DNA from: Candidatus Methanoplasma termitum
GTDB lineage: Archaea > Thermoplasmatota > Thermoplasmata > Methanomassiliicoccales > Methanomethylophilaceae
Length of the DNA: 64,000 nucleotides
Assembly: GCF_000800805.1 (NCBI RefSeq)
Contig: NZ_CP010070.1
Location: 310,001 to 374,000 of the forward strand
Direction: 5' to 3'
Part shown: piece by piece, positions 1 to 64,000 of the stretch
Position numbering within the stretch: the stretch's first letter is position 1
Layout: every line of letters begins with the position of its first letter
Notes under the pieces: generated by a model
What the model was told of the DNA's origin: nothing
What the model saw: the letters and a program-made list of their open reading frames with translations, nothing else
Database searches by the model: none
Translations under genes and position numbers: made by a program

Positions 1-2
1 TG

Positions 3-233
3 ACGGAGGACAGAGCGCTCGACAAGAAGACGAAGAGGCTGATGGCGCTTGCATGCATTGCGGTGAGGATGTGCGAGGACTGCGTATATGCGCAGGCGAA
101 GGTCGCCAAGAACTACGGGGCGACCAAAGAGGAGATACTGGAGGCTATCCAGGTAGCGGTGCTTACCGGCGGGGTCCCATGCTGGTCCATCGCGAAGGAT
201 GGCATCACAAGGCTTTTCAAAGAATGGGACTGA
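3..233 (+). CDS. Carboxymuconolactone decarboxylase-like protein, C-terminal part
   Basis: Only the C-terminal 76 residues lie in the window; the reading frame is open to the left edge. The CEDC motif followed by a valine-tyrosine-alanine stretch, and the helix-rich region with KEEILEAIQVAV, are typical of the AhpD/carboxymuconolactone decarboxylase fold, in which the two cysteines can act as a thiol redox pair. Many such proteins in anaerobes are peroxidase or thiol-redox helpers rather than true decarboxylases, so the substrate is unknown. It ends in TGA and is followed by a hairpin. Confidence 0.8.
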   Translation, partial: TEDRALDKKTKRLMALACIAVRMCEDCVYAQAKVAKNYGATKEEILEAIQVAVLTGGVPCWSIAKDGITRLFKEWD

Positions 234-257
234 ACAGCCCACTTTAACATTATAAAA

Positions 258-278
258 GACCGGCAGTTTCCGCCGGTC
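258..278 (+). terminator. Hairpin after the CMD-like gene
   Basis: A perfect 7-bp stem (GACCGGC with GCCGGTC, 7-nt loop) lies 25 nt after the stop codon. A T-rich tract follows about 14 nt later, so it is a plausible but not classical terminator. Its right arm runs into the first copy of the direct repeat at 275-301. Confidence 0.5.
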
Positions 279-301
279 AAATTGATATATCTGATTTTTA
301 T
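275..301. repeat. Direct repeat copy 1 (matches 3315-3341)
   Basis: A 27-bp sequence beginning GGTCAAATTGATATATCT recurs at 3315-3341 with a single A/G difference; similarity extends a few bases to the left. No gene starts just after this copy: the next start is about 300 nt away. Apart from this repeat, a TATA-like stretch near 556-567 and a short palindrome (GAACATGTTC) near 382-391, I see nothing recognisable in the gene-free stretch 234-602. Confidence 0.85.
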
Positions 302-602
302 GGTTCTCTGAGAATCTATGCGGAACAGTTACGACTCCGTATGAAAAAATACTGATGCATCCTGCCGACAGAAGCCCGAAGAACATGTTCGGAACATCCT
401 AAAGCGGGAGATATGACGGATCTATGTCAGATCATTAAAAAGACTCTTATTTATGACGCTTGCACACGATCGTATCGTTAAATTTGGTATCAATTAACCA
501 CCGCCGGTACGTGCGCCGTGCACGAATACCTGAGTGTCAATTGTTGTGAATATGATGTATTAATATAGAAGTTTTAAGATATGCCGTAAAGTCAATTAAA
601 GA

Positions 603-3215
603 GTGGGGGCTTATAAATTGAAAATCAATAAAAAAAATACAGTACTCAAATACGGATTTTTGGCAGTGGCGTTGATACTGATGATAGCAGTATCAGTGTT
701 TTTATCGGGTTCTTCAGACAGGTCTTCGGCAGCAGCGACAACACCGGATTATACTATAGATCTGACTTCTCCAGCATCGGGCACAGGATGGACATACTCA
801 GGCACCATCATCGCCTTCGACACGAATGCGAACGGTCACACATATCAGATAGAACAGACAACTGTGGGAACTCTGAGCAGAACAATGGTTTTTAACTCCG
901 GCGTCAGCACAGCAGTGATCTTCGCCGGGATCAATATCGCCGGCGAGATCAATCTGAACGGTGCCGAACTGGCTCTTTGGATATCGGCAGGCAGCACAAA
1001 CACGATAAACGGTAACATCCTTGTGCCATTAGGCTCATCGATACTGATCGACAGTACAAATCCCGGGTCATCCGACGGCTCATTGACCGTTACCTCTGCG
1101 AACAGTTATGCTGCGGGCATCGGATCATCGAACTGCAGTACCGGCAACTCGACCATTAAAGGCGGCACGATCACTGCTACGGGCGGATTTTACGGCGCAG
1201 GTATAGGCGGCGGTGGTCTCACCACAGGCGGTGCATCCGATGGAGGCACCATTGCGATCGTCGGCGGCACAGTGAATGCTACAGGCGGCCGTTACGGCGC
1301 AGGTATAGGCGGCGGAGGCGGCAACGGAAACGGTCAGAGCGGCGGCAACGGAGGAGTCATAACGATCGGAGGCACTGCCGTTGTGAATGCATACGGTACC
1401 GGCGGTGCCGGAATAGGCGGCGGAGGCGGATACTTCACAAAGAACGGCACACCCGGCGTTATTACGATCAACGGCGGTACCGTGACTGCGACAGGCGCCA
1501 ACGGCGCAGGGATCGGGAGCTCGGCACCATTGAACGGTAATGTCAACAACGGCGGTACAATAACGATCAACGGCGGTACCGTGACTGCGACCGGCAGCAC
1601 GGGATGCGCAGGGATCGGAGGAACACTATACGGCGACATTGACGCAATAATCATTACGGGCGGCAATATAATCGCAACAAGCACTTCAGGCGGGGACGGC
1701 ATAGGTTCGGGCGGATACGGAACTTCGACAAATGTTACAATATCCAGCGCGGCAAAAATACTGGCCTTCAGCAGACCGGCTTACAACGATTATTACAATG
1801 CGGTCCCGATAAGAGGCGCAGGCACCGGAAGCACCGGATACTATGTGAATGCAATAATGGAATACGGAAGAGAATTCTCGGGTCCGGTCGAAGTATATGC
1901 GGACGGAGGACTGACGCCGATATTAACGATCGACATTCCTGCGGGCTGTTACGGATTCGCATTCCAACTTCCAAGCGATGCAGCTGTTTCAAAGACATAC
2001 AAACTTGTTGCGGTCGAGTCCGGAACAAAGAAGAACCTCGTGAGACTCGCAGACGAAAGTCCGGAAATATACTCTGTAAAATCAAATACAGGGTATGATG
2101 CTCATGACGGATGGAACGGAGCACTTCCCTTGAAGTTCGAAGGGTACATACTGACACTTGAAATAGTCGGGAACGGAACCGTTAATGTTACCGGCAACAG
2201 TCCGAAATACGGTCCGATAAACGAGACAGCACATGAAGGTACCAACATAATCTCATTTGCTGTCGATGTCACAGAGCTTAAGTTAACACCGACAAATGGA
2301 TCCGATGTTTTCTATCAGTTCTACAACTCAGGAATGGCGCACCCCGTCACATACAATCCTTCGCCTACATATGACGTTTCCGGAGGCAACCAGAATATCT
2401 ATGCCTACTTCATTGACCCCGCTGAAAGCACGACTTTGGATCTGGAAGTAGTAGGTCCTGCGGTATCACAAGGGAAGATAACGGTCATTGTAAAAGGTGA
2501 TCCGTATTCTGCCTTTACCGTGGACAAAGGTACAGCATACTCAGGTAACTTCTATAGGGGCGATAATGTAACTTTGTCGATCTCCGGAACGGCCACTGAC
2601 TTCCTGTACTGGATTGCATCCCCGGAGCCTGCGGGGTTCTTCCTTGGAAGCGGAGCGGGTCAGACCATCTGGATGATGGAAGACTATGACCTGAAGGCGG
2701 TATTTGAAACAGCCGGCCCGCTTATAACAGATCCACATTACATCACGGCAATATCGGATGGCAAGACGATCCTCGCACCGGGCGGGGTGTCCGCAGTGCA
2801 GAATGGAGGTGAAAGAACATTCATCTTCATAGCAAAAAGCGGATATTATATCTCATCCGTAACGGTCGACGGAACGCCTCTTACCCAGGAGCAGATCAAC
2901 CTAGGAACATATACTTTCGTAAATGTGGTGAAGGATCATACAATCGAAGTGAAGAGCGCACAGGAAGCCGGGGGCGGAAGTAAAGACACAAACAATGACA
3001 CAAACAATGACACAAATAAAGATGCTGATGATGACACAGATAAGATCACCGACCAAGATAATGGTGTAACTGCCGATACGAACGATGGTAATGTCGCTGC
3101 GACCGGCGGCAGCGGCATCTTGTGGTGGCTGCTCGTATTAATAATTCTGCTTATCATCGCAGGCACACTGATATGGCTCTATCTGCGCAGGAAAAAACAA
3201 CATGATGTCACTTAA
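603..3215 (+). CDS. Large secreted, membrane-anchored surface protein with glycine-rich repeats
   Basis: An 870-residue protein with an N-terminal signal segment (hydrophobic stretch near residues 18-35). It then has a run of repeats of the type GGTVTATGG-x-GAGIGGG (about residues 190-370), like the carbohydrate-binding beta-helix repeats of archaeal and bacterial adhesins. A mid-region resembles beta-sandwich/InlB-type modules, followed by an Asp/Asn/Thr-rich tract made of tandem DTNN units, a C-terminal transmembrane helix and a short basic tail (LRRKKQ). It should be anchored with its body outside. The start is GTG at 603 or TTG at 618; the G-rich stretch just before 618 makes the latter possible. 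It is flanked by a direct repeat. Ligand unknown. Confidence 0.8.
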   Translation: MGAYKLKINKKNTVLKYGFLAVALILMIAVSVFLSGSSDRSSAAATTPDYTIDLTSPASGTGWTYSGTIIAFDTNANGHTYQIEQTTVGTLSRTMVFNSGVSTAVIFAGINIAGEINLNGAELALWISAGSTNTINGNILVPLGSSILIDSTNPGSSDGSLTVTSANSYAAGIGSSNCSTGNSTIKGGTITATGGFYGAGIGGGGLTTGGASDGGTIAIVGGTVNATGGRYGAGIGGGGGNGNGQSGGNGGVITIGGTAVVNAYGTGGAGIGGGGGYFTKNGTPGVITINGGTVTATGANGAGIGSSAPLNGNVNNGGTITINGGTVTATGSTGCAGIGGTLYGDIDAIIITGGNIIATSTSGGDGIGSGGYGTSTNVTISSAAKILAFSRPAYNDYYNAVPIRGAGTGSTGYYVNAIMEYGREFSGPVEVYADGGLTPILTIDIPAGCYGFAFQLPSDAAVSKTYKLVAVESGTKKNLVRLADESPEIYSVKSNTGYDAHDGWNGALPLKFEGYILTLEIVGNGTVNVTGNSPKYGPINETAHEGTNIISFAVDVTELKLTPTNGSDVFYQFYNSGMAHPVTYNPSPTYDVSGGNQNIYAYFIDPAESTTLDLEVVGPAVSQGKITVIVKGDPYSAFTVDKGTAYSGNFYRGDNVTLSISGTATDFLYWIASPEPAGFFLGSGAGQTIWMMEDYDLKAVFETAGPLITDPHYITAISDGKTILAPGGVSAVQNGGERTFIFIAKSGYYISSVTVDGTPLTQEQINLGTYTFVNVVKDHTIEVKSAQEAGGGSKDTNNDTNNDTNKDADDDTDKITDQDNGVTADTNDGNVAATGGSGILWWLLVLIILLIIAGTLIWLYLRRKKQHDVT

Positions 3216-3235
3216 AAGGAGATTAAATCTCCTTT
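3215..3235 (+). terminator. Terminator-like palindrome
   Basis: AAAGGAGATT and AATCTCCTTT form a 10-bp stem with a one-base centre directly at the stop codon of the surface protein gene, followed by an A/T-rich tract with CCTTTTATTTCC. Confidence 0.6.
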
Positions 3236-3314
3236 AAACCTTTTATTTCCATTTCCTTCACTAAAAAATGCGACTTTCATCGTATTGTGAGAATGTCCGC
3301 TTATAGCTTTCGCT

Positions 3315-3341
3315 GGTCAAATTGATATATCTAATTTTTAT
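3315..3341. repeat. Direct repeat copy 2, probably the aconitase promoter
   Basis: Second copy of the 27-bp repeat found at 275-301. Here it contains a TATA-like GATATATC about 35 nt upstream of the acnA ATG, so this copy probably serves as the promoter. The other copy is stranded beyond the surface protein gene. Confidence 0.75.
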
Positions 3342-3364
3342 TAGCAAAGAGCAGTGAAAAGATA

Positions 3365-6001
3365 ATGACGGACATCGGAAGCTGCACAAAGAAGCTCAGG
3401 ACGGAACAAGGCGAGGTCACCATATACAGTTTGAAAGAACTGGAAAAGAAAGGCGTGATAAAGGAACTCGGAAAGATGCCGTACTCGATCAGGGTGATAG
3501 TCGAATCGATGCTTAGGAACAGGGATGGCGAGGTAATCACCGACGAGGATGTCAAAGCGATAGCGTCCTGGGATCCAAAAAGTAATGTCGAGCACGATAT
3601 TCCGTGGATGCCTGCCCGAGTGTTGCTGCAGGATCTCACAGGCGGCGCGGCAGTTACCGACCTCGCCTCCATGAGGGAAGCCGTCTCCGTCATGGGGAAG
3701 GATCCAGAGTCCATCAACCCTCTTGTTCCGGTGGACCTTGTTATCGACCACTCCATACAGACAGACTTTGCAGGCTGTGCCGACGCTCAGGATAAGAACG
3801 AAGAACTGGAGTTCAGGAGGAACAGCGAAAGATACGCTCTGTTCAAATGGGCGCAGAAGGCGTTCAGGAACTTCAGGGCGGTCCCTCCCGGGAACGGTAT
3901 ATGTCACCAAGTGAACTTGGAATATCTGTCCCCGCTGGTACATGTGAAAGAAGAAAAAGGGATCCTGACCGCATACCCAGACTCTTGTTTCGGAACAGAT
4001 TCACACACCACACAGATCAACGGTCTGGGAGTGGTCGGCTGGGGGGTCGGCGGCATCGAGGCCGAAGCGGTCATGGTCGGACAGCCCAGCTATATGGACA
4101 TTCCCCAAGTGATCGGATTCAGGCTTACAGGTAAGCTCTCTCCGGGAGTGAATGCGACAGATCTTGTTCTTACCGTTGTGCAGATGCTAAGGAAGAAGAA
4201 TGTCGTCGGGAAGTTCGTGGAATTCTTCGGCCCGGGATATCAGAACCTTTGTCTTGCAGACCGTTCAACAATTGCTAACATGGCACCAGAATACGGAGCG
4301 ACGATGGGATATTGCCCGATAGATGAAAAAACAATAGAATACATGAAGCTCACAGGAAGAGACCCCAAGCATATCGATGCGGTCGAAAAATATGCGAAAG
4401 AACAGGGCCTTTGGTACAACGTAGAACCGGAATACACAGACACTCTGGAACTGGATCTTTCAACTGTCAGGCCGTGCCTCGCAGGATACAAGAGGCCTCA
4501 GGACCGCATTGACCTTGGCAATATGAAGAAAGAGTTCTCGGAAGCCCTCAAAGCGTTCAAGATCGAGAAGCAGAGGATGCCTTCGGGAGATAAAATGGGC
4601 GACGGCTCTTTGGTGATCGCATCAATAACATCATGCACGAACACTGCCAATCCATCTGTGATGATCGCCGCGGGACTCGTTGCAAAGAAGGCGAACGAGC
4701 TCGGTCTGAGACCAAAGGAATTCGTTAAGACATCCCTTGCCCCCGGTTCCAAAGTTGTAACAGAATATCTGGAGAGATCCGGTCTGCAGGAGCATTTGGA
4801 TGCGCTTGGATTCCAGAACTGCGGATACGGATGCATGACCTGCATAGGCAACAGCGGGCCGCTCTCCGATGAGGTATCAAAGGAGATAATATCAAAGGAC
4901 CTTGTCACGGCGGCAATTGCCTCGAGCAACAGGAACTTCGAAGGAAGGATACACCCGCTCGTAAAAGCAAATTATCTTGCATCCCCCCCGTTAGTTGTGG
5001 CATTCGCCATCGCAGGCCGCGTAGATATCGATCTCGAAAAAGAACCTCTCGCCGAAATAAAAGGAAAGAAGGTCTATCTCAAGGACATCTGGCCGGCTGA
5101 CGAAGAGATCCAAAGGATCAACGACAAATACGTAACGACGAAAGCGTTCACTTCACAATACAAGGATATATTCAAAGGATCGAAGAGATGGGACAGGATC
5201 GAGAGCAAGGATTCGCCGTTATTCAAATGGAAAGAGGACTCCACTTATATCAGGAATCCTCCGTTCTTTGACGAATTGTTCGACGATCCGGAGATAAAGA
5301 GCATCAAAGGAGCAAGATGCCTCGCCATGCTCGGCGATTCCATCACCACCGACCATATCTCGCCCGCCGGCTCATTCGATGCGGGATCGGATGCGGGAAG
5401 ATACCTGATATCACTGGGGGTCGAAGAAGAGGACTTCAACTCGTACGGATCGAGAAGGGCGAACCATGAAGTGATGGTAAGGGGAACGTTCGCAAACATA
5501 AGATTGAAGAACCAGCTCACGCCCGGCGTCGAGGGAAGCTCGTCCAGATATTTCCCCGAGAAGAAGGACGATACTATCTTCGAAGTGTCGCGGCTGTACT
5601 ACGACGATATGACGCCGCTGATTGTTCTTGCGGGAAAAGAATACGGAACGGGAAGCTCAAGGGACTGGGCGGCAAAGGGTCCGAACCTTCTTGGAATAAG
5701 AGCTGTGATCGCCGAATCATTCGAAAGGATCCACCGGTCGAACCTCGTCGGAATGGGGATAGTCCCGCTGCAGTACCTCGAAGGCCAGAATGCCGGCACA
5801 TTGAAACTGAACGGCTCGGAGATATTCGATATCGATCTCGAAGATCTCGAACCCAAAGGCACCGTAAGAGTGACGGCATACAGGGACGGCAAGAAACTGG
5901 TGTTCGATACCATTTGCAGAGTGGACGTACCGATCGAAGCGGAGTACATCGCGAACGGCGGGATACTTCAGTATGTTCTGAGGAATATGATCTCTTCCTA
6001 A
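3365..6001 (+). CDS. acnA: Aconitate hydratase (AcnA/IRP1 type)
   Basis: The 878-residue length is that of the bacterial AcnA family and not of the shorter archaeal LeuC/LeuD-type enzymes. It should interconvert citrate and isocitrate through a [4Fe-4S] cluster. Cluster ligands are visible as Cys424 in SCTNTANPS and Cys490/Cys493 in GCMTCIGNSG. The C-terminal swivel domain has the GSSRDWAAKGP substrate-binding motif. Together with the isocitrate dehydrogenase at 16215 it gives the oxidative route to 2-oxoglutarate. The ATG at 3365 follows the repeat-borne promoter; tRNA-Pro lies 40 nt downstream. Confidence 0.95.
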   Translation: MTDIGSCTKKLRTEQGEVTIYSLKELEKKGVIKELGKMPYSIRVIVESMLRNRDGEVITDEDVKAIASWDPKSNVEHDIPWMPARVLLQDLTGGAAVTDLASMREAVSVMGKDPESINPLVPVDLVIDHSIQTDFAGCADAQDKNEELEFRRNSERYALFKWAQKAFRNFRAVPPGNGICHQVNLEYLSPLVHVKEEKGILTAYPDSCFGTDSHTTQINGLGVVGWGVGGIEAEAVMVGQPSYMDIPQVIGFRLTGKLSPGVNATDLVLTVVQMLRKKNVVGKFVEFFGPGYQNLCLADRSTIANMAPEYGATMGYCPIDEKTIEYMKLTGRDPKHIDAVEKYAKEQGLWYNVEPEYTDTLELDLSTVRPCLAGYKRPQDRIDLGNMKKEFSEALKAFKIEKQRMPSGDKMGDGSLVIASITSCTNTANPSVMIAAGLVAKKANELGLRPKEFVKTSLAPGSKVVTEYLERSGLQEHLDALGFQNCGYGCMTCIGNSGPLSDEVSKEIISKDLVTAAIASSNRNFEGRIHPLVKANYLASPPLVVAFAIAGRVDIDLEKEPLAEIKGKKVYLKDIWPADEEIQRINDKYVTTKAFTSQYKDIFKGSKRWDRIESKDSPLFKWKEDSTYIRNPPFFDELFDDPEIKSIKGARCLAMLGDSITTDHISPAGSFDAGSDAGRYLISLGVEEEDFNSYGSRRANHEVMVRGTFANIRLKNQLTPGVEGSSSRYFPEKKDDTIFEVSRLYYDDMTPLIVLAGKEYGTGSSRDWAAKGPNLLGIRAVIAESFERIHRSNLVGMGIVPLQYLEGQNAGTLKLNGSEIFDIDLEDLEPKGTVRVTAYRDGKKLVFDTICRVDVPIEAEYIANGGILQYVLRNMISS

Positions 6002-6041
6002 CACAACATTTAATAGAATGATGGAAATCATCCATCGAAAA

Positions 6042-6114
6042 GGGCCCGTGGGGTAGCTTGGTATCCTTGTAGCTTCGGGAGCTATTGACTCCGGTTCAAA
6101 TCCGGGCGGGCCCA
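6042..6114 (+). tRNA. tRNA-Pro (CGG)
   Basis: A 73-nt cloverleaf: 7-bp acceptor stem GGGCCCG/CGGGCCC, discriminator A, anticodon stem GTAGC/GCTAT with the 7-nt loop TTCGGGA giving anticodon CGG, and a T arm with GGTTCAAATCC. No CCA is encoded. No intron is apparent. Confidence 0.95.
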
Positions 6115-6166
6115 CTCACTGTACGATAAAACGTACGCTTATATATCTCTGAGCATATGTGTTACT

Positions 6167-6409
6167 ATGACCACGATAAATGCAACCGAAGCAAGAGCAG
6201 ATTTTTACAACTTAATCGAGAGTGCTCTGTCCGAACCTGTCAGAATAACATCTAAAAGAGGCACGGTTGTAATGGTATCGGAGGAAGAGTGGGAAAGCAT
6301 TGTTGAGACCCTTTATCTGATGGGAGTCCCGGGGCTTCTGGAGGACATTGAAAGAAACAATAAGATGCCGGATTCTGAGTGGACAAGGTGGAACGGCAGT
6401 GGCCTATGA
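6167..6409 (+). CDS. Type II antitoxin, Phd/YefM-like
   Basis: An 80-residue protein starting MTTINATEARADFYNLI, the usual opening of Phd/YefM antitoxins, which bind DNA through their N-terminal half and neutralise the toxin through the C-terminal helix. The SKRGTVVMVSEEEWESI segment matches the family core. Its 3' end overlaps the toxin start by 11 nt, indicating a translationally coupled pair. It sits about 50 nt after tRNA-Pro, a common landing place for accessory genes. Confidence 0.88.
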   Translation: MTTINATEARADFYNLIESALSEPVRITSKRGTVVMVSEEEWESIVETLYLMGVPGLLEDIERNNKMPDSEWTRWNGSGL

Positions 6410-6716
6410 TGTCCGGCTGGCACCTCCGGCGATTGAAGACTTATGTGAGCTTGAGAGAAGCGGGTATGGTCGGAAGGCAAGGGAGTTGCTGACAGTTCTA
6501 GAAGAGGAACCATTAAGAAACCCTCCAAAATATAAAAAATTAAGTGGTGACATGAAGGGAAAGTTCTCTCGAAGAATAAATGCAGAACACAGACTTGTCT
6601 ATGAGGTTCTTCCTTCAAAAGATGAAAAGTATGAAGGGGAAGTCAGAGTACACAGAATGCGTACACACTATAAAGGAATAATTCCCGCCATCTTTTTCGG
6701 GTCTCTGATATTCTGA
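6399..6716 (+). CDS. Type II toxin, RelE/YoeB-like mRNA interferase
   Basis: I place the start at GTG 6399, giving MAYDVRLAPPAIEDL, because this matches the first beta strand and helix of RelE-fold toxins and an AAGGTGG ribosome site lies 7 nt upstream. An ATG further upstream at 6348 would only add residues read inside the antitoxin gene. The 105-residue product has the family landmarks PPKYKKLSGDMKGKFSRRIN and HRLVYEV, and a C-terminal VHRMRTHYKG-like segment. It would cleave mRNA on the ribosome when freed from its antitoxin. Confidence 0.87.
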   Translation: MAYDVRLAPPAIEDLCELERSGYGRKARELLTVLEEEPLRNPPKYKKLSGDMKGKFSRRINAEHRLVYEVLPSKDEKYEGEVRVHRMRTHYKGIIPAIFFGSLIF

Positions 6717-6834
6717 GAATTCGAAACTGAAAATAGAGTGTCTTTTGAACCAAGCGAATGAAACCGTTACAAACTGTAATGGTTTGAAAGTGTGGTACCG
6801 CACGGCAAATGACGATTTAGACATGTCATTATGG

Positions 6835-6852
6835 AAGTGGCATTTATCTATC
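6835..6852. repeat. Shared leader sequence of the hydrolase pair, copy 1
   Basis: Eighteen bases (AAGTGGCATTTATCTATC) just upstream of the first hydrolase gene are repeated exactly at 11992-12009 upstream of its paralog, showing that the duplicated unit included the promoter or leader. Confidence 0.85.
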
Positions 6853-6871
6853 TGAAGGAAATACTTGCAGC

Positions 6872-7726
6872 ATGGACAAAGCGCAAGCCGCACAGATGAT
6901 GATCAAGGCACGAGAGGGATATTCAAAGTACAAACTCGAAACCAAGGCCAATGTACGGTTTGTGGATACATCCTACGGCAAGATCCGAGTGTTGGAATAC
7001 GGATTCGACTCAGACGCCGTTAAGCCGCTTTATGTGGACATTCACGGAGGAGGATACTGTATCGGTTCCCCCGAGATGGATGAGGCGATGAACCTTTTCA
7101 TCAGAAGCAGGGCAGATGTGAAGATCATCAGCATCGATTGGCCGAAAGCTCCGGAAAACCCGTATCCGATAGGGCAGGAAGCAACTTATCAGGTGATCAA
7201 GCACTATTCGGACAACGCCAAGAAATACAAGATCAACAAAGATAACATCGGCACAGGGGGTTACAGTTCAGGAGGGAATTTCGCTACTGTCATTCCCATC
7301 AAAGCCAGAGAAAGAGGGGACTTCAGGATAAAGTACCAGATGCTCTGCGTCCCCGGAGTGGACATATCGGGAAACCCTTACGGTAAACCCGGAAGCGCAA
7401 AGGTACTCAGCGGCGAGTTCCTGGAGGCAATATATCTCTGTTATCTGCCGGAACCGAAGTATGGCAAAGAACCGTATGCTTCACCGAGGATCGCGCCGAA
7501 AGAAATGCTGATAGGACAGCCTCCGGCACTTTTGATAGCAGCGGGTCTGGACCCTCTCTACCCACAGTATATCGACTATGCCGCAAGGCTCAAAGATGCG
7601 GGTGTCGAAGTGGAGATACATGATTTCAAGAATGCCGACCACGACTTCTTTTTCGGACAGACCGAGGACAGTATGAAAGCACGCGAGGCCATAGCCAACT
7701 TTATAAAGAAACATTCGCAGGCATGA
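6872..7726 (+). CDS. Alpha/beta hydrolase, hormone-sensitive lipase-like (paralog 1)
   Basis: A 284-residue cytosolic esterase-like protein. It carries the oxyanion-hole motif HGGG (residues 58-61), the nucleophile elbow GYSSGG with Ser132, and a C-terminal Asp/His pair in DPLYPQ and DHDFFF, so the catalytic triad looks complete. Family members hydrolyse short acyl esters; the natural substrate cannot be told. The paralog at 12029 is about 80 percent identical by eye. The two copies bracket the hdrC-hdrB-cooS operon. Confidence 0.85.
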   Translation: MDKAQAAQMMIKAREGYSKYKLETKANVRFVDTSYGKIRVLEYGFDSDAVKPLYVDIHGGGYCIGSPEMDEAMNLFIRSRADVKIISIDWPKAPENPYPIGQEATYQVIKHYSDNAKKYKINKDNIGTGGYSSGGNFATVIPIKARERGDFRIKYQMLCVPGVDISGNPYGKPGSAKVLSGEFLEAIYLCYLPEPKYGKEPYASPRIAPKEMLIGQPPALLIAAGLDPLYPQYIDYAARLKDAGVEVEIHDFKNADHDFFFGQTEDSMKAREAIANFIKKHSQA

Positions 7727-7972
7727 TCGGTCAGCAGACAATCGACCGGGTTCAGATCCGGCAGGCTTACTCAAACCTATATTGACAACCGTCAACCGTT
7801 TTCCGGAATTTTTACATCGTCCGAAATGTTGTCACGGTCGCCCCTTTCGGAGTCATCACAGGAAAAGCTAAAGATCATATGGGGCGCAATCGGTTTTTTT
7901 GAAGAACACAGAGTGTTCTGCAAATTCCGGCGCAAATTTTGTTCATAGCATCGTAGTATCTTTTAGATACTG

Positions 7973-7979
7973 TTATATA
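7973..7979 (+). promoter_or_regulatory. TATA box for hdrC
   Basis: GTTATATAG lies about 40 nt upstream of the hdrC ATG, consistent with an archaeal TATA box and a short leader. No Shine-Dalgarno sequence is visible before the start. The rest of 7727-8013 holds no recognisable gene. Confidence 0.5.
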
Positions 7980-8013
7980 GCTACTATCCATATTGTATTG
8001 TTAAGTGTTGTTT

Positions 8014-8508
8014 ATGAAAAAAATTGTATCGGAATTCACAGAGGAACTAGCAGCCAATGGCGGATCTAGCGTCACGTCGTGCTTCCAGTGCGGAACGTGT
8101 ACACTTAAATGTCCGTCTGCAAAGATGATGACCCCGTTACGACCCGGAAATATCATGAGAGCATCTCAGCTCGGACTGAAAGACGAAGCGATATGCGATG
8201 CTCTGTGGCAGTGCACCACGTGTTACACATGCGTGGAGTGGTGCCCGTGTAACGTTCAGGTAGTCGATGTCATCACTGCGCTGAGGAACATGGTGGTTGC
8301 CAATGGGGACATGTACGAAAATCACAAAAAAGTTGCTCAGAGCCTGATAAAGAACGGCCATACTGTCGAGAACAACGATAAGATCAGGGCGCTCAGGAAG
8401 AATCTCGGGCTCCCGGAGAACCCGGAGACGGTGATGGACGACAAGGCGGCGAAAGCAGACTTCGACAAAGTGATCAAATTAACAAAATTCGCTAAGTTGG
8501 TGGACTGA
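8014..8508 (+). CDS. hdrC: Heterodisulfide reductase subunit C-like iron-sulfur protein
   Basis: A 164-residue protein with two full CxxCxxCxxxCP motifs (Cys23/26/29/33 and Cys67/70/73/77), which bind two [4Fe-4S] clusters as in HdrC. HdrC passes electrons to the catalytic HdrB. I use the ATG at 8014; a GTG at 8005 is possible. It overlaps hdrB by one base (TGATG), so the two are translationally coupled. No HdrA or HdrD partner lies nearby; the third gene of the operon is cooS. Confidence 0.9.
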   Translation: MKKIVSEFTEELAANGGSSVTSCFQCGTCTLKCPSAKMMTPLRPGNIMRASQLGLKDEAICDALWQCTTCYTCVEWCPCNVQVVDVITALRNMVVANGDMYENHKKVAQSLIKNGHTVENNDKIRALRKNLGLPENPETVMDDKAAKADFDKVIKLTKFAKLVD

Positions 8509-9359
8509 TGAAAAAATATGCGTTTTTCCTAGGATGCATCGCACCTCTCAGATACCCCGGCATCGAGAAGTCGACTCGAGAGGTGTTCAAGGCGCTCGGG
8601 GTCGAACTGGTGGATATGAAGGGCGCGAACTGCTGCCCTGCCCCAGGCGTGATAAAATCGTTCAGCAGGGCAACGTGGCTGGCCGCGGCCGCAAGGAACC
8701 TCGCACTCGCCGAGAAAGAAGGATTGGATATAATCACCGTGTGCAACGGCTGCTACGGTTCATTATTCGACGCCGCACACGAGCTGCACGAGGACAAAGA
8801 TATGTTGGATGAAGTGAACAAGATCCTCGCTGAAATAGGATTGAAATACAGCGGCGAAACAAAAGTGAGACATTTCGCCGAAGTTCTGTACAAGGATGTC
8901 GGCATCGAGAAGATCAAAAAAGCGGTGAAAAAGCCGGCCGACTACAACGTGGCGGCGTTCTACGGATGCCACTTCCTGAAACCGAGTAAATTGAAACAAC
9001 TAGATGATTCGGAGAACCCCGTCATCCTGGACGAGCTTATCGAGGCGGTAGGCGCTAAAAGCGTGCTCAGAAAACAGAAGGCCAAACCCATATGCTGCGG
9101 TGCCGGAGGAGGTCTCAGATCGCAGTTCGGTGACACGGCATTGAAGTTCACCAGAACGAACTTGGAGATAATGAAGAACGGCGGTGCCGAAATGATAGTC
9201 GACGTGTGCCCCTTCTGTCACCTGCAATTCGATTCGGGCCAGAAAGACAGCGGATACTCATTCCCTGTGCTCCATCTGTCGCAGCTATACGGCTTGGCAA
9301 TGGGGATGAATGCAAAGAACCTCGGCTTGGATGCGCACATCACGCCGGTCAAACTTTAA
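8508..9359 (+). CDS. hdrB: Heterodisulfide reductase subunit B-like protein
   Basis: A 283-residue protein with the two CCG-type domains of HdrB: NCCPAPG (Cys42/Cys43) and PICCGAGGG (Cys196/Cys197), plus the upstream cysteines GC10 and NGCYG. In HdrB these bind the non-cubane iron-sulfur clusters that cleave the CoM-S-S-CoB disulfide. Because several HdrB-like proteins act on other partners, the exact substrate is open. It is coupled to hdrC and lies 29 nt before cooS. Confidence 0.9.
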   Translation: MKKYAFFLGCIAPLRYPGIEKSTREVFKALGVELVDMKGANCCPAPGVIKSFSRATWLAAAARNLALAEKEGLDIITVCNGCYGSLFDAAHELHEDKDMLDEVNKILAEIGLKYSGETKVRHFAEVLYKDVGIEKIKKAVKKPADYNVAAFYGCHFLKPSKLKQLDDSENPVILDELIEAVGAKSVLRKQKAKPICCGAGGGLRSQFGDTALKFTRTNLEIMKNGGAEMIVDVCPFCHLQFDSGQKDSGYSFPVLHLSQLYGLAMGMNAKNLGLDAHITPVKL

Positions 9360-9388
9360 GAGTAATACAAAAAAAGAGATGATATACA

Positions 9389-11275
9389 ATGACAAAATGG
9401 TCTAATCAAAAAATATGCAAGAGTGCGGACAAGCCACTTGAGAACTTTATTGTGAATCTGCCACAGAACACCGCCTTCCACCGCGTAGATACCCAGAACA
9501 TGAAATGTGAGTTCGGTCTGCGCGGCATCTGCTGCAAACTTTGCGCGAACGGCCCCTGCCGCATAACTCAGGACGCTCCGAAAGGAGTATGCGGTGCGAC
9601 CGCCGATGTGATCGCGGCTCGAAATTTCCTGCGTGCTATAGCAGCAGGTTCCGGATGTTACATACACATCGTCGAGAACGCGGCCCTGAATCTCAGAAGC
9701 ATCGCTCTTGCCAAAGGCGAGCTGAGAGGTAAAAAGGCACTGAACAGCCTTTGTGTCAAGTTCGGCATAAAAGGTAAGAACGATCATGAAAAAGCCCTCA
9801 AAGTAGCGGATGCGGTCCTTAACGACCTCTATAAACCCGACTATGAAAAAATGGTGCTGACGGAAAAGATGGCGTACGCACCGCGCGTTAAACGCTGGAA
9901 AGAGATCGGCATAATGCCCGGAGGGGCCAAGGCCGAGGTGTTCTCTGGCGTCGTGAAAACATCGACGAACCTGAACTCCGATCCCGTACACATGCTGTTC
10001 CATACACTCAGACTCGGCATTTCGACAGGTCTATACGGTCTCACACTGACCAACCTGCTGAATGATGTTGTGATAGGCGAGCCCGAGCTCCGCATGGCGC
10101 CGGTGGGTCTCAATGTGATCGACCCGGATTACATCAACATAATGATCACCGGGCACCAGCACTCGAGGTTCTCATACATACAGGACCGCCTGATCCAGGA
10201 TGACGTTGTAAAAAAGGCCAAGGCCGCCGGGGCGAAAGGCTTCAAGATCGTCGGCTGCACCTGCGTAGGTCAGGATATGCAGCTCCGCGGTGCGCATTGC
10301 ACAAAGATATTCAACGGACACGCAGGCAACAACTTCACCAGCGAGCCGATCCTGGCCACAGGTGCCATAGATGCCGTCATATCGGAATTCAACTGCACCC
10401 TTCCGGGCATCGAACCGATCTGCGATGAGCTCAAGATAAAACAGATATGTGTGGACGCAGTGGCAAAGAAAGCAAATGCCGAACTGAAAGAATTCACATA
10501 TGAGACACGCGAGAAAGCCGTCAATGAGATCATTGACGAGGTCATAGCCGCTTACAAGGCAAGGCGCAAGGTCGTGCCGATGAAACTGCTCCCGGACCAC
10601 GGGAACAAGAATTCTCTGACCGGGGTCAGCGAGGTATCGTTGAAGGCCTTCCTGGGTGACTCGTGGAAGCCGTTGATCGATCTGATCGCAGCGGGAAAGA
10701 TAAAAGGACTGGCCGGAGTTGTCGGCTGCTCCAACCTTCAGTGCGGCGGCCATGACGTGTTGACGGTCGAACTGACCAAACAACTGATCGCAAAGGACAT
10801 ATTGGTCCTGACCGCGGGATGTTCGTCCGGCGGTATCGAGAACTGCGGCCTGATGATGCCGGAAGCGGCGGAATTGGCCGGACCGAATCTTAAAGCGGTA
10901 TGTAAGCAGCTCGGAATACCTCCTGTGCTGAACTTCGGCCCGTGTCTCGCCATCGGACGTTTGGAGATAGTTGCCACAGAGGTAGCCGAAGCACTCGGTG
11001 TGGACCTTCCGCAGCTTCCGCTCGTGTTGTCCGCGGCGCAGTGGCTCGAGGAGCAGGCACTGGCAGACGGTGCGTTCGGTCTAGCGCTCGGTCTCCCTCT
11101 GCACCTGGGGATCCCGCCGTTCGTCACCGGCAGTGATCTGATCGTAAAGGTACTCACCGAAGACATGAAGACCCTGACGGGAGGATATGTGTTCATCAAC
11201 GATGACGCCGTCGAAACGGCTGACATGTTCGAGAAGATAATCCTACAAAAACGCAAAGATCTGGGTCTGCCGTAA
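9389..11275 (+). CDS. cooS: Anaerobic carbon monoxide dehydrogenase, catalytic subunit CooS
   Basis: The 628-residue length is that of monofunctional Ni-CODH, which oxidises CO to CO2. The N-terminal cysteines for the D and B clusters are all visible: Cys40, 48, 49, 52, 57 and 68. C-cluster segments include GCTCVGQD, SEFNCTLPG, GVVGCSNLQCGG, TAGCSSGGIENCGL and NFGPCLAIGR. The last differs somewhat from the common HMGSC form, so this is a divergent clade. No cooF or cooC is adjacent; the upstream hdrCB genes are the likely electron partners. A strong inverted repeat follows the gene. Confidence 0.93.
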   Translation: MTKWSNQKICKSADKPLENFIVNLPQNTAFHRVDTQNMKCEFGLRGICCKLCANGPCRITQDAPKGVCGATADVIAARNFLRAIAAGSGCYIHIVENAALNLRSIALAKGELRGKKALNSLCVKFGIKGKNDHEKALKVADAVLNDLYKPDYEKMVLTEKMAYAPRVKRWKEIGIMPGGAKAEVFSGVVKTSTNLNSDPVHMLFHTLRLGISTGLYGLTLTNLLNDVVIGEPELRMAPVGLNVIDPDYINIMITGHQHSRFSYIQDRLIQDDVVKKAKAAGAKGFKIVGCTCVGQDMQLRGAHCTKIFNGHAGNNFTSEPILATGAIDAVISEFNCTLPGIEPICDELKIKQICVDAVAKKANAELKEFTYETREKAVNEIIDEVIAAYKARRKVVPMKLLPDHGNKNSLTGVSEVSLKAFLGDSWKPLIDLIAAGKIKGLAGVVGCSNLQCGGHDVLTVELTKQLIAKDILVLTAGCSSGGIENCGLMMPEAAELAGPNLKAVCKQLGIPPVLNFGPCLAIGRLEIVATEVAEALGVDLPQLPLVLSAAQWLEEQALADGAFGLALGLPLHLGIPPFVTGSDLIVKVLTEDMKTLTGGYVFINDDAVETADMFEKIILQKRKDLGLP

Positions 11276-11289
11276 ATCGGCGGACAAAA

Positions 11290-11330
11290 GAAGAAGCTTC
11301 CGTATCCCCCTATGATAGGGAAGCTTCTTC
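11290..11330 (+). terminator. Long inverted repeat after cooS
   Basis: GAAGAAGCTTCC and GGAAGCTTCTTC form a perfect 12-bp stem with a 17-nt loop 15 nt after the cooS stop. It lacks a following T tract, so it could be a 3'-end stabiliser as easily as a terminator. A second small hairpin with CCCC/GGGG followed by TTTTCTTTG lies at about 11394-11415. Confidence 0.55.
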
Positions 11331-11507
11331 CGGTCTGACGGGCGGCAGATAATCCCCGATCTGCCGCTCGTTCGGCCGAAAACAAAACATCTTCCCCATT
11401 CGGGGTTTTCTTTGAAACGAATAGAATTCAGAAGTTTTGTGTGCCGACTCAAAGATCGTCTTTCTGTTGAATGACACTTATGCGGTCCATCATAACGTGG
11501 TGTTTTT

Positions 11508-11532
11508 CTGGCGGCATATTCGATGCCGCCAG
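11508..11532. terminator. Hairpin downstream of the TAG-containing small gene
   Basis: CTGGCGGCAT and ATGCCGCCAG form a 10-bp stem. It lies 17 nt beyond the 3' end of the minus-strand gene at 11550-11873. The T tract, however, is on the plus-strand side (TATTTTTTG), so the direction of termination is uncertain. Confidence 0.5.
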
Positions 11533-11549
11533 TATTTTTTGAAACTGTT

Positions 11550-11873
11550 TCAAACGAAACGGAACTCTACATTCCTCTTCAGGGCCAGCCCGCCGCAGGG
11601 TTCGCACACTTTTACGAGTGCCACCGGGATCGGGCAGGCAGCATGCTCGAGGTACTTTGCGCAATCCACGAACAGCGGATTCTCTGTGATCGGCTTTGCG
11701 ATCGCATCGAACACCGTCGTCTCTTTTTGCTATAAGGCCGCGGCAAGCTCCATCACATGCGGGCAGTCGCTTTTTATATTGAACACGACGGTCATCATGT
11801 CCTCCGACTCTGCTTCGATCGTTGTTTTCAGGCTGCATACGCCCGGGTTTACTTCCATCTTGACTTTAACCAT
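11550..11873 (-). CDS. DUF6951-like small protein with an in-frame TAG codon
   Basis: Reading the minus strand from ATG 11873 gives MVKVKMEVNPGVCSLKTT and continues to TGA at 11550, 107 codons. It is interrupted only by TAG at codon 48 (11732-11730), between ALPEALK-like AAAL and QKETTVF. After the TAG the frame goes on with conserved-looking sequence (AKYLEHAACPIPVAL, EPCGGLAL), matching what I remember of DUF6951, a small cysteine-containing family of anaerobes. Either TAG is read as pyrrolysine here, or the gene is a nonsense pseudogene. No other lesion is visible. Family assignment is from memory. Confidence 0.65.
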
Positions 11874-11991
11874 TTTTTCACTTTATCCAGTTCAAGGAGT
11901 CATCCCTATCGAACATATATATCAAAGAGACAAACTAAGATAAATGTTGTGGAAGGGTATTCGGAAATATAGATTCATTCCAAACTCAATA

Positions 11992-12009
11992 AAGTGGCAT
12001 TTATCTATC
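11992..12009. repeat. Shared leader sequence of the hydrolase pair, copy 2
   Basis: Exact 18-bp copy of 6835-6852, about 20 nt upstream of the second hydrolase ATG. Confidence 0.85.
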
Positions 12010-12028
12010 AGAATGAGATACTATTTGT

Positions 12029-12886
12029 ATGGACAAGGAGCAGGCAGCACAGTTAATGAAGAAGATGAGAGACGAGTTCAACAAGTCCCGATTTGTAAGC
12101 ACTGTTGCCAAGGAACGGTATGTGGACACGTCATACGGTAAGATCAGGGTGTTGGAATACGGTTTCGACTCTGATAAAGTAAAGCCGCTGTATGTGGACA
12201 TACACGGTGGAGGATACTGTGTCGGATTCCCCGAGATGGATGAAGAGATCAACCTTTTCATCAAAAGTAAGGTCGATGTAAAGATAATAAGCATCGATTG
12301 GCCGAAAGCTCCGGAAAACCCATATCCGATAGGGCTGGAAGCGACTTATCAGGTCGTCAAACACTATGCCGACAATGCCAAGAAATATAAGATAGACAAA
12401 GAGAACATCGGCACGGGAGGTTACAGCTCAGGAGGGAATTTCGCTACCGTCATACCCATAAAAGCCAGAGAAAGAGGGGACTTTAAAATAAAGTATCATA
12501 TGATATGCGTTCCCGGAGTGGACATATCGGGGGATCCGTATGATAAACCGGGAAGCGACAAGATCCTTACCGGTCAAACCCTTGAGGCAATATATCTTTG
12601 TTATCTGCCGGAACCGAAGTACGGCAAAGAGCCGTATGCGTCCCCGAGGATAGCACCGAAGGAGATGTTGAGGGGACAGCCGCCGATGTTATTGATAGCG
12701 GCAGGTCGGGATCCGCTCTATCCTCAGTATATAGACTATGCTGCTAAACTCAAAGAGGCGGGCGTCGATGTGGAGGTATTCGACTCCAAAAATTCAGATC
12801 ACGACTTCTTCTACAACCATAACGAGGAAAGCGCAAAGGCAAAGGAAGTCCTTGTGAAATTCTTAAAGAAGCACACAAAGGCATGA
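12029..12886 (+). CDS. Alpha/beta hydrolase, hormone-sensitive lipase-like (paralog 2)
   Basis: A 285-residue paralog of the protein at 6872, sharing MDK at the start, the HGGG oxyanion motif, the GYSSGG nucleophile elbow, DPLYPQ and SDHDFF. The active site looks intact. Differences cluster in the N-terminal 30 residues and in the last third (DSKNSDHDFF in place of DFKNADHDFF), which may alter substrate choice. The shared upstream 18-mer indicates a segmental duplication, with the Hdr-CODH operon now lying between the copies. Confidence 0.85.
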   Translation: MDKEQAAQLMKKMRDEFNKSRFVSTVAKERYVDTSYGKIRVLEYGFDSDKVKPLYVDIHGGGYCVGFPEMDEEINLFIKSKVDVKIISIDWPKAPENPYPIGLEATYQVVKHYADNAKKYKIDKENIGTGGYSSGGNFATVIPIKARERGDFKIKYHMICVPGVDISGDPYDKPGSDKILTGQTLEAIYLCYLPEPKYGKEPYASPRIAPKEMLRGQPPMLLIAAGRDPLYPQYIDYAAKLKEAGVDVEVFDSKNSDHDFFYNHNEESAKAKEVLVKFLKKHTKA

Positions 12887-12965
12887 TCCACTCTTTCAGA
12901 TGTAGGATTTAAGGGCGCAAAGGATACGTCGAGCCGTTGTTAAGTGAAAGGTTATAAAAACTGAA

Positions 12966-13446
12966 ATACGGCTACAAGAAGGAGCCCCCAAACTAATAGA
13001 AGCTTTGAATTCATTGCTCGCAGACGAGCTGACCGCAATAAACCAGTACATTGTGCATGGGGAAATGTGTGAGGATTGGGTGGGGTTACGGAAAGCTGCA
13101 TAAAGACTTTGAAAAACGCGCAATAGAAGAAATGAAACACGCCGAGAAGCTGATAGGAAGGTTCCTCTTCTTATAAGGCACTCCGGTCGTGACCAATCTG
13201 AACAAGACCTCGATCGGACACGATGTTCCCAGCCAAGTGGAGAACGATCGTTTGTTGGAGCAAGGTGCCATCAAGGCCTATAGCAAGGCTATTGTGCTTG
13301 CGGGCGAAGTTATGGACTACGCCACGCGCGACATTCTCGTCTGCATTCTGAACGACGAGGACCGCCACATGGACGAGATCGAGGAATTGCAGAATCAGAT
13401 AGAACAGATGACCCTGCCGATCTTCCTGACGACAAAAGTCAGTTGA
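12966..13446 (+). pseudogene. Decayed bacterioferritin gene
   Basis: Translation in pieces gives a bacterioferritin: APKLIEALNSLLADELTAI, then HKDFEKRAIEEMKHAEKLI, then GTPVVTNLNKTSIG and a long final helix with DEDRHMDEIEELQNQ. Ferroxidase residues (Glu in ADEL, ExxH in EEMKHAE and DEDRH) are recognisable. Three lesions are seen: the expected start codon is ATA at 12966, one extra base shifts the frame near 13076-13084, and a TAA at 13174-13176 replaces the Glu codon of the usual L-E-G. The tail from GTG 13189 could still be read as an 85-residue fragment. TAA is not the pyrrolysine codon, so this is genuine decay. Confidence 0.85.
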
Positions 13447-13636
13447 TCCTTCCGTAAAGTATGCCGGCCGTTGCCGAAAGCATATCCGGGAGCGGACGGC
13501 GCGGCAATAATGCGCACGATTCATGGGAAAAGGCCCGGGGGTCCGACACGACACTGTATGTTGCAGAAGTGGAAGAGCGTAAGGTCTGTTAATGCAGCAA
13601 TGCATTGTGAACACCAGGTCTTTTGATCGGACAATC

Positions 13637-14542
13637 TCAAACCTTGAACAGGTCCGTTGAAAGGTATTTCTCTCCCCTGTCGGCGAATATTGCCACGATA
13701 AGGCCCTTGTCTATCTTTTCACTTACCTTCATAGCGGCCAGCATCGCTGCGCCTGCCGACATCCCGACCAAGATGCCCTCTTTCAACGCTATCTGGCGGC
13801 TTATCTCGAATGCTTCCTCGCTTTCGATCATGACATGCTCATCTATCAGCTCGGGGTAATAGATGGCAGGCACTATCGCTTCCTGCATATTCTTCAGACC
13901 CTGAATATAATGTCCCTTTATAGGCTGTGCTTCGATGATCTTTATGTTGGGATTCTTCCTCCTCAATGACTCTCCGACGCCCATAATGGTGCCGCTTGTT
14001 CCCAGAGCGCAGACGATGTGTGTTATCTTGCCCTTGGTCTGCTGCCAGATCTCTTCCGCAGTGCCTTCATAGTGCGCAATGGGATTGAAATCGTTGCTGA
14101 ATTGGTCGGGATTGAAATACTTGTCAGGATCACCTTTGACCAGCTGGCGCGTTTTTCGTATGGCACCGTCCGTTCCTTCCGCGGCGGGAGTGAGAATGAT
14201 CTGTCCGCCGAAAGCTTTTATCATTTTTTGCCTTTCGATGCTTACGGCCTCGCTCATTACGATAACGACCTCAAACCCCAAGACGCGACCTATCATTGCA
14301 AGACTGATGCCGGTGTTGCCGCTTGTTGCTTCGATGATGGTTTTGCCTTTGGTCAATCTGCCGTCGCGTATCGCGGCATTGATCATGGACATTGCGGTCC
14401 GATCCTTTATGCTGCCCGTGGGGTTGAAGCCTTCCAGCTTTGCCCAGATCTCCACGCCCTTTTTATCGACCATATTGTTTATTCTTACTAGAGGCGTGTT
14501 GCCTATCAATCCCAGGATGTCCTTACTCGTCGGCGCTGTCAT
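13637..14542 (-). CDS. cysK: Cysteine synthase (O-acetylserine sulfhydrylase family)
   Basis: A 301-residue fold-type II PLP enzyme that would make cysteine from an activated serine and sulfide. The PLP lysine is Lys46 in NPTGSIKDRTA and the phosphate loop is SGNTG at 74-78; GTSGTIMGVGE is the second phosphate-binding loop. I start at ATG 14542 because MTAPTSKDILGLIGNTPLVR aligns with the family N-terminus; a TTG at 14575 would add eleven residues. It may be CysM-like and could accept O-phosphoserine. Convergence with the bacterioferritin remnant suggests no operon. Confidence 0.92.
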   Translation of the reverse strand: MTAPTSKDILGLIGNTPLVRINNMVDKKGVEIWAKLEGFNPTGSIKDRTAMSMINAAIRDGRLTKGKTIIEATSGNTGISLAMIGRVLGFEVVIVMSEAVSIERQKMIKAFGGQIILTPAAEGTDGAIRKTRQLVKGDPDKYFNPDQFSNDFNPIAHYEGTAEEIWQQTKGKITHIVCALGTSGTIMGVGESLRRKNPNIKIIEAQPIKGHYIQGLKNMQEAIVPAIYYPELIDEHVMIESEEAFEISRQIALKEGILVGMSAGAAMLAAMKVSEKIDKGLIVAIFADRGEKYLSTDLFKV

Positions 14543-14683
14543 TTGTACCAAATCAAATAGGTTATAAGCGTTCAAATATTATTAAAGTAAAGGTCACATT
14601 TAAATACTGAAATGAATACAAGGGGTCAGAACATAGAGATCCTTCCATTCTGGTTTTTGGATTAATATTTCTGGAAGGATCAC

Positions 14684-16177
14684 ATGGAAAAATTCGAAGA
14701 TCTGGGCATAAACAAACACGTCGTAAAGGCAATGAGGGAGATCGGTTGGATCGAGCCGACCCCGATACAGACTGAAGCAATACCCGCAGGTATCGAAGGA
14801 AAAGATATTTTAGCACAAGCGCAGACCGGTACCGGAAAGACCGGCGCTTACGCTTCGGTGGTTCTGACGCGCACGGCGGCAAAGTCACGCAGACCGTCGG
14901 CACTCATACTCGCGCCCACGAGGGAACTGGCCTGTCAGATCGAGAATGAGATGTACAAACTGTCAAAATATTCCGGCCACAGCAGTACGGTCGTGTACGG
15001 CGGAGCGAGCATCGAAGCTCAGATAAAGGACATCCGCAAAGGAAGGGACATCGTTGTCGGAACTCCCGGAAGACTTAAAGACCTCATTACCAGAGATGTT
15101 CTGGACCTTTCACAGGTATCAGTTGTGGTGATCGACGAAGCCGACAGGATGCTTGATATGGGATTCGCCGACGAACTTAATTTCATAATGGACGAGGTTC
15201 CCAAACAGAGGCAGACGCTCCTGTTATCCGCCACGATGGCGGAAGAAGTGAAACACCTTGCACTCAAGTACATGAAAGACAGAGTGGATATCTCAGTATC
15301 CAAGGATGAGATATGCTCGGACCTTACCGAACAATACTACATCCAGATGCCGAGGGACAAGAAGGAGCACGCCCTGAAGGCGATACTCAGGAAAGGATGT
15401 AAAGCGATCGTTTTTTGCCAGACAAAAAGGATGGTCGATGTTCTGTACAATGATCTTTCAGATGATTTCAGAGTGGGGATTATACACGGGGACATCGAGC
15501 AGAACAAAAGGGAACGTGCGATAAAGAAATTCAGAGATGATCAAACCGCGATCCTCATCGCAACCGATGTCGCCGCCAGAGGAATAGATGTGAACAACAT
15601 CGACTGCGTGATCAATTACGACATCCCCAACGATGCGGAAACATATCTGCACAGGATAGGCAGGACGGGAAGGGCGGGGAACAAAGGCATCGCGATAACT
15701 TTTGTGACCAAGCCGGAGAAACGCTTCATAAAAATATGCGAGCGCGAGATGGGAAAAACAATATCTCCCATGGTCCCGGATGATCTGGTACTCAGTGAAA
15801 GAGAAGAAACAAAGCCCATTGAGAGGACAGTCGTTGAAAGGGCGGCAGCTGCACCGGTTGCGGTACCCCAGACAGATGCCGGATCCCAGAATAAGATGGT
15901 CCCCCTTCAGATCAATCTCGGGAAAGAGGATAAATTCAGCCGCTCGCAATTATCTATGTTCATCAAAAAGAACGCATCCCTCGACGACGACTCTTTGGGA
16001 AGGGTCGGGCTCGGGCAGTCTTCGTCATATGTGGAAGTGTCCCATGGAAGCGTCAACACCGTTCTGAATGCAATGACGGGGGCGGAGTGGAGAGGAAAAA
16101 AGATATCCATGAATGTTGCGCCCAAAAAGCTCCGATACAAGGACAAAGAAGCAGCGGGACTGTACATAACGGGATAA
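14684..16177 (+). CDS. DEAD-box ATP-dependent RNA helicase
   Basis: A 497-residue helicase with Q motif (PTPIQTEAIP), Walker A AQTGTGKT (46-53), PTRELA, DEAD at 151-154, SAT (LLLSATMA), and HRIGRTGR in the second RecA domain. After a linker rich in Ala/Val/Pro, residues about 410-490 resemble the DbpA/CsdA RNA-binding RRM-like domain (LSMFIKKNASL, SSSYVEVSHG). It probably remodels rRNA or mRNA, as in cold-shock helicases. A bidirectional hairpin separates it from the convergent isocitrate dehydrogenase gene. Confidence 0.93.
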   Translation: MEKFEDLGINKHVVKAMREIGWIEPTPIQTEAIPAGIEGKDILAQAQTGTGKTGAYASVVLTRTAAKSRRPSALILAPTRELACQIENEMYKLSKYSGHSSTVVYGGASIEAQIKDIRKGRDIVVGTPGRLKDLITRDVLDLSQVSVVVIDEADRMLDMGFADELNFIMDEVPKQRQTLLLSATMAEEVKHLALKYMKDRVDISVSKDEICSDLTEQYYIQMPRDKKEHALKAILRKGCKAIVFCQTKRMVDVLYNDLSDDFRVGIIHGDIEQNKRERAIKKFRDDQTAILIATDVAARGIDVNNIDCVINYDIPNDAETYLHRIGRTGRAGNKGIAITFVTKPEKRFIKICEREMGKTISPMVPDDLVLSEREETKPIERTVVERAAAAPVAVPQTDAGSQNKMVPLQINLGKEDKFSRSQLSMFIKKNASLDDDSLGRVGLGQSSSYVEVSHGSVNTVLNAMTGAEWRGKKISMNVAPKKLRYKDKEAAGLYITG

Positions 16178-16188
16178 ACAAAAAGAAA

Positions 16189-16206
16189 GATGGGCCGGTG
16201 CCCATC
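16189..16206. terminator. Bidirectional terminator between helicase and isocitrate dehydrogenase
   Basis: GATGGGC/GCCCATC, a 7-bp stem with a CGGT loop. T-rich stretches lie on both sides: ATTATTCTTTTT on the plus strand and TTTCTTTTTG on the minus strand. It fits the convergent gene arrangement. Confidence 0.7.
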
Positions 16207-16214
16207 AGAATTAT

Positions 16215-17441
16215 TTAATTATTCTTTTTGGAAGCTTTTGCTTTCTCGATGTACCCGTTCCAGACCTTCTCAAGATCCGGCCTCTTTATTGTGTCCATGA
16301 TGTACTGAGCGAACTCATCGCCGGTGGCGCCGGTGTTCCTTCCGGTCATCACAAGCTTCCTTTCGAACTGCACACAAACATCAAGTGCCATATTCAGCTT
16401 CTTTCCTTTCTCCGCCTCGCCTATGTGGTCCATCATCAATGCCACGGCCTTGATCATGCTGCACGGGTCTGCGTACTGGGCTCTTCCCTCGTCCACCATC
16501 CTCGGAGCGGATCCGTGGATGGCCTCGAACATGGCATATCTCTTTCCGACGTTGGCGCTTCCCGCAGTTCCTACGCCGCCCTGTATCTGTGCGGCCTCGT
16601 CCGTAAGGATGTCGCCGTATAGGTTGGGAAGAACGAACACCTTGAAGTCGGATCTTCTCGCCGGATCTATCAGTTTTGCGGTCATTATGTCAATGAACCA
16701 GCTGTCCCATTTCACCATCGGATAATCCTTGGCGATCCTTTCCATCGTAGAAAGGAATTTTCCGTCTGTGGTCTTGATAATATTGGCTTTTGTGACCAGC
16801 GAAAGGTAATTCAGCCCGCTGTTCTTTGCGAATTCGAAAGCGGCGGTTATTATCCTGTCGGTACCTTGTTTTGTTGCTACGCAGAAGTCCATCGCGAGAT
16901 CGTCCGTGACCTCGATCCCGTTGCTTCCGAGAGCATAGCTTCCTTCTGTGTTCTCTCTGAAGAAGGTCCAGTTGATCCCCAATTCGGGAACCGATACAGG
17001 CCTGATGTTCGCAAAGAGATCCAATTGCTTTCTCATCGCAACGTTAGCGCTCTCGATGTTGGGCCATCCGTCCCCTTTGCTCGGGGTGGTGGTCGGGCCC
17101 TTCAATATAACGTGGCATTTTTTCAGCTCTGCAAGAGTGTCATCGGGTATCGCTTTCAATACCGCGGCTCTTCTCTCAATGGTAAGTCCGTCAATGATCC
17201 TGACCTCTGCCTTCTTTGCTTTGATCTTATCGGCAAGAAGGAACTCCATGACCTTTTGGGCCGATGCACAAATGTACGGCCCTATACCGTCTCCTCCGCA
17301 AACCCCGATTATGAGTTTGTCCAATTTGGAGTAGTCGATCCAATCCCCTTCTTTTTTGAGATCTTCGACCCGTTTGAGCTGCTGTCTTAGTAGTTCGCCG
17401 TACTTTTCCTGTGCCGCTTTGATCACTTTTTCGTCTACCAT
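16215..17441 (-). CDS. icd: Isocitrate dehydrogenase (isocitrate/isopropylmalate dehydrogenase family)
   Basis: A 408-residue beta-decarboxylating dehydrogenase converting isocitrate to 2-oxoglutarate. Landmarks are GGDGIGPYI near the N-terminus, the segment FRENTEGSYALGSNG, the metal-binding region LPNLYGDILTDEAAQIQGG and EAIHGSAPRM. The ATG at 17441 has AAGGGCG upstream; a longer reading from 17462 is less likely. The cofactor is not certain from the sequence, although the family form seen in such archaea is usually described as NAD(P)-dependent ICDH. It works with the aconitase at 3365. Confidence 0.88.
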   Translation of the reverse strand: MVDEKVIKAAQEKYGELLRQQLKRVEDLKKEGDWIDYSKLDKLIIGVCGGDGIGPYICASAQKVMEFLLADKIKAKKAEVRIIDGLTIERRAAVLKAIPDDTLAELKKCHVILKGPTTTPSKGDGWPNIESANVAMRKQLDLFANIRPVSVPELGINWTFFRENTEGSYALGSNGIEVTDDLAMDFCVATKQGTDRIITAAFEFAKNSGLNYLSLVTKANIIKTTDGKFLSTMERIAKDYPMVKWDSWFIDIMTAKLIDPARRSDFKVFVLPNLYGDILTDEAAQIQGGVGTAGSANVGKRYAMFEAIHGSAPRMVDEGRAQYADPCSMIKAVALMMDHIGEAEKGKKLNMALDVCVQFERKLVMTGRNTGATGDEFAQYIMDTIKRPDLEKVWNGYIEKAKASKKNN

Positions 17442-17535
17442 TATTATCGCCCTTACAATCAAAATACAATATTAAAAATAATGGGAGGGTCGATTTGAGA
17501 AGATTAAATATAACGTATGTATTGACCACGGCTTA

Positions 17536-20193
17536 ATGATATTCGAAAGACTTGCGGACATAATTTGGAAACGTTCTAAATTAATAATTGCGATATGGAT
17601 CATACTGTTGATCTGTGCAGTTCCGGGTCTTCTTAAAGTAGGGGAGGTACTGGATTACAGCACCGACAACATGGCGGGACCTCATGCTGAATCGCTCGAA
17701 GGCATGGATGTGATGGACCAGTATTTCGGGAGTTCAAGCACCAGTATCGATTCCGCCGCCATTTTGGTCGTGAGTTTCAACTCCGCGGGGAACAGTGCCA
17801 CAGACGGAGAGATGGGTGCGATGGCCATCGGCAATTTGGTCAAAGCCGAGCTTTCCAAGTTCACTTACACATATAAAGATGAGAACGGCGAACAGCAGAC
17901 GGTCGGCAAGATCATAGCATTCCAGCAATACGGCACTTATTATCTCAATGACGATCCGAGCACTCACGAGGGAGTCGCCCTTTATGCTATCGTATACAAC
18001 AGCACGGCGATCGATAACGGACTGATAGTGAGTGATGACACTCAGAACCTCAGGGACTTCATCGGCAACGTACTATCAGAAAACAACATCTCCGGAGTGA
18101 CCACATATGTAACCGGGTCGCAGGCAATAACCTTCGATACTTCGACAGGAGCGGCCAAAGACATTTCGAAGATAGACGTATTTTCGATCCTGATGATATT
18201 GATACTCGTGGGGCTGTTCTTCAGATCCTTCGTAACATCTGCCATGCCGCCGATAACCATAGGCGCAGCATTCGGTATAGCAATGTGTGTGATGTTCCTG
18301 ATCGGAAGTTTCCTGATGAACATTCCGTACATGGTCGAAATGATGCTGGTCGTCTCTATGCTGGGCGCGGGGTGCGATTATTGCATCTTCATTTTAGCCA
18401 GATATAGAGAGGAGCGTGTACGCCATGGAGCGGACCATGAGCATGCACTCAAGAGTGCGGTGACATGGGCCGGAGAATCCATCACCACATCCGGAATAGC
18501 GGTCATAATCGGTTTCGGCGCAATGACCATTTGCTCATTCTCAATGGTGAGCTCAATGGGCGTTGTGCTTGCAATAGGCATTATAATAGCGTTGCTTGCG
18601 GCACTTACGCTGATATCATCTATACTCGCTTTGGCGGGAGAGAAGCTTTTCTGGCCGACAAGATCGGAATCGCTCAGAGAGGGCGGAAAAGCAGACCGGG
18701 GATGGCACGGAAAGGTGGCGCGCATAGGGCACAGATATTTCCTGAGATCGGTCAAGTTCTCGATAAAACGCGCAAAAATAATAATCCTCGCGGCAGTGCT
18801 TATAACGGTGCCTGCAGTGTATATAATGTCAACATCCCAGTCATCCTATGACATGGTCGGAGCAATGTCTTCGGGAGAGGCCATTGATGGACTGCAGACG
18901 ATGGAGGGATACTCTAACGGCGGGGCGATCAGCCCCAACTATGGAGTATTCGAGCTTAATGACTCGATCGGCGAAGTTACACAATCAAACGGTTTCCCCG
19001 TGATCAAATGGGCCGATACGGAGCCGGGGAAAGGTTATCTTGATAGTCTTACTGTGAGCCCGACATCGCTTAATTCGGAAGACGGCAGTCTTTATTCTCA
19101 GTTGACCCACGGCGACGATAATGTCGGAGAGGTGTGGGGAGTATATCAATGGTCACAATTGGCTGCATATGCCGCCGCTGCGATCGGAAGTCCCACTGCA
19201 ACGATGTCCAACCTTGACTATACCATTGCGGTATACTCGTTCGTTGCGACGCATATTTTGCCGAACTCGCTCGGAAAGCAAGTGATGATAGTCCTGACAT
19301 CAACAGACCCTATGCAGAACATAGTTGCGACGTACTCCGCCATGACCGGTGCAGCCTATAACGATCCGACCCTGACAGGCATAATGGACTATGTAGTGAA
19401 CAGCGTGCTTACGTCATCCGTCGGCGGAACACAGGATGCTGCTACGGGATCAACCCCGATAACATTTGTCAAATACACGCTGATAACAAAAGATCAGGCG
19501 ATGGCTGATCGTTCGATGGATACAATAAAATTCATGGACGGCAAGTTGAACGGTTTCGTCAACAGCCACCAGGACATGATCAAAGCGAAGTGGCTTACGG
19601 GAAGCGCCGCCGTGATGTATGAGATATCCGAACAGGTCAACAAGGAGTTCCTGAAGGTAGAAGTGCTTGCGGTAGTGCTGATCCTGATCCTGCTGTTCTT
19701 TGTTATGAAATCCTATGTGACGCCGTTCCGTTCGGTACTCACTATTTTGATGAGTGTGGTATGGACAGTGGCGATAACGCACATAATATTCGGCTCCATA
19801 TTGGGAGACGGCGTGATGTGGATAATCCCCATCATCCTGATCGTGGTGTGTCTGGGACTGGGAATGGATTATGATATCCTGCTGACCACACGTATCAAGG
19901 AGAACCGCCTGTACAAGGGAAAGACCAACGATGAGGCGATAACATACGCTGTCACCCATTCTGGATCGGTGATAACGATATGCGGTCTGATCATGGGCGG
20001 TGCATTCGGTACTCTGATGCTGTCGAGCACATCAATGCTTCAGCAGTTCGGATTTGCGCTGTGTTTTGCGATATTGGTCGATGCGCTGCTCGTTCGTACG
20101 TACATCGTACCGGCGGCGATGCACCTTCTCGGCGACCTGAACTGGAAAGGACCGAAGATCCTGCACAGGAACACACCGAAACAGCCCGAGTAA
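17536..20193 (+). CDS. RND-superfamily transporter, MMPL type
   Basis: An 885-residue membrane protein with two repeats of the RND/MMPL plan: a TM helix near residues 15-33, a large extracytoplasmic loop, then five to six TM helices (residues about 215-370), and the same again (about 410-870). The motif GAGCDYCIFILARYREER and its counterpart GLGMDYDILLTTRIKEN carry the proton-relay Asp typical of MMPL proteins. It is probably a proton-driven exporter of lipid-like or hydrophobic compounds. A TATA-like AAATATAAC lies about 30 nt upstream, so the transcript may be nearly leaderless. It stands alone. Confidence 0.9.
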   Translation: MIFERLADIIWKRSKLIIAIWIILLICAVPGLLKVGEVLDYSTDNMAGPHAESLEGMDVMDQYFGSSSTSIDSAAILVVSFNSAGNSATDGEMGAMAIGNLVKAELSKFTYTYKDENGEQQTVGKIIAFQQYGTYYLNDDPSTHEGVALYAIVYNSTAIDNGLIVSDDTQNLRDFIGNVLSENNISGVTTYVTGSQAITFDTSTGAAKDISKIDVFSILMILILVGLFFRSFVTSAMPPITIGAAFGIAMCVMFLIGSFLMNIPYMVEMMLVVSMLGAGCDYCIFILARYREERVRHGADHEHALKSAVTWAGESITTSGIAVIIGFGAMTICSFSMVSSMGVVLAIGIIIALLAALTLISSILALAGEKLFWPTRSESLREGGKADRGWHGKVARIGHRYFLRSVKFSIKRAKIIILAAVLITVPAVYIMSTSQSSYDMVGAMSSGEAIDGLQTMEGYSNGGAISPNYGVFELNDSIGEVTQSNGFPVIKWADTEPGKGYLDSLTVSPTSLNSEDGSLYSQLTHGDDNVGEVWGVYQWSQLAAYAAAAIGSPTATMSNLDYTIAVYSFVATHILPNSLGKQVMIVLTSTDPMQNIVATYSAMTGAAYNDPTLTGIMDYVVNSVLTSSVGGTQDAATGSTPITFVKYTLITKDQAMADRSMDTIKFMDGKLNGFVNSHQDMIKAKWLTGSAAVMYEISEQVNKEFLKVEVLAVVLILILLFFVMKSYVTPFRSVLTILMSVVWTVAITHIIFGSILGDGVMWIIPIILIVVCLGLGMDYDILLTTRIKENRLYKGKTNDEAITYAVTHSGSVITICGLIMGGAFGTLMLSSTSMLQQFGFALCFAILVDALLVRTYIVPAAMHLLGDLNWKGPKILHRNTPKQPE

Positions 20194-20215
20194 GATCGGG
20201 CATATTTTCATTCTC

Positions 20216-20833
20216 TTATTTCTTTGACCTTTTCCTTTCTTCGAGGTCTCTTTTCAAAAACCCGATCTTCTCTCTGGGATTCTCCGACGTCATAAGAAGG
20301 CTTCTCACACACAACCCGTCGCAACCCGTTTCCAATACTTTCCTTGAATTGATGATATCTATACCGCCGACCGCAAAGACCGGGATGTTCACGGTGTCGC
20401 TTATCTCGGCGAGCTCCATAAGCCCCTTTCCTTTCAGACCGGGTTTGCATGAGGTCTCGAACACGTTCCCATATATCAGATGGGTTGCCCCCAGGCGTTC
20501 AGCGTCGACTGCTTCCTTAAGAGAATGCACAGAGACCCAGATCTCTTTAAAATCGTTCAATCTGTCCCTTTCGGCTTTAAGAGACCCGAACGAGATCTGT
20601 ATGCGTCCGTTGCCGATCAAAGCGGCGGTCTTCACAAAAGTATTGACGCAGAACTCTACATTATAGCAGCTGCATATCCTTGCGCATTCGACCGCAAGAT
20701 ATCGATAATCCGGTTCCGGGAGATCCTTTTCTCTTAGTATGATCATGTTCGGTGATGCGCCGGCTATTTCCTCAACCTGTTCCAAGAAATCTCGTCTGAC
20801 GCTTATTTTCCTGTCCGTGACGGCGATTATCAT
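20216..20833 (-). CDS. ThiE/TenI-like thiamine phosphate synthase family protein
   Basis: A 205-residue TIM-barrel protein, last gene of the thiamine operon, overlapping thiH by 4 nt. It begins [10 protein letters not shown] and ends with a phosphate-binding segment IPVFAVGGID, as in the ThiE/TenI family. The pyrophosphate-binding part (usually DGVHLGQ) is replaced by NGRIQISFGS. Loss of that motif is what separates TenI (an aromatase-like thiazole tautomerase) from ThiE, so a TenI role acting on the ThiG product is more likely. The fused ThiE at 23601 retains the catalytic motif. Confidence 0.75.
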   Translation of the reverse strand: MIIAVTDRKISVRRDFLEQVEEIAGASPNMIILREKDLPEPDYRYLAVECARICSCYNVEFCVNTFVKTAALIGNGRIQISFGSLKAERDRLNDFKEIWVSVHSLKEAVDAERLGATHLIYGNVFETSCKPGLKGKGLMELAEISDTVNIPVFAVGGIDIINSRKVLETGCDGLCVRSLLMTSENPREKIGFLKRDLEERKRSKK

Positions 20834-21981
20834 ACTCTCACGTAATCATTGAATACCGGTTGTAAACCTCTTTCGGTCAACGCCTTTCTGATATCCTCGA
20901 CATTCCTCGGGTCGGAGATATTGAACTGCTCATCACCCTTCTTTTCCTCTGCATGCCCGCCGATCCCGACCGATACTCCCGCGGAGATCTTCGTTGCGCT
21001 CAGCCCGACGATGTTGTCCCTGAATCTGGGACTCTCTCTTGATGATATCGTTTGTCCGGAGAACGGCATGAATATACGATATGCCAGAGCTATCTGCAGA
21101 AGGTGTCTCTCCGATATCAATTCTGCGGAGTAGTTCCCGTTAATGAAAGGCCTTAATCTGGGAAGGGAGAAAGATATCTCGGCGTGAGGGTATTTCCTCT
21201 GCAGAAGGTATGCATGGGTCCCGCATGCCAGAGCATCCTTTCTGTGATCGCCGAGCCCGAGAAGGGCTCCGAAGGCAACGCCTCTCATCCCTCCTATCAG
21301 CGCCCTTTCCTGTGAGTTGAATCTGTATGAGTATACTCTTTTCGGGCCGAAAGGATGAAGCTCGGCGTACCTCACCGGGTCGTAGGTCTCCTGAAAGACC
21401 GTTACGTAGTCTGCGCCCGACTCGTGCAATTCCTTGTATTCCTGAACATTCATGGGGTATACTTCAACGCCCACATTTCTGAAATATTTCGTTGCGGTCC
21501 TTACACATTCGTTTATGAATTTTGTGTCAGACATTTTCCTTGACTCGCCGGTAAGGATCAATATCTCAGTAAGGCCGGACCCGGCGATGTTCGACATCTC
21601 CGCTTCAATATCTTTCGGGGAGAGCCTGGCGCGATGTATCTTGTTGTTCTTGTTGAAACCGCAGTACATGCAGCCGTTATCGCAATGGTTGGATGTGTAA
21701 AGCGGGGTGAATATGTTAACTGAGTTGCCAAAATATCTTTCTTTTTCTTGTCTGGCTCTTTGAGCCATCTCTTCAAGGAAGCTCTCTGCGGCCGGTGATA
21801 TCAGAGATGCGAACCCGTTGATATCAAGTCGTTCTGAATTGAGTGCATTCCTGACATCTCTTTGCGTGATGGTCGAAAGATCGACCTCGGAGACAGTTGA
21901 CAGGGTGTTCTCCATTATGTCGGATCTTATCGTTTCCATGTGATTGAAGTATTCTTCCGCGTCGGTGAACTTTTTTGTCAT
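20830..21981 (-). CDS. thiH: 2-iminoacetate synthase (radical SAM)
   Basis: A 383-residue radical SAM enzyme that cleaves tyrosine to dehydroglycine for thiazole formation, the oxygen-independent alternative to ThiO. The CxxxCxxC motif is in [11 protein letters not shown] (residues about 102-112). The C-terminal region with [18 protein letters not shown] is characteristic of ThiH. It overlaps thiG by 4 nt and the TenI-like gene by 4 nt, so the three are translationally coupled. This anaerobic bacterial-type route contrasts with the Thi4 enzyme used by most archaea. Confidence 0.93.
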
Positions 21982-22751
21982 TTCACATCCTCAAGGAATC
22001 CGGTAAGCGGACTCGACGCCTCTCCTCCTTTGTGGAGGACCCTGCCGGGTTTAGAAATGAACGCCATGCGTCCCGCTTCGATGGCCAGTTTGAAGGCGGT
22101 TGCCATCATCGGTATGTTCCCGGCAGTGGCTATGGCAGTGTTCGCCATAACGGCTGCACAACCCAATTCCATCGCCTCGCACGCCTGGGACGGCTTTCCG
22201 ATGCCGGCGTCCACGATTATCGGAAGATCCAGCTCATCTATCATTATTTTAATGAAATCTTTTGTAAGCAATCCTTTGTTGCTCCCTATAGGCGCACCCA
22301 GCGGCATTATCGCTGCCGCTCCCGCATCCGCCATCGAGCGTGCCGCCGAAAGATCCGGCATCATGTACGGCATGACGATGAACCCTTCATCGGCAAGTAT
22401 CTCGGTGGCCTTGATCGTCTCGCAATTATCCGGAAGGAGGTATCTCGAGTCCCGGATTATCTCTATCTTTATCATATCGCCGCATCCGAGCTCTCTTGCC
22501 AGCATGGCTATCCTTACAGCTTCTTCCGCATTCCTCGCACCCGATGTGTTAGGCAGCAACGTAAGGCCCTTCGGGATATAATCGAGGATGTTCTCTTCTC
22601 CTCCGGCGTTCGCCCTTCTCACAGCAAGCGTGGCGATCTCCACCCCGCCGTTCTCCATGACCGCTTTTGTCATTTCGAGAGAGAACTTTCCCGAACCGAG
22701 TATGAATCTGGAATTGAACTTCTTGTTGCCGATCCTGAGCTCATCTGTCAT
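21978..22751 (-). CDS. thiG: Thiazole synthase
   Basis: A 257-residue TIM-barrel that condenses 1-deoxyxylulose 5-phosphate, dehydroglycine and ThiS thiocarboxylate into the thiazole phosphate. Family landmarks include the opening [43 protein letters not shown] with the Schiff-base lysine, and [13 protein letters not shown] near the C-terminus. It lies 3 nt after thiF and overlaps thiH. A substrate requirement for deoxyxylulose phosphate is notable in an archaeon, since the DXP route for isoprenoids is bacterial. Confidence 0.94.
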
Positions 22752-22754
22752 TGT

Positions 22755-23390
22755 TCACAATTCTCCATTCATCAGTAAAGATATCACGGTGTTCGCCATA
22801 TGTGCGGCGCATATATTGACCCTCGGCGCCATAATGCCGCCTTTAACGTCTTCCATATCGACGCCGTCACCCGAGATATACAGGTCAGCGAATAATCTTT
22901 CTGTTTTTATTTCATTGGATCTTCCGAATCCGGCCATCCCCGATCCCGACACCACCTTAACGCCTGGACATTTTTCCATCAGCGTGTTGATCAGCATTGC
23001 TTTTTGAGACGGAGCGTCAAAAGCTTCACAGACGACATCGCATCCGCCGAAGATGACGGGTATGTCGGAAGCACTCAACTTAATGTTGTGTTTCTCGACG
23101 GAAATGTATGGATTGATCCTTTTCAGTAGTTCTTCGGTAGCATCGACCTTTGGTCTTCCTATCTGGTCAAGGAAATAATTCTGTCTGTTTATGTTCGTAA
23201 TGTCAACAACATCGAAGTCCGCGACCGTCAGATCGGATATCCCGGCTCTGACGAGCATAGCGGCGATGTTCGACCCGAGGCCTCCTAGTCCGGCGATCCC
23301 TATTTTCGCTTTTTTTATTTTATTGTGGATGTCTGGTGAGTGCCTGGTGCAGAGAGCATTATCCAATTCTTCTTTGTTCGGGGGCATCAT
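22755..23390 (-). CDS. thiF: ThiF-type adenylyltransferase for ThiS
   Basis: A 211-residue E1-like protein that adenylates the ThiS C-terminus before sulfur transfer. The Rossmann motif GLGGLGSNIAAML and the NRQNYFLDQIGRPK segment (the adenylation Arg and Lys region) are visible. The short form without the C-terminal zinc and rhodanese parts resembles the clostridial ThiF family 2. It overlaps thiS by 4 nt. Confidence 0.9.
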   Translation of the reverse strand: MMPPNKEELDNALCTRHSPDIHNKIKKAKIGIAGLGGLGSNIAAMLVRAGISDLTVADFDVVDITNINRQNYFLDQIGRPKVDATEELLKRINPYISVEKHNIKLSASDIPVIFGGCDVVCEAFDAPSQKAMLINTLMEKCPGVKVVSGSGMAGFGRSNEIKTERLFADLYISGDGVDMEDVKGGIMAPRVNICAAHMANTVISLLMNGEL

Positions 23391-23581
23391 CCACCACCGA
23401 CGAACCCTACGATCTCAACGGAGTCGCTTTTTTCCAAAAAGGTGGCGGAATATTTCGAACGCGGAACGATCTTTCCGTTAAGTTCAACGGCCACCCTGTC
23501 CTGCTTATATCCGGTGTTCAGAATAAGATCGGTCACCGTCATCGGTGCGACCAGTTCCACATATTTTCCGTTGACCTTCAT
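23387..23581 (-). CDS. thiS: Sulfur carrier protein ThiS
   Basis: A 64-residue ubiquitin-like protein ending VGGG, with the C-terminal glycine that becomes the thiocarboxylate sulfur donor for ThiG. The VAVELNGKIVPRSKY segment is typical. It lies between thiE and thiF in the same operon, overlapping thiF by 4 nt. Confidence 0.9.
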   Translation of the reverse strand: MKVNGKYVELVAPMTVTDLILNTGYKQDRVAVELNGKIVPRSKYSATFLEKSDSVEIVGFVGGG

Positions 23582-23600
23582 GCAATTACCTTAAGGATTC

Positions 23601-24230
23601 TCAGATATTAGGTCTTACTTTCAGGATCATGTCCCTGAGCTCGTGAGCGGCGGCAGAGACATCTTTCTGTGCGACCACAGCGGAAATGACCGCAACGCCG
23701 TCTGCGCCGGCCCTGATGACATCTTGTATGTTGCCTCTGTTAATCCCGCCTATCGCAATGATGGGGATATCCACGGCCTGTTTTATCTTGAATACGATGT
23801 CAAGGCCCTGACCCTGGTGTGCATCCTTTTTTGTGGATGTTGTGAAAACGGAACCGACGCCGATATAATCCGCACCTTTTGACTCCGCCTCCTTTGCCTC
23901 TTTAACGTTATGTGCAGATATGCCGATGATCTTATCGTCCCCGAGAAGCTCCCTGGCGTACTCTATGGGTATATCGGACTGGCCGAGATGAACACCGTCC
24001 GCGTCAGATAAGAGAGCGATATCCACTCTGTCGTTGACAATGAAGAATTTTGCGTACTCATCGGCGATGGCTTTGATCTTTATCGCCTGTTCGAGCATCT
24101 CTTTCCCATCAGAATTCTTCATCCTCAGCTGCACTATATCGGCGCCTCCGGCGTATGCAAGTCTTGCGACCTCGGCCTCCGACAGGCCGTTGGACAGGGT
24201 GCGGTCTGTTATCACGCAGAGTTCAAACAT
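23601..24230 (-). CDS. thiE: Thiamine phosphate synthase
   Basis: A 209-residue TIM-barrel enzyme joining hydroxymethylpyrimidine diphosphate and thiazole phosphate. The family motifs QLRMKN, NDRVDIALLSDADGVHLGQSD, GISAHN, GADYIGVGSVFTTSTK and IAIGGINRGN are all present, so it looks catalytically complete. First gene of the operon thiE-thiS-thiF-thiG-thiH-tenI-like. A TATA-like AATATTATTAG lies about 30 nt upstream on the minus strand. The archaeal ThiN domain at 27911 would do the same reaction. Confidence 0.94.
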   Translation of the reverse strand: MFELCVITDRTLSNGLSEAEVARLAYAGGADIVQLRMKNSDGKEMLEQAIKIKAIADEYAKFFIVNDRVDIALLSDADGVHLGQSDIPIEYARELLGDDKIIGISAHNVKEAKEAESKGADYIGVGSVFTTSTKKDAHQGQGLDIVFKIKQAVDIPIIAIGGINRGNIQDVIRAGADGVAVISAVVAQKDVSAAAHELRDMILKVRPNI

Positions 24231-24339
24231 GGTACCGAATCATCGACACACTAATAATATTCTCCGAGCTGAACGTGAATCGTGAAGGTGTGTTCACGGA
24301 AACATGTATATTTTGCTACTTCAAGCAGGATATATGAAA

Positions 24340-24358
24340 AAGGTGGGATCACCACCTT
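24340..24358 (-). terminator. Terminator of thrS
   Basis: AAGGTGG/CCACCTT, a 7-bp stem, followed on the minus strand by a run of T (CCTTTTTCATATA). It lies 8 nt after the thrS stop. Confidence 0.75.
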
Positions 24359-24365
24359 GTTTTGA

Positions 24366-26201
24366 TCAGAATTCGCAGCGCTTGCTGAGATCTGTCGGAA
24401 GATACATCTGGCGCACGGGGTAGCCTTCCGTCTCTTTCTTTATTCTGGAGACCAGCTCGTCAGCGGTCATGTCGACATCTTTGTTCTCAGACCTGACGTA
24501 AACTTTCAGTTTACCGCTCTTAAGCTCGTTCTCCCCTATGACCGCACTGTATGCGCACCAGTCCTGTTTTGCCCTTCTGACCTTCTTTCCGACGGTTGCG
24601 TCGGTATCATCAAGCGATACCCTGAGGTTCTTCGATCTCAGGTCCTTGGCCATCTCTTTGGCGGCCGGGACGTATTCCTCGGACATGGGCATAAGACGTA
24701 TCTGCTCCGGAACGACCCATGTAGGGAGGTACCCCGGAACGCCGGTCTTCTCTATCTGCACCGCGGTGTCCAGCATGGCATACATGAATCTCTCTATCGA
24801 TCCTATCACAGCGCAGTGAAGTATTATCGGATGCTGCCTCTCGCCGTTCTCGTCAACATATGTTATTCCGAACCTCTTCGCATTCCCTATGTCGATCTGA
24901 ACGGTACCGATCTCTCTCGGTCTCTTCATCTGATCCAGCATGTGGTATTCGATGTTCACTGTCCAATAGTAGTTGATGCCTTCCGGGTAGATATGGATCA
25001 AAGCATCCTTCTTGTGGATCTTGCAGAGGTTCATCATCATTTCCTTGTTGTCCTCGAAGGCCTTTCTGGACGAGAAGTTGGCAAGCATGTCGTAATCTCT
25101 TCCGATGTTCTCTATCTCGTCGTAGATCTTGTTGTCGAGCAGGGTGAAGTAATCCTGTGCTTCCGGTATGTCCGAACACATAACGTGGAAGTCGGGCATA
25201 TTGAGCCTCCTTGTTCTGAAGCAAAGCATGGTCTCTCCGGATTGTTCCAGCCTGTACGCGTCCGCCACCTCGAATGCCCCGAAAGGCATCTGTTTGTGGC
25301 TTATGTTCCAGTTCCTGATCATTGCGAACTGCTGGTGGCAGGCCGCATATCTCATGATGAAGCTCCTTTTCTCGGTGTTTATTGTGTAAAGCCTGTCGCC
25401 GAAAAGGTCTGCGTGCTCCTTGACCGCCGGCTCGCTGAGAGAGAACATGTTCGTTCCCTTGACGTTGTAAACATCTATACCTGAGTTGTTGACTATCATT
25501 GTGGAGTAATCGGATATCAGGTCGAACATCATGGCTGCGGGAGGGGAAAGGCACATGTGCCCCACATCCGACATTGATTCCCACTGGATGCCGAACTTCT
25601 TGCAGAGTCTGAGGTACTCCGGTTCTCCGGCGGAAGGCGCTTCTTTTCCAAGCGCTTCTTTGTCGATCATGCTCATCATGCAATCGGAGCCTTTCTTGTA
25701 ATTCTCGATCGATATCTCCTTCCCATCGGCTTTCAGCACGAAGTAAACATCCTTTCCTTTCGGAGCGGATTTCTCCTCCTTGCCTTTGAAATCTCTGGAG
25801 AGTTCCGAGAGCGGGTGGCCTTTGCATTTGATATCGAACGCCTTGTACCACCCGAACGGTGCACGGGAGACCTCAGTTCCGGAAGCGGCGATCATTTTTT
25901 TCATCATGTCGAGCATTTCGATGCTGGCTTTCGGTTTTGCAAGGTCGCTGCTCAGATGGGCGTACGGGTAGAGCATGACACGTTCCGCGCCGACCTTCTC
26001 CTTTGTTGCTATGATATCCTTGGCGGCTTCGGTCGCGACCTGCAGGATCTTATTCTCATCATCGCTTTCGACCGTGATGAATACAACGAGGACCTCTTCC
26101 ATCTTCCCGTTGTGCATCTCGTTCGGTATCTGCTCGGCAACCTTCGTTTTTTCTTTCGATTCGAACTCCATTGAGTCGGCGTGAATGTACAGTACTCTCA
26201 T
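24366..26201 (-). CDS. thrS: Threonyl-tRNA synthetase, archaeal type
   Basis: A 611-residue class II synthetase charging tRNA-Thr. The N-terminal 140 residues (opening MRVLYIHADSMEFESKEK) are the archaeal D-aminoacyl-tRNA deacylase-like editing domain and not the bacterial TGS/N2 pair. The catalytic core shows MCLSPPAAM, MRYAACHQQFAMIRN, RLEQSGETMLCFRTRR and HPIILHCAVIGSIERF (motif 3 region), followed by the anticodon-binding domain. A terminator follows. A tRNA-Thr (TGT) gene lies elsewhere in the window at 39983. Confidence 0.96.
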   Translation of the reverse strand: MRVLYIHADSMEFESKEKTKVAEQIPNEMHNGKMEEVLVVFITVESDDENKILQVATEAAKDIIATKEKVGAERVMLYPYAHLSSDLAKPKASIEMLDMMKKMIAASGTEVSRAPFGWYKAFDIKCKGHPLSELSRDFKGKEEKSAPKGKDVYFVLKADGKEISIENYKKGSDCMMSMIDKEALGKEAPSAGEPEYLRLCKKFGIQWESMSDVGHMCLSPPAAMMFDLISDYSTMIVNNSGIDVYNVKGTNMFSLSEPAVKEHADLFGDRLYTINTEKRSFIMRYAACHQQFAMIRNWNISHKQMPFGAFEVADAYRLEQSGETMLCFRTRRLNMPDFHVMCSDIPEAQDYFTLLDNKIYDEIENIGRDYDMLANFSSRKAFEDNKEMMMNLCKIHKKDALIHIYPEGINYYWTVNIEYHMLDQMKRPREIGTVQIDIGNAKRFGITYVDENGERQHPIILHCAVIGSIERFMYAMLDTAVQIEKTGVPGYLPTWVVPEQIRLMPMSEEYVPAAKEMAKDLRSKNLRVSLDDTDATVGKKVRRAKQDWCAYSAVIGENELKSGKLKVYVRSENKDVDMTADELVSRIKKETEGYPVRQMYLPTDLSKRCEF

Positions 26202-26366
26202 GAGACCAGTGTTCCTTTTTGTTTTTCAGCTTCTCCACAGAAAGAGAGCCGATTCTGTTCTATCGCATGTTGAGAGTAATATATAAAAGACTTCATGGGT
26301 CTAACAAGACCCCCCGAGCAGTTGCGACAAACATGTTAATAAAACCAACACGTATTTGATTCGAAA

Positions 26367-26819
26367 ATGAGTATTAGAGTAATTGATTTTATTAATCAAA
26401 TTCAGAAAAAGGACATCAAAGTATCCTTCCTTTCGTCAGATGAGTCATGGAATCATAAGGATGAGTGGTTCAAAAATTTTGTTCCTGCCGATAAACAAGG
26501 AGACTCCCTATATACAGCTTGCCTGCACTTGCAGGGATTCCTTTGGAATGCTTTCGATAAAGAAATTGGGATAATCGACTATGTTGAGGGGGATCGTGCA
26601 AGAGACGCTTTTGACGAACAGTGCAAAATGGATGCAATTTTGCTGGATAATAATACAAAAAAGGCCACTGCATATCGAATTAATGACGCTTCAATGATAA
26701 CCTCAGAGGACTTGGATATGCTTACAGATATAACCTTGACAAGCGTCAATTTTGAATGGACATACTCAAAGACCCACGAGCCATATGCCGGACCATATTT
26801 CTACAAGGTGCAGAGGTAA
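26367..26819 (+). CDS. Uncharacterised protein, possibly DUF4275-like
   Basis: A 150-residue soluble protein with no signal or membrane segment. The segment FLWNAFDKEIGIIDYVEGDRA and the C-terminal FEWTYSKTHEPYAGPYF resemble DUF4275 as I remember it, a family found mostly in Firmicutes; the match is uncertain. Codon use is A/T-richer than in neighbouring genes, which fits recent acquisition. It stands alone between thrS (divergent) and the FKBP gene. Function unknown. Confidence 0.6.
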   Translation: MSIRVIDFINQIQKKDIKVSFLSSDESWNHKDEWFKNFVPADKQGDSLYTACLHLQGFLWNAFDKEIGIIDYVEGDRARDAFDEQCKMDAILLDNNTKKATAYRINDASMITSEDLDMLTDITLTSVNFEWTYSKTHEPYAGPYFYKVQR

Positions 26820-26983
26820 TATTTTCCTCAGGATGAATGCACGTTTATGGCACAGTGCAAAACACGCAATGGCTCAGGTGTCAAATGATTTAATGTACAG
26901 AATCTGAAGCAGGAAACGTTGAGGTCAGGTTAAAACTGTTAAATATGTTTTTATAGGGAATATTCATTGCAAGAATCGGTATA

Positions 26984-27883
26984 ATGGCTGACGATGAGAA
27001 AAAGGTCAAAAAGGACAGAGACCCAATATTCTGGACATGTCTCATAGTGTTCATATTGGCTGTATGCGCCGTTACGGGTGCGATGATTTACAACGACAAC
27101 TTCCGAACGGACAGCACGGCAGCCGTTAACGGCAGCTCGGTGTCAGTGGATTACATCGGCACATTCTATGCTCCGTTCGGTGAAAACAACGCTGTTGTCT
27201 TCGACACAAGCAAGTGGTCAGTCGCAAACGACGACAACGTGACAAAGAGCAATGACTTCACCGGCAGGGGAGACCAAAGTGCCTATACGACCTTGAATTT
27301 CAAGATCGGCGACGGCACATTGCTTCCAGGGTTCAACAATGCGGTAATAGGCATGAAGGTCGGAGAGACGAAAAGGATCGTGATACCGGCCGGCGAAGGG
27401 TATACAGCACCCTCTACGCCGCAGACAGTGCAGATGAACGGCAACACAATGCCGACAACAGAGAACCTGACCCAGGCGCAGTTCAGCGCCCTCTATGGCT
27501 TCACACCGAACGCATCCACCATCACTACCTTAGACAAGAGTGTCTACGGATGGCCGGCGACCGCGACGGTCAATTCGACCAACGGTAATTCGATAACGAT
27601 GAACTACATGCCTCAGCCTGGCAGTGAGTATACGGCAGTTGACAGCGACTTCGGAAAAGTGGCCCTGAAGGTTACTTCCGTGCAGAACGGCCAAATAACA
27701 TTCAACTATGTCATCTCAAACACAATATCCAACGGATCCGGTATTCAGTTGATCTTGGTGGACTTCGGTACCTCGAAGTTCTACATCACAGCACTGAGCG
27801 GTTCATCCTTCACAACTCAGGTCGTTGCGGAGAGATACAATCAGGATCTGTACTTCGAGATAACACTTGTTTCGGCCAAGTAA
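26984..27883 (+). CDS. Membrane-anchored FKBP-type peptidyl-prolyl isomerase
   Basis: A 299-residue protein with a charged cytosolic start, one TM helix (residues about 17-36) and a long extracytoplasmic part. SVSVDYIGTFYA, FKIGDGTLLPGFNNAVIGM and GETKRIVIPAGEGYT are the FKBP core strands; a large insert follows before a C-terminal beta-rich domain, as in SlyD-like FKBPs with an insert-in-flap domain. It probably helps fold secreted or surface proteins, of which this window encodes several. The cytosolic counterpart is at 42683. Confidence 0.85.
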   Translation: MADDEKKVKKDRDPIFWTCLIVFILAVCAVTGAMIYNDNFRTDSTAAVNGSSVSVDYIGTFYAPFGENNAVVFDTSKWSVANDDNVTKSNDFTGRGDQSAYTTLNFKIGDGTLLPGFNNAVIGMKVGETKRIVIPAGEGYTAPSTPQTVQMNGNTMPTTENLTQAQFSALYGFTPNASTITTLDKSVYGWPATATVNSTNGNSITMNYMPQPGSEYTAVDSDFGKVALKVTSVQNGQITFNYVISNTISNGSGIQLILVDFGTSKFYITALSGSSFTTQVVAERYNQDLYFEITLVSAK

Positions 27884-27910
27884 ACCCGGTTTTAACCCTT
27901 TTAAAATTTT

Positions 27911-29215
27911 TCAATTCAATATCGAACTCAACTTGGACAATACTTCCTGCGGATCCTTCCCCAGCATCTTGATGGTCTTACCGTTCTTCTGGTCCGTGTC
28001 GTAGATCGCATCCGGAACTACCTTTGTCTTTCCGAGGAGTTCCTTCGTAGCGGCACCCCACATCGGGTTGCCCTTCCTTCCGGAAAGCACAGTATTCATC
28101 CCCACTTCTTCAAGGAGGTCCAACGTATCTCCGGCGGGGGCGATACTTATGATGCATCTCATCGAAGGATCCTTTTTCATTATCTCGAGCAGAATAAAGG
28201 ACAGATGTCCTGCGGCACCGAACTTCGCGGGTCCGTTCTTCACAAGCCTGCCGTTCTTAAGTGTTATTCTCTGATCTATTCCGGCAACATCCTCGGGGCC
28301 CGCAGCTCCTTTTGTAGCGTAGGCGATGTTAACTCCTTTTTTTGGAACAAGGTTGCTCGGAAGCACGTTAACAAGTTTTTCCGCAGCCGCATCGATCGAA
28401 TCCAGAACATCGAATTTGGCCGAACTCTTCTCGTTAGACGGTGAAAATGAAGCCATCGGGTTGACGATCAATTCTCCCTTACCTATTTCATACTGCGTCT
28501 CGATGGAGCGCTGTATCAATTCTCTCGATCTCAAGACCGAATTGACAAGGTCAAGCCCCATTGCCATGTTGGCAGTGATATATGAAGAAAGGACGCACCC
28601 GCTCCCGTGACCCGCTTTGTTGAGGCGCGGCTTACTCATCTTTGTGAACTCCGATGAAAGGTAAAGGTAATCGACGACATTTCTCGAGTCCATATGCCCG
28701 CCTTTGAGGAGTACCGATGAACCCTGCTTCCCGATAAGTTCGCAGGCCAGCATGGCATCGTCCTCGTTCTTTATTTTCATCCCCGACAAGGCCTCCGCCT
28801 CAAACTTGTTCGGGGTGACCAATTCGCACATAGGAAGAAGATCCTTTTTCAGCGACTTTACCAGATCATCTTTGGAAAGTGAACTGCCGACCGTCGCCAC
28901 CATGACCGGATCTATGATGAGAGGCATCTCATGGTCTTCCAGCACATCTGCGACCACACCTACTATATCTGCGCTGTACAACATTCCTGTCTTTATCGCA
29001 TTGATCTTGCAGTCTTTGAGAACAGCTTCCAACTGCTCTTTTATGATCTCTTCGGGAATGGGCAGGATGCTTCCAACCTCTCTTGTATTCTGTACCGTGA
29101 CCGCTGTTATGACGGTCGCGGCGTGAACCCCCACCGAGGCCATTGCCTTTATGTCGGCCTGAATCCCCGCTCCTCCAACGGAGTCGGATCCTGCGATGGT
29201 AAGTGCCGTCTTCAT
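27911..29215 (-). CDS. thiDN: Bifunctional HMP(-P) kinase / thiamine phosphate synthase (ThiD-ThiN)
   Basis: A 434-residue fusion. The N-terminal 250 residues are ThiD, phosphorylating hydroxymethylpyrimidine: MKTALTIAGSDSVGGAGIQ, IDPVMVATVGSSL and NKAGHGSGCVLSSYI. The C-terminal 180 residues are the archaeal ThiN domain (AGPEDVAGIDQRI, FGAAGHLSFILLEIMKKDP), which performs the thiamine phosphate synthase step. The ATG at 29215 aligns with the ThiD start. Together with thiE this gives two complete coupling enzymes of different ancestry. Confidence 0.92.
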   Translation of the reverse strand: MKTALTIAGSDSVGGAGIQADIKAMASVGVHAATVITAVTVQNTREVGSILPIPEEIIKEQLEAVLKDCKINAIKTGMLYSADIVGVVADVLEDHEMPLIIDPVMVATVGSSLSKDDLVKSLKKDLLPMCELVTPNKFEAEALSGMKIKNEDDAMLACELIGKQGSSVLLKGGHMDSRNVVDYLYLSSEFTKMSKPRLNKAGHGSGCVLSSYITANMAMGLDLVNSVLRSRELIQRSIETQYEIGKGELIVNPMASFSPSNEKSSAKFDVLDSIDAAAEKLVNVLPSNLVPKKGVNIAYATKGAAGPEDVAGIDQRITLKNGRLVKNGPAKFGAAGHLSFILLEIMKKDPSMRCIISIAPAGDTLDLLEEVGMNTVLSGRKGNPMWGAATKELLGKTKVVPDAIYDTDQKNGKTIKMLGKDPQEVLSKLSSILN

Positions 29216-29310
29216 GATTGGCAAATTGCATCATCATATTTAAAGCAGGAACGGTCTTGATCAACAAGAATGTAAGGATCCGTCTATTTTTATTTGAATG
29301 AATATTATTT

Positions 29311-29625
29311 AAACATGTACACAAATAGCTGAGCGGTAAGAGGTTTGCAGTCCCCGAAGGGACTTGATTTGTATCATGGATCAAACGCCACATTGGATCA
29401 TTGACGGATCGTAATGATCACGTCCCCGATCCTAATGCGGACTGAGGTGCCGCTCTGATCTCCGGTCATTAATATCACCTTCTACCAGATGGTTCCCGGT
29501 GCCGTATCCTGGAAAGACTCCGGTACCGGGGCTTCCCATCCTTACGACAGAACTTCATGTCTGGCTATGCTTATAAGCTTAAGCGGGGGGTCACCGAAAG
29601 TACCGAAAGTACGTATTGATCCTAA
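29311..29625 (+). ncRNA. Candidate structured RNA, unidentified
   Basis: The 29216-29686 gap has no credible reading frame but many pairings. These include ACAAAT/ATTTGT (29321-29326 with 29367-29372) around a perfect AGTCCC/GGGACT hairpin with CGAA loop (29349-29364), CATTGGATC with GATCCTAATG (29391-29437), GATGG/CCATC enclosing CCCGGTGCCG/CGGTACCGGG (29488-29540), and GACA/TGTC (29546-29561). A TATA-like AATATTATTTAAA (29301-29313) precedes it. I looked for the landmark sequences of SRP RNA and RNase P RNA and did not find them convincingly. Strand is inferred from the TATA position. Confidence 0.4.
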
Positions 29626-29686
29626 AAAACAGCGACATTTTTGATTAACCAAGAAAATAAATAAAACTTCATCCTAAACATGATCG

Positions 29687-30052
29687 ATGAAGATCTTCAG
29701 TACTCATTTTGTTCTAAAGGGAAAATCGGATTACAAGAACCTTGCACCTGTATTCCCGGATATCCTCAGGGCCCTGCTTGAGGAGATCGGACAGATGCCC
29801 GAAGAAGAGGAGATCTTTCAAATGTTCGTCGACATGAACATGGTCGATCTTGAGAGGAACCGTAAGCCCGAAGGGTACAACAGAAAGGGAAAGATGAGGC
29901 TCATATTCCCGATGGACCGCAAAGAATTCTATCTCAAGGCATACAGTAAAACTACCGATATGTCAAGGCTGACAGAGACCATCAGAGGACTTCTCACATC
30001 CGCAGGCGTCAAATTCGATATAGTCCAGAATGACAGAACGGATTTCGATTGA
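29687..30052 (+). CDS. Conserved-looking hypothetical protein
   Basis: A 121-residue soluble protein, mixed alpha/beta, with acidic helix EEIGQMPEEEEIFQMF and a basic central stretch NRKPEGYNRKGKMRL. I do not recognise a family. Codon use matches the neighbours and the frame is clean, so it is probably a real gene. It lies just downstream of the structured intergenic region and 60 nt before metY, but a TATA box between them suggests separate transcription. Confidence 0.6.
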   Translation: MKIFSTHFVLKGKSDYKNLAPVFPDILRALLEEIGQMPEEEEIFQMFVDMNMVDLERNRKPEGYNRKGKMRLIFPMDRKEFYLKAYSKTTDMSRLTETIRGLLTSAGVKFDIVQNDRTDFD

Positions 30053-30115
30053 TCGGTATCCGGTGCTGGATATATTAATATAAAATGTTATTAATGCTCA
30101 TTCAGAGGTTTTACC

Positions 30116-31441
30116 CTGAGCGGATCGAATAAAGAAAACATACCTTCAGGCCCGACAAACAAGAAAAAGTTAAGGTTCGAGACCCTGCAGCTGCACAAAG
30201 GACAGGAGACACCGGACCCCCTCTCCGGTGCGAGGGCGACACCGATCTATCTCACATCGGCGTATGTCTTTAAAGATTGCAAGGACGCAACAGAAAGATT
30301 CGCACTCTCAAAACCCGGAAACATATACGGCCGTCTTACGAACGATACCCAAGCGGTCCTGGAAGACCGCATGGCCGCACTTGAAGGAGGTTCGGCAGCG
30401 CTGGCAACAGCATCGGGGGCCGCAGCCATCACCTACACTCTTCAGAACGTGGCGTCCGCGGGAGACCACATAGTGGCTGCCAACAACATTTATGGCGGAA
30501 CTTACAACTTCCTTGCACATACATTCGAGAAACAAGGTGTGAAAACAACCTTTGTCGATCCGATCGACCTAAAGAACTTTGAGAAGGCAATAAAAAAGAA
30601 CACCAAAGCGGTGTTCATTGAGACGTTCGGAAATCCCAATTCGGATTTTATCGATGTCGAGAAAGTGGCGGAAATAGCCCACAAAAAAGGGATCATCCTG
30701 GTCGTTGACAATACCTTTGCGACGCCATATCTTTACAGACCTCTGGAACATGGTGCAGACATCGTGGTGGAATCGGCGACGAAATTCATCGGAGGGCATG
30801 GGGTCGTCCTCGGCGGAGTGATAATCGAGAGCGGTAAGTTTGATTGGGCAGGCAGCGGAAGGTATCCCGACATCGTGGATCCGGATCCAAGCTACCACGG
30901 GCTGAGCTTTTATGAATCCGCAGGACCCGCTGCCTTTACGGCAAGAATAAGGGCGATCCTGCTCAGGGACACCGGCGCGGTGATATCGCCGATCGCGGCA
31001 TTCTCTCTCCTCCAGGGGCTTGAGACATTATCCCTGCGTGTCGAAAGGCATGTGCAGAATGCGTTGGAAGTGGTCAATTATCTGAACGGCCACCCCAAGG
31101 TTATGAAGGTCAACCACCCATCGCTCGAGGATCAACCCAGCCATGAGTTGTACATGAAGAACTTCCCCAACGGGGCAGGTTCGATCTTCACATTCGACAT
31201 AAAAGGAGGGGAGAAAGAGGCGATAAAGTTCATTGACAGTCTGAAGCTTTTCTCCCTTGTCGCAAACGTGGCAGACATGAAATCGCTGGTCATACACCCT
31301 GCTACCACGACCCACGGTCAGTTGAACGACAAAGAGCTCGAGGAGCAGAAGATCAACCGCAATACGATCCGTCTCTCGATAGGATGCGAGAACATAAAGG
31401 ATATAATCGCAGATCTGGAGCAGGCCTTAAAAAAGGTCTGA
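30116..31441 (+). CDS. metY: O-acetylhomoserine sulfhydrylase (MetY-like), apparent CTG start
   Basis: A Cys/Met-metabolism PLP enzyme of 441 residues that would make homocysteine from O-acetylhomoserine and sulfide. Core motifs: LRFETLQLHKGQ, NIYGRLTNDT, SGAAAITYTL-like region, VDNTFATPYL and ESATKFIGGHG with the PLP Lys near residue 223. The conserved N-terminus extends upstream of the first ATG (30371) and no ATG, GTG or TTG is in frame before the TAA just upstream. CTG at 30116 is preceded by AGAGGT at 7 nt and a TATA stretch near 30070, so I use it. MetA at 57316 supplies the substrate. Confidence 0.88.
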   Translation: MSGSNKENIPSGPTNKKKLRFETLQLHKGQETPDPLSGARATPIYLTSAYVFKDCKDATERFALSKPGNIYGRLTNDTQAVLEDRMAALEGGSAALATASGAAAITYTLQNVASAGDHIVAANNIYGGTYNFLAHTFEKQGVKTTFVDPIDLKNFEKAIKKNTKAVFIETFGNPNSDFIDVEKVAEIAHKKGIILVVDNTFATPYLYRPLEHGADIVVESATKFIGGHGVVLGGVIIESGKFDWAGSGRYPDIVDPDPSYHGLSFYESAGPAAFTARIRAILLRDTGAVISPIAAFSLLQGLETLSLRVERHVQNALEVVNYLNGHPKVMKVNHPSLEDQPSHELYMKNFPNGAGSIFTFDIKGGEKEAIKFIDSLKLFSLVANVADMKSLVIHPATTTHGQLNDKELEEQKINRNTIRLSIGCENIKDIIADLEQALKKV

Positions 31442-32893
31442 TCAAACATCTTTCAGCAGGTCATCCCAGCATTTTTCTATCAGCTGGGTCTCCAATCTTA
31501 TCTTGCTGTCCCTTTCCATTATCGCACCTATAGCTTCGGTGATCTGCATATCGGTGGACCCGGAAGACGTGCCTCCGTATGATATGCGCCTTTCAACGCA
31601 CGCCTTCGGCGATATGACATCATAAACATCTTTTTTTATTGAGCCGGAGAACTTCTTGTATTCTTCAAGGGTCAGTTCTTCCAGTGTTTTACCTTTCTCG
31701 ATGCAGTATCTTACGCTCTCACCGACGATGCTGTGCGCTTCCCTGAAAGGTATTCCTTTTACAACAAGATAGTCGGCAAGGTCCGTGGCATTTATGAAAC
31801 CTTTTTCCGCTGCCTTTTGCATGGCCTCTTTGTTGACTTTCATCGTCGAAACAACTTTTGAAAGCATATTTGCGCTGTCTGAAATTATCACCATCGAGTT
31901 CATGACAGGTTCCTTATCTTCCTGAAGGTCCCTGTTATAGGACAGCGGAAGCCCTTTCATGGTCATCATCATCGAGACAAGATTTCCTACGACCGTACCG
32001 GTCCTTCCTCTTATCAGCTCTGCGACATCGGGGTTCTTCTTCTGAGGCATTATGGATGAACCGGTCGTATATGCGTCGGCCATCTCGATGAATCCGAATT
32101 CCTGGGACGACCACAGGATCAATTCTTCGCATATCGAGGACATGTCCAAAGCTGTCATGGAGGCGCAGAACAGCGTTTCCGAAACATTGTCCCTTGAAGC
32201 CACCGAGTCCATCGAGTTCTGTGTGGGGGATTTGAAAGCAAGTGCGTCCGATGTCATTTTTCTGTCTATCGGGTATGTTGTGCCCGCCAATGCCGCCGAA
32301 CCGAGCGGACACCTGTTCATTCTGTCGAAAGCGTCAATGAATCTGTCGGCATCCCTCGACAGCCTGAACACGTGCGCCAACATATGCTGCGCAAGCGTCA
32401 CGGGCTGGGCATGCTGCATGTGGGTGAAGCCGGGCATTATAGTATCGCCGTGTTCCTCCGCTATCCTGAGCAAGCTCGTTGCAAGCGTATCTATGTCGAT
32501 CACAGCCTCAAGGATGATATCTCTCAGATACATTTTGAGATCTGTGGCAACCTGGTCGTTCCTGCTGCGTCCGGTATGCAGTTTGCCTCCGACCGGACCT
32601 ATCATCTCTGTGAGCTTGAATTCGATGTTGGTGTGGATATCTTCCAGAGATTCGTCCACGTTGAAATCTCCGTCTTCCATTTTTTTGACTATCCTAATCA
32701 ATCCGTTTATGATCTCGTCGGCATCTTTGGCGGGGATTATCTTCTGTTTCTTCAGCATTCTGACATGGGCAAGCGAACCCATGACATCATAGAACGCAAG
32801 CGCCGAGTCGACATCCAGGGATGAAGTGAATCTGAATGTGGACTCGTCCGCCTCGTTTTCGAACCTTCCCGACCAAAGAGCCTGTTTTGCCAT
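31442..32893 (-). CDS. argH: Argininosuccinate lyase
   Basis: A 483-residue member of the fumarase/aspartase superfamily catalysing the last arginine step, argininosuccinate to arginine and fumarate. Visible motifs: LWSGRFENEADE at the start, HTGRSRNDQVATD, GFTHMQHAQPV and the signature loop SSIMPQKKNPDVAE. The ATG at 32893 gives the family N-terminus; a longer reading into argG is an artefact. It follows argG with a 4-nt gap, so the two form an operon. Confidence 0.96.
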   Translation of the reverse strand: MAKQALWSGRFENEADESTFRFTSSLDVDSALAFYDVMGSLAHVRMLKKQKIIPAKDADEIINGLIRIVKKMEDGDFNVDESLEDIHTNIEFKLTEMIGPVGGKLHTGRSRNDQVATDLKMYLRDIILEAVIDIDTLATSLLRIAEEHGDTIMPGFTHMQHAQPVTLAQHMLAHVFRLSRDADRFIDAFDRMNRCPLGSAALAGTTYPIDRKMTSDALAFKSPTQNSMDSVASRDNVSETLFCASMTALDMSSICEELILWSSQEFGFIEMADAYTTGSSIMPQKKNPDVAELIRGRTGTVVGNLVSMMMTMKGLPLSYNRDLQEDKEPVMNSMVIISDSANMLSKVVSTMKVNKEAMQKAAEKGFINATDLADYLVVKGIPFREAHSIVGESVRYCIEKGKTLEELTLEEYKKFSGSIKKDVYDVISPKACVERRISYGGTSSGSTDMQITEAIGAIMERDSKIRLETQLIEKCWDDLLKDV

Positions 32894-32897
32894 GTCA

Positions 32898-34145
32898 TCA
32901 CTTCTTTTTGCGTGCCTTTGCGGCCGTTCTGTCCGGCAGTCCCCAGCAGTAAATGAAACCGACGGCTGCGTTGTGGTCGAAGCTGTCACCCTTTCCGTAT
33001 GTGGACAATCCGACATCGTATAACGAGTATGGGGACTTGCGGCCTACGACCATGCAGCTTCCCTTGTGAAGTCTGACCCTTATCTTGCCGGTGACAAATT
33101 CTTGCGTTTTGTCAACGAACGCACATATCGGCTCACGGAGCCCGCCGAACCACAACCCGTCATAGATCAGCTGGGAGAGCTTTTGTTCGATGCCTCTCTT
33201 GTATTCTATGACATCCTTTGTGAGCGTCATGGCCTCAAGGGCGCGGTGCGCCGTTATCAGGACAATGGAAGCGGGGCATTCGTATGTCTCCCTGCTCTTT
33301 ATTCCGACCAGGCGGTCCTCTATGTGATCGATGCGTCCGACCCCGTTCCTTCCGGCGATCTTGTAAAGTGATTCGATGAGCTCGACACCTTTCATGCGTT
33401 TTCCGTTCAGTCCGACAGGTATGCCTTTTTCAAAATCTATCTCGACATACTCCGGTTCGTTCGGAGCGTCCTTTGGGTCAACTGTGTGTACCCAAACATC
33501 CTTGGGAGGCTCTGTCCATGCGTCCTCCAGCACGCCCGCTTCGCATGATGCGCCCCAAAGGTTCTCATCCCTTGAATAAATGCTGTTCTTTTTGACGATT
33601 ATCTCGATCTTATTCTTGTTAGCGTAATCGATCTCTTCCTCACGGGTCATGACCCATTCTCTGATGGGCGCTATGATCTTGAGGTCCGGGTCCATCGAAA
33701 CTATCCCCACATCGAACCTCACCTGATCGTTGCCCTTTCCGGTGCATCCGTGGGCAACGTATTTTGCACCCTCTTTCTTTGCGACCTCGACCAATTTCTT
33801 TGCTATCAGCGGTCTTGCGATGGAAGTGCTGAGCGGGTAGATGTTCTGATACATGGCGTTCGCTTTCAGCGCCGGCCAGATATATTCGTTGACAAATTCG
33901 TCCTTCGCCTCTATGAGCTGTGCCTTCTCGGCACCGTTCCTTATGGCACGTGCGATGATATCATCACTGCTCGGCGGCTGCCCGACGTCGATCGCCACAG
34001 CGATAACGTCAAGATCGTACTTATCTTGGATCCATTTTATTGCGATAGATGTGTCCAATCCTCCGGAATACGCCAAAACAACCTTTTCCCGTTCTGCATT
34101 ACTTTTTGGATCGGTCTTTTTTGCATTGCTAGCCATTGTATCCAT
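32898..34145 (-). CDS. argG: Argininosuccinate synthase
   Basis: A 415-residue ATP-dependent ligase joining citrulline and aspartate. The PP-loop motif AYSGGLDTSIAIKW, the AHGCTGKGNDQVRF segment and the citrulline/aspartate-binding region SIYSRDENLWGASCEAG are intact. It starts at ATG 34145 (or 34136, three codons later) and is the first gene of argG-argH, divergent from argC. The C-terminal tail KARKKK is basic. Confidence 0.96.
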   Translation of the reverse strand: MDTMASNAKKTDPKSNAEREKVVLAYSGGLDTSIAIKWIQDKYDLDVIAVAIDVGQPPSSDDIIARAIRNGAEKAQLIEAKDEFVNEYIWPALKANAMYQNIYPLSTSIARPLIAKKLVEVAKKEGAKYVAHGCTGKGNDQVRFDVGIVSMDPDLKIIAPIREWVMTREEEIDYANKNKIEIIVKKNSIYSRDENLWGASCEAGVLEDAWTEPPKDVWVHTVDPKDAPNEPEYVEIDFEKGIPVGLNGKRMKGVELIESLYKIAGRNGVGRIDHIEDRLVGIKSRETYECPASIVLITAHRALEAMTLTKDVIEYKRGIEQKLSQLIYDGLWFGGLREPICAFVDKTQEFVTGKIRVRLHKGSCMVVGRKSPYSLYDVGLSTYGKGDSFDHNAAVGFIYCWGLPDRTAAKARKKK

Positions 34146-34373
34146 TAACCATAAAAATCTTCTTTATTTAAACAGTTGTTTTGAAGAGTTGTCGTTTCAT
34201 TGATCGGGACGTGTAGTGACACTGTTGTTACTGTGGCCACATTGCGTTATCATGTCGCCATTTCTGTTACGTCAGCAACTTTTTGGACAACACATGTTTT
34301 GTTTAAGACACATCACATATATCAGTGTTTTATACTGCACCATTATTAACTTTGGACATAGGAAGTTCACAAA
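34146..34373. promoter_or_regulatory. Divergent argG / argC promoter region
   Basis: This 228-bp gap between argG (leftward) and argC (rightward) must hold both promoters. On the plus strand TTTTATACTG near 34328-34337 is a TATA candidate, and AGGAAGTTC lies just before the argC ATG as a ribosome site. On the minus strand TTTAAATAAAG lies about 20 nt before argG. Short dyads with TGACACTGTTGTTACTGTG (about 34216-34235) could be operator-like. No ArgR binding consensus is assumed. Confidence 0.5.
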
Positions 34374-35390
34374 ATGGACAAGGTAGGAATAATCGGGGGA
34401 ACAGGATATACGGGGAGTGAGTTATCACGCATGCTCTGTACACATCCGGAAGTAGAACTGGCAGCACTTACTTCGCGTCAGAATGCCGGAAAGAAGGTGT
34501 CCGAACTTCAGACATTCCTGAAGGGTTATTCTGATATCCGTTTTACCGAGAAGATAAGCGACACCAAGGATCTCGACCTCGTGTTTGTCGCCACTCCCCA
34601 CGGCGTAGCGATGGACGAAGTCCCGCAGCTGATGGAATCAGGCGTCAAGGTGATCGACCTGTCGGGGGATTACCGTCTGCGCGACAAGGCCGAATATGCT
34701 AAGTGGTACGGACATGAGCAGACAGACGCGAAGAATCTGAAGAGTTCCGTTTACGGACTCCCGGAGTTCTTCCGCAGTAAGATAAAGAATGCGGACCTGG
34801 TCGCAAACCCTGGATGCTATGCAACATCGATAATCCTTGCATGCACACCGCTGGTAAAAGCGGGCGTTGTCGAAACCGATATCATTGCCGATGCCAAGAG
34901 CGGAACGTCCGGCGCGGGAATGGTGCCGTCCGCACGCCTTCACCATCCGTTCTGCGGTGAGTCGCTCATCCCATATAGTGTAGGAACTCACCGCCACACG
35001 CCGGAGATCGAGCAAACGATCGGAGACATCACAAAGGGCGGTGTCAAAGTGACGATGGTACCTCAGCTCCTACCGATCGTGCGCGGGATACTTTCGTCGT
35101 GTTACATGAACTTAAAGAAAGATATGTCCGATGAAGAGATAGCAAAGATCTTTGAGAAACAGTACGGCGAAGAGCATTTCGTCCATTACGTTAAGGAACC
35201 GTCCATCCGTGCCGTCGTCGGCTCCAACCATGCGCACGTTGGATCCAACGTTATAGGGAACAAAGTAGTGGCATTCGGAGTTTTAGACAATCTCGTTAAG
35301 GGGGCATCAGGCCAGGCTGTTCAATGCATGAACCTGATGCTCGGCATAAAGGAAACAACAGGAATAGACACTCCAGGATTGGGTGTATGA
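34374..35390 (+). CDS. argC: N-acetyl-gamma-glutamyl-phosphate reductase
   Basis: A 338-residue NADPH-dependent reductase, third step of arginine synthesis. The N-terminal Rossmann motif GIIGGTGYTGSELSRML and the active-site segment ANPGCYATSIILA with the nucleophilic Cys are present; SYSVGTHRHTPEIEQ-like sequence (PYSVGTHRHTPEIE) holds the catalytic His. It is the first gene of argC-argJ-argB-argD and overlaps argJ by 4 nt. Confidence 0.96.
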   Translation: MDKVGIIGGTGYTGSELSRMLCTHPEVELAALTSRQNAGKKVSELQTFLKGYSDIRFTEKISDTKDLDLVFVATPHGVAMDEVPQLMESGVKVIDLSGDYRLRDKAEYAKWYGHEQTDAKNLKSSVYGLPEFFRSKIKNADLVANPGCYATSIILACTPLVKAGVVETDIIADAKSGTSGAGMVPSARLHHPFCGESLIPYSVGTHRHTPEIEQTIGDITKGGVKVTMVPQLLPIVRGILSSCYMNLKKDMSDEEIAKIFEKQYGEEHFVHYVKEPSIRAVVGSNHAHVGSNVIGNKVVAFGVLDNLVKGASGQAVQCMNLMLGIKETTGIDTPGLGV

Positions 35391-36619
35391 ACATGATAGA
35401 AGAAATAGAAGGAGGCATAACGACCCCTCAGGGGTTCAAGGCCGCAGGTGTACACAGCGGTGTAAAATATCGTGCATTGGACCTCGGAATGGTGTACTCG
35501 GATGTACCCGCATCGGCGTTCGTTGGATATACGAGCAATGATGTGAAATCGGCACCTGTGCAGGTGATGATGAAGGAGAACTCGCCGAAGCTTTCCGCAG
35601 TGGTGATCAACAGCGGAAATGCGAATGCACTCACGGGACGCCGCGGGGTAGAGGATGCGATCGCTATGAAGCAAGCAGTTGCGAAAGAGCTGAATATAGA
35701 TCCGATAGAAGTGGGCGTGATGTCCACAGGCCTGATCGGGCGTTTCGTCGACCTGCACAAGATACGCTACGGAATAAACCGTGCCGTACGAGCTCTCGAC
35801 CTGGGGCGCGAAGCCGACAGTCTTTTCGCAGAAGCGATAATGACCACGGACACAATCAAAAAAGAATTCTCGGTACGCACACGTCTCGAAGACGGGACCC
35901 TTGTGTATATCGCCGCCGTATCAAAAGGCAGCGGAATGATATCTCCGCACATGAAGGTGCTACACGGCACAACGCTGTCAGTTGTCACAACGGATGCGAA
36001 TCTTTCGATAGATTTCCGCAGCAAGTGGCAGGAGATCCTTGATGACAGCCTTAACATGGTGTCGGTAGACGGGGATCAATCCACAAACGACACATCCATC
36101 CTCATGGCGAACGGTAAGGCCGGAGGCAAATACGCCGATGAGGATCCGGAGTTCATAGCCGCGCTTGAAATGGTCATGACCAAGATCGCAAAGACGATAG
36201 CCAAGGACGGAGAGGGAGCGACAAAGCTCATCGAAGTGCAAGTGACGGGAGCGGACACAAAAGAGGATGCCCGCAAAGCCGTCCATAAGATCCTGAACTC
36301 GCCGTTGGTGAAATCTGCGATATACGGATCGGATCCGAACTACGGGCGCATAATGATGGCTCTGGGGAACAGCGGATGCAAGTTCAACATAGAGGATGTA
36401 CGCCTGACGATAAAAGGCGGAGATCTGGAAGTTCCAATACTCGATATGGGAGCGCCGGTGTTCCAGGAGGAACGTTCCGTTGAGGTGGTGCGCATGGCAA
36501 TGGACAACACCGAGGTCAGCATCCTGATAGATCTCGCATACGGAAAAGAATCCGCGGTGGGATGGGGATGCGACCTTACGTACGATTACGTACGCATCAA
36601 CGCAGAATACGCGTCGTGA
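35387..36619 (+). CDS. argJ: Glutamate N-acetyltransferase / ornithine acetyltransferase
   Basis: A 410-residue ArgJ that recycles acetyl from N-acetylornithine to glutamate; it matures by self-cleavage before a threonine. GITTPQGFKAAGVHSG, SGNANALTG and KGSGMISPHM are clear. The cleavage region reads PHMKVLHGTTLSVVTTDA, four residues longer than the usual PNMATML form, placing the cut between Gly194 and Thr195. Because of the acetyl cycle no separate argE is needed. It overlaps argC by 4 nt and argB by 1 nt. Confidence 0.94.
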   Translation: MNMIEEIEGGITTPQGFKAAGVHSGVKYRALDLGMVYSDVPASAFVGYTSNDVKSAPVQVMMKENSPKLSAVVINSGNANALTGRRGVEDAIAMKQAVAKELNIDPIEVGVMSTGLIGRFVDLHKIRYGINRAVRALDLGREADSLFAEAIMTTDTIKKEFSVRTRLEDGTLVYIAAVSKGSGMISPHMKVLHGTTLSVVTTDANLSIDFRSKWQEILDDSLNMVSVDGDQSTNDTSILMANGKAGGKYADEDPEFIAALEMVMTKIAKTIAKDGEGATKLIEVQVTGADTKEDARKAVHKILNSPLVKSAIYGSDPNYGRIMMALGNSGCKFNIEDVRLTIKGGDLEVPILDMGAPVFQEERSVEVVRMAMDNTEVSILIDLAYGKESAVGWGCDLTYDYVRINAEYAS

Positions 36620-37440
36620 TGAAGATGAAGATATACGTCGTGAAGTTCGGCGGAAATGCGATCCGCGGTAAAGAGGACCTGATGCGCTTGTCCAAGGAAG
36701 TGGCCGAACTCCTGAAAGAGGATGTGAAGATGATCCTTGTGCACGGCGGAGGCCCCGAGATATCCGCCGAAATGGAAAAAAGAGGCCTCAACCCTAAAAA
36801 GGTCGCCGGCCTGAGAGTCACGGACGAGAGTACGCTCGAGGTAGCACAAGACGTCCTAAGTGCTTTGAATAAGGATGTTACGGACAGTCTCACGGAAGCA
36901 TCCGTCCCCGCGATAGGGATGCCCGGATATCTGTGCACTTTGTGCAAAAAGAAAGCACCTTATAAGTTGACCGAAGAAGGGAAGGAAGTAAAGGTGGACC
37001 TCGGTCTCGTGGGGGAGATCGAAGAGGTATATCCAGATACGTTAATGGACATTCTGGATAAAGGGATAACACCCGTGATATACCCGATCGGTAAAGACAA
37101 GAAAGGCAGACTTCTGAACGTCAATGCGGATACAATGGCCGCCGGTATAGCGGCAGGCATCGAGTGCGAGGAACTGATACTGATATCAGATGTCCCCGGG
37201 ATATTGATGGATGTCAAAGATCCATCCTCCCTCGTTAACAAACTCACTCTCAAGGAGGTAGATGATCTGATAGCGGACGGAACGATCTCAGGCGGAATGA
37301 TCCCCAAGGTGGATGCATGCCGCAGCGCCCTCTTCGCAGGCGTCAAGACGGTGCGCATGGTGAATGGGAAGGATCCCCGCAATATCCTCACAGATGTGAT
37401 GAAGAACGTACCTCACGGAACAATAATAACAAAGTGGTAA
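36619..37440 (+). CDS. argB: Acetylglutamate kinase
   Basis: A 273-residue amino acid kinase phosphorylating N-acetylglutamate. VVKFGGNAIRGKEDLM, LVHGGGPEISAEM, VNADTMAAGIAAGI and the C-terminal SGGMIPKVDACRSAL are family signatures. The start is ATG 36619, overlapping the argJ stop by one base. A few residues (LCTLCKKKAPYKLTEEGKE) form an insert with two cysteines in the middle domain, unusual for the family and possibly a local metal or redox site. Confidence 0.95.
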   Translation: MKMKIYVVKFGGNAIRGKEDLMRLSKEVAELLKEDVKMILVHGGGPEISAEMEKRGLNPKKVAGLRVTDESTLEVAQDVLSALNKDVTDSLTEASVPAIGMPGYLCTLCKKKAPYKLTEEGKEVKVDLGLVGEIEEVYPDTLMDILDKGITPVIYPIGKDKKGRLLNVNADTMAAGIAAGIECEELILISDVPGILMDVKDPSSLVNKLTLKEVDDLIADGTISGGMIPKVDACRSALFAGVKTVRMVNGKDPRNILTDVMKNVPHGTIITKW

Positions 37441-37442
37441 AG

Positions 37443-38615
37443 ATGGATCTCAACGAAATAAAAGAACTCAATTCAAAGTACCTTTTCCAGAATTACGGGC
37501 GCATGGATATAGCGCTCACACATGGAAAGGGAGCGTACCTTTACGACACCGAAGGCAAAGAGTATCTCGACCTGGTCTCGGGAATAGCTGTGAACTCCAT
37601 AGGATACGCACACCCAGAATGGGTCAAAGCGATGGAAGATCAGATATCCAAACTCATACACGTTTCCAATCTGTATTACACGGCGGAGCAGGCCGAGCTC
37701 GGAGAAAAATTGGCGTCGGTCATGCCCGGAGACCTCCAACGCTCACTGTTCGTGAACAGCGGCGCAGAGGCGAACGAAGGTGCAATGAAACTCGCCGTCC
37801 GTTATACCAAACGCAGCAAGATCATCTCCGCTCTCAACGGCTTCCACGGCCGCACGTCGGCATCGCTGGGCGCGACAGGGCAGACCAAGTATCAGGAATC
37901 CTTCGAGCCGCTGATAAGCAACGCTTTCCGTTACTATGAGTATGATAACATCGAGTCTGTAAAGAGCATGATCGACAAGGACACAGCAGCCCTTCTGGTC
38001 GAACCGATACAGGGGGAAGGCGGCGTGGTCAAAGCGAAAAAAGAGTTCTTCAAGGGAGTACGCGACCTCTGTACAGATCACGGCGTGCTGATGGTGGTCG
38101 ATGAGGTACAGACCGGGATCGGACGTACCGGTAAATGGTTTGGTATTGAGGAGTCCGGTGTTGTCCCGGATGTGATAACAATGGCAAAGGGCCTCGGAGG
38201 GGGCGTACCGATCGGAGCGATCACCACCACTCTTGAGATATCAAAAGTGATGACGCCAGGAACGCATGGGACCACATTCGGAGGGAACCCTCTGGTCAGC
38301 AGATCCGCATGCGCTGTGATCGACATAATAAAGAAAGAGAAACTTGTCGAGAATGCGGGAAAGGTCGGTAAAGCATGGATGAAGGACTTAAAGGGAGTGG
38401 GTTCACCCAAGATCAAGGACGTTCGCGGTTCCGGATTCATCATCGGCGTGGAGCTGAATTCGAACGAGACAGCATCTCAGCTTCAGAGATCGATGCTGAA
38501 AAAAGGGTTCATCGTGAACATCTGTCACGGTCATGTTCTGCGTTTGATCCCGCCCCTGATATTGACGTCCAGACAAAAAGATGATTTCATGTCAGCTTTC
38601 AATGAAGTTATCTGA
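37443..38615 (+). CDS. argD: Acetylornithine aminotransferase
   Basis: A 390-residue class III PLP aminotransferase making N-acetylornithine. FVNSGAEANEGAMKLA, LNGFHGRTSASLGATGQ, VVDEVQTGIGRTGKWF and TMAKGLGGGVPIGA (PLP lysine in the last) are intact. ATG 37443 lies 2 nt after argB, giving tight coupling; a longer upstream reading is just argB in another frame. argF, needed for citrulline, is not in this window. Confidence 0.95.
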   Translation: MDLNEIKELNSKYLFQNYGRMDIALTHGKGAYLYDTEGKEYLDLVSGIAVNSIGYAHPEWVKAMEDQISKLIHVSNLYYTAEQAELGEKLASVMPGDLQRSLFVNSGAEANEGAMKLAVRYTKRSKIISALNGFHGRTSASLGATGQTKYQESFEPLISNAFRYYEYDNIESVKSMIDKDTAALLVEPIQGEGGVVKAKKEFFKGVRDLCTDHGVLMVVDEVQTGIGRTGKWFGIEESGVVPDVITMAKGLGGGVPIGAITTTLEISKVMTPGTHGTTFGGNPLVSRSACAVIDIIKKEKLVENAGKVGKAWMKDLKGVGSPKIKDVRGSGFIIGVELNSNETASQLQRSMLKKGFIVNICHGHVLRLIPPLILTSRQKDDFMSAFNEVI

Positions 38616-38703
38616 AACCAGACACTACACATCCTTTTTCTAAACTTTTTAATACATTTTGTTCTGAATAGGACATAAATACTTAGAGAATATTTAGGTG
38701 AGC

Positions 38704-39387
38704 ATGTCCAACATTGCATCAAAAGAAAGTCTTGCGGAAAGAACAAGAGCATATATAGATGCGCATCCGAGCATTAAAGACTGTATAGCTAAAGGCCTGA
38801 TAAACTACTCTTCTCTGGCCAGGATGATAATGAAGGATATGAATGTCGATAATGAAGAGGCCGTGATGATCGCATGCCGCCGGTATGCGGGCAGGCTGAA
38901 TACCACAAGCGACCATGAGCTCAGCATACTCAAGATCCTCAAGGACAGCAGATTGGAGATGAGGACGAAAACGTGCATTGTCACAGCGAAGAACGACTGG
39001 ACCGTTCTTCACAAGATGGACAGCTTATTCAAGGATCTGTGGAACGAGAATTCCATCATGCAGGTGGTACAGTCGGCATCGGCTGTGACGATAATAGCGG
39101 ACAGCATGCTCAAGGACAGGATCGTCGATACCGTCGGAAGGTTCAATATCATAAAGATAAGGGAGAATCTCGTGGAGATCGCAGTCAAGTCTCCCGAGAA
39201 GATCGTGGACACAAGCGGTGTTATCGCTTATCTCATAACGAACCTCTCCGATGCGGGCATCAACATCGAAGAGACGGTCAGTTGCCACACGGACACGATA
39301 TTCATTGTCGGCGAGAAAGATATGATCAATGCGTACTCCGTGCTGACCAAATGCATACAGTCGGCCGAGAACCTGATCAAGAACTGA
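38704..39387 (+). CDS. ACT-domain protein of unknown function
   Basis: A 227-residue soluble protein. The N-terminal 90 residues are helical and resemble a small DNA- or protein-binding module (IDAHPSIKDCIAKGLINYSSLA). The C-terminal part GVIAYLITNLSDAGINIEE looks like one ACT-type ligand-binding domain, and the preceding segment SAVTIIADSMLKDRI may be another. Such proteins are often amino acid sensors; the position right after the arginine operon makes a regulatory role imaginable but unproven. ATG 38704 has AGGTGA just upstream; GTG 38698 is an alternative. Confidence 0.7.
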   Translation: MSNIASKESLAERTRAYIDAHPSIKDCIAKGLINYSSLARMIMKDMNVDNEEAVMIACRRYAGRLNTTSDHELSILKILKDSRLEMRTKTCIVTAKNDWTVLHKMDSLFKDLWNENSIMQVVQSASAVTIIADSMLKDRIVDTVGRFNIIKIRENLVEIAVKSPEKIVDTSGVIAYLITNLSDAGINIEETVSCHTDTIFIVGEKDMINAYSVLTKCIQSAENLIKN

Positions 39388-39433
39388 AAAAGAACGTTCT
39401 GCGGCAGCGTGCTATCTGAACAGTCGTTCGCGT

Positions 39434-39925
39434 TCATTCATAGAAGATTCTTTTTCTTAAGTGTCTCACTGACTTGTGTTCAATGAATTCGCCATTGAAG
39501 TGTGTGGTGACCCTTCCATACTGGTCCCTGCTAATGTTATGTATATTGGAGTAGACATAATAATCAAAAAGGAATGTATCCGGTTCCTCGGGGGTGCCGC
39601 TTACTCCGACGGCAATGAACAGCGGACCCGACAACTCAACATATGCTTTTTCTCTGGAAAGACACTCCTCTTTAAAATAGAGTTCAAGTTGGTTCCCCTT
39701 GAAGTTGGTCCCGTATATGCAATCGACCCAGAACTGAACTCCTTTGTATTCGAACATCAGGTCTGGCTCCTGAATGCCGTTCCTTTTCTCATCCAGTTTC
39801 TGGTGCCAGTCTTTTGGTTCCAAAACGGGGAAAAAGCCATGATCGACCATCAGATCGAACAGAGAGCGTTCAAATCTAAGCCCTATATTGGGGCTTGCCT
39901 TCTGCTGCCCATGATGATGTATCAT
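39434..39925 (-). CDS. Uncharacterised protein, possible nuclease-like fold
   Basis: A 163-residue soluble protein. The stretch LRFERSLFDLMVDHGFF, then QEPDLMFEYKGVQFWVDCIYG, is arranged like the E...D...(D/E)xK core of the restriction-endonuclease fold, with Asp before a strand and a later E/K-containing strand. Catalytic residues cannot be fixed by eye, so this is only a suggestion. It ends in conserved-looking basic residues. It stands between two unrelated genes, next to tRNA-Thr. I do not recognise a named family. Confidence 0.55.
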   Translation of the reverse strand: MIHHHGQQKASPNIGLRFERSLFDLMVDHGFFPVLEPKDWHQKLDEKRNGIQEPDLMFEYKGVQFWVDCIYGTNFKGNQLELYFKEECLSREKAYVELSGPLFIAVGVSGTPEEPDTFLFDYYVYSNIHNISRDQYGRVTTHFNGEFIEHKSVRHLRKRIFYE

Positions 39926-39982
39926 GGTCAAGGTTAAGTTTCACTCGTCCGGATCATGTCTTAAGTTATCATAATGGAGTGG

Positions 39983-40056
39983 AGCCACCTCGGAGATTCG
40001 AACTCCGGACCTGCTGATTACAAGTCAGCCGCACTACCGGGCTATGCAAAGGTGGC
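39983..40056 (-). tRNA. tRNA-Thr (TGT)
   Basis: On the minus strand: acceptor stem GCCACCT/AGGTGGC, discriminator T, anticodon loop CTTGTAA giving anticodon TGT, and a T arm with GGAGTTCGAATCTCC. Length 74 nt, no CCA encoded, no intron seen. Confidence 0.93.
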
Positions 40057-40123
40057 TTAAGTCTGCTGTATGTGGGCATTCTTTTTATTACTTTCCGTTT
40101 GGGAACAGTAAGAAAAAATAAAG

Positions 40124-40139
40124 GCGGGGTCGCCCCCGC
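40124..40139 (-). terminator. Terminator of the 40147 surface protein gene
   Basis: GCGGGG/CCCCGC stem with a 4-nt loop, followed on the minus strand by CTTTATTTTTT. It lies 7 nt after the stop codon. Confidence 0.8.
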
Positions 40140-40146
40140 TGTTTCA

Positions 40147-41100
40147 TTAAGGTTTCTTGAACCAGAGGAACCATACTACTACGCAGATAACGGCCAGAAC
40201 TATGGCTATGATCACTACGTAAATGACCATCGAGCTTCCGCCGTTATTCGATCCTTCGCCGGGTCCGCCGGAATCTTTGACGAACGACGCGGTCAGTTCG
40301 ATGTTCGAATCCACCGTTATTGTACGCACCGCCTCCGTATTGCCGTCGGACCACTCTTTGAACACGCTACCTTCGTCGGCGATAGCTTTTATCGTCACCG
40401 TTGAGGATTCGGCAAATGTTCCGGCACCTTCCACAGTCCCGTACCCATGGACATGTAGGGTCACTGTGAAATTCTGGATCGGCGTTGCACCGGTGGCTTC
40501 AAACGTTGCGTTACTGGCCGGTACAGTGAAATTATCGCCTGCGTTGTATGAAGCACCATCAACCGTAATGGTTATCGGCCCTTTGAATCCCGTAAATGGG
40601 TCCGCTTTCACAGTTATTACGGTTCCGGGGAAAAAGGAAAAGGTATCCCCAACTTGCACGGCACCCCCGGAGTCACCCCCAATTTTCCATATCACATTAT
40701 TTCCCGTAAATGTGAGAACGGTCTTCTCGGGAGCCGTTGTCTCATCTTTGAACTGTGCATTAAGATTTATGGAAGCGTTAACATCATTAAACGTCAGCGT
40801 CGGACTGAATAAATTGGTTGGCGTTACCCATTTATAGAACACATAACCACTAGCTGGAATCGGTTTCACAACTACTGTTGAGCCCGCTGTGATAGGCACG
40901 GGCGCAGTATAAGTTGTGAATTCAGCATTATCGATTTTGTATTCTATCGTACCGCTCCCCTCTGTAACTGAGACGGTCAGTACATATGTGGCGTCTGCAG
41001 CAGAATTGTCATTGCTCTGCGACAAAGCACCGAATGCTGACAAGAACATTAGCGCGCCAAAGGTCGCAATTGCCGCGATCATCATTTTGTCTGTTTTCAT
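40147..41100 (-). CDS. Membrane-anchored surface protein with beta-repeat domains
   Basis: A 317-residue protein with signal peptide (residues about 8-35), several beta-rich repeats of the InlB/bacterial listeria-type (AIADEGSVFKEWSDGN, ELTASF) and PKD-like modules, a Gly/Ser linker (GGPGEGSNNGGSS), a C-terminal TM helix and the short tail WFLWFKKP. It should sit in the membrane with its body outside. GAGGTGA precedes the ATG. The upstream neighbour on the same strand at 41240 shares signal type and C-terminal anchor, so the pair arose by duplication. Confidence 0.85.
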   Translation of the reverse strand: MKTDKMMIAAIATFGALMFLSAFGALSQSNDNSAADATYVLTVSVTEGSGTIEYKIDNAEFTTYTAPVPITAGSTVVVKPIPASGYVFYKWVTPTNLFSPTLTFNDVNASINLNAQFKDETTAPEKTVLTFTGNNVIWKIGGDSGGAVQVGDTFSFFPGTVITVKADPFTGFKGPITITVDGASYNAGDNFTVPASNATFEATGATPIQNFTVTLHVHGYGTVEGAGTFAESSTVTIKAIADEGSVFKEWSDGNTEAVRTITVDSNIELTASFVKDSGGPGEGSNNGGSSMVIYVVIIAIVLAVICVVVWFLWFKKP

Positions 41101-41218
41101 TATTTCACCTCATCTCCCATCATGCCAGAACACAAACGCATCCCTGCATCACAACGATATCGATGAATGGCTCTACACATTTTTAACATATAGCGTGAAA
41201 CGCAAGAAATAAAGGATC

Positions 41219-41230
41219 GGGGTTGCCCCC
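41219..41230 (-). terminator. Terminator of the 41240 surface protein gene
   Basis: GGGG/CCCC stem with a 4-nt loop, followed on the minus strand by CGATCCTTTATTTC. Position and sequence parallel the terminator at 40124-40139, as expected for a duplicated gene end. Confidence 0.6.
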
Positions 41231-41239
41231 ATTGTTTTA

Positions 41240-42439
41240 TTATGGTTTTCTGAACAAGAAGTACCACAGTACCAAGCATATGATCAGGATCACCGCTACT
41301 GCGATCGCCACATACATGAGCGTCGAGTTACCGCCGCTGTTATTGTCGATATGGCTTACTCCGGCCACTGTGAATTCGACATTCGATGTGACCTCGAAAT
41401 CATCGCCGGCCGTGTATGTTGCGGTACCCGCTTTGATGACCGGTGTACCTTCGAAATCATGATCTATCGTTACGTTAACCTTTATTTTGTCTCCGTAGGT
41501 GATCTGAGTAGTGCTTCCAACCAAATTCTCGCCGTCAAGGACCCATGTTACGCCCGGTGTATCCTTGAATGTGACCGTGAGGACCATCAACTGAACACCA
41601 CTCGCAGTGAAAGTGACATCCGATGCGACCGTGAAATCATCGCCCGCCGTGTAAGTTGCGGTCCCTGCTTTGATGATAGGCGTACCTTCGTATCCCGGTT
41701 TGAGTCCCGTTGTCACCTTTATCGGCGGTGTGCCATATGTGACAGTAACAGTGCTTGTGGTGACTGGGTTGCCGTTGTATTTCCACACAATGCCTGGGTT
41801 GGCTTCGAATGTGACAGCGAAGGTCTTTGGATGTATACCAGATGCCATAAATGTTATATCCGCGTTGACAGGAAATTCTGCCCCCATGCTATAGGGTATG
41901 CCATTCGCCATAATTGCCAATATTCCTTCATACCCATCATTAACAGTAGCATCGACAGTTATCTTCTTTCCGGTTTCAACAGTAATGTTGCTATTTGTGA
42001 ACGGACTTCCGTTGTACTTCCATGTAATGCCTGGGTCTGTAATGAACGTAATTACACGGCCCTGTTCTACGCCGGATGCAACTTTGAACGTAACTGCCGA
42101 CGTGACTGTGTATTCCGTTCCCGCTGTGTAAGGACTGCCTCCCGCTGTTATAGCGGGTGTTCCGACATATCCCTGATTGAGTGTTACGGTCACAGTTATT
42201 TTCGTTCCGGAGTCAACATTCATGGGGTTATTGGTGTTATCAATTGTAACATTGCCCATTTTCCATGTGATGCCGGCGGAAAGTTCGAATGTAACGTCAT
42301 ATTTTACCACTTCATCTACAGGGACTATTGCACCTTCTGCATTGCTGTCTGCGCTCTGCACTGCCACGAATATGACAGATAACATTACAAGAGCGCCGAT
42401 GACAGCAAATGCTGAGATCAACTTTTTGTTTGTTTTCAT
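41240..42439 (-). CDS. Membrane-anchored surface protein with four tandem repeats
   Basis: A 399-residue protein. After a signal peptide (residues about 6-28) come repeated units of about 75 residues, each with a strand like GITWKMGN or GIVWKYNGNPV, then a glycine-rich turn G(Y/F)EGTP and TAGDDFTVASDVTF. The C-terminal anchor YVAIAVAVILIICLVLWYF with FRKP matches that of the neighbour at 40147. I use ATG 42439, preceded by AAGGTGAT; a longer start at 42463 lacks a ribosome site. The repeat number may vary between strains. Confidence 0.85.
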   Translation of the reverse strand: MKTNKKLISAFAVIGALVMLSVIFVAVQSADSNAEGAIVPVDEVVKYDVTFELSAGITWKMGNVTIDNTNNPMNVDSGTKITVTVTLNQGYVGTPAITAGGSPYTAGTEYTVTSAVTFKVASGVEQGRVITFITDPGITWKYNGSPFTNSNITVETGKKITVDATVNDGYEGILAIMANGIPYSMGAEFPVNADITFMASGIHPKTFAVTFEANPGIVWKYNGNPVTTSTVTVTYGTPPIKVTTGLKPGYEGTPIIKAGTATYTAGDDFTVASDVTFTASGVQLMVLTVTFKDTPGVTWVLDGENLVGSTTQITYGDKIKVNVTIDHDFEGTPVIKAGTATYTAGDDFEVTSNVEFTVAGVSHIDNNSGGNSTLMYVAIAVAVILIICLVLWYFLFRKP

Positions 42440-42682
42440 TTTATCACCTTGATATCCCATCATACCCGAGTTGTTGTGTGTTCGGGTATTATCAGGTATG
42501 GTTACGAATGGCTCTTCATACTCTTTAATGTAGGGTATGAAAAATACAAAAAAGAAGGAGAAACAGCCGTGTCAGGCATCGCTGAATCACCGAAAAAATA
42601 GGTTTAAACGACCGACATCTTTAATATGTATTAGATAATCGCGCAAACATTAGAACATCAAAATAACTAATGGTGACTGAAA

Positions 42683-43375
42683 ATGGCAGACAATGACGCT
42701 AAAAAGATGGTCCGCCTGGACTACAAGGCATATTTCGCAGAGGGCGGCAGGCTTTACGACACAACAGACGAGGCCGCAGCCAAAGAGGCAGACATCTTCA
42801 ACGAGAAGTACACATACGCACCCATGGCATACATCGTGGGATCCGGGAAACTATTCCCCGCACTCGATGATGCGATCTCAGACGCTGAGGTAGGAAAGGA
42901 AATCGAGGTCACAATCCCCACAGAGGAAGCCGCGGGCCCCAGGGATCCCAAGCTCATTGAGGTATATCCGATAAAAGAGTTCCACAAACAGGAGATCAAC
43001 CCGTACCCCGGACTTCAGGTCACACTCGGGAACCGCGTAGGACATGTCATGTCCGTAGGCGCAGGGCGTGTAAGGGTCGACTTTAACAGCCAGCTTGCGG
43101 GATTCGACCTGTTGTACAAACTCACTGTCACAGAGATCATCGACAAGCCCGAGGACAAAGCAAAAGCGATCCTTGAGGTCGACTTCGGCGACAGCGAAGG
43201 ATTCTCATTTGCATTCCCCGAAGGAAAGGTCGTTGTTACGCTTTCGGAGATCACAAAATTCCACCAGGACTGGCAGGTCGCAAGGTTCAAAGTGGTGACC
43301 GATCTCAGAGAGGCCTTCGGCGTTGATACAGTTGAATTCGTCGAGGTCTGGTCTGCAAAGAAGAAGGACGAATAA
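42683..43375 (+). CDS. Cytosolic FKBP-type peptidyl-prolyl isomerase (SlyD-like)
   Basis: A 230-residue soluble FKBP with the long archaeal arrangement: FKBP core halves (VRLDYKAYFAEGGRLYDTT and FPALDDAISDAEVGKEIEVTIP) and an insert-in-flap domain (YPGLQVTLGNRVGHVMSV with GRVRVDFNSQLAGFDL), followed by a C-terminal domain of about 90 residues. It probably assists folding of nascent proteins. It ends 50 nt before tRNA-Arg. The homologous secreted form is at 26984. Confidence 0.93.
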   Translation: MADNDAKKMVRLDYKAYFAEGGRLYDTTDEAAAKEADIFNEKYTYAPMAYIVGSGKLFPALDDAISDAEVGKEIEVTIPTEEAAGPRDPKLIEVYPIKEFHKQEINPYPGLQVTLGNRVGHVMSVGAGRVRVDFNSQLAGFDLLYKLTVTEIIDKPEDKAKAILEVDFGDSEGFSFAFPEGKVVVTLSEITKFHQDWQVARFKVVTDLREAFGVDTVEFVEVWSAKKKDE

Positions 43376-43424
43376 GATCAAATCTAAAGAGTTTAAAAAC
43401 CACTTCACTCAAACTTATTCTTCT

Positions 43425-43499
43425 GGACGGGTGGCCTAGTCTGGATATGGCAGCAGCCTCCTAAGCTGCAGGCCGGGGGTTCGAATCCCCTCCCGTTCG
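43425..43499 (+). tRNA. tRNA-Arg (CCT)
   Basis: Acceptor GGACGGG/CCCGTTC with one G-T pair, discriminator G, anticodon stem GCAGC/GCTGC with loop CTCCTAA giving anticodon CCT, and T arm GGGGGTTCGAATCCCC. Length 75 nt. Its 3' 33 bases recur at 44851-44887, marking an insertion site. Confidence 0.93.
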
Positions 43500-43500
43500 C

Positions 43501-44727
43501 TTATAATTCTTCATCATTCAGCAAAAAGTCCCTCAAATGAATGCCGATTACTCCCTCATCGGAGCGTTCTGCGAATCTGTCCAACGAAACCACATATTTC
43601 GGGAAGTTGTCCCTTATCTCTTTCAGCGGAGCGAATTCTCGATCATAAACTTCTTTTGTGGAGAACTCCAGACACACCTGTATATATATCCGCTGACCGT
43701 CTGTTCTCTCAGCAACAAAATCTATCTCTTTTGTGTCAAACTTCCCTACGGATACATTGAATCCCCGTCTCACAAGTTCGATGTAGACGATATTTTCTAA
43801 GATTCCCTGAATATTATCCGCCCTTAAGCCTCGTATCGCATATTGCAAACTGTGGTCGGCAAGGTAATACTTGTCATTGGTCTCAAGCAGCCGTTTACCC
43901 TTTACATCGTAACGTTGCGCACGCCTTATGAGGAAGCCCTGTTCCAAGTATCTCATATAATTGACGATCGTTTCCGGATCGGTCCCCTTTCTACCCTGGC
44001 TCTTCAGGTAGTTTGCGATGCTTAAAGGAGAGACCAAGTTGCCTACGTTATCGTAAATGAAAGCGGCTATCTTTTCCATCAGTTGGGGATTCTTTACCGA
44101 GTTTCTTTTAATGACGTCACGCAACAGGGCCGTATTATGAATATCGGTTACAATGTGTGTCGCGTCACGTTCGGAAAAATCGAACATCGAGATCGGAGGG
44201 AAACCGCCCAGTCTGATATATTTCTCAATATCGGGATCCTTTTCAACTCCGCATTCCTCTCTGAACTGGATGAATTCTTTGAATGAAAGCGGATACAGGG
44301 TAAAGCTAATGGTCCTTCCTCCGAGAAGTGTGGAATAATCCGTGTCAAGCAGTTTTGAATTGGAGCCTGTGACATAGATGTCTGTGTTCATAAGCCGGAT
44401 CGAATTGACTGCTTTCTCCCAACCTTCGACCTCCTGGACCTCGTCTAAAAAAATATAATATTTCTTTTTGTCTTTGATCTTTTTTTCTATGTAGTCAGCT
44501 AATTCAATGTAACTCAAAATGTCAAAGAATTCTGACTTCTCGAAGTTCATTTCTATAATGTGATCCGAATCGGTCTTCTTCAGGATCTCTTTTTGGATCA
44601 GCCTCAACAATTGGCTTTTACCGCTCCGTCTGATGCCCACTATTACTTTAACGAACGGTTTGTCAATGAATGTCTTAATCTTTTCCATATATAATGGACG
44701 ATCGATCAGTATCTCTTTTTCATCCAT
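43501..44727 (-). CDS. AAA+ ATPase with C-terminal DUF4143
   Basis: A 408-residue P-loop ATPase: Walker A GIRRSGKS near residue 32, Walker B YYIFLDEVQEV, an arginine-finger-like YVTGSNSKLL segment, a winged-helix part and a C-terminal nuclease-like DUF4143 domain (DFVAERTDGQRIYIQVC). This family is common and often mobile in anaerobic archaea; its function is unclear, though DUF4143 resembles restriction nucleases. It begins 2 nt after tRNA-Arg on the opposite strand and has two operator-like palindromes upstream. It appears to be the only gene of a small inserted element. Confidence 0.85.
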   Translation of the reverse strand: MDEKEILIDRPLYMEKIKTFIDKPFVKVIVGIRRSGKSQLLRLIQKEILKKTDSDHIIEMNFEKSEFFDILSYIELADYIEKKIKDKKKYYIFLDEVQEVEGWEKAVNSIRLMNTDIYVTGSNSKLLDTDYSTLLGGRTISFTLYPLSFKEFIQFREECGVEKDPDIEKYIRLGGFPPISMFDFSERDATHIVTDIHNTALLRDVIKRNSVKNPQLMEKIAAFIYDNVGNLVSPLSIANYLKSQGRKGTDPETIVNYMRYLEQGFLIRRAQRYDVKGKRLLETNDKYYLADHSLQYAIRGLRADNIQGILENIVYIELVRRGFNVSVGKFDTKEIDFVAERTDGQRIYIQVCLEFSTKEVYDREFAPLKEIRDNFPKYVVSLDRFAERSDEGVIGIHLRDFLLNDEEL

Positions 44728-44772
44728 TCTTCATCAAGATACTGTATGCGTTTCGCATATATAATATAATGT

Positions 44773-44842
44773 AAAACTTTAGTGTCACCCTAAACTTTTT
44801 ATTATTTTCACTAAAAACTTTAGGGTTACCCTAAACTTTTTT
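44773..44842 (-). promoter_or_regulatory. Tandem palindromic operator-like repeats upstream of the DUF4143 gene
   Basis: Two direct copies of a 25-base unit, at about 44775-44799 and 44816-44840, each carrying a near palindrome: TTTAGTGTCACCCTAAA and TTTAGGGTTACCCTAAA. The second is perfect (8-nt arms, one central base), the first has one mismatch. They lie just upstream of a TATA-like TTATATTATATATG on the minus strand, as expected for binding sites of a dimeric regulator of the ATPase gene. Confidence 0.75.
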
Positions 44843-44850
44843 CATCAATT

Positions 44851-44887
44851 TGCAGGCCGGGGGTTCGAATCACGCCCTCCCGTTCGC
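44851..44887 (+). mobile_element. Partial tRNA-Arg copy (attR-like site)
   Basis: The sequence from TGCAGGCCGGGGGTTCGAATC to CCCTCCCGTTCGC repeats the 3' end of tRNA-Arg (43468-43500) with a 3-base insertion (ACG) inside the T stem. The 5' part of the tRNA is absent. Such a 3'-end duplication is the usual trace of site-specific insertion into a tRNA gene. It bounds the DUF4143 gene opposite the intact tRNA, an element of about 1.4 kb. No integrase is present. Confidence 0.85.
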
Positions 44888-45011
44888 CACCTATACTTGG
44901 CAGATCCAACTGAAATGTAGCAGAAACGTTGTGGTATGTTGTTAGTTCAGTTAAAAGCAAAGTTGTCAAAACGTTCAGCAACTTTATTAATGGACAGGCT
45001 TTTTTATTCAC

Positions 45012-46052
45012 ATGGCAGGCTTAACAAAAGAACTCGCACTGAAGATGCCTCTCAACCTGGGGGCATCCAAATCCGGCATCGCTACAAGGGAAACGCTCAG
45101 AGGTCAGCATCTGGCGGATATGGAATATGTGCTTCCGGATGCAAGATCGGCAATAATATTCTGCGTACCGTTCGATCAAAGTCTCATCGAACCCTTCCTT
45201 AGCAAAAAGAGCTTTGAGTTAAGCACCAATAAGATAAGAACGACCACATTCGCTTTCGGAATATCTTTTGAAATATCCACGGTGCTCACATCGTTAGGCT
45301 ATAAGGCATACCCCATCGCTTCGAACTTTGCCTTCAGGAAAGAGTCCGAGAACGGTATTTTTGACCGTATACCTCCCATATCGCTCAAGCTGATGGCGAG
45401 AGCCTGCGGACTGGGGCACATAGCACAGTCTGGCCTTCTCATCAACAAGGAGTACGGAGCGGCGTTCTCTCTTGGCGGTGTAGTAACGGACGCAGATCTG
45501 GAACCCACCCCGCCGCTGCCCGAGAGCGGGAACTATTGTGACGGATGCCTGATGTGTAAAAGGGCGTGCATCGTCGACCATATCAACCCCGGGAGAGTAA
45601 CGATAGAACTCGGGAACGAGACAATAAGGGCCGGCAACTGCAGATTGCCCGCAAGGTGCGCATACCCATGCGGAGGGCTTACCGGATTGCATAGGAGCGG
45701 CGAATGGTCAACATGGTCGCCCGGACGTTTTCCGCTGCCGGAGGACGATGAGGAGTACCGTACTATTTCAAAGAAATATGTGCAAAGATACCTTCAAAGA
45801 AAAAGAGAGGGCGCGATATCTTACAACCCCTTGCTGGCGTATCCTTATGAGATGCAGTATGCATGTTGCAATTGTCAATTCGTCTGTCATCCGGACTTAG
45901 AAGAAAGGAAAAAAAGATTCGGGATGCTGAGGAACAGCGGCGTAGTCGTAGAGAAAGAGGACGGACGAGTATATGCGGTCACGCCACAGGAGGCGAAGAA
46001 ATTCATTTCTGAGATGCCGCCGGAGAGAAAAAAACTGTTCACTGACGAATGA
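45012..46052 (+). CDS. Iron-sulfur protein with two [4Fe-4S] motifs, QueG/reductive dehalogenase-like
   Basis: A 346-residue protein of the epoxyqueuosine reductase-like class without a clear corrinoid-binding motif. YCDGCLMCKRACIV and a later YACCNCQFVCHP provide cysteines for two [4Fe-4S] clusters. Residues about 180-250 are arginine- and glycine-rich. Because archaea lack queuosine, a tRNA role is unlikely; the substrate is unknown. The ATG lies about 27 nt after a TATA-like CTTTATTAATG, consistent with a leaderless transcript. Confidence 0.7.
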   Translation: MAGLTKELALKMPLNLGASKSGIATRETLRGQHLADMEYVLPDARSAIIFCVPFDQSLIEPFLSKKSFELSTNKIRTTTFAFGISFEISTVLTSLGYKAYPIASNFAFRKESENGIFDRIPPISLKLMARACGLGHIAQSGLLINKEYGAAFSLGGVVTDADLEPTPPLPESGNYCDGCLMCKRACIVDHINPGRVTIELGNETIRAGNCRLPARCAYPCGGLTGLHRSGEWSTWSPGRFPLPEDDEEYRTISKKYVQRYLQRKREGAISYNPLLAYPYEMQYACCNCQFVCHPDLEERKKRFGMLRNSGVVVEKEDGRVYAVTPQEAKKFISEMPPERKKLFTDE

Positions 46053-46091
46053 TGTACCATTTCAAAGAATGTTTTCCTGCAGCGGGAACAA

Positions 46092-47117
46092 ATGCGCATG
46101 TTGAAGTCTTATAACATAGAGGTAATATCGCCGCATATGCCTTTCAGATATGCCGGAATGGAAAAAACTATTGTCAACGCTATAAAGGACGCTGTCGAGG
46201 GGAAGGATGTTGCCGTTGCCTTCTCGGGCGGGTTGGACTCGGGGTTGATGTCGGCCATTGCCAAGAAGTATGCCGACTCGGTTCATTTGTACACATGCGG
46301 GACAACCAAATCACATGACACAATAATGGCAAAGGATCTTTCCGAAAAGCTGGAGCTTCCGTGGACGCTCGCCGAGATATCAAAAAGGAATGTCGAACTG
46401 CTCATAAAAGAAATGATCGCCGCCACCGGCACTACAGATCCGTTCACCATCTCCTACGAGCTGCAGCTGTTCTGTGTCTGCAGGGAAGCGAAAGAGGACG
46501 TCGTAATAACAGGCCAGGGCGCGGATGAATATTTCATGGGATGTGCGAAATTCGTCGACCAGACCGACAACGATTATGAGATGCAAAGGAAAGCGGCCGT
46601 GGACAGACTTCTGAAAGTATCCATTCCATGCGAATTATTTATCGCCAAACACTTCGGAAAAGAGCTTCTTTATCCGTATATGTCGGACGAAGTGTTATCC
46701 GGCGTCAGGGAACTCGACGAGAATGATCTGAAACCAAAGGATATGGATTCCAGGAAGATAGTCCTTCGAGAGATAGCGGAGGACCTGGGATATCCGTACA
46801 TCGCGACAAGGCCGAAGAAGTCATCGCAATACGGTTCCGGAACCACAGACATCATCCGTGCGTTGGCAAGGGAAAAAGGATTGTTCTATAACGAGTACAT
46901 CGCATCCCTGTGCGACGAGGTTTTATTTAACGGGAATTCAAAGGGCAGAGGCTCGGTCATCAACGCGCGCATCGATTCGATCGTTAAGGTCGAGGCCGAG
47001 AAGATATTGCAGCAGCTGAGGCTGTCGCCATCTGAGGCGGTGGAGATGTTCTATCGGAGGATCATTGAGGACGGCGGCATACAGTCAGTCGAAAGACCTG
47101 CGAAGAAAGATCGTTGA
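46092..47117 (+). CDS. Asparagine synthase-like ATP-pyrophosphatase without glutaminase domain
   Basis: A 341-residue protein with a complete PP-loop AFSGGLDSGLM and the asparagine synthase-type segment GQGADEYFMG. The N-terminal glutamine-hydrolysing domain of AsnB is missing; only about 30 residues precede the PP-loop. It would therefore use ammonia, or act on a different substrate such as a tRNA or small peptide. Archaeal paralogs of this kind are annotated inconsistently. It follows the iron-sulfur gene by 39 nt and may share its transcript. Confidence 0.75.
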   Translation: MRMLKSYNIEVISPHMPFRYAGMEKTIVNAIKDAVEGKDVAVAFSGGLDSGLMSAIAKKYADSVHLYTCGTTKSHDTIMAKDLSEKLELPWTLAEISKRNVELLIKEMIAATGTTDPFTISYELQLFCVCREAKEDVVITGQGADEYFMGCAKFVDQTDNDYEMQRKAAVDRLLKVSIPCELFIAKHFGKELLYPYMSDEVLSGVRELDENDLKPKDMDSRKIVLREIAEDLGYPYIATRPKKSSQYGSGTTDIIRALAREKGLFYNEYIASLCDEVLFNGNSKGRGSVINARIDSIVKVEAEKILQQLRLSPSEAVEMFYRRIIEDGGIQSVERPAKKDR

Positions 47118-47190
47118 CAATCAGCCATGGAATCGGAATTTTATCTCACAACGCTGGGTCAATTATATAAACTATTGAATAGGATACATA

Positions 47191-47769
47191 GTGGGTGAAA
47201 CCTTAACAACTTCAACTTCAAATGAGTTAGCCAACCCGGTAACGTTAGGTCTTTACGGGTTCGCTTTGGCAGTGATATTGCTATCGATACACAATCTCGG
47301 ATACTTCGGAATGGATCCGACTGTGATAATGGCGGCAATATTTATGGGTGGTATAGCACAGTTAATCGCTGGATTGATAGAGATGAAGAAGAACAGCATG
47401 TTCACGGGGACCGTATTCACATTATTGGGGCTCTTCTGGATAGCATTCGGTATCTTACAGATGGGTGCATTAGGAGTGATCTCATTGGGTGCGCCGAACC
47501 ACACTTCTTTGTCCACATTCTTCCTTATATTCACGATATTGGTAATATTGCTGACATTCGGTACGTTCAAGCTCCCGAAGTCATTCATTATTACCTTTTT
47601 GCTGATAGTCGTGACATTGGTCCTGCTGACAAGCGGAGCATTCTTGGAAGAATCGATCCTCACGAAGGCAGGCGGTGTTGTCGGGTTCCTAGCGGGAGCG
47701 GCAGCAGTCTACATAGCATCCGCCGAAATATATGCCGAGCAGTACAAGAAGCCCATACTGCCCCTTTAA
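47191..47769 (+). CDS. satP: Acetate/succinate-type transporter, GPR1/FUN34/YaaH (SatP) family
   Basis: A 192-residue protein with six predicted TM helices. NPVTLGLYGFALAVILLSIHN matches the family signature NPAPLGL; GGIAQLIAGLIEMKKNSMFTGTVF and LGLFWI follow in the expected order. These proteins carry acetate or other small monocarboxylates. The start is GTG 47191. A strong terminator follows directly. Confidence 0.88.
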   Translation: MGETLTTSTSNELANPVTLGLYGFALAVILLSIHNLGYFGMDPTVIMAAIFMGGIAQLIAGLIEMKKNSMFTGTVFTLLGLFWIAFGILQMGALGVISLGAPNHTSLSTFFLIFTILVILLTFGTFKLPKSFIITFLLIVVTLVLLTSGAFLEESILTKAGGVVGFLAGAAAVYIASAEIYAEQYKKPILPL

Positions 47770-47777
47770 ACAATAAA

Positions 47778-47811
47778 ATGTCCCATCCGGGACATCACTA
47801 TTTTTTTTCCT
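47778..47811 (+). terminator. Terminator after the acetate transporter gene
   Basis: ATGTCCC/GGGACAT, a 7-bp stem with ATCC loop, followed by a run of eight T. It is the most canonical intrinsic terminator in the window. Confidence 0.85.
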
Positions 47812-47851
47812 GAGACAACGGGTCGGTTCTTTTGTTTCTAATAATGGAACA

Positions 47852-48403
47852 TTAACTTTTTTCTTTATGAAGATGGAATGAATCAATCACAGAGTGCTCT
47901 GCGCCCTGGGCTGTAAGCACACTTTTCATAAGGAAGATCTCAGAGCAAACAAAAGAACCGACCTCGAGTTCCTTGTTTTCATTAATGAACTCTGTAAGGC
48001 GTTTCGAGGGGTCTCTTACCCTGCCGATGGTGATGTGTGCCTTGAAGGGCTTCCTGTCATAATCTATCCCGATAGAATCCAGCATTTTGTCGAGATCGGA
48101 AAGAATGCTTGAGAACGGCTCCCCCGGTGCGGAGCCTATCCAGACAACACGGGGGGAATTGTTATTCGGAAATGCTCCTATACCTTTCATAGATACATCA
48201 AAATTGTGATAATTTTCTAAAGATCTCATATGTGCGGACAATTTCTTCAATTTCGAAGCATCCACATCACCCAGGAACCGCAGAGTAAGGTGGATCTCCT
48301 TTGACACGCCGACCCCCCGGATATCTTTCAATTCTTTCAAGGAGTCTTGGATCGGAGGCATCTTCGGAATGCCGATCGATATGAACGACCTTATCTTTTC
48401 CAT
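47852..48403 (-). CDS. thpR: RNA 2',3'-cyclic phosphodiesterase (ThpR/LigT family)
   Basis: A 183-residue 2H phosphoesterase. Both catalytic HxT/S motifs are visible: HLTLRFLG and HITIGRV. The family opens 2',3'-cyclic phosphates to 2'-phosphates and was first seen as a tRNA ligase. The opening RSFISIGIP is typical. It stands alone, convergent with the transporter gene. Confidence 0.92.
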   Translation of the reverse strand: MEKIRSFISIGIPKMPPIQDSLKELKDIRGVGVSKEIHLTLRFLGDVDASKLKKLSAHMRSLENYHNFDVSMKGIGAFPNNNSPRVVWIGSAPGEPFSSILSDLDKMLDSIGIDYDRKPFKAHITIGRVRDPSKRLTEFINENKELEVGSFVCSEIFLMKSVLTAQGAEHSVIDSFHLHKEKS

Positions 48404-48515
48404 TTCATCAGATAAGGGCTGTCTTCAGTATTATAATTTAACATAGGCGAACTAAAGTGTTAAAATAGTTCATCCCAATAGACTGAATCGAGGGAACGCT
48501 GTGGAAGGATCCGAG

Positions 48516-49916
48516 ATGACCAAGGATGTTGAAGTTCTTCTCGGGAATCCGAAAAAAGCTATTCTTGCGATGGCGATCCCCACCACAATAGCGCTGGTGG
48601 CCCAATCCGTTACCAACCTGACCGATGCCATGTGGGTGTCCGGCTTAGGAACAGATGCGCTTGCCGCAGTAGGGATAGTGTTCCCGCTTTTCTTCATAAT
48701 GGTGGGGATCGGTCAGGGTATCGGCATAGGTGCCGCTGCTGCGATCTCGAAAAGGATAGGTGCAGATAACAAAGCAGATGCAGACAGAACGGCCGCTCAG
48801 GCCGTGGCATACATGATAGTTGCCAGCGTGATAGTGACCATAGTGCTTTTGATATTTCTTGAACCCATTTTGAGATTTTTGGGGACCGGCGCCAGCGAGG
48901 AGACCATACAACAATGCCTCAGGTTCGCAAGACCGATGGTAATGTTCACGATCGTGTTCCTGGCAGTCGGGGTGATGTCCAATGTCATCAGATCGGAAGG
49001 GGCCGCCAAGCGATCCATGTATGTGGTGATCATGGTGGCGGTCATCAATCTGATAATAGAACCGTTCTTCATTTATGACTACGGACTCGGATGGGGTATG
49101 ACCGGAGCATCGCTCGCCACTATAGTCGCGGAGGCGGCAGGTATAATGGTGATAATCTATTGGTACATTATCAAAAAGGATCTGTTCCTGAAGTTCAGAT
49201 TCAGAGGCTTCAGATTTGACCGGCTGATAGCGAAGGATATCTTCAGTGTGGGTATCCCGGCCGCTTTCCAGATGATCGTGATATCGCTCGTTTCGATATT
49301 CATGCTCCGTATATTGCTTATGGCGGGCGGAGATGACGGCGTTGCGATATACTCCTCAGACTGGAGGATCATCAGCATCCTTACGATACCGGTTATGGGT
49401 ATCGCGATGGGAATAGTCCCTGTATGTGCCGCCGCGCTCGGAGCGGAACGTTATGATAAGATCAAGGACGCTTACAACTATGCGCTGAAGATCTCCATCT
49501 CATTGATGGTTGTTGTTATGATTATTACGATCATCTTCGCACCGCAGATGAATATGGCCTTCACATATTCGGCTGATACTGAGCATTTGAGAGGAGGCAT
49601 GACCGATTTCCTCAGAATAGCGGCATTGTTCCTGCCGTTCTTTGCGATGGGGAATTGTGCCGAATCGCTTTTCCAATCCTTGGGAATGGGAGTGAGGTCT
49701 CTGACCTCTACGATATTCAGGAATTTCCTGATGATCCCTCTTTGCTATGCCGCAGCGGTACTGACATCCGGACTGACATACATCTGGTGGGGAGCATCGT
49801 TCGCAGAGATAATAGCATCCGGACTCGTCCTTATATGGAGCTTCTATGTCCTGAGAGGCTTCATCAGGCGCAGATCCGGAATCGATAGAAAGCCGTCCGA
49901 AGCGTGTTCGAACTGA
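48516..49916 (+). CDS. MATE-family efflux transporter
   Basis: A 466-residue protein with twelve TM helices in two related halves. The opening LLGNPKKAILAMAIPTTIALVAQ and the AMWVSGLGTDALAAVGI segment are typical of NorM/DinF-like MATE exporters, which use Na+ or H+ gradients to export cationic drugs. I use ATG 48516, preceded by GGAAGGA; GTG 48501 would add five residues. Confidence 0.93.
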   Translation: MTKDVEVLLGNPKKAILAMAIPTTIALVAQSVTNLTDAMWVSGLGTDALAAVGIVFPLFFIMVGIGQGIGIGAAAAISKRIGADNKADADRTAAQAVAYMIVASVIVTIVLLIFLEPILRFLGTGASEETIQQCLRFARPMVMFTIVFLAVGVMSNVIRSEGAAKRSMYVVIMVAVINLIIEPFFIYDYGLGWGMTGASLATIVAEAAGIMVIIYWYIIKKDLFLKFRFRGFRFDRLIAKDIFSVGIPAAFQMIVISLVSIFMLRILLMAGGDDGVAIYSSDWRIISILTIPVMGIAMGIVPVCAAALGAERYDKIKDAYNYALKISISLMVVVMIITIIFAPQMNMAFTYSADTEHLRGGMTDFLRIAALFLPFFAMGNCAESLFQSLGMGVRSLTSTIFRNFLMIPLCYAAAVLTSGLTYIWWGASFAEIIASGLVLIWSFYVLRGFIRRRSGIDRKPSEACSN

Positions 49917-49959
49917 GTATTTCAGAAAACTTAATACCTGTAACACTTATCCGATCATC

Positions 49960-50094
49960 ATGCCCCATGCCCCGATATTTGTGGATCATCAGGCAGATCT
50001 CGCCAAAGGCAACCAGGGGCCTTTTCATGCCGGAAGAACGGAAAAGAGCGTAGATGCCGTAAGTTCACTTTCTGTCGCGATCATAGGCAGGTGA
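49960..50094 (+). CDS. Possible small protein of 44 residues
   Basis: A short frame starting MPHAPIFVDHQADLAKG and ending SSLSVAIIGR, with a TATA-like AACTTAATACC about 25 nt upstream and its stop 4 nt before the GNAT start. No family is recognised. It might be a leader or a chance frame; the AGGTGA at its end is the ribosome site for the next gene. Confidence 0.25.
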   Translation: MPHAPIFVDHQADLAKGNQGPFHAGRTEKSVDAVSSLSVAIIGR

Positions 50095-50098
50095 AGAT

Positions 50099-50647
50099 AT
50101 GTGGAGAACGTTCCCGATCCAAACATCCAACCTTTACCTAAGGCCGTTCAAGATAACGGATGCGGCGAAGGCGTACGAGAATTGGATGTCGGATGATGAC
50201 GTGACCGAATTCCTGACCTGGGACACGCACAGATCTCCCGAAGAATCGGAAAATATAATAGGGAAGTGGGTACGAGAATATGAATACGGCACCATGGAAT
50301 GGTGCATTGTGCACAAACGGAAGGAAGAACCGATAGGGAGCATCGCTGCGGTGCAGGATTTCCCGGAAATGAGATACTGCGAGATCGGGTATTGCATCGG
50401 AAAGGAACACTGGGGGAAAGGGTACATGACGGAAACGGTGAAAGCTGTGACAGAATACATCTTTAGGAATACGGATTATATCTGGATCCAGGCAAGATGC
50501 GACTCCGAGAACTACGGATCGAGAAAATGTCTCGAAAAATGCGGCTACAAACTGGCTGCGGTCTTTGAACTTCCCAATGAAAGGATGGGCGGAGAGATAA
50601 GAACATACCATATGATGAGTATCGAACGCAAAGATATCCGGATGTGA
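50099..50647 (+). CDS. GNAT-family N-acetyltransferase (RimJ/RimL-like)
   Basis: A 182-residue acetyltransferase. TSNLYLRPFKITDAAKAYENW is the usual N-terminal strand and helix of RimJ/RimL-like enzymes; YCIGKEHWGKGYMTE is the acetyl-CoA-binding loop, and SRKCLEKCGYK the C-terminal signature. The substrate could be a ribosomal protein, an amino acid or a small amine. An AGGTGA ribosome site lies 5 nt before ATG 50099. It is followed by a small cysteine-rich gene after 3 nt. Confidence 0.88.
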   Translation: MWRTFPIQTSNLYLRPFKITDAAKAYENWMSDDDVTEFLTWDTHRSPEESENIIGKWVREYEYGTMEWCIVHKRKEEPIGSIAAVQDFPEMRYCEIGYCIGKEHWGKGYMTETVKAVTEYIFRNTDYIWIQARCDSENYGSRKCLEKCGYKLAAVFELPNERMGGEIRTYHMMSIERKDIRM

Positions 50648-50650
50648 ACC

Positions 50651-50905
50651 ATGAGCAACGAGAACTATCAGAAATGCCGCACATGCCGTTTTTGCATCCA
50701 TTCCCGTGATAGCTGGGTATGTTCGCTGAGAGGTTCGCCCACGCACGATGACGGCACATGTGAAAGATACAGGCCGGGTTCATGCGAGAACTGCAACAAC
50801 ATCATTCTGACCAAAAGTAAAGCCGTATGCAGGGTCACCGTAGAAGAGACCGATGTACTGAATGTCTGTTCCGATTACGACCCATCGGGAAGAAGGTCAG
50901 TATGA
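50651..50905 (+). CDS. Small cysteine-rich protein, probably metal-binding
   Basis: An 84-residue protein with eleven cysteines in pairs: CRTCRFC, CSLRG, CERYRPGSCENC and later CRVTVE and CSDYDPS. The spacing suggests two zinc-ribbon-like or rubredoxin-like knuckles. It is 3 nt after the GNAT gene, so it is probably co-translated. Its 3' end overlaps the convergent DUF5685-like gene by 9 nt. No named family is claimed. Confidence 0.65.
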   Translation: MSNENYQKCRTCRFCIHSRDSWVCSLRGSPTHDDGTCERYRPGSCENCNNIILTKSKAVCRVTVEETDVLNVCSDYDPSGRRSV

Positions 50906-51811
50906 GGCGTTCCTTTTTTTGCGTCCTTCGAATGTATTCTTAACGGAAGCCTTTGCCAGACTTGAACCGAGCATGACGTTCTTTGCCGAATCCGGTATTC
51001 CGTAGTATACAATGTTGTCGGTCACGCCCACATCGCACTTCATCTTTTCCTTCAGAGCCGAATACGATGCCTGGAGATCACCTATGACCTTGTTCAGGGA
51101 GCCGGATATCTCGTACATGTTGTCGTTAATGAACTGCATCTTATTCTTGAACGGTTTGCCGCCTGCCAGCAGGGGGTTGTACGTATCATCTAAATAATCT
51201 TGGTCGAGGTCGTCCACCGCGTCCATCATATACACTGCGGCGGTCAGATGGGTGAAAATGTTCTCCAGGCCGTCATCTGCCTGTTCCCCGGCGATATCTT
51301 TCAGTGCGAACGCAAGGGATCTGCCGAATGTCTCGCCCATACGCACAGCGTCTGAACACCCGGCCTCTTCCATGCTTCTGAGTTTTTCGAATCCTTTCCC
51401 CACAACATCATCGTATTCCGGATACTTACGTTCGGCCTTAGATATCGCTTTTCCCAGTATCACGGAGGCCGCACTGCTTTTTATCGAAGGTTTATCATAT
51501 TTGTCATCAACAAGCTCCCATTTTGTCAGGAGGATCGTGTATGCCGCCATTTTCCTGAAAAGATCGGAATCGGCCTTTGGATCTTTGAACACGCAGACAG
51601 GTGATATTTTCGTACCATCGAAATAAGGACAGTCGCCTGTGAATGAGTTCATTATGATCGTGTTGAATGTCATATCATAATTTACGGCAGACGTAGACAC
51701 AACTCCGAATTCCGATTTGAGCTGGTGGCAGGTCTCGCAATAGTACCTTCTGTATGAGGAAAGGTCCGACGGGGACATTTTCATGTAAAGAGGGATGGTG
51801 TATCCGAACAT
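50897..51811 (-). CDS. DUF5685-like protein
   Basis: A 304-residue protein starting MFGYTIPLYMKMSPSDLSSYRRYYCETCHQLK, the opening of the DUF5685 family as I recall it, in which the protein is thought to be helical and squalene synthase-like in layout. Asp-rich segments (YMMDAVDDLDQDYLDD) resemble such a fold. The ATG at 51811 aligns with this opening; a longer reading from 51877 is unlikely. Role unknown. It is divergent from the nitrogenase-like operon, about 100 nt away. Confidence 0.7.
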   Translation of the reverse strand: MFGYTIPLYMKMSPSDLSSYRRYYCETCHQLKSEFGVVSTSAVNYDMTFNTIIMNSFTGDCPYFDGTKISPVCVFKDPKADSDLFRKMAAYTILLTKWELVDDKYDKPSIKSSAASVILGKAISKAERKYPEYDDVVGKGFEKLRSMEEAGCSDAVRMGETFGRSLAFALKDIAGEQADDGLENIFTHLTAAVYMMDAVDDLDQDYLDDTYNPLLAGGKPFKNKMQFINDNMYEISGSLNKVIGDLQASYSALKEKMKCDVGVTDNIVYYGIPDSAKNVMLGSSLAKASVKNTFEGRKKRNASY

Positions 51812-51914
51812 ATGACAAGCACATAAAAGACGAATGAATAGAAAATAGTGCCTAATAACGTATTTATAACCAGACACCGATTAATGGTTGGATTATATAT
51901 CCATATAAGATAAG

Positions 51915-54095
51915 TTGGCGAATAATACGATACAGATAGCTATCTACGGAAAAGGAGGGATAGGGAAGTCCACGTCCTCTGCCAATATTTCTTTTTCTCT
52001 CGCTGACATGGGCAAAAAGGTCATCCAGATCGGCTGCGATCCCAAACATGATTCAACAAGAGCACTGATCCAGGGAAGGGAACAGACCACCGTTCTCGAT
52101 TATATCCGTAAGACCCCGCCTTTTGACAGGAAACTCAACGACATAGTTCTGGAAGGAGTAAAAGGGATAAAATGCGTGGAGGCGGGAGGCCCGGAGCCCG
52201 GGATAGGGTGTGCCGGAAGAGGCATATTAAGCACATTCGACACTCTTAAGAAACTCGGACTGAACGATGTTGATTTTGATGTGAAAATGTATGATGTCCT
52301 CGGCGATGTGGTGTGCGGCGGTTTTGCGGTCCCGCTGAGGAACGAGTATGCGGACGGAGTATATCTTGTGACCTCCGGGGAATTCATGTCCATTTACGCT
52401 GCGAACAACATCCTCAAAGGGATAAAGAATTTTGATAAGGGAGTTCCGAGAGTGGCCGGTATAATCCTGAACTGCCGCGGTATCGAGGATGAGATCGAGA
52501 CCGTGGAAAGGTTTGCGGCCGCAGTCGATCTGCCGATCATCGCTTGTATACCCAGAAGTAAACTGTTTGCGGAGGCAGAGGCATCGGGTAAGACGGTCGC
52601 AGAGATGTTCCCCGACTCAGATATCGTAAAGGAATACAGGAAGATCGCCGATAACATCATCGGCATGACGGAAGGCAGATCATCATTATTTGATTCTAAA
52701 CCGCTGAATGATGCGCAAATGGAACTGCTGGCAAAAGGGCAGGCAGTCAAGGCGGGAAACAATATAGACACCGTCAATACGGGAACGGCGTGCCGAGGGT
52801 GTTCATCGAGAACGCTCAAGAACAAAGTAACCACCGAGAAGAATATCCTGTCGTACTGCGCAACGTCCGGAGCGGTGCACGGGTGTTCATCGATAACAGA
52901 TGCGATCGTTATCATACACGGTCCGCGGAGCTGCGCACACATAATGTCGTCAATGAAAACGATCTCGGAAATAATCAGAGGCAGCAAAAGAACGATCGAG
53001 GAGATGCATTCGCTGAGGATGGTCTCCACCGACATCGATGATACGGTATCGGTCTTCGGCGGCGCCGGGCTGTTGGAAGAGAAGATCAGAGATATGATTT
53101 TAGAAGGGCAAAAGAATATTTTCATCGTTACTTCATGCATCCCCGGGATAATAGGAGATAATACCATCGATGTGGTGAATGCGATCTCCCTTGAATACCC
53201 AGACATTTATTTCAGGGTCATAGAGGCGGACGGCAATATCACCGGGGATTGGGAGGATGGGGTAATAGAAGCTGCCGACGCTATCCTCGACATCGTGGAT
53301 GATTCCGTAAAACCCCGGGATGACACCGTGAATATTCTGGCAGAAAGGTATTTTTTCAAACGCGGTGAGGATAAAGACAAAGACATCTTCAGGCTGTTCG
53401 ATCCGTTCGGCATCAAAGTGAACTGCAGGTTCCTGTATGAGGCATCGATGGAGTCGATACGCAACTTCCGTCTCGGGAAAATGAGCTATATCGCCGACAA
53501 TGACAGCTGTTCAGTGAGGGTGGCAAGGATCGTTCACGAGAAGTTGGGTGTTCCGGTAGATACAGAACCTCTGCCCATCGGCATCAGGGCTTACAAAAGA
53601 TTCTCAAAAAAGGTAGGGGAAGAGTTCGGGATCGAAGAAAAGGCAGCCGAAGCTGCGGCGGAAGAGGAGAGAAAGTATTACGCCGAGATAGCGAAGATCA
53701 AACCCAGACTGGAAGGAAAACGGGTGATCATAGAGAACAGATTTCATGAGGATATCGATTGGCTGATAGAGCTGGTCACAGATCTGGGTATGGAGATTGT
53801 TTTGGTGGAGCTGGGCCAACTGAATACACGGAAGGAGAAGTCCCCGGAATCGAGATACGCATCTTCGGGAATACTCTTTAGGGATGAACGTACTTACATC
53901 GATGTGTTGTCGGACATCAAAGAGTTCTCTCCAGATATCATATTATCCAACACCCTCCGCGCTGAATATGAGGAAACCTGCTGCATAGGCTATTCTAATC
54001 CGGGGCCGGGGATGAAAGGCATATTGAACTTCGGGAAAAAGATCGGCGATCTTATGCTTATCCCGAAAACAGAGGGATGGAGAGATATAAGATGA
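51915..54095 (+). CDS. Nitrogenase-like NifH-NifD fusion protein
   Basis: A 726-residue fusion. Residues 1-275 are a NifH/CfbC/BchL-type ATPase: P-loop GKGGIGKS (12-19), DPKHD, and cluster ligands Cys99 and Cys134, equal to Cys97 and Cys132 of NifH. Residues about 285-726 are a NifD/NifE-type subunit with CRGCSSR, HGPRSCAH (Cys340) and VTSCIPGIIGD (Cys408), the usual P-cluster-type cysteine positions. No clear cofactor-binding Cys/His pair of true NifD is seen. The start is TTG 51915, 20 nt after a TATA box, suggesting a leaderless message. It is not the separate CfbC plus CfbD of F430 synthesis. Confidence 0.85.
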   Translation: MANNTIQIAIYGKGGIGKSTSSANISFSLADMGKKVIQIGCDPKHDSTRALIQGREQTTVLDYIRKTPPFDRKLNDIVLEGVKGIKCVEAGGPEPGIGCAGRGILSTFDTLKKLGLNDVDFDVKMYDVLGDVVCGGFAVPLRNEYADGVYLVTSGEFMSIYAANNILKGIKNFDKGVPRVAGIILNCRGIEDEIETVERFAAAVDLPIIACIPRSKLFAEAEASGKTVAEMFPDSDIVKEYRKIADNIIGMTEGRSSLFDSKPLNDAQMELLAKGQAVKAGNNIDTVNTGTACRGCSSRTLKNKVTTEKNILSYCATSGAVHGCSSITDAIVIIHGPRSCAHIMSSMKTISEIIRGSKRTIEEMHSLRMVSTDIDDTVSVFGGAGLLEEKIRDMILEGQKNIFIVTSCIPGIIGDNTIDVVNAISLEYPDIYFRVIEADGNITGDWEDGVIEAADAILDIVDDSVKPRDDTVNILAERYFFKRGEDKDKDIFRLFDPFGIKVNCRFLYEASMESIRNFRLGKMSYIADNDSCSVRVARIVHEKLGVPVDTEPLPIGIRAYKRFSKKVGEEFGIEEKAAEAAAEEERKYYAEIAKIKPRLEGKRVIIENRFHEDIDWLIELVTDLGMEIVLVELGQLNTRKEKSPESRYASSGILFRDERTYIDVLSDIKEFSPDIILSNTLRAEYEETCCIGYSNPGPGMKGILNFGKKIGDLMLIPKTEGWRDIR

Positions 54096-55360
54096 TCGAA
54101 AGGATCTGCATGGATGGATTCACGGGTGCGCTTCTGGCGGCAGAGAGCTTCATTGACGGGAGGGCGGTCCTGCACGGGCCGGGAGGATGCAGAGGCTATA
54201 ATTTTCTGCTGGCGTCCAACTGTTTCCCGCGGTCTGAACCGGAAGATATGAAGAAATATTCGATACAATATTTCTTCGGGTCGCCGAGGATACCCTGTAC
54301 ATATATCGATGAAGAAAGCTACATAAACGGCTCCGAAAAAAAACTTGAGGAAAGTATCCCGATCATATGCGGTGCGGACGACAGTTTCGATGTTTTCATT
54401 CCGTCCCCGGGTGCGGCGTTGATCGGCGATAACATCACGGATGCGATAGAAAGGGCCGGATATAAAGAAAAGGCGCTGGCGATCGACGAGTCGCTGATAT
54501 CTCAACCTTTCTCAACAAGTTACGATCATATTGTGAAAACGATAATCGAATGGAAAGCACCGAGGAAAAAAGAAAAGATCCCGAGAGCCGTGAACATACT
54601 CGGACTCCCGATATCAAGCAAAGATTGGCAGGATGCTCTCGAGGAATTGAAGTCGATACTGAAGGATATGGAGATAGAGATCATATCCTCGCCCGGAGCG
54701 GGCTGCGGTCTTGACGAACTGGAAAGGTCCACGGCGGCCGAATACAACGTTTGCGTCTGCCCCGAGTATTGTAAAAAGACAGCCGAGTTCTATGAGCGAG
54801 AATACGGTATAAGCACGATATTCTCGGAAGCAGGCGCACCTGTAGGTTTTGATGCAACGGAACATTGGGCAAAGAACATCGGGAAGGTCATGGGGGCGGA
54901 CACTTCAAAGATCGAAGGGCGTATCCGCACGGCAAAGCAGAGAGTATTCAAAAAGATGAACAGTTCGTTCCTATCCAGACGCGTAAAGGGGATGGGGTTC
55001 ACGATCATGGCGGACAGCTCGATAACATATCCGCTCACAAAATGGCTGTATGATTATCTTTGTTTCCTGCCAGTCAGCATTTCGGTGGATCCGGGAGAGG
55101 ACAGCGGCATGGAATCGTCGATTGTCGAGTTCCTTAACGAAAAACGGATCAAAGAGGCATGGAACTCAAACCCCTCGCAGCCGGTGGATCTTCTGTTCAC
55201 GGACGGGCATACGGCTGAGACCCAAACAATGTTGGGAAAGTGCATAAAGGGAGTGGACATATGCGCACCCAGTCTTGCGGGCATGAGTTTCATCCCCAGA
55301 CCGATTTTTGGGATAAGAGGTGCAATATACATTTTGGATGAGATATATGGTAGCATCTGA
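54092..55360 (+). CDS. Nitrogenase component 1-like subunit (NifK/NifE type)
   Basis: A 422-residue partner of the fusion. DGFTGALLAAESFIDG, VLHGPGGCRGYNF (Cys33) and FFGSPRIPCTYIDEESYI are shared with nitrogenase component 1 family proteins. The third cysteine position, SxCxxxxIGD in NifD, reads PSPGAALIGD here, so only two cluster ligands (Cys6 or Cys44 and Cys33) are likely. It overlaps the fusion gene by 4 nt (ATGA). I use ATG 54092, preceded by GGATGGAGAG; ATG 54077 is also possible. Confidence 0.85.
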   Translation: MIERICMDGFTGALLAAESFIDGRAVLHGPGGCRGYNFLLASNCFPRSEPEDMKKYSIQYFFGSPRIPCTYIDEESYINGSEKKLEESIPIICGADDSFDVFIPSPGAALIGDNITDAIERAGYKEKALAIDESLISQPFSTSYDHIVKTIIEWKAPRKKEKIPRAVNILGLPISSKDWQDALEELKSILKDMEIEIISSPGAGCGLDELERSTAAEYNVCVCPEYCKKTAEFYEREYGISTIFSEAGAPVGFDATEHWAKNIGKVMGADTSKIEGRIRTAKQRVFKKMNSSFLSRRVKGMGFTIMADSSITYPLTKWLYDYLCFLPVSISVDPGEDSGMESSIVEFLNEKRIKEAWNSNPSQPVDLLFTDGHTAETQTMLGKCIKGVDICAPSLAGMSFIPRPIFGIRGAIYILDEIYGSI

Positions 55361-55498
55361 TTTTTCAAAAATAAGCACGATTTTATAATCTGTCGTTGCA
55401 AAAGCAATGCAAATTGTCTTTTTCAGACCCCATAATTAATATATCCTTATGGGATACGCAGATTATACCTAGCCAGCAGGTTAGGGAAGGTGAAATTA

Positions 55499-55795
55499 AT
55501 GTCTTCCGATGCAAAAACCATCGAAAACCTGACCGAGTTATATATGAGCCAGTCCCCGGCAGCGTTCACATCGATCGCAATGCATGCAAAGGAGCCAAAC
55601 GACTACTCAAAAAGAGTCGATGGCGCTGAGCACGGAGGCACGCCCGAATGCACATACGGGTGCTGCAATGAAAAGGGATGCTGTGCGTCCGGATGGTGGT
55701 ATGTAGGATGCGTTGTAGGTATCGTATGCTGCTGCATGTGCTGCTGTTACATAACAAACGGATTCTACGGCGCATGGACATACTGGCCCTTCTGA
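55499..55795 (+). CDS. Cysteine-rich peptide, candidate RiPP precursor
   Basis: A 98-residue protein with strong ribosome site GGAAGGTGA. Residues 1-50 are charged and cysteine-free, like a leader peptide (DAKTIENLTELYMSQSP). Residues 51-98 hold 12 cysteines, including CCC-M-CCC at 77-83, with eight tryptophan and tyrosine residues, ending YGAWTYWPF. The radical SAM/SPASM enzyme starts 10 nt downstream. A TATA-like TTAATATATCC and a hairpin near 55394-55422 precede it, so it probably has its own promoter. A hydrophobic stretch GCVVGIV could also mean a small membrane protein. Confidence 0.75.
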   Translation: MSSDAKTIENLTELYMSQSPAAFTSIAMHAKEPNDYSKRVDGAEHGGTPECTYGCCNEKGCCASGWWYVGCVVGIVCCCMCCCYITNGFYGAWTYWPF

Positions 55796-55805
55796 GTTAA
55801 AGACG

Positions 55806-56948
55806 ATGAGGCCGTTCATCAGTATTATAATAAAACCGACACTGGACTGCAACATTTGCTGCAAGCATTGTTATCATACTCTCGAAGAGAGAACATCTGA
55901 AAGAATGAGCATTGAAACTTTGGATAAACTTTTCCGTATGTTATCTGAGGAATATGAGTCCGTGTGGTTCATTTGGCACGGCGGCGAACCATTGCTTATG
56001 CCGTTCGGATTCTACAAGGACGCTGTTGCGCTCCAGGAAAAATATTTCGGGAAGAACTCCCACAGGATCGGCAACACCATACAGACAAATGGTATCGAGT
56101 TAAACAGAAGGTTCATCGATTTCTGCAAAGATAAGATGATAAACATCGGAGTATCCTTCGAAGGGCAGTACAACGATGTTCTCAGGGAAAAGACGGATGT
56201 TGTAAAAGAGAAGATCAAGTACCTCAGCAATAAAGAAAGGGTGTTCTCGGTCAGTTCGACGATCTCGTCGGAAACGGCATCTAAACAGAAAGAGATGTAC
56301 AAAAAGTTCAGGGCCGACAAGACCGCCGTATCTTTTGCGCCAGTGATACCGGCAGGGTGCGCAGCATGCGGAGACACCGTCCCTAATGCAGACGAATACA
56401 TCAGATCGAGCATAGAATGCTTTGACGAATGGTTGTTCGACAAGAACACCGAGATCCCGTTGATCCCCCATTACCTCTACATCCTGAATGCACTCGGGGA
56501 TCCTCAGGAGTCCGACTGCGCTCATAACTCATGTCTGACCAAATGGATGTGCGTTTACCCCAACGGGGATCTTTACCCCTGCGGCAAAGGGTGCCCTCCC
56601 GAATTCAGAATGGGGAACCTGAATTCAATGAGAAAAATATCGGACGCATTCGGCACGGAAGGGTTCGGAAAGATAATATCCGGTACAATCGAAAGAAGGA
56701 ACAGATGTATGGCGGAATGCAGCCTTTACAAATACTGTAACGGAGGCTGCAGCATTGATGCATATTATGAGACCGGACTTGGCAGTAACGGAGGCGATTC
56801 ATGCAGGATATTCAAAGAGGTGTTCGGACATGTTCTTTCATCGGTCGAAGAGATCGTTCAGACCAGGTCCGATCTGTCTCAATACAATAAATTCGTCAGA
56901 GACGCTGTTTTAGGAAAACTCATCAACCCGAAGATAACCGGTCAGTGA
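55806..56948 (+). CDS. Radical SAM/SPASM protein, probable peptide maturase
   Basis: A 380-residue enzyme. The radical SAM cluster motif CNICCKHCYH gives Cys15, Cys19 and Cys22. The GGEPLL motif (residues about 57-62) and a C-terminal SPASM region with CLTKWMCVYPNGDLYPCG, CMAECSLYKYCNGGCS supply ligands for one or two extra clusters, as in anaerobic sulfatase maturases and sactipeptide or thioether-forming enzymes. It lies 10 nt after the cysteine-rich peptide gene, which is the obvious substrate. Its end overlaps the convergent ridA by 7 nt. Confidence 0.88.
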   Translation: MRPFISIIIKPTLDCNICCKHCYHTLEERTSERMSIETLDKLFRMLSEEYESVWFIWHGGEPLLMPFGFYKDAVALQEKYFGKNSHRIGNTIQTNGIELNRRFIDFCKDKMINIGVSFEGQYNDVLREKTDVVKEKIKYLSNKERVFSVSSTISSETASKQKEMYKKFRADKTAVSFAPVIPAGCAACGDTVPNADEYIRSSIECFDEWLFDKNTEIPLIPHYLYILNALGDPQESDCAHNSCLTKWMCVYPNGDLYPCGKGCPPEFRMGNLNSMRKISDAFGTEGFGKIISGTIERRNRCMAECSLYKYCNGGCSIDAYYETGLGSNGGDSCRIFKEVFGHVLSSVEEIVQTRSDLSQYNKFVRDAVLGKLINPKITGQ

Positions 56949-57319
56949 TCCATCTCGCCCACCGCATCGATCATTATCTTCACGTTCTTCGGAAGTGAGA
57001 CCACCCCGACGCATGTTCTCGCGGGATAAGGTTCGCTGAACGTTTTTGCATAGATCGAATTCATCAGAGCGAAATCATTCATGTCGGTCAGATAAATGCT
57101 GACCTTGATGACATGCCCCTTTTTGACCCCCGCGGCAGAAAGGACCGACACAACATTCTGTAAAGTAAGCCTTATCTGATCATCAGTTCCTTCCGGTATC
57201 TTTCCATCCGCTGGGTCAGTGGGGATCAGCCCCGAAACAAATACCAATTTATCGGAAATGACCGCTTGGGAATACGGACCGGCGGGCAAGGGGGCCTTCT
57301 CTGTTCTGACAGGGATCAT
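56942..57319 (-). CDS. ridA: RidA-family enamine/imine deaminase
   Basis: A 125-residue protein with the family signatures [32 protein letters not shown] and PARTCVGV, including the conserved arginine of the latter. RidA clears reactive enamines formed by PLP enzymes. It overlaps metA by 4 nt, so both are in one operon; the pairing fits the PLP-dependent sulfur amino acid route. Confidence 0.92.
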
Positions 57320-58248
57320 CTGAATTCTTCCTTCCCCACATCGTTGAGATCATAAGGCGTGCGCTGGTATACGTAATAGTTAAGCCAATTCGTGAACAGC
57401 AATGTCGCATGCCCTCTCCACGTAACGACCGGGTCGTTATGGGGATCGTCGTTCCTGAAGTAGTTATACGGAATGTTTGGGTTAATGCCCCTTTTCAGAT
57501 CTCTTTCGTACTCATATGCCAACGTTCCGGCGTCATACTCCGCATGGCCTGTGACGAATATCTGTCCCGCTTTCTCAGACGTTACGATGCACACTCCCGC
57601 AGTTTTAGATTCGGATATTATGTGGAGGCGCGGATGTTTATTTATGTCGTGCGCACGGACCTCTGTGTTCCTTGAATGCGGCATGTAGAAAACATCATCG
57701 AATCCTCTGGTAAGCGGTTCGTCCTTTACGTTCAGCGTGTGGCCGAATATGCCCGACATCTTCTCGTTCAGAGGATATTTCGGGATGTTGTAATGATAGT
57801 ACAGGCCGGCCTGAGCTCCCCAGCAGATGTGCATGGTGGATGTCACATTTGTTACGGTCCACTCCATGATCTCGCAAAGCTCATCCCAATAGTCCACTTC
57901 TTCGTAAGAGATGTTCTCTACGGGAGCCCCCGTTATTATCGCACCGTCGAATTTTAGGTCCTTTATCTCGTCGAACGTGTAGTAGAACTTATCCAGATAT
58001 TCCTGTGAAGTGTTCTTCGATTCGTGCGTGGCCATCTGTAAAAATGATATATCGATCTGCAAAGGGTTGTTACCGAGGAGCCTGAGGACCTGTATCTCCG
58101 TCTCTATCTTCGTAGGCATGAGATTGAGGATCAATACCTTCATAGGACGTATGTCCTGGCTGGTCGCACGTCCCTCTCTCATTACGAAAATGTTCTCTGA
58201 TTCGAGGGCTGCTCCAGCGGGAAGGTCATCGGGTATATTTATCGGCAT
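57316..58248 (-). CDS. metA: Homoserine O-acyltransferase (MetA family), probably acetyl-specific
   Basis: A 310-residue member of the MetA family. The catalytic Cys142 lies in ICWGAQAG and the catalytic His in VTGHAEYD. Residue 111 is Glu (GAPVENIS), which in this family is associated with acetyl-CoA; succinyl-specific enzymes have Gly. The product would be O-acetylhomoserine, the substrate of MetY at 30116. The enzyme is cytosolic. It overlaps ridA by 4 nt. Confidence 0.93.
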
Positions 58249-58341
58249 TTAGGGGTACTTCCTTGTCAGTATCAAGATGGATGCAATCGTTAGCTTATTT
58301 ATCTTTCTTTTCTCTTATGGACTTCACCAGCAAGACGCAGC

Positions 58342-58887
58342 TTAGTATTCTATGCCCTTTCTTGCAGAGACGCCCTTATCGAAGGGGTGTTTGATCAGAC
58401 CCATCTCGGTCACAAGATCCGCATATTCTATTATCTTCTTGGGTGCGCCTCTGCCGCTCAATACGATCTCGACGTTCTTCGGCCTTCCTTTCAGCACGCC
58501 AATGACCTCTTCTGGATCCAGAAGTTTCCAGTCCATTGTGTTGTTTATTTCATCCAGTATCACCAGATCGTACTTTCCGGAATAGATCTCTTCCTTTGCC
58601 CTCTGAAGGGTCTCCTTTGCTATCCTGATATCAATATCCCTCGGCACCTTTGAGACCATGTGGTCAAGACCGAGCGGGAGTATTGTAAAATTCGGTATTC
58701 TCTCTGCGGCAAGATGTTCGCCGTAGTTCTCTGACGGTTTCAGGAACTGGATCATCAGGACCTCAAGCCCTCTGCCGGATGCCCTGAACGCAAGACCCAA
58801 ACATGCGGTGGTCTTTCCCTTTCCCGGCCCTGTGTATACATGGACCAGACCTAACTCTTTTTTGATCTCCGGAGATACTTTGCTCAT
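58342..58887 (-). CDS. cobO: Cob(I)alamin adenosyltransferase
   Basis: A 181-residue P-loop protein (TGPGKGKTT, residues 19-27) with ILDEINNTMDW and VLSGRGAPKKIIEYADLVTEM, the CobO/CobA family marks. It adenosylates corrinoids, which this type of methanogen uses in methyltransferases. The ATG at 58887 matches the family N-terminus; longer readings are spurious. It is divergent from the MFS gene with 88 nt between. Confidence 0.93.
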   Translation of the reverse strand: MSKVSPEIKKELGLVHVYTGPGKGKTTACLGLAFRASGRGLEVLMIQFLKPSENYGEHLAAERIPNFTILPLGLDHMVSKVPRDIDIRIAKETLQRAKEEIYSGKYDLVILDEINNTMDWKLLDPEEVIGVLKGRPKNVEIVLSGRGAPKKIIEYADLVTEMGLIKHPFDKGVSARKGIEY

Positions 58888-58975
58888 TGTTACCGCTGAT
58901 CGGATTGCTGTGATAGGATTAAAAGTATATTCTCCACTATATGAAAAGTGTAAGATTATTAATAAACAAAAAATA

Positions 58976-60427
58976 ATGCTGGGTGTAATGGCTCCCTCTG
59001 CAAAATTTATTACGCCTGAGATGAGAACTCTTCTCATTGCGTGTTGCGCAGGGGTCTTCATTATGCCGTTGATGAGCACGATGATGAATCTGGCGCTTGT
59101 CGACATGGGCAGGTTCTTCGATGTCGGCGCCGAAAGTCTGGCCTTGGTCAATACGATCTTCTTGTTAGGGTCTGTTGTATCCATGGTCCCTCTGGCAAAA
59201 ATATCCGACATAGTAGGAAGGAAGAAGATATTCATTATCGGCCTCATTATCACCACGATCTGTTCGATAATCGCAGGATTGAGCGCATACGCCGGTAATT
59301 TCACAATATTGCTGGCAATGAGATTCGGCATGGGCGCCGGGTCTGCGGCCGTTTCCCTTACGAGCGTTGCAATGCTGACCGAAGTGTTCCCATTCGAGAG
59401 AAGGGGTTGGGCGATAGGGATACAGACCGCTTTCATATATTTCGGCAGTGCGGTGGGGCCGGCCTTTGGGGGAGTGATCTGTCAGTTCCTCGGATGGAAT
59501 ACGATATTTTTCTTCATTCTGCCGTTTGCGCTTCTCGCACTTTTCTTCATATCGAAGTTCAATATGAACTTCAAGTTGCACGAAGGGAAGAAACTGGATC
59601 AGAAAGGGTCGGTTTTATTCAGCGCCACGGTCATGATCACGATGTTCGGTGCGATATTCCTCCCTGATCCAAAGGGATTCATACTGATCGCAGTAGGTAT
59701 GGTAATGCTGTATTTCTTCTTCAGACACATAAAAGGAGCGGAATTCCCCGTCCTGAATTTTGGGATATTCAAGTACAAGGTCTTCTCGCGTTCGGTCATC
59801 GCGACATTCATGAATTATGCATCATCATATTCTGTATCTTTTTTTCTGGCCATTTATCTTCAGAGCATAGGTATGCTCAATCCTATGAATGCGGGGATGA
59901 TAATCGTGATACAGCCCGCGATCCAGGTCGTTCTGACAATAAAGTTCGGAAGCCAGTCTGACAGGATCAAAGATAAACGCATACTGCCTACATTGGGCAT
60001 GGCGATAACAGCTGCGGGGGTCCTGATGATAATGTTCCTCGGAGAACCGAACATCAATCTCCCATTCATCTGCGTCATATTGGCGGTCCTCGGGGTTGGT
60101 TACGGGGTGTTCTCTGCGCCTAATACGAGCGCGGTCATGTCATCAGTTCCGCCAAAGCTGCGCGGCGAGGCATCAGGTATGGTGGCGCTGCTCAGACAGC
60201 TGGGGATGATGGTCAGCATGACCATAGCGATGTGTACAATAAGCATCATAATGGGCTCTAGCAGTTCAAATGCATTCATTTACGGTCTGACATCCGCTGA
60301 GCAATTCTCCGCATTCATTGCCGTGATACAGGTCGCTTTCGGCATATGCTTTGTAATGTGTGTGATCGGTACCTTGGCCTCATGGTTCAGGGGAAAGAAT
60401 CCGGAAGGGATCTCCGAATTCGAATAA
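58976..60427 (+). CDS. MFS exporter, EmrB/QacA-like (paralog 1)
   Basis: A 483-residue, probably 14-TM drug:H+ antiporter-like protein. VFIMPLMSTMMNLALVDMG holds the first helix, and KISDIVGRKKIFIIG the loop 2-3 motif (G-x-x-x-D-R/K type). GWAIGIQTAF and GEASGMVALLRQLGMM match the family. I use ATG 58976 because its first residues MLG are shared with the paralog at 60534. A TATA-like TATATGA lies about 30 nt upstream. Substrate unknown. Confidence 0.88.
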   Translation: MLGVMAPSAKFITPEMRTLLIACCAGVFIMPLMSTMMNLALVDMGRFFDVGAESLALVNTIFLLGSVVSMVPLAKISDIVGRKKIFIIGLIITTICSIIAGLSAYAGNFTILLAMRFGMGAGSAAVSLTSVAMLTEVFPFERRGWAIGIQTAFIYFGSAVGPAFGGVICQFLGWNTIFFFILPFALLALFFISKFNMNFKLHEGKKLDQKGSVLFSATVMITMFGAIFLPDPKGFILIAVGMVMLYFFFRHIKGAEFPVLNFGIFKYKVFSRSVIATFMNYASSYSVSFFLAIYLQSIGMLNPMNAGMIIVIQPAIQVVLTIKFGSQSDRIKDKRILPTLGMAITAAGVLMIMFLGEPNINLPFICVILAVLGVGYGVFSAPNTSAVMSSVPPKLRGEASGMVALLRQLGMMVSMTIAMCTISIIMGSSSSNAFIYGLTSAEQFSAFIAVIQVAFGICFVMCVIGTLASWFRGKNPEGISEFE

Positions 60428-60533
60428 TCAGACAACATTGTTATTTTTTATGCCGGCAAGTTTGGCGGACACGGACACCGATAGGTCTGAAAAGAGACGG
60501 TCCGAATCGCTAAAATAATAACAGCGAAAAATT

Positions 60534-61994
60534 ATGTTGGGGACGATGACATCCTACGCAAGGTCGATCTCCATCGAAATGAAGACCATCCTCGTAGCAT
60601 GTTGTGTAGGGGTTTTCATCATGCCTCTCATGAGTACCATGATGAATCTGGCACTTGAGGGGATCGGCCACAGTTTCGGTGTGGGCCCGGCAGATCTGGC
60701 ACTGGTCAACACTACTTTTATCATCGGATCGGTCGTGGCGATGGTCCCGCTTGCGAGGGCATCAGACATCATCGGCAGGAAAAAGGTATTCATCATCGGC
60801 ATCATCGTCACTGCGATATGCTCTGTGATCGCTGCTTTCAGTCCGACATTCTTCACATTGCTTGCGATGAGGTTCGGTATGGGGGTCGGGTCAGCTACCA
60901 TTGAGCTTGCAAGCATAGCGATGCTTACCGAGGTGTTCCCATTAGAGAGAAGGGGATGGGCAATCGGAATGCAGGTGACATGCGTATATGCCGGGATAGC
61001 TCTCGGCCCGGTATTCGGCGGAACCATCACCGAGTTCATCGGGTGGAGGGCTATATTCTTCTTCGTGCTGCCTCTGGCACTTATTTCTCTTACCTTTATA
61101 TCAAAGTTCAAGCGGGATCTTATTTCGCATAAGGGGGCAAGCATGGACTATCGCGGTGCGCTGTTGTTCAGCGCAGCCATTATGATCACAATGATGGGTG
61201 TGATAAACCTTCCGCCTTTGTTGTCCGGTGAAACGGGGCCGTCAAGCCTCCTGGCACCGGTATTGGTTATAATCGGAGCCATAATGGCGGTCTATTTCGT
61301 AAGGTCGACAAAGAGGTCGGAATCACCGGTCCTCGACTTTAATTTATTCAAATACAAGGTGTTCTTAAGATCGTGCATCGCAGCCTTCATGAATTATGCA
61401 TCGTCATTTTCGGTATCCTTTTTCTTGGCATTATATCTTCAGAGCATCGGTGCGCTGACACCTATGCAGGCCGGACTCGTGATCTCTATACAGCCCGCGA
61501 TACAGGTCCTGCTTACTTTAAGATCGGGAAGTAAGTCAGATAATATCAAAGACAAACGTATACTTCCTACAGCGGGCATGATATTGACGTCGTTGGGAGT
61601 GCTGATGATAATGTTCTTCGGCATAACGATCAATCTATGGCTTGTCTGCGGAGCATTAGTGGTTCTCGGAATAGGATATGGCATATTCTCTGCACCGAAT
61701 ACGAATACGATCATGTCTTCGGTCCCTCCGAAGAACCGCGGAGCGGCTTCCGGCATGGTAGCTCTGGTCAGGCAGTTGGGAATGATCACAAGCATGACGG
61801 TCGCAATGTGTGCCATCAGCTTGTTGATCGGCTCGGTTAACACACCAATTACTCCCGAAACACCTGAGCTGTTCGGCTCGTTCATATCGGTATTGCAGCT
61901 TGCATTCGGAATATGTTTTGCTATGTGCATTGTGGGAACGATTGCCTCATGGTTCAGAGGAAAGAACCCGGAGGGCATATCGGAATTTCAATGA
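60534..61994 (+). CDS. MFS exporter, EmrB/QacA-like (paralog 2)
   Basis: A 486-residue paralog of the preceding transporter, colinear along its length (about 60 percent identical by eye), with the same loop motif RASDIIGRKKVFIIG and the same ending FRGKNPEGISEF. A tandem duplication is evident. Divergence in the pore-facing helices suggests a different substrate. It is 107 nt downstream, with its own TATA-like stretch, so transcription may be separate. Confidence 0.88.
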   Translation: MLGTMTSYARSISIEMKTILVACCVGVFIMPLMSTMMNLALEGIGHSFGVGPADLALVNTTFIIGSVVAMVPLARASDIIGRKKVFIIGIIVTAICSVIAAFSPTFFTLLAMRFGMGVGSATIELASIAMLTEVFPLERRGWAIGMQVTCVYAGIALGPVFGGTITEFIGWRAIFFFVLPLALISLTFISKFKRDLISHKGASMDYRGALLFSAAIMITMMGVINLPPLLSGETGPSSLLAPVLVIIGAIMAVYFVRSTKRSESPVLDFNLFKYKVFLRSCIAAFMNYASSFSVSFFLALYLQSIGALTPMQAGLVISIQPAIQVLLTLRSGSKSDNIKDKRILPTAGMILTSLGVLMIMFFGITINLWLVCGALVVLGIGYGIFSAPNTNTIMSSVPPKNRGAASGMVALVRQLGMITSMTVAMCAISLLIGSVNTPITPETPELFGSFISVLQLAFGICFAMCIVGTIASWFRGKNPEGISEFQ

Positions 61995-62068
61995 CCCAGC
62001 AATTTAGTTATTCCTAATTTTTATTTTTCCAGAAAAATGTAAATACATAAGTTATTATCGAGAAAATA

Positions 62069-63103
62069 ATGTCGGACGCTTCGATAGAGAACTATAATTT
62101 CCAAAAGATCGTCGTCGTTGTAAGTGCGGCATTACTAATAATAAAATTCGCAGCCTATTTCATTACCAATTCGGTCGCGATCTTCACAGACGCCGCCGAA
62201 AGCATTGTGAATGTTCTTGCCGGACTGATGGGGCTTTATGCTCTGTATCTGTCTGCCAAACCCGCGGACAAAACACATCCTTTCGGCCACGGGAGAGTCG
62301 AACTGATCTCAGCGACCGTCGAGGGCTCGATGATCGTCATTGCGGGGGCAATGATCATTTTCGAGGCGATAAAAGATCTGATGAACCCGACGGGAATATC
62401 ATCTTTGGATGTCGGCCTTCTTCTGATAATCTTCGCCGCCGCGGTGAACTACATCGTGGGTACGTTAGCTGTCAGAAAAGGCAGAAAGAACCGCTCTATC
62501 GCATTGGAATCCAGCGGAAAGCATCTGAGAACAGACACACTTTCATCTGTGGGGATAATAATCGGGCTGTCAATAGTATATGTCGGCGGACTGCTCAACT
62601 ATAATTGGGACATCCTGGATCCGATAATCGCTTTGTTGTTCGGTGCATTCATAATAATAACCGGCTCAGGCGTGATAAAAAAGGCCATGGACGGTATCAT
62701 GGACAAAGCGGACGCCGAGATCCTTGAAGAGATAACGTCATGCCTCAACGAGCACAGGTCAAATGATTGGATCGACATTCATAATCTCAGAGTGATAAAA
62801 TACGGAAGCAAACTGCATGTCGAAATGCATGTGACATTGCCGTTCGACATGACCATCCAGGAGATGGAAAAAGAGAACAGCTCCCTGCACGAATCCGTCA
62901 GAACCAAATTCGGGGATTCGGTCGATCTAATGATGATGCCAGAACCCTGTAAGGAGTTCTCCTGCAAGCACTGCAAGAGAGGCTGCGCCGTAAGACGCGC
63001 AGCGTTCATCGGAGATATAGTGTGGAACATGAATCTTCTCGCGCAGGAACATCAGCACGCATACGGTAACCGCGTGGTAATTTCCAATCTTAAGGAAAGG
63101 TGA
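62069..63103 (+). CDS. Cation diffusion facilitator metal transporter
   Basis: A 344-residue CDF protein with six TM helices and a C-terminal ferredoxin-like domain. HPFGHGRVELIS (TM3) and the HxxxD site in KHLRTDTLSS (TM5) are present. In TM2 the first Asp of the usual DxxxD is Ala (VAIFTDAAES), so the metal site may be reduced. The tail EFSCKHCKRGCAV carries three cysteines, an extra site for a soft metal. It likely exports zinc or iron. Confidence 0.9.
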   Translation: MSDASIENYNFQKIVVVVSAALLIIKFAAYFITNSVAIFTDAAESIVNVLAGLMGLYALYLSAKPADKTHPFGHGRVELISATVEGSMIVIAGAMIIFEAIKDLMNPTGISSLDVGLLLIIFAAAVNYIVGTLAVRKGRKNRSIALESSGKHLRTDTLSSVGIIIGLSIVYVGGLLNYNWDILDPIIALLFGAFIIITGSGVIKKAMDGIMDKADAEILEEITSCLNEHRSNDWIDIHNLRVIKYGSKLHVEMHVTLPFDMTIQEMEKENSSLHESVRTKFGDSVDLMMMPEPCKEFSCKHCKRGCAVRRAAFIGDIVWNMNLLAQEHQHAYGNRVVISNLKER

Positions 63104-63135
63104 ATTTTAACTATTATTGAGGATATACGCAAATT

Positions 63136-63732
63136 ATGCTTTTCAGCAGACACAAGGACATTCCGGTCGAAATATCGAAGGTAAAGCTTAACGAATGGTA
63201 CTCGGAGCTGAACGACAAGGACAAGGTAAAGATCGGAAGATATATCAAAGATTCAGACACATCTTCCGCATTGAATTTCAGTCTGTCTGTGATGAGAAAA
63301 GCAAACGAAGAAGAAAATTACTCTCTTTCTGTATTGGTGGGGGAAAATGTCATTACACAAGACCTTAAGGCGATCGAGAGGTTCGATGTGCTGGAAGCGA
63401 TAATCCCCGCATATTTCGGGACTTGCAAGTATGACATCTGTCTGAAATGCTGCGAAGAAGGTCTTTCAATCCTTCAAAAGAACATGGAAGAGATAAAGAA
63501 GAGGAATAGCGGCAACCTGCCTGAGAGTATAATGTGCCGCAATTATATGATCAATGTCCTGATCGGCGCCTATAATGATTATGACAGAGCGGATGCGGCG
63601 TTAGATCGGTTCTTCGAAATGGGGCTTATTTCGGAAGAAGACGTCGAATACAGAAAAAGAAGCCATAAGATCCACAAACTTCAGAGAACATTCGACGGAA
63701 TATTCTCGGCCACAAAGGTCAAAGAACAATGA
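63136..63732 (+). CDS. Uncharacterised helical protein
   Basis: A 198-residue soluble protein, mostly helical, without signal. Helical pairs around residues 80-165 (IIPAYFGTCKYDICLKCCEEG, YNDYDRADAALDRFFEMG) look like degenerate tetratricopeptide repeats. I do not recognise a family. It starts 33 nt after the CDF gene, and its end overlaps the convergent partial gene at 63719 by 14 nt. Confidence 0.65.
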   Translation: MLFSRHKDIPVEISKVKLNEWYSELNDKDKVKIGRYIKDSDTSSALNFSLSVMRKANEEENYSLSVLVGENVITQDLKAIERFDVLEAIIPAYFGTCKYDICLKCCEEGLSILQKNMEEIKKRNSGNLPESIMCRNYMINVLIGAYNDYDRADAALDRFFEMGLISEEDVEYRKRSHKIHKLQRTFDGIFSATKVKEQ

Positions 63733-64000
63733 CATCTTTCCATAACACCATCGGTAATATGTCGATGGCCGGCTCCTCATAAGGGTGCACTTTTCGTATT
63801 GCCAGCACAACGTCCTTCAGATCCTCCGCCATGATGTCGAATTCAATGCGGAGCTCGTCTTCAACGGATATTTCCCCAGCCTTACCGATAAACGGATCGG
63901 AACCCTCCAACGATCTCCATGTCCCCGTTGTTTTTGAAATAGAAAAGGCCCTGTCATAGCCGGGATATATCTTCTGCATGGAACCGTTGACGGCATCCAT
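63719..64000 (-). CDS. NIF3/YqfO-type small protein, partial
   Basis: The last 93 residues of a gene that runs past the window edge. TWRSLEGSDPFIG and KVHPYEEPAIDI are the marks of the about 100-residue proteins related to the C-terminal domain of NIF3/YqfO, which resemble CutA1 folds and may bind metals. An ATG happens to lie on the last three bases, but the family needs more N-terminal sequence, so I treat it as incomplete. Confidence 0.8.
   Translation of the reverse strand: MDAVNGSMQKIYPGYDRAFSISKTTGTWRSLEGSDPFIGKAGEISVEDELRIEFDIMAEDLKDVVLAIRKVHPYEEPAIDILPMVLWKDVIVL

Follow-up and report, generated by a model that had tools for sequence, protein, structure and literature searches.

In the methylamine methyltransferases MtmB, MtbB and MttB, tRNA-Pyl decodes UAG as pyrrolysine (Pyl), a residue that is catalytic and conserved in these enzymes. 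Neutral acquisition of Pyl is an accepted idea for Methanomassiliicoccales (PMC4153887) and for other Pyl genes as well (PMC3639795). M. alvus has 16 Pyl candidates outside the methyltransferases and a TAG stop frequency of 1.6%; TAG stops amount to 11.3% in M. luminyensis, which is without such candidates (PMC4153887). ISO4-H5 has 46 amber-containing genes, methyltransferases among them (PMC5011839). Methanosarcina Thg1 is described as having gained Pyl through neutral evolution (Heinemann et al. 2009, as cited by PMC8211752).

The case presented here comes from the genome of Candidatus Methanoplasma termitum, a methanogen of the termite gut, consisting of a single closed contig of 1,488,669 bp, of which positions 310001-374000 (64,000 nucleotides, hereafter the window) were analysed as one stretch. 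A reading of the window made from its letters only (the sequence-only reading) had reported a DUF6951-like gene interrupted by an in-frame TAG and suggested that it could be a new pyrrolysine protein. Its placement of the gene at 11550-11873, with the TAG in frame at codon 48 and the end at a TGA, is correct; the gene lies on the minus strand. The gene, its parts and its surroundings are as follows (window coordinates):

8005-9359: hdrC- and hdrB-like genes, before cooS
9389-11275, plus strand: neighbouring gene cooS, catalytic subunit of anaerobic CO dehydrogenase (TIGR01702, 748 bits)
11394-12000: segment holding the DUF6951 gene; nothing equivalent stands at the cooS locus in five genomes of the genus
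11550-11873, minus strand: DUF6951 gene, 107 codons with the TAG included, then TGA (PF22263 match and translation)
11553-11729, minus strand: codons 49-107, the part after the TAG, with invariant H77, C80 and E91
11730-11732, minus strand: in-frame TAG, codon 48, probable pyrrolysine, at the end of helix 38-48 in the structure model
11733-11873, minus strand: codons 1-47, the part before the TAG, with strands 1-3, helix 1 and invariant G11, C13 and C37
11915-11921, minus strand: TATA-like TATATAT about 42-48 bases 5' of the ATG, a possible archaeal promoter (judged by eye)

Translation places the start ATG at 11873 and the TGA stop at 11552-11550. The read-through product matches PF22263 (DUF6951) across the TAG and over the whole profile (positions 1-101 of 101), scoring 96.4 bits where the Pfam gathering cut-off is 27, and a whole-genome DUF6951 search recovered the same gene at 95.1 bits with 1 TAG inside the match. 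Neither a frameshift nor a second internal stop was found, in agreement with the claim that there is no other lesion; the TAG at codon 48 is the sole one. Frame and codon use carry on past the TAG, as had also been stated: the codons after it score 0.23 bits per codon, which is typical of real gene segments (0.24 ± 0.09 for real 59-codon segments; −0.32 ± 0.24 for wrong frames). None of the six family-invariant residues, three on each side of the TAG, is missing, and P81, P83 and K88 are likewise retained after it. The gene resembles other DUF6951 members (PF22263) in its full-length match with all invariant residues, but no other match listed has an in-frame TAG. Taking these features together with the comparisons of its two halves described below, we read it as intact, or as relaxed only recently.

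The pyl genes, for which the sequence-only reading had proposed a check, are all in the genome. pylS, pylB, pylC and pylD are clustered and each scores above its NCBIfam equivalog cut-off. pylT (70 nt, anticodon CTA, i.e. CUA) lies directly upstream of pylS at 607106-607037, with near-copies at the same place in most of the same-genus loci examined. It was missed by ARAGORN and Rfam and recovered via a sequence pattern and conservation within the genus; such a miss is expected because tRNA-Pyl is atypical in Methanomassiliicoccales (PMC3941956). Two mtmB genes are present with one TAG in each, as in other full-length copies from the genus. Given the pyl cassette and the TAG in both mtmB genes, Pyl decoding of TAG is therefore expected in this cell. 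The codon in the DUF6951 gene would be read by the tRNA-Pyl that serves MtmB, MtbB and MttB in the same genome, but its site is variable, unlike theirs.

TAG use was assessed in a sample of 864 kb (58% of the genome), made up of forty 20-kb stretches and the window, with a purpose-written codon-usage gene caller. TAG is the stop of 18 of 727 gene calls (2.5%), compared with 18.4% of intergenic stop triplets in the same sample. The 18 TAG-ended calls include the mid-gene TAGs of the two mtmB genes, the DUF6951 gene and an IS1634 transposase; a minimum of two others are doubtful, lying in repetitive or antisense sequence; the window contributes one TAG-ended call out of 58, which is the first half of the DUF6951 gene. 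TAG usage here resembles that of M. alvus. If the interrupted genes were products of nonsense mutation, mid-gene TAA and TGA cases would be expected as well. The scan returned 54 of these, most of which look like adjacent-gene junctions (largely judged by eye), and among the 10 least obvious ones scanned no Pfam domain crossed the TAA or TGA stop. Convincing mid-gene TAGs are those of the two mtmB genes, the IS1634 transposase and the DUF6951 gene; the numbers are small, and the mid-gene stops that were found with family matches running through them were all TAG. A few real genes do have a TAG stop here, among them one of the FtsZ/tubulin family and one with an AAA_18 match, and full reassignment of UAG is for this reason not claimed. 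Archaea with a genome-wide 'Pyl code', in which TAG is largely a sense codon, have reportedly been described by Kivenson et al. (Science, 2025). TAG is probably likewise largely sense in this genome, but since some real genes in the 864-kb sample end with it, membership in that group is not established.

The full pyl cassette, the TAGs of mtmB, the avoidance of TAG stops and the lone lesion make Pyl the likeliest reading of codon 48, and we consider it probable that this TAG is translated as Pyl, giving a full-length protein in which the residue has no special role. A single substitution in the codon of a surface residue would account for the TAG, AAG (Lys) and CAG (Gln) each being one base away from it. 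Since Pyl-tRNA(CUA) is made in the cell and UAG seldom serves as a stop, the ribosome would put Pyl at UAG 48 and complete the protein of 107 residues. There Pyl would take the place of an ordinary side chain on the last residue of a helix, ahead of a loop whose length varies, and have no catalytic task. We infer translation across the TAG, its efficiency and the neutrality of the exchange. Pyl seems to have been captured neutrally here, along the lines predicted for M. alvus and ISO4-H5; a new Pyl-dependent enzyme is not what the case looks like. It shares with the candidates of these two genomes the order, the machinery, a single in-frame TAG, a sense codon in homologs and a small number of TAG stops. 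It differs from them in family: DUF6951 is absent from the M. alvus table (PMC4153887), and the ISO4-H5 amber genes named in the available portion of that report are other genes and unnamed hypotheticals (PMC5011839). With Methanosarcina Thg1 (PMC8211752) the gene has in common Pyl at a non-essential site, a single-step codon change and no role in methylamine use, but translation has been studied for Thg1 and is predicted for the DUF6951 gene. What stands of the proposed new pyrrolysine protein is thus the likely decoding, and not a notable new kind of protein, since the site is variable and such candidates have already been reported in the order. The gene adds a candidate with genome-wide controls to the Methanomassiliicoccales genes in which UAG acts as an ordinary sense codon. 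Its product is small and has a fold that is modelled with confidence, so that the gene would lend itself well to testing if neutral UAG codons really are translated.

In an alignment of 67 homologs, Lys is the commonest residue in the TAG column (20/67), followed by Pro, Gly and Gln; the loop after it differs in length among homologs, and the region around codon 48, the final residue of its helix, is without invariant residues. All relatives examined have a sense codon at the site. No second gene with an in-frame stop was found among about 150 DUF6951 matches listed from 61 genomes of the order, nor any other in-frame stop among about 145 matches to the protein listed from 102 genomes of the family, and the same TAG, which the sequence-only reading had proposed to look for in relatives, was found neither among these matches nor in 72 homologous loci of GTDB genomes. 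The latter were retrieved by a search with a small homolog alignment; a search of GTDB genome contigs with the single protein sequence returned no relative. Among the 72 loci, L210, which is bacterial, carries an unrelated stop close to its C-terminus. Conservation of the TAG in orthologs, by which Pyl proteins are judged, was thus lacking among the matches listed, which lowers the case for a functional Pyl and not that for decoding. As the site is neither conserved nor functional-looking, the TAG is most likely a harmless substitution. A specific function of Pyl in the protein, such as chemical reactivity or the binding of a ligand by its side chain, would suit a small, cysteine-rich protein with an IscU/SufE-like model, but the variability of the site in residue (Lys, Pro, Gly, Gln and others) and length and its location at a helix end among non-invariant residues make it scarcely credible. 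We also regard as most improbable that the TAG is a switch, yielding a 47-residue fragment when Pyl is lacking and, during methylamine growth, the full protein at a level that tracks Pyl supply. UAG decoding does inherently depend on that supply, and bacterial DUF6951 genes occur near RACo corrinoid activators; however, the TAG is not conserved, the sequence 3' of it shows nothing unusual in the way of a PYLIS-like RNA structure (z −0.75), and the avoidance of TAG points to decoding that is constitutive, an argument already made for M. alvus (PMC4153887).

The history of the locus bears on a different alternative. The hdrC-hdrB-cooS cluster is kept in several same-genus genomes (about 81-91% amino-acid identity for hdrB and cooS), and a DUF6951 gene is absent from the cooS locus in 5 of the 5 same-genus loci examined. 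At the nearest of these (L254), homology stops at 11393 and restarts at 12001 with the second abhydrolase copy. Two further DUF6951 genes, both intact, are present in the genome. In the tree, the TAG-bearing copy groups with copies from a different genus (g8) within the family on a branch of 0.89, a length that makes its placement uncertain; Methanomicula labiotermitis and further genomes from termite guts are among the GTDB loci of the g8-like kind. The gene is diverged, with a best identity of 49%. Judging from these sequence comparisons, the TAG-bearing copy is accessory and lineage-specific. Because it is absent at five cooS loci and has two intact paralogs, the single nonsense mutation that the sequence-only reading gave as its alternative stays alive, in the form of a recent mutation in a dispensable gene that is being lost, any read-through being incidental.

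The long branch also speaks for such a loss. So does a profile test on 65 sequences in which the score after the TAG was set against the score before it: the TAG-bearing gene came out lowest, its second half being comparatively the least family-like. Against the reading as Pyl, it also counts that no relative among the matches listed shares the TAG and that a few real genes end in TAG, which leaves a sense reading of UAG throughout the genome unproven. Pairwise identities of the two halves and their branch lengths on a fixed tree, however, were not unusual, and against a gene under decay stand the lack of any further lesion, the normal codon use past the TAG, the retained invariant residues and the restriction of mid-gene stops with matches running through them to TAG. 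The sequence-only reading had named a sense codon in close relatives together with other decay of this copy as evidence against it; the sense codon was found in all relatives examined, and further decay was not found in the gene. Nonsense mutation has thereby become less likely than it appeared and we now consider it an unlikely, though credible, account of codon 48. Far less probable is a sequencing or assembly error behind which the true codon would be a sense codon one base off: a single substitution would suffice for it, but the contig is closed and single, no frameshift lies nearby and substitution errors are rare in finished genomes. Derivation of the Methanoplasma termitum genome from an enrichment (PMC5011839) is a point in favour of error. 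Translation as Pyl with neutral consequences is the reading that we prefer to both.

The structure model of the protein has a mean pLDDT of 96. Its best fold matches in the PDB are IscU and SufE (TM about 0.54, probability 0.98, with an E of 0.05 that is not statistically secure), while a sequence search of the PDB matched no solved structure and hhalign against NifU_N gave probability 0. With no profile support for IscU homology, the resemblance stays a lead, and the model suggests that DUF6951 possibly has an IscU-like architecture. The order of the conserved Cys13, Cys37, His77 and Cys80 is one that we take to recall the ligands of IscU. At bacterial loci (L197, L204 and others), DUF6951 genes have RACo corrinoid activators and proteins of the URO-D family in their vicinity; the neighbours in archaeal relatives include a DUF4443/DUF2111 protein and proteins that we presume to be AtwA-like and McrC-like. 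A scaffold or cofactor-related role of DUF6951 would be our guess. That Pyl has a role of its own in a cysteine-rich IscU-like protein, or that the level of this protein is tied to Pyl supply, is very improbable; if true, it would link Pyl to a cofactor-related process beyond the methylamine methyltransferases.

Several further observations were made in the course of the analysis. The hdrC-hdrB-cooS-DUF6951 block is flanked by abhydrolase genes at 6872-7726 and 12029-12886, whose proteins are 78% identical; locus L254 has one abhydrolase copy only, upstream of hdrC. The IS1634-family transposase (463729-465195, plus strand) has one in-frame TAG, at codon 387, which is crossed by an NF033559 match (36-479 of 483), and on its sequence it is another Pyl candidate; Pyl-containing transposases are known in Methanosarcinales. 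A small ORF at 1013026-1013265 (minus strand) consists of 47 codons, a TAG and 31 codons whose usage is gene-like; a search of the 102 family genomes found no homolog and it is therefore not counted as confirmed. Among the real genes with a TAG stop, the AAA_18 gene (1205283-1205846, minus strand) has its next stop 10 codons on and the FtsZ/tubulin-family gene (1212829-1213677, minus strand) 7 codons on; both proteins would be extended if UAG always meant Pyl here. ISO4-H5 is reported to have an adenylate kinase gene with an amber codon (PMC5011839). A DDE_3 transposase-like ORF of 176 aa occurs three times (L079:15925-16455, L123:3384-3914 and L133:9753-10283), each time ending in TAG, three codons and TGA. 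Finally, a unit of about 495 bases is present at 1252668-1254389 in four nearly identical tandem copies, which appear in the scan as repeated TAG-interrupted ORFs.
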